Assembly (NCBI GenBank): GCA_023150835.1
Contig: JAKLKB010000227.1
Span: 1-5,199 of the forward strand
Origin: Myxococcota bacterium
Lineage (GTDB): Bacteria > Myxococcota_C > UBA6777
Reading direction: 5' to 3'
DNA length: 5,199 nt
Shown here one piece after another: positions 1-5,199 of the stretch. Position numbers and translations under genes: made by a program. The notes beneath the pieces were generated by a model. The model had not been told where the DNA came from and did no database searches. It saw only the letters and a program-made list of their open reading frames with translations. The number at the start of each line of letters is the position of its first letter. The first letter of the stretch is position 1.

Positions 1-456
1 TGTTTTGTGGGAAGCGGGGAAAAGATGGAAGGGGTGGGGAACAAAGGAAGCGATTACGTCGGGTGCAAGGGCTGGCGTTTACCGACGGAAGCAGAGTGGG
101 AATACGCTTGTCGTGCGGGTGCGACAACGCCGCGTTATGGAGAGTTAGACGAGATCGCGTGGCATGGGAAGAACAGCGGCAGCACAACGCATGTTGTGGG
201 GCAAAAACAAGCCAATGCGTGGGGGTTGCACGATACGCTAGGGAATGTGTGGGAGTGGTGCTATGACTGGTTTGGTGGTTATTCGGCCCAAGCAGCTACA
301 GACCTTGTTGGAGCAGCTACAGGCGCGAACCGCGTGAGGCGTGGTGGCAGTTGGAACTACAACGCCTACTTCGTGCGGGCGGCGCAGCGCGGCAGCAACA
401 CGCCGACGTACCGCAACAACCTCATCGGTTTCCGTGTCGTCAGGTCGAGCCCCTAG
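1..456 (+). CDS. FGE-sulfatase/C-type-lectin-fold protein, C-terminal part, DGR-type target (5' end outside window)
   Basis: The reading frame is open from the first base, so this is the last 151 residues of a longer protein. Family hallmarks of the formylglycine-generating-enzyme (SUMF1/EgtB/PvdO) fold appear in order: WRLPTEAEWEYACRAGA (about residues 25-41), NAWGLHDTLGNVWEWCYDW (72-90), an RGGSW block (about 114-118) and the terminal GFRVVRSSP (143-151). In this family the fold is used either for enzymes or, in DGR targets, as a C-type-lectin-like scaffold for variable surface residues. Codons 109-142 differ sharply from the second copy at 4139-4240 while the rest is nearly identical, which supports the DGR role. 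The residues unchanged between copies (Arg, Gly-Gly, Trp, Ala, Pro, Gly-Phe-Arg) are the usual scaffold positions. By analogy with the second copy, the missing N-terminus may carry a kinase, but this cannot be seen. Confidence 0.9.
   Translation, partial: CFVGSGEKMEGVGNKGSDYVGCKGWRLPTEAEWEYACRAGATTPRYGELDEIAWHGKNSGSTTHVVGQKQANAWGLHDTLGNVWEWCYDWFGGYSAQAATDLVGAATGANRVRRGGSWNYNAYFVRAAQRGSNTPTYRNNLIGFRVVRSSP
325..426 (+). repeat. DGR variable region, copy 1 (VR1)
   Basis: This 102-bp window aligns without gaps to 4139-4240. It holds 22 substitutions: 14 at codon position 1, 7 at position 2 and 1 at position 3 (the only synonymous one, position 390). Fifteen have A in one of the copies. Third positions are almost fixed as C or G, so variable codons read NNC, as expected when AAC codons of a template are randomised at A. 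The 130 bp before it (195-324) and 86 bp after it (427-512) are identical in the two copies. The template itself is not in the window. Confidence 0.88.
427..456 (+). other. Invariant 3' end of VR1, candidate initiation-of-mutagenic-homology (IMH) segment
   Basis: The 30 bp encoding GFRVVRSSP and the stop are identical in both copies (compare 4241-4270) and abut the last variable base at 424. In known DGRs an IMH at the 3' end of the VR stays unmutated and sets where cDNA priming begins. Position and invariance fit. The exact IMH boundary cannot be set without the TR. Confidence 0.5.
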
Positions 457-466
457 TTGCGGTTTG

Positions 467-488
467 CCGTTTTACCGTTTTACCGTTT
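467..488 (+). repeat. Short tandem repeat CCGTTTTA x2.75 after VR1
   Basis: Two full 8-bp units (467-474, 475-482) and a partial one (483-488) lie 10 bp after the stop codon. The same array is at 4281-4302 behind the second variable region. Confidence 0.7.
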
Positions 489-492
489 GCGG

Positions 493-506
493 CCCGAACA
501 ATCGGG
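493..506 (+). other. Small hairpin/cruciform downstream of VR1
   Basis: CCCGA-ACAA-TCGGG forms a perfect 5-bp stem with a 4-nt loop, 36 bp after the stop codon. It is conserved at 4307-4320. Some DGRs have a hairpin just 3' of the VR that stimulates retrohoming, and this could be its counterpart. It lacks a following T-run, so it is not a typical intrinsic terminator. Confidence 0.4.
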
Positions 507-837
507 GGTGAAAGAGGGTGGTCGCTTCGTGAACGAATGTGTTGTCCGTCGACAGTGCAGTAGTGTACGCAGTATAGAGTGCGGCGGGTTCTGATGGGCG
601 TGGCGCTTCAGGACGCAAGGCAGCGAGCTCCGCCGCGCCGCGTCGTGAAGTGTCGCGCTAGGCTTGCGGAGCGAGGCGCAAGTTCGGGGGGGGGGTTAGG
701 GGCGTCTGTGGCTGGGGTTGGCGATGATGGGAGAAAGCACCGGTGTTCGTGGAGGTTCAAGCGACAGAGGCGTTGTTTTGAAAAGCGACGTTCTTTTCGC
801 CCTCGCGGGGTCAAGGGGCGACAGTCTATGGCGGGGG

Positions 838-857
838 TTTGGGGGCAGGCCCCCAAA
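838..857. other. Palindrome at right border of repeat copy A
   Basis: TTTGGGGG-CAGG-CCCCCAAA is a perfect 8-bp stem with a 4-nt loop. It coincides with the place where similarity to copy B ends; in copy B (4667-4688) the right arm is degraded. No T-run follows on either strand, so a terminator role is doubtful. Confidence 0.6.
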
Positions 858-1009
858 AACAATGGAAGAATCAAGGTGTAGGTTTGCAGAAGAGAAAGGA
901 AAAGGCGGATGAAGGTGAAGGTGTTCAATTGAAGTGATGATGAGGAGACGGGCGGATTTGATAGCAGCGATTTGGAGGCGCTGGGGGAGGAGAAGAGAAG
1001 GGCGAGAGG

Positions 1010-1948
1010 TTATGATGTTTTGTTTGTTGTGGTGGGGTGTTGCTGATGGAGTAGAGAGGCGATTTGTTCGTAAGAAAGGCCAGTCGCTTTGACGATGACA
1101 TCGTGGGGGATGCCTTGGGCGAGCAAGTTTTTTGCGATTTCTCTTCTGCCTTCTTCAAGTCCGATCTCACGACCCTCTTCGATTCCGATCTCGCGACCCT
1201 CTTCGATTCCGATCTCGCGGCCTTTTTTAAGTCCAGATTGTCGAAGTGCTTCTTCACGAGCGTCGTGAAGGTCTTTGAAATCTTGGAGAGTTTCGGGGTC
1301 GAGTTGTTGAAGTTGTTGTGTTTGTGTCATGATGAGAAAGCTCCTATCGAAGTTGTAGAGGAGTGTATGGTAAGGCTCAAGGCGTTGTTGGACAACGTTA
1401 ATCACGGCTTGCTTGCGTTGTCCACCTTTGCCGAGTAGGCAAAAGAGTAGGGTATCCTCGCGAAGTTCGATCTCCGAAGTGTTGACGGCGTAGATGGTTT
1501 CGCGAGGAAGCCCTTGCCATCGACGGATGCCGCTTTCGACGAGTTCGCCTTGTGCGGCGAAGACGGAATCGAGTGCTTTTTGTGGCCAATAGTTGAAGAT
1601 GAGCCAGAGGACACCTTGTGGATAAGGACGACCCTTTTGGTCGTCGTGAGCGCGTTGAAGGGCAAGACGGAGTTTGGAGAGGTTGGCTTCGAGGCGCTTT
1701 TCGGGGACAGAGCCGCTAAAGGCTTCGACAAGACAGCGAGCATCACCCGTCAAACGGGTGAGCAAGCCAGCACCAAGAAAGTTCGGGGGGAGAGGTTTGT
1801 CGGGGATTAAGAGAACATCAGCGCGGAAGGTATCGGGTAAGAGGTCAGTTCCGACTTCAACGTAGGTGGTATCGCCAAACAAGCCAGCAATGAGGAATTT
1901 GCTGAGGCGATCTTCAAACTGCGAGAGGGTCTTTTTTTGATGGTTCAT
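1010..1948 (-). CDS. Rpn-like (PD-(D/E)XK nuclease/transposase family) protein with charged tandem-repeat tail
   Basis: This is a 312-residue protein starting MNHQKKTLSQFEDRL. The start was chosen because upstream in-frame codons run into the MITE at 2035-2148 and read unlike protein; the ribosome binding site is weak. The N-terminal half (about 27-120) contains TTYVEVGTDLLPDTFRADVLL and ARCLVEAFSGS, compatible with a degenerate PD-(D/E)XK core (candidate acidic residues D44 and E75). The catalytic Lys is not obvious. Residues 243-266 are three copies of GREIGIEE, followed by AKNLLAQGIPHDVIVKATGLSYEQIASL (272-299), a helical tail common in Rpn/PDDEXK-family transposase proteins. Members of that family promote RecA-independent recombination or are simply mobile. 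This gene is convergent with the upstream FGE gene and divergent from the kinase. Activity is uncertain. Confidence 0.75.
   Translation of the reverse strand: MNHQKKTLSQFEDRLSKFLIAGLFGDTTYVEVGTDLLPDTFRADVLLIPDKPLPPNFLGAGLLTRLTGDARCLVEAFSGSVPEKRLEANLSKLRLALQRAHDDQKGRPYPQGVLWLIFNYWPQKALDSVFAAQGELVESGIRRWQGLPRETIYAVNTSEIELREDTLLFCLLGKGGQRKQAVINVVQQRLEPYHTLLYNFDRSFLIMTQTQQLQQLDPETLQDFKDLHDAREEALRQSGLKKGREIGIEEGREIGIEEGREIGLEEGRREIAKNLLAQGIPHDVIVKATGLSYEQIASLLHQQHPTTTNKTS
1161..1222 (-). repeat. 24-bp tandem repeat inside the Rpn-like gene
   Basis: Two full 24-bp units (1161-1184, 1185-1208) differ at one base, and a 14-bp partial unit (1209-1222) follows. They encode the GREIGIEE repeats. The unit length is a multiple of three, so copy-number change would keep the frame and only lengthen or shorten the charged helical linker. 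Confidence 0.85.
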
Positions 1949-2034
1949 CTTCAACCTAGGGGTGGTGGAGTGCAGGGTGGTCGGTTGCAAGGGGGATTTG
2001 TGAAGAGTAAAAGAAAGTGCGAGCGAAAACAAGA

Positions 2035-2148
2035 TAGGAGTGACGCAGTTGGGGATGATCTGTCGTAAAATCGCCTTGTTGTAGGGGCGTATGGCATACG
2101 CCCTCGACCAAACAATGGGCTTCTTCGCATCCAACTGCGTAACTCCTA
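2035..2148. mobile_element. MITE-like element, 114 bp, with 18-bp TIRs and 6-bp target duplication
   Basis: The left end TAGGAGTGACGCAGTTGG (2035-2052) and the reverse complement of the right end, TAGGAGTTACGCAGTTGG (2131-2148), differ at one base. Each end is directly flanked by ACAAGA (2029-2034 and 2149-2154), a likely target-site duplication. The interior carries a palindrome at 2085-2103 and no gene. The element sits 86 bp upstream of the Rpn-like start and supplies the spurious 5' extension of that frame. The mobilising transposase is not in the window. Confidence 0.82.
2082..2103 (+). repeat. TAGGGGC palindromic unit inside the MITE
   Basis: TAGGGGC leads into GGGCGTAT-GGC-ATACGCCC (2085-2103), a perfect 8-bp stem. 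Two more palindromes fronted by TAGGGGC lie at 4848-4871 and 4898-4922, suggesting a dispersed REP-like family. Confidence 0.55.
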
Positions 2149-2154
2149 ACAAGA

Positions 2155-2373
2155 AAAGAGGGGGGTCAGATTGTTTTTCCAGAGGTTGGCGAGTCGGGCG
2201 AGAGCATCGGCGGCGTCTTGCCTTTGCGATATTCGTTGGTGAATGATGTGGGGAAAGGATGATATCGAGGAGGGCGGAGGGCTGCTAAACAATAAGGCGG
2301 AGCAGTCAAGGGTTCTCGGCTTTGGGCATCGCTGTTTTTGATGACACGCACAAACGCACCCGAAGAAACGGAC
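2155..2373. other. Intergenic leader upstream of the kinase gene
   Basis: No complete gene or convincing promoter is seen. On the minus strand, a short in-frame stretch ending QRQDAADALARLANLWKN (about 2167-2220) reads like the tail of a helical protein and ends at a stop within the MITE inverted repeat. It may be a gene remnant. Evidence is weak. Confidence 0.35.
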
Positions 2374-2379
2374 AGGAGG
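2374..2379 (+). promoter_or_regulatory. Ribosome binding site of the kinase gene
   Basis: AGGAGG lies 5 nt before the ATG at 2385. It decides the start against an in-frame TTG at 2322, whose 21 extra residues are not protein-like. Confidence 0.85.
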
Positions 2380-2384
2380 AAGCG

Positions 2385-4055
2385 ATGGACAAGAAAGCGT
2401 TGATGGAAGAGTTGGAGCAGTTGGGGAAGTTGTACCAAGCGGGGGTGTTTTCACAGGCGGAGTTTGAAGCGCAACGAGCGGAGTTGTTGGAGCAGTTACG
2501 GTTGTTACGCAGTGGGCAGACGCCGATGCCGTCCAAAGGTGGTGGAAGTGGACTCAGCCAAGTACACGGTGCGGATGTGCTGGCAACGGGATTTGTGGGA
2601 GGGCAAGGGCAGACGGGGCTGGGTGTGGGTCGGGTGGTGGGGGAGCGTTATCGGTTGGTGCGGAGGTTGGGGCAAGGTGGGATGGGCGAAGTGTGGTTGG
2701 CCGAAGATATCCGCTTGGGTCGGGCGTTTGCGCTGAAGTTTTTGGCCGATGCGTTGGTGGGTTCAGCAGAAGCGTTGGGGCGGATGCACCGAGAATATGA
2801 AGTGCTCGAAAAACTGTCGCATCCGCATATTGTGCGCGTCTTCGATCTGGATCAGGACAAAGACAGCGGGCGCTGGTTTCTGCGAATGGAGTATGTGGAA
2901 GGCGGAGACTTGGGGAAAAAGATCGCGGTGGTGGCGCAACAAGCCCACCGACCGCTGTTTGGGATGGAGGTGATGGTAGGTTGGTTGGGGCAGCTAGTGG
3001 AGGCGTTGGATTATGCCCATCAACAGGGGATCTTGCACCGCGACATCAAGCCCGCAAATCTAATGCTGACGAGCGATCTGCAGCGATTGAAAGTGATGGA
3101 CTTTGGGATAGCGCGTGTGGTGAGCGGAACACATACGACTCAACACACGGCGATGATGGGATCGATGTACTATGCCGCACCTGAGCTTTTGCGTGGTCAA
3201 GTAGCCACTCCCTCAGCGGATATCTATTCGTTTGGTGTGTTGGTGTACGAGATGTTGACGGGGGAACCGCCGATGGGACATTTCGAGAAACCGTCTTTGG
3301 TGGTGGATGGGCTTTCGGTAGAGGTGGATCGACCGCTGCTGGGGATGTTATCGCCAAACCCGACAAAACGGGGAGAATCGTTGCGCGAGGCGTGGTCGCC
3401 GTTGCGGGATGCGCTGCTTGGAAAAGCGACGACAGTGGTTGTGCCACCCCAGCCCGCGCCAGCATCGCCAAAGATCGAGGTGATCGCACCGCCACCGCCA
3501 CCGAAGATCGCGGAACCATCGGCAGGAGAGCGGCGGGTGTTTCGCGTGGGTGGGGCGGAGTTTGCGATGCGCTGGATCCCTGCGGGGCGTTTCCTCATGG
3601 GCGCAGGAGCCGATGACAAACAGGCCGATGGCGACGAAAAACCGCAACACGATGTGACAATCACGCGGGGGTTTTGGATGGGGGAGGTGCCCGTCACACA
3701 GAGCCAATACCAAACGATCATGGGCCAAAATCCATCGCATTTCAAAAAGGCTGGATCGGATGCACCTGTGGAGCGGGTGAGTTGGTACGATGCTGCGGTG
3801 TTTGCAAACGAACTGTCAGCGTTGGAGGGGCTATCGGCTTGTTTTGTGGGAAGCGGGGAAAAGATGGAAGGGGTGGGGAACAAAGGAAGCGATTACGTCG
3901 GGTGCAAGGGCTGGCGTTTACCGACGGAAGCAGAGTGGGAATACGCTTGTCGTGCGGGTGCGACAACGCCGCGTTATGGAGTGGAAACAGCGGCAAGACA
4001 ACGCATGCTGTGGGGCAAAAACAAGCCAATGCGTGGGGGTTGCACGATACGCTAG
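2385..4055 (+). CDS. Serine/threonine kinase-FGE fusion, truncated by frameshift
   Basis: The frame encodes 556 residues. Residues 1-42 (MDKKALMEELEQLGKLYQAGVFSQAEFEAQ...) form a short helical SHOCT-like domain. The Hanks-type kinase domain spans about 87-346: glycine loop GQGGMGEV (96-103), Lys118, HRDIKPAN with Asp220 and Asn225, DFG at 239-241, APE at 265-267 and ADIYSFG around 278-284. All catalytic residues are present. A Pro-rich linker (354-378) leads to an FGE domain from about 384 (FAMRWIPAGRFLMGA, GEVPVTQSQY, PVERVSWYDAAVFANEL, WRLPTEAEWEY). No membrane segment is seen, so it should be cytoplasmic. After RYG (residue 532) a deletion shifts the frame and adds 24 unrelated residues before the stop. 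The product would keep an active-looking kinase but lose the variable end. The intact form probably coupled variable ligand binding to phosphorylation; this is inferred. Confidence 0.93.
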   Translation: MDKKALMEELEQLGKLYQAGVFSQAEFEAQRAELLEQLRLLRSGQTPMPSKGGGSGLSQVHGADVLATGFVGGQGQTGLGVGRVVGERYRLVRRLGQGGMGEVWLAEDIRLGRAFALKFLADALVGSAEALGRMHREYEVLEKLSHPHIVRVFDLDQDKDSGRWFLRMEYVEGGDLGKKIAVVAQQAHRPLFGMEVMVGWLGQLVEALDYAHQQGILHRDIKPANLMLTSDLQRLKVMDFGIARVVSGTHTTQHTAMMGSMYYAAPELLRGQVATPSADIYSFGVLVYEMLTGEPPMGHFEKPSLVVDGLSVEVDRPLLGMLSPNPTKRGESLREAWSPLRDALLGKATTVVVPPQPAPASPKIEVIAPPPPPKIAEPSAGERRVFRVGGAEFAMRWIPAGRFLMGAGADDKQADGDEKPQHDVTITRGFWMGEVPVTQSQYQTIMGQNPSHFKKAGSDAPVERVSWYDAAVFANELSALEGLSACFVGSGEKMEGVGNKGSDYVGCKGWRLPTEAEWEYACRAGATTPRYGVETAARQRMLWGKNKPMRGGCTIR

Positions 4056-4138
4056 GGAATGTGTGGGAGTGGTGCTATGACTGGTTTGGTGGTTATTCGG
4101 CCCAAGCAGCTACAGACCTTGTTGGAGCAGCTACAGGC

Positions 4139-4240
4139 ACGAGCCGCGTGTTGCGTGGTGGCGGTTGGAACGACAACGCCTACAGCGTGCGGGCGGCGCA
4201 GCGTTTCGACTACGCGCCGTCGTCCCGCTACTACTACTTC
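4139..4240 (+). repeat. DGR variable region, copy 2 (VR2)
   Basis: This is the gap-free counterpart of 325-426. Examples of changed codons, VR1 to VR2: Arg to Leu (4151), Tyr to Asp (4172), Phe to Ser (4184), Gly to Phe (4205), Ser to Asp (4208) and Leu to Tyr (4235). Residues shared with VR1 include RGG, W, AY, VRAAQR, P and GFR. Aromatic and small polar residues at NNC codons are typical of AAC-derived DGR positions. Confidence 0.88.
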
Positions 4241-4270
4241 GGTTTCCGTGTCGTCAGGTCGAGCCCCTAG
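4241..4270 (+). other. Invariant 3' end of VR2, candidate IMH
   Basis: These 30 bp are identical to 427-456 and lie directly after the last variable codon, so the same IMH argument applies. The identity continues well past the stop codon. Confidence 0.5.
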
Positions 4271-4280
4271 TTGCGGTTTG

Positions 4281-4302
4281 CCGTTTTACCGTTTTACCGT
4301 TT
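4281..4302 (+). repeat. Short tandem repeat CCGTTTTA x2.75 after VR2
   Basis: This array is identical to 467-488: two complete 8-bp units and a partial third, 10 bp after the stop. Confidence 0.7.
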
Positions 4303-4306
4303 GCGG

Positions 4307-4320
4307 CCCGAACAATCGGG
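4307..4320 (+). other. Small hairpin/cruciform downstream of VR2
   Basis: CCCGA-ACAA-TCGGG is conserved with 493-506, 36 bp after the FGE stop. It may be the retrohoming-type hairpin of a DGR target or just part of the conserved 3' block. Confidence 0.4.
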
Positions 4321-4498
4321 GGTGAAGAGGAGGGCGGCTTCGTGAACGAATGTGTTGTCCCTGGACAGTGCAGTAGTGTATGCAGTATAGAGTGCGGTGG
4401 GTTCTGATGGGCGTGGCGCTTCAGGACGCAAGGCAGCGAGCTCCGCCGCGCCGCGTCGTGAAGTGTCACGCTAGGCTTGAGGAGCGAGGCGCAAGTTC

Positions 4499-4533
4499 GG
4501 GGGGGGTTAGGCTGGGAGGGTTAGGGTGGGGGG
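4499..4533 (+). other. G-quadruplex-forming tract
   Basis: G-runs of 8, 3, 3, 3 and 6 are separated by loops of 7, 1, 3 and 1 nt. Copy A has only G10, TTA and G4 at the same place (686-702). The 18-bp length difference looks like slippage expansion. Confidence 0.6.
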
Positions 4534-4847
4534 CGTCTGTGGCTGAAGTTGGCGATGATGGGAGAAAACATCGGTGTTCGTGGAGGTTCAAGCGACAGAG
4601 GCGTTGTTTTGAAAAGCGATGTTCTTTTCGCCCTCGCGGGGTCAAGGGGCGACAGTCTATGGCGGGGGTTTGGGGGCAGGCCCCACAGAAAGAGGCTGCA
4701 AAAAGGCAACGCCCCACTTATTCACATTTGGCTCATGTTGTGTTTTGAGGTCTTCTAAGGTACCTCATGAGCGACGTTTTTGATCGAGTGGGTCCGTTCA
4801 AACCAACGCCATGAGAGAGGTATCAAGAGGCAACACTTCTCAGCGAA

Positions 4848-4922
4848 GGCAACCACACATGGTTGCCCCTACGTGTTGGAAATCACACGGTGTTTTATAG
4901 GGGCAGACAGGTGTGCCTGCCC
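4848..4922. repeat. Head-to-head pair of palindromic REP-like units
   Basis: The first unit, GGCAACCA-CACA-TGGTTGCC (4848-4867), has a perfect 8-bp stem. The second (4901-4922, GGGCAGACA/TGCCTGCCC) has a 9-bp stem with one mismatch. TAGGGGC motifs face each other (4865-4871 on the minus strand, 4898-4904 on the plus strand). The pair lies just past the 3' end of the gene at 4948-5199 and might end its transcript, but T-runs are lacking. Confidence 0.65.
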
Positions 4923-4947
4923 GATCTCTGTTGCGTCGGTGACCTCT

Positions 4948-5199
4948 TCATCGCTGTCTGTTTTGAACGAACCCCCGCAAGGGGAGGAGGTATCTTTGGG
5001 TCGCGGCTTGACGAGGGTAGGCGAGATCGAGGTGGGAGGCTTGGACTTGGAGGACGCCGAGGATGTCGTGCCACTGCCGTTCAGAGACACCACCACCCAT
5101 TTGGAACCAACGGAGCTTGTGCAGGATGGTATCTTCGGGACTTGCGAGGTAGAGGGCGGTGGAGGTGGTTTCATCGAGGGGGACACGCTGACGGCGTTT
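4948..5199 (-). CDS. Probable nucleotidyltransferase-like (AbiEii-type) hypothetical protein, C-terminal part
   Basis: On the minus strand the frame is open from the right edge to a TGA at 4948-4950, giving 83 residues with no start in the window. The segment LYLASPEDTILHKLRWFQMG, then GGVSERQWHDILGVLQVQ and LDLAY (residues 16-61) matches a motif I know from small bacterial hypothetical proteins usually grouped with AbiEii-like nucleotidyltransferases. In those relatives a helical segment resembling LRRWAAELGVTDLLERAL follows LDLAY. Here the tail instead reads PRQAATQRYLLPLRGFVQNRQR and stops, so the C-terminus may be truncated or replaced near the palindromic repeats. It points toward the kinase gene (convergent). 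The family name rests on memory of the motif; catalytic residues would lie outside the window. Confidence 0.65.
   Translation of the reverse strand, partial: KRRQRVPLDETTSTALYLASPEDTILHKLRWFQMGGGVSERQWHDILGVLQVQASHLDLAYPRQAATQRYLLPLRGFVQNRQR

Follow-up and report, generated by a model that had tools for sequence, protein, structure and literature searches.

In nearly all known diversity-generating retroelements (DGRs), 75% or more of the mismatches face adenine (PMC8144416). Among the closest described systems, the Treponema denticola DGR has HRDC accessory genes adjoining its reverse transcriptase (RT) (PMC4891356), and cyanobacterial DGRs have kinase-CLec targets with many remote variable regions (VRs) (PMC7517822). 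Thiohalocapsa PB-PSB1 combines several DGR classes, degenerate loci and diversification in trans, and some of its loci with broken parts had intact variants in other cells (PMC10907252). Here we examine a 5,199-nucleotide stretch of DNA (the window), which is the whole of one contig (C221; JAKLKB010000227.1, positions 1 to 5,199) of a Myxococcota assembly (GCA_023150835.1; GTDB Myxococcota_C, UBA6777). Based on sequence comparison, the two variable regions that it contains, VR1 and VR2, are very probably target regions of an adenine-specific DGR, a reading to which we assign a probability of roughly 95%.

Target genes and variable regions

VR1 (325-426, + strand) lies in the C-terminal part of a first target gene (1-456, +; FGE-sulfatase / C-type lectin, PF03781, E 2.5e-31), which is cut by the contig start, and ends 30 bases before the last base of that gene. 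VR2 (4139-4240, +) belongs to a second target gene (2385-4270, +), in which a Ser/Thr kinase domain (PF00069, E 1.5e-48) is combined with an FGE domain (PF03781). The best PDB match of the VR-bearing domain is 2y3c, the T. denticola DGR variable protein 1 (E 4e-25). The second gene is frameshifted before its VR, with the open frame from 2385 stopping at 4055 and VR2 lying in a different frame that ends at 4270. Relative to both the first copy and a paralogue on contig C118, this copy has a 25-bp deletion at about 3982 (3979-3990), as a result of which its kinase and VR2 no longer share a reading frame. The paralogue itself is intact and encodes 645 aa comprising kinase, FGE domain and VR. Outside the VR, comparison of the second target gene with this paralogue gives a dN of 0.042 and a dS of 0.247, and this part of the gene is under purifying selection.

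A base-by-base comparison of VR1 and VR2 found 22 of the 102 positions to be unlike, between flanks that are identical for exactly 130 bases on the 5' side and 86 bases on the 3' side. All but one of the differences (21/22) fall at codon positions 1 or 2, an A is present in one copy at 15 of the sites, and 16 of the 34 residues are altered. These counts reproduce those of a first-pass annotation of the window, which had also described the third positions as staying C or G; the description holds everywhere except at position 390 (4204 in the second copy), the site of the sole third-position change (C/T). In the rest of the duplicate, comprising gene and spacer, substitutions number 4 in 296 sites before the VR (leaving aside the 25-bp deletion of the second copy) and 15 in 410 after it, versus 22 in 102 inside, and the divergence between VR1 and VR2 is therefore not due to chance. 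The NG86 dN/dS is 0.276/0.035 between VR1 and VR2, compared with 0.026/0.285 between the same gene just before the VR and the C118 paralogue.

Template repeat and proposed mechanism

The same genome carries, on the separate contig C185, a 121-bp template repeat (TR1; C185:9754-9874, minus strand). When the genome was searched with VR1 plus flank, many paralogues came up, and with them a 120-bp stretch (C185:9754-9873) whose similarity is confined to the VR. A hypothetical template, written in AAC-type codons with each variable site set to A, had this repeat as its best match in the genome (97% identical), and across the 7.56 Mb searched the A-substituted sequence matched TR1 better than the VRs themselves. 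Read in the VR frame, 13 of the 40 codons of TR1 are AAC, and adenines make up 37 of its 121 sites (31%). The homology with TR1 extends over 322-442 for VR1, where 14 of the 15 mismatches are at template adenines (hypergeometric p 1e-7), and over 4136-4256 for VR2, where this applies to all 21 (p 8e-14). At the non-adenine sites of the template, 167 of 168 bases are retained in the two VRs taken together. The first-pass annotation had read the VR pair as targets of a DGR with an adenine-rich template elsewhere in the genome beside an RT, and this was borne out by the repeat on C185, which has an RT fragment directly upstream and whose adenines account for 21 of the 22 differences between VR1 and VR2, the exception being position 390. 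The template stretch that it had deduced for 388-405, CGCAACAACAACACGCCG, agrees with the actual CGTAACAACAACACGCCG in all but one base, at the non-adenine site 390. Two paralogous VRs in one short window were thus sufficient to predict a DGR template that was then found, near letter-perfect, on a separate contig.

In the proposed mechanism, reverse transcription of TR1 RNA would insert random bases wherever the template has an adenine, and the resulting cDNA, itself a presumed intermediate, would take the place of the 3' end in genes for Ser/Thr kinase-FGE sensors. About 13 AAC codons would be randomised in this way in the C-type-lectin ligand-binding end, the remaining bases staying fixed, in proteins that presumably sense ligands and signal through their kinase. 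A single TR would serve a family of dispersed kinase-FGE genes, and the VRs would consequently be diversified at least partly in trans. Action in trans, as the first-pass annotation had claimed, is favoured by the location of TR and VRs on different contigs together with their near-complete identity at non-adenine sites.

Template classes and sister species

The genome contains a second DGR (C63:17531-18974) with an Avd gene, an RT, its own TR and its own targets. The Avd (NF033474, E 1e-24, above its cut-off) lies beside the template, TR2 (C63:17531-17670), and the RT carries an LPIGNLTSQ motif but is frameshifted, several codons having been lost just before MDD. TR2 was rejected as the template of VR1 and VR2, each of which matches it at only 62 of 78 non-adenine sites and thus has 16 non-A mismatches, whereas the corresponding values for TR1 are 76/77 (VR1) and 77/77 (VR2). 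VRs fitting TR2 were found on C182 and C204, and on contig C12 of a sister species (G001, also a Myxococcota MAG). By sequence fit, there are two classes of template, each with targets of its own.

A TR of the same kind also occurs in the sister species, together with more VRs, in which 20/20 and 26/28 mismatches are at A. On its contig C506 (about 430-546) the first part of the HRDC ORF runs straight into the TR and the whole HRDC-RT is gone, leaving an orphan TR. Among five genomes of the family, the TR/VR system is present in only two, those of the genus.

Reverse transcriptase and cassette decay

Directly 5' of TR1, on the same strand and ending a few bases before it, is the C-terminal half of an RT with a YMDD motif, RYLRYMDDMLLFG, preceded in another frame by an HRDC-domain ORF (PF00570, E 4e-18). 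The 3' half of the RT gene thus adjoins the template and its 5' part is missing, alignment with intact relatives indicating that everything before the YMDD region is gone. An intact cognate RT was not found elsewhere in the assembly with either RT half as the query at E values up to 10, and searches of the assembly with both halves returned no DGR-like RT beyond this fragment and the frameshifted gene on C63. In four relatives from the family, no intact RT of this DGR close to the query was found. Two other candidates, an RT inside a 904-aa ORF on C183 and a 721-aa ORF with two RT domains on C85, were rejected as DGR RTs because neither is adjoined by a TR match. At the C183 locus (39347-42964), the 904-aa ORF has an RVT_1 domain and lies next to what is by eye an apparent Cas6-type CRISPR-associated gene, and is possibly a CRISPR-linked RT.

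Part of a similar cassette persists in the window. Downstream of VR1, positions 807-998 can be aligned with the beginning of the cassette on C185, with 13 substitutions over 189 sites, plus indels, and include a decayed 5' end of the DGR accessory HRDC ORF (910-998, +). The first-pass annotation had found only the two VRs in the window; the template and RT are indeed elsewhere, but this HRDC start must be added. The spacer separating the target gene from the accessory gene (443-909, +) recurs at 4257-4684 and also upstream of the TR in the sister species. Pieced together from C221, C185 and C506 of the sister genome, the cassette order is VR gene, spacer, HRDC, RT and TR, and given this order and the match of 807-998 to the C185 cassette start, VR1 once had a local cassette of its own. 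A small hairpin 3' of VR1 (CCCGA-ACAA-TCGGG, 493-506, +), present again at 4307-4320, is a candidate target-recognition element. In a check for IMH/cruciform elements, such a 5-bp hairpin about 50 bp downstream of the VR was found at several targets, with a varying loop; it is absent from some, and a universal 3' hairpin was rejected.

Further repeats were observed around the targets. Short TTTTACCG repeats at 460-490, just 3' of the target genes, are common to many paralogues, and 4977-5199, a further dispersed repeat, has a counterpart of 97% identity on C99, downstream of the VR gene there. An ORF of up to 380 aa on the minus strand (1010-2152), lying after the HRDC remnant and before the second target gene, contains GREIGIEEGREIG repeats and had no Pfam hit; we take it to resemble Rpn-type putative transposase/nuclease proteins.

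The condition of these cassettes bears on when diversification took place. It is possible, though not the course that we favour, that a complete VR-HRDC-RT-TR cassette was once active and that its RT has since been lost and homing has ended, which is a question of timing within the DGR reading and does not exclude it. The two DGR RTs of the assembly are each broken close to their catalytic motif, the sister species has no RT, and the cassette of the window itself has shrunk to an HRDC stub, all of which agree with such an end. Against this, the local cassette remnant has drifted by about 7% (13/189), whereas VR1 and VR2 differ from TR1 at only 1 of 168 non-adenine sites, and from this difference it follows that copying from the template would have continued in trans after the local cassette decayed. 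Trans copying thus seems to have outlasted the local cassette, in a comparison that involves few sites and sets coding against non-coding DNA. The MAG moreover has a completeness of 93% and this repeat interrupts its contigs, and an intact RT may therefore be absent from the assembly only. We infer that, broken as the assembled RT copies are, an active enzyme was at work until recently; it either escaped assembly, is carried by other cells or has lately been lost. A bolder proposal, which we consider unlikely, is that the kinase-sensor family is still being diversified in trans from orphan templates despite the destruction of every local DGR RT, with activity borrowed from another RT or from a few cells with an intact one, amounting to a division of labour within the population.

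Paralogous variable regions

About ten TR1-like VRs are present in the genome, two on C221 and others on C118, C211, C9, C120, C58, C13, C99 and C39. The mismatches of the other seven ungapped VRs are likewise enriched at TR adenines (p 6e-4 to 2e-9). Younger targets have almost purely adenine changes, while the older ones on C13, C120 and C58 have many non-A changes too, a pattern consistent with inactive targets. A 25-base perfect match on C88 was set aside as a stray copy of the gene 3' end lacking a VR, and most hits of the FGE query in genome and viral sequences were ordinary FGE-domain proteins at 42-55% identity.

With so many paralogues, and with a contig that begins inside the repeat, gene conversion, or a misassembly in which reads of numerous FGE paralogues within a metagenome bin were mixed, might be suspected of producing the VR pattern. 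We regard this as very improbable, as mixing of paralogues would import the 2 to 14 non-adenine differences that each of these VRs carries, and there is just one in VR1 and none in VR2; misassembly could, on the other hand, have disrupted the RT genes and shifted the frame before VR2. A scenario without a retroelement, in which the duplicated sensor genes simply drifted or underwent ordinary positive selection, would fit the high dN/dS inside the VR but has a negligible chance of being correct and is refuted by the TR comparison, since 35 of the 36 pooled VR-TR mismatches fall at the 31% of sites that are A in a non-coding copy on another contig.

Comparison with known systems

Taken together, the locus appears to be a genuine multi-target, partly degenerate DGR that fits the described systems cited here, its unusual feature being the lack of any intact DGR RT in the assembly. 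This pairing of broken RTs with VRs that look fresh raises the questions of how DGR cassettes decay and whether their targets survive on trans activity. Bordetella phage BPP-1 (PMC3240598) shares with the present system adenine mutagenesis, a VR at the gene 3' end, Avd (on C63 only) and, for several targets, a hairpin 3' of the VR; its target, however, is a phage receptor-binding protein diversified in cis and its 8-bp hairpin directly follows the VR, whereas the hairpin here is 5 bp, about 50 bp away and not universal. The T. denticola DGR (TvpA; PMC4891356) is similar in its adenine-specific TR-VR pair, its FGE-type C-type-lectin target and the HRDC gene beside its RT, and differs from the present system, in which the target domain is fused to a Ser/Thr kinase, one TR is shared by many scattered genes and the assembled RT is truncated. 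Thiohalocapsa PB-PSB1 (PMC10907252) also has a genome of about 8 Mb, in which DGRs of several classes occur alongside degenerate loci and sensor genes are diversified in trans. It retains one intact locus per class, unlike the genome examined here, for which assembly sequence alone was used, and by analogy intact RT variants may be present in other cells here as well. Cyanobacterial DGRs (PMC7517822) resemble ours in having an N-terminal kinase, a C-terminal CLec domain with the VR and many remote targets, while the system described here belongs to another phylum and has an HRDC-type cassette, two TR classes with separate targets and degenerate cassettes. A little-sampled lineage with large genomes would thus join the cyanobacteria and Thiohalocapsa as hypermutators of Ser/Thr-kinase sensors, and would do so with two template classes.

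Follow-up and report, generated by a model that had tools for sequence, protein, structure and literature searches.

Soluble Hanks-type kinases with a DGR-diversified FGE-type lectin domain, and an apparently broken member of the family, in a lineage labelled Myxococcota

Among the targets of diversity-generating retroelements (DGRs) in cyanobacteria are proteins that join an N-terminal Ser/Thr kinase to a C-terminal C-type-lectin (CLec) domain, remote targets included (Vallota-Eastman et al. 2020, PMC7517822). The kinase is the commonest N-terminal partner in that group, caspase-like peptidases being another, and both a ligand-sensor idea and a substrate-selection idea have already been stated for these kinase-CLec proteins (PMC7517822). 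DGR targets of a multicellular bacterium have likewise been argued to be antigen sensors in the cytoplasm and periplasm, and those of Thiohalocapsa PB-PSB1, taken as putative antigen sensors, include several cytoplasmic multi-domain proteins, with Pkinase among the domains annotated and with FGE/CLec sensor heads (PMC10907252). A further relative is TvpA of Treponema denticola (PDB 2y3c), which has an FGE-type CLec fold and a C-terminal VR at residues 285-329, and in TvpA-type proteins the variable residues are solvent-exposed (PMC6328139).

The genes described here come from a lineage labelled Myxococcota. The intact ones resemble the cyanobacterial kinase-CLec genes in architecture, being dispersed, with numerous targets in each genome, caspase co-targets and a 3′-terminal VR, while they differ in lineage, in their soluble SHOCT-kinase-Pro-linker form and in the DGR core genes, which we found broken. 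The Thiohalocapsa targets, in contrast, are for the most part conflict modules of the STAND, MoxR-associated and TIR types (PMC10907252), and TvpA, described as a single-domain protein (PMC6328139), has no kinase. As kinase-CLec targets and the sensor hypothesis were both described in 2020, the novelty lies in the lineage; a view of the arrangement itself as unusual finds no support, given how common the kinase is as a partner in cyanobacteria.

The window, that is, the whole stretch of DNA analyzed, is the entire 5,199-nt contig C221 of a 7.56-Mb MAG (239 contigs, estimated 93% complete), and an Rfam scan of it gave no match. As assembled, its kinase gene is an ORF at 2385-4055 (+) that, by translation and Pfam, encodes a kinase, a linker and the N-terminal half of an FGE domain, followed by 20-odd frameshifted residues and a stop, without the VR. 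A SHOCT-like helical segment at the N terminus (2406-2489, +), under the Pfam gathering score here and over it in the paralog on contig C13, precedes the kinase domain (residues 89-301; 2649-3287, +; PF00069, E = 1.5e-48), in whose translation a G-loop (LGQGGMGEVW), the VAIK lysine (ALKF), the HRD motif (HRDIKPANL), DFG and APE can be read. By these motifs and the Pfam match the domain belongs to the Hanks-type Ser/Thr kinases, in line with the original prediction, which had also placed a Pro-rich linker between kinase and FGE domain, as we find in the translation at ~3437-3520 (+). PADLOC matches (PD-T4-6 and other kinases) stem from the kinase fold in general, and we made no defence assignment from them. 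No 19-residue stretch of the product exceeds a Kyte-Doolittle value of 1.28, so that, as anticipated, neither a membrane segment nor a signal peptide is evident.

At the start of the window lies another FGE-VR gene, hereafter copy 1 (1-456, +), of which the C-terminal half is present; its 5′ end is cut by the contig end, and its frame is intact. Alignment of the two window copies shows that the kinase gene (copy 2) has undergone a net 25-nt deletion at 3980-3984 when compared with copy 1 and with intact paralogs, whereas its sister ortholog is in frame at this site. Consequently, the N-terminal part of the FGE-sulfatase/C-type-lectin-fold domain (3567-4001, + by Pfam) ends in a few residues that lie past the deletion and out of the domain frame, and the C-terminal part with the VR continues in frame +2 (3983-4270, + in the ORF list; Pfam FGE match at 3983-4258). 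Because the deletion shifts the frame, the window copy cannot, as assembled, produce a fused kinase-FGE-VR protein. The claim of a single kinase-FGE protein ending in a VR is thus correct as to its parts, including a VR with changes at 20 of 36 template adenines against 0 of 83 other positions, but not as to their union, since the ORF stops at 4055 and the VR is in another frame. The phrase “restored protein” in the original prediction implies that its author had noticed the frameshift; copy 1, whose VR is in frame, went unmentioned there. Programmed frameshifting was rejected, as the missing bases are simply present in copy 1 and the intact paralogs. We left the window copy unmended and drew functional inferences from intact relatives throughout.

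A search of the same genome with the C terminus returned 13 places, one of which is a template repeat (TR; CACGAACCGCGTGAAACGTGGTGGCAGTTGGAACAACAAC...) on the minus strand of contig C185 (L052 9872-9754). Over 119 nt, the VR of the kinase gene (4138-4256, +) departs from this TR at the 20 adenines mentioned above and nowhere else (p = 3e-13), and that of copy 1 (324-442, +) departs at 13 of 36 template adenines and 1 of 83 other positions; for both, the homology breaks off sharply at either end. When the nine VRs of the C185 class are pooled, 129 of 261 adenines are changed compared with 41 of 657 other positions. The kinase-gene VR is therefore a DGR target sequence, with adenine-restricted changes far beyond chance, and the last 119 nt of the FGE domain have been overwritten by adenine-mutagenised copies of the C185 TR. 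Ordinary divergence among FGE paralogs, with no DGR involved, could draw on the RGGSW...GFR pattern that FGE-family C termini share by descent and on the 50 FGE matches in the genome, but the confinement of changes to adenines, the separate TR and the presence of Avd, RT and HRDC genes leave that account almost no chance of being right.

Comparing the two window copies with each other, we counted 7 mismatches in 301 positions upstream of the VR, 21 in 114 within it and 17 in 398 downstream, i.e., identities of ~96-98% outside and ~82% inside, which indicates that the duplication came first and the rewriting of the VRs later. The 3′ flank of copy 1 (457-840, +), near-identical to 4271-4690 behind the kinase gene, carries a CCCGA-N4-TCGGG hairpin, which stands at approximately 493-507 and again at approximately 4307-4321, ~50 nt past the VR, and exists in five copies with differing loops. 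It is a possible homing hairpin, though the stem has only 5 bp and the copies are recent. A second TR, on contig C63, was rejected as the source of the window VRs (16 non-adenine mismatches, against 0-1 with the C185 TR). It fits a target on C204 of the same genome, which we call Sel1-like from reading its repeats rather than from a scan (15/29 adenines, 6/73 other positions changed), as well as a target in the sister species G001 that combines caspase and FGE, on its contig C12 (15/29 and 2/73). Further VRs of G001 still agree with the C185 TR, showing 0/73 and 1/73 non-adenine changes. Viral contigs were also searched for a template, and none was found in them. On contig C58 (L055 ~13660-13830, −) lies a solo VR, an orphan target-gene 3′ end that is adenine-diversified and has no FGE domain in front.

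Intact relatives of the window gene exist in both species. Kinase-FGE-VR paralogs are encoded on contigs C118 (645 aa), C120 (687 aa) and C13 (707 aa) of the same genome and, in the sister species, on C424, which starts inside the kinase; in all of these, though not in the window copy, the VR is in frame at the gene end. An apparent ortholog of the window gene, on sister contig C314, stays in frame as far as its contig end. The family thus consists of soluble Hanks-type Ser/Thr kinases that end in an FGE-type C-type-lectin domain. The proposal that a soluble Hanks kinase bears an FGE/CLec domain diversified by a DGR is borne out by these relatives and by a structural match to TvpA that includes the VR. 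The dN/dS of the window gene against paralogs and relatives is about 0.13-0.25, in kinase and FGE domain alike, showing that kinase and lectin scaffold are under purifying selection; changes in the VR, for their part, are confined to adenines of the template. Such dN/dS values argue that kinase and scaffold have been maintained and that the frameshift in the window copy is recent.

Membrane segments are not evident in the main subfamily, where the highest 19-residue hydropathy is 1.1-1.35. Relatives on contigs C62, with one predicted segment (hydropathy ~2.0), and C9, with two (2.5-2.8), have the FGE domain placed differently, and a cytoplasmic location would accordingly apply to the main subfamily only. 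The genome encodes many paralogous kinases, six with VRs, and a listing of the N-terminal partners of VR-ended genes gave, besides the kinase, caspase, Sel1-like and uncharacterised regions. The caspase protein of the sister species (G001 C12; L146 4841-6862, −) combines a PF00656 caspase domain with a PEGA-like region and the FGE-VR module. At five loci (L054, L063, L091, L148 and L149), a common N-terminal module (EIRGWLVKGES..GWLGICRILEGLEASE) stands before the FGE domain, several of them with VR-like ends. On C211 (L050 3488-4378, −), the kinase domain has been deleted, and the SHOCT-like N terminus leads directly into the linker, which is followed by an intact FGE-VR. Some database loci that we first read as kinase fusions proved to hold the FGE domain alone, or with a caspase or another domain.

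Structure prediction, for which the FGE domain was modelled on the C424 protein (23 sequences), yielded a pLDDT of ~90 or more over most of residues 270-530; the kinase part was poor (~25-55), and no conclusion was drawn from it. The best match of the FGE model is TvpA 2y3c (Z 34.3, rmsd 1.8, 242 aligned residues, 40% identity), in agreement with the predicted fold, and the alignment runs to TvpA residue 329 and so covers the TvpA VR. By homology to TvpA and TaqVP, the variable residues of the kinase-FGE family would be exposed. Neither of the findings that the original prediction named as counting against it, buried variable residues or a lack of intact kinase-FGE-VR relatives, came up, the former as judged from homology. 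Formylglycine-generating enzymes (human SUMF1 and bacterial FGE) share the fold as well, at Z of about 24-26. In these enzymes a pair of cysteines has a catalytic role, and in an alignment to a true FGE (6muj) the VR stands in place of the stretch that holds them. As this stretch is replaced and no sign of enzyme function is seen, an enzymatic role of the variable FGE domain is unlikely.

A binding role leaves two ways in which the variable face could serve the kinase. We favor ligand sensing; its main rival is that the variable FGE domain picks the protein substrate of the kinase, variants redirecting phosphorylation and limiting cross-talk among paralogous kinases. This proposal, offered as an alternative for the cyanobacterial proteins of the same architecture (PMC7517822), would suit a genome with many paralogous kinases, six of them with VRs. 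Since the VR-FGE module is also found on caspase, Sel1-like and uncharacterised N termini, a head that serves binding or sensing in general accounts for more, and we regard substrate choice as rather doubtful.

The DGR core genes are split between two contigs. C63 carries Avd (NF033474, 9.7e-25), an RT and the second TR, the best PDB match of the RT being 8ub7, “Reverse transcriptase” (5e-34), which we take to be the Bordetella phage DGR enzyme. On C185 are encoded an HRDC protein (4e-18) and the C-terminal 126 residues of an RT; behind the HRDC gene and the RT end lies the TR. Both RT genes are lesioned: in C63 the frame breaks directly ahead of the catalytic MDD, with upstream residues apparently missing, while in C185 the N-terminal part is gone and the HRDC gene runs directly into the C-terminal part of the RT. 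In this genome (93% complete) we found no further DGR RT or Avd, nor did we find any in the four family-member genomes examined, where weak RT matches belong to other RT kinds or are distant. Two RVT_1 genes of the same genome were set aside as non-DGR, one at C183 40643-41464, which adjoins a Cas6-like gene, and one at C85 4035-6200, whose 721-aa product has two tandem RT domains. The sister genome G001 likewise yielded no DGR RT; on its contig C506 (L139 1-560), the HRDC start codon runs straight into a TR, HRDC and RT having been lost, and this TR bears non-adenine changes and a small deletion relative to the C185 TR.

Decay of the accessory gene is visible in the window itself, where the start of an HRDC-type gene (MKVKVFN*SDDEETGGFDSSDLEALGEE; 909-995, +), intact on C185, remains. 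Its junction with an antisense Rpn-like gene recurs in the sister species, upstream of the kinase ortholog, indicating that this HRDC loss predates the species split. The Rpn-like ORF (1010-1945, −), weakly similar to Rpn-family nucleases/putative transposases (TIGR01784, below cut-off), sits between the remnant and the kinase gene, and the order is the same in G001 (L153).

Lesions of this kind could have arisen in assembly, the family being rich in repeats of more than 800 nt in nearly identical copies, with several DGR contigs ending in them and the lesions clustering in the family; the real genes would then be intact. Yet a clean 25-nt deletion with a unique junction and lesions that differ from locus to locus are atypical of consensus errors, and the junction of the HRDC remnant is seen in two independent MAGs, which makes artefacts an improbable source. 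Even so, assembly of repeated genes in a MAG can mislead, and the pattern of RT loss beside selected receptors would hinge on the reads.

If the lesions are real, the DGR may be dead in this lineage, the family a frozen, decaying repertoire and the window copy a pseudogene without a role. The 25-nt frameshift, the lesioned RTs of C63 and C185, the HRDC remnant common to the sister species, the degenerate C506 TR with its HRDC and RT deleted, the kinase deletion on C211 and an internal deletion on sister contig C440 all fit this reading. However, the VRs show almost no non-adenine change, from which it follows that retrohoming was recent; the intact paralogs are under purifying selection; and an intact RT may be missing from a MAG that is 93% complete. 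We therefore treat a mere relic as conceivable, though not as our preferred account. An RT is needed for ongoing DGR activity, not for having been a target. Given that the RT genes found look disabled, diversification may recently have stopped in the sampled strain, or it may depend on an intact copy missing from the assembly. The original prediction of a possible evolvable sensor is thus not supported as regards current diversification: with both RT genes lesioned and a degenerate TR left in the sister after deletion of HRDC and RT, present evolvability is unproven.

Taken together, these results make it probable that the window locus is a dispersed (“remote”) DGR target, belonging to a family of soluble kinases in which a variable, cytoplasmic binding head gates or aims the kinase, and that the window copy is a member broken recently, when the 25-nt deletion parted its kinase from its VR. 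In this model, the FGE domain would act as a non-enzymatic ligand-binding head, its variable residues lying over the site that the catalytic cysteines occupy in true FGEs. Binding of a cytoplasmic ligand at the variable face would switch or direct the kinase, whose output might change through relief of inhibition or by bringing molecules together. The family takes kinase-coupled DGR targets outside the cyanobacteria and, with its soluble form and a variable face expected in the cytoplasm, is a candidate internal sensor open to rewriting.

More out of the ordinary is the loss of RT genes beside recently diversified receptors that are still under selection. It is conceivable, if something of a long shot, that the lineage used DGR diversification to assemble a repertoire of soluble receptor kinases, repeatedly lost the RT and kept the kinases under selection. 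Recurrent RT loss would offer a natural setting for examining whether a diversified repertoire remains of use without its mutator and, if this is true, such a “frozen” repertoire would represent past targeted diversification turned into fixed inheritance.
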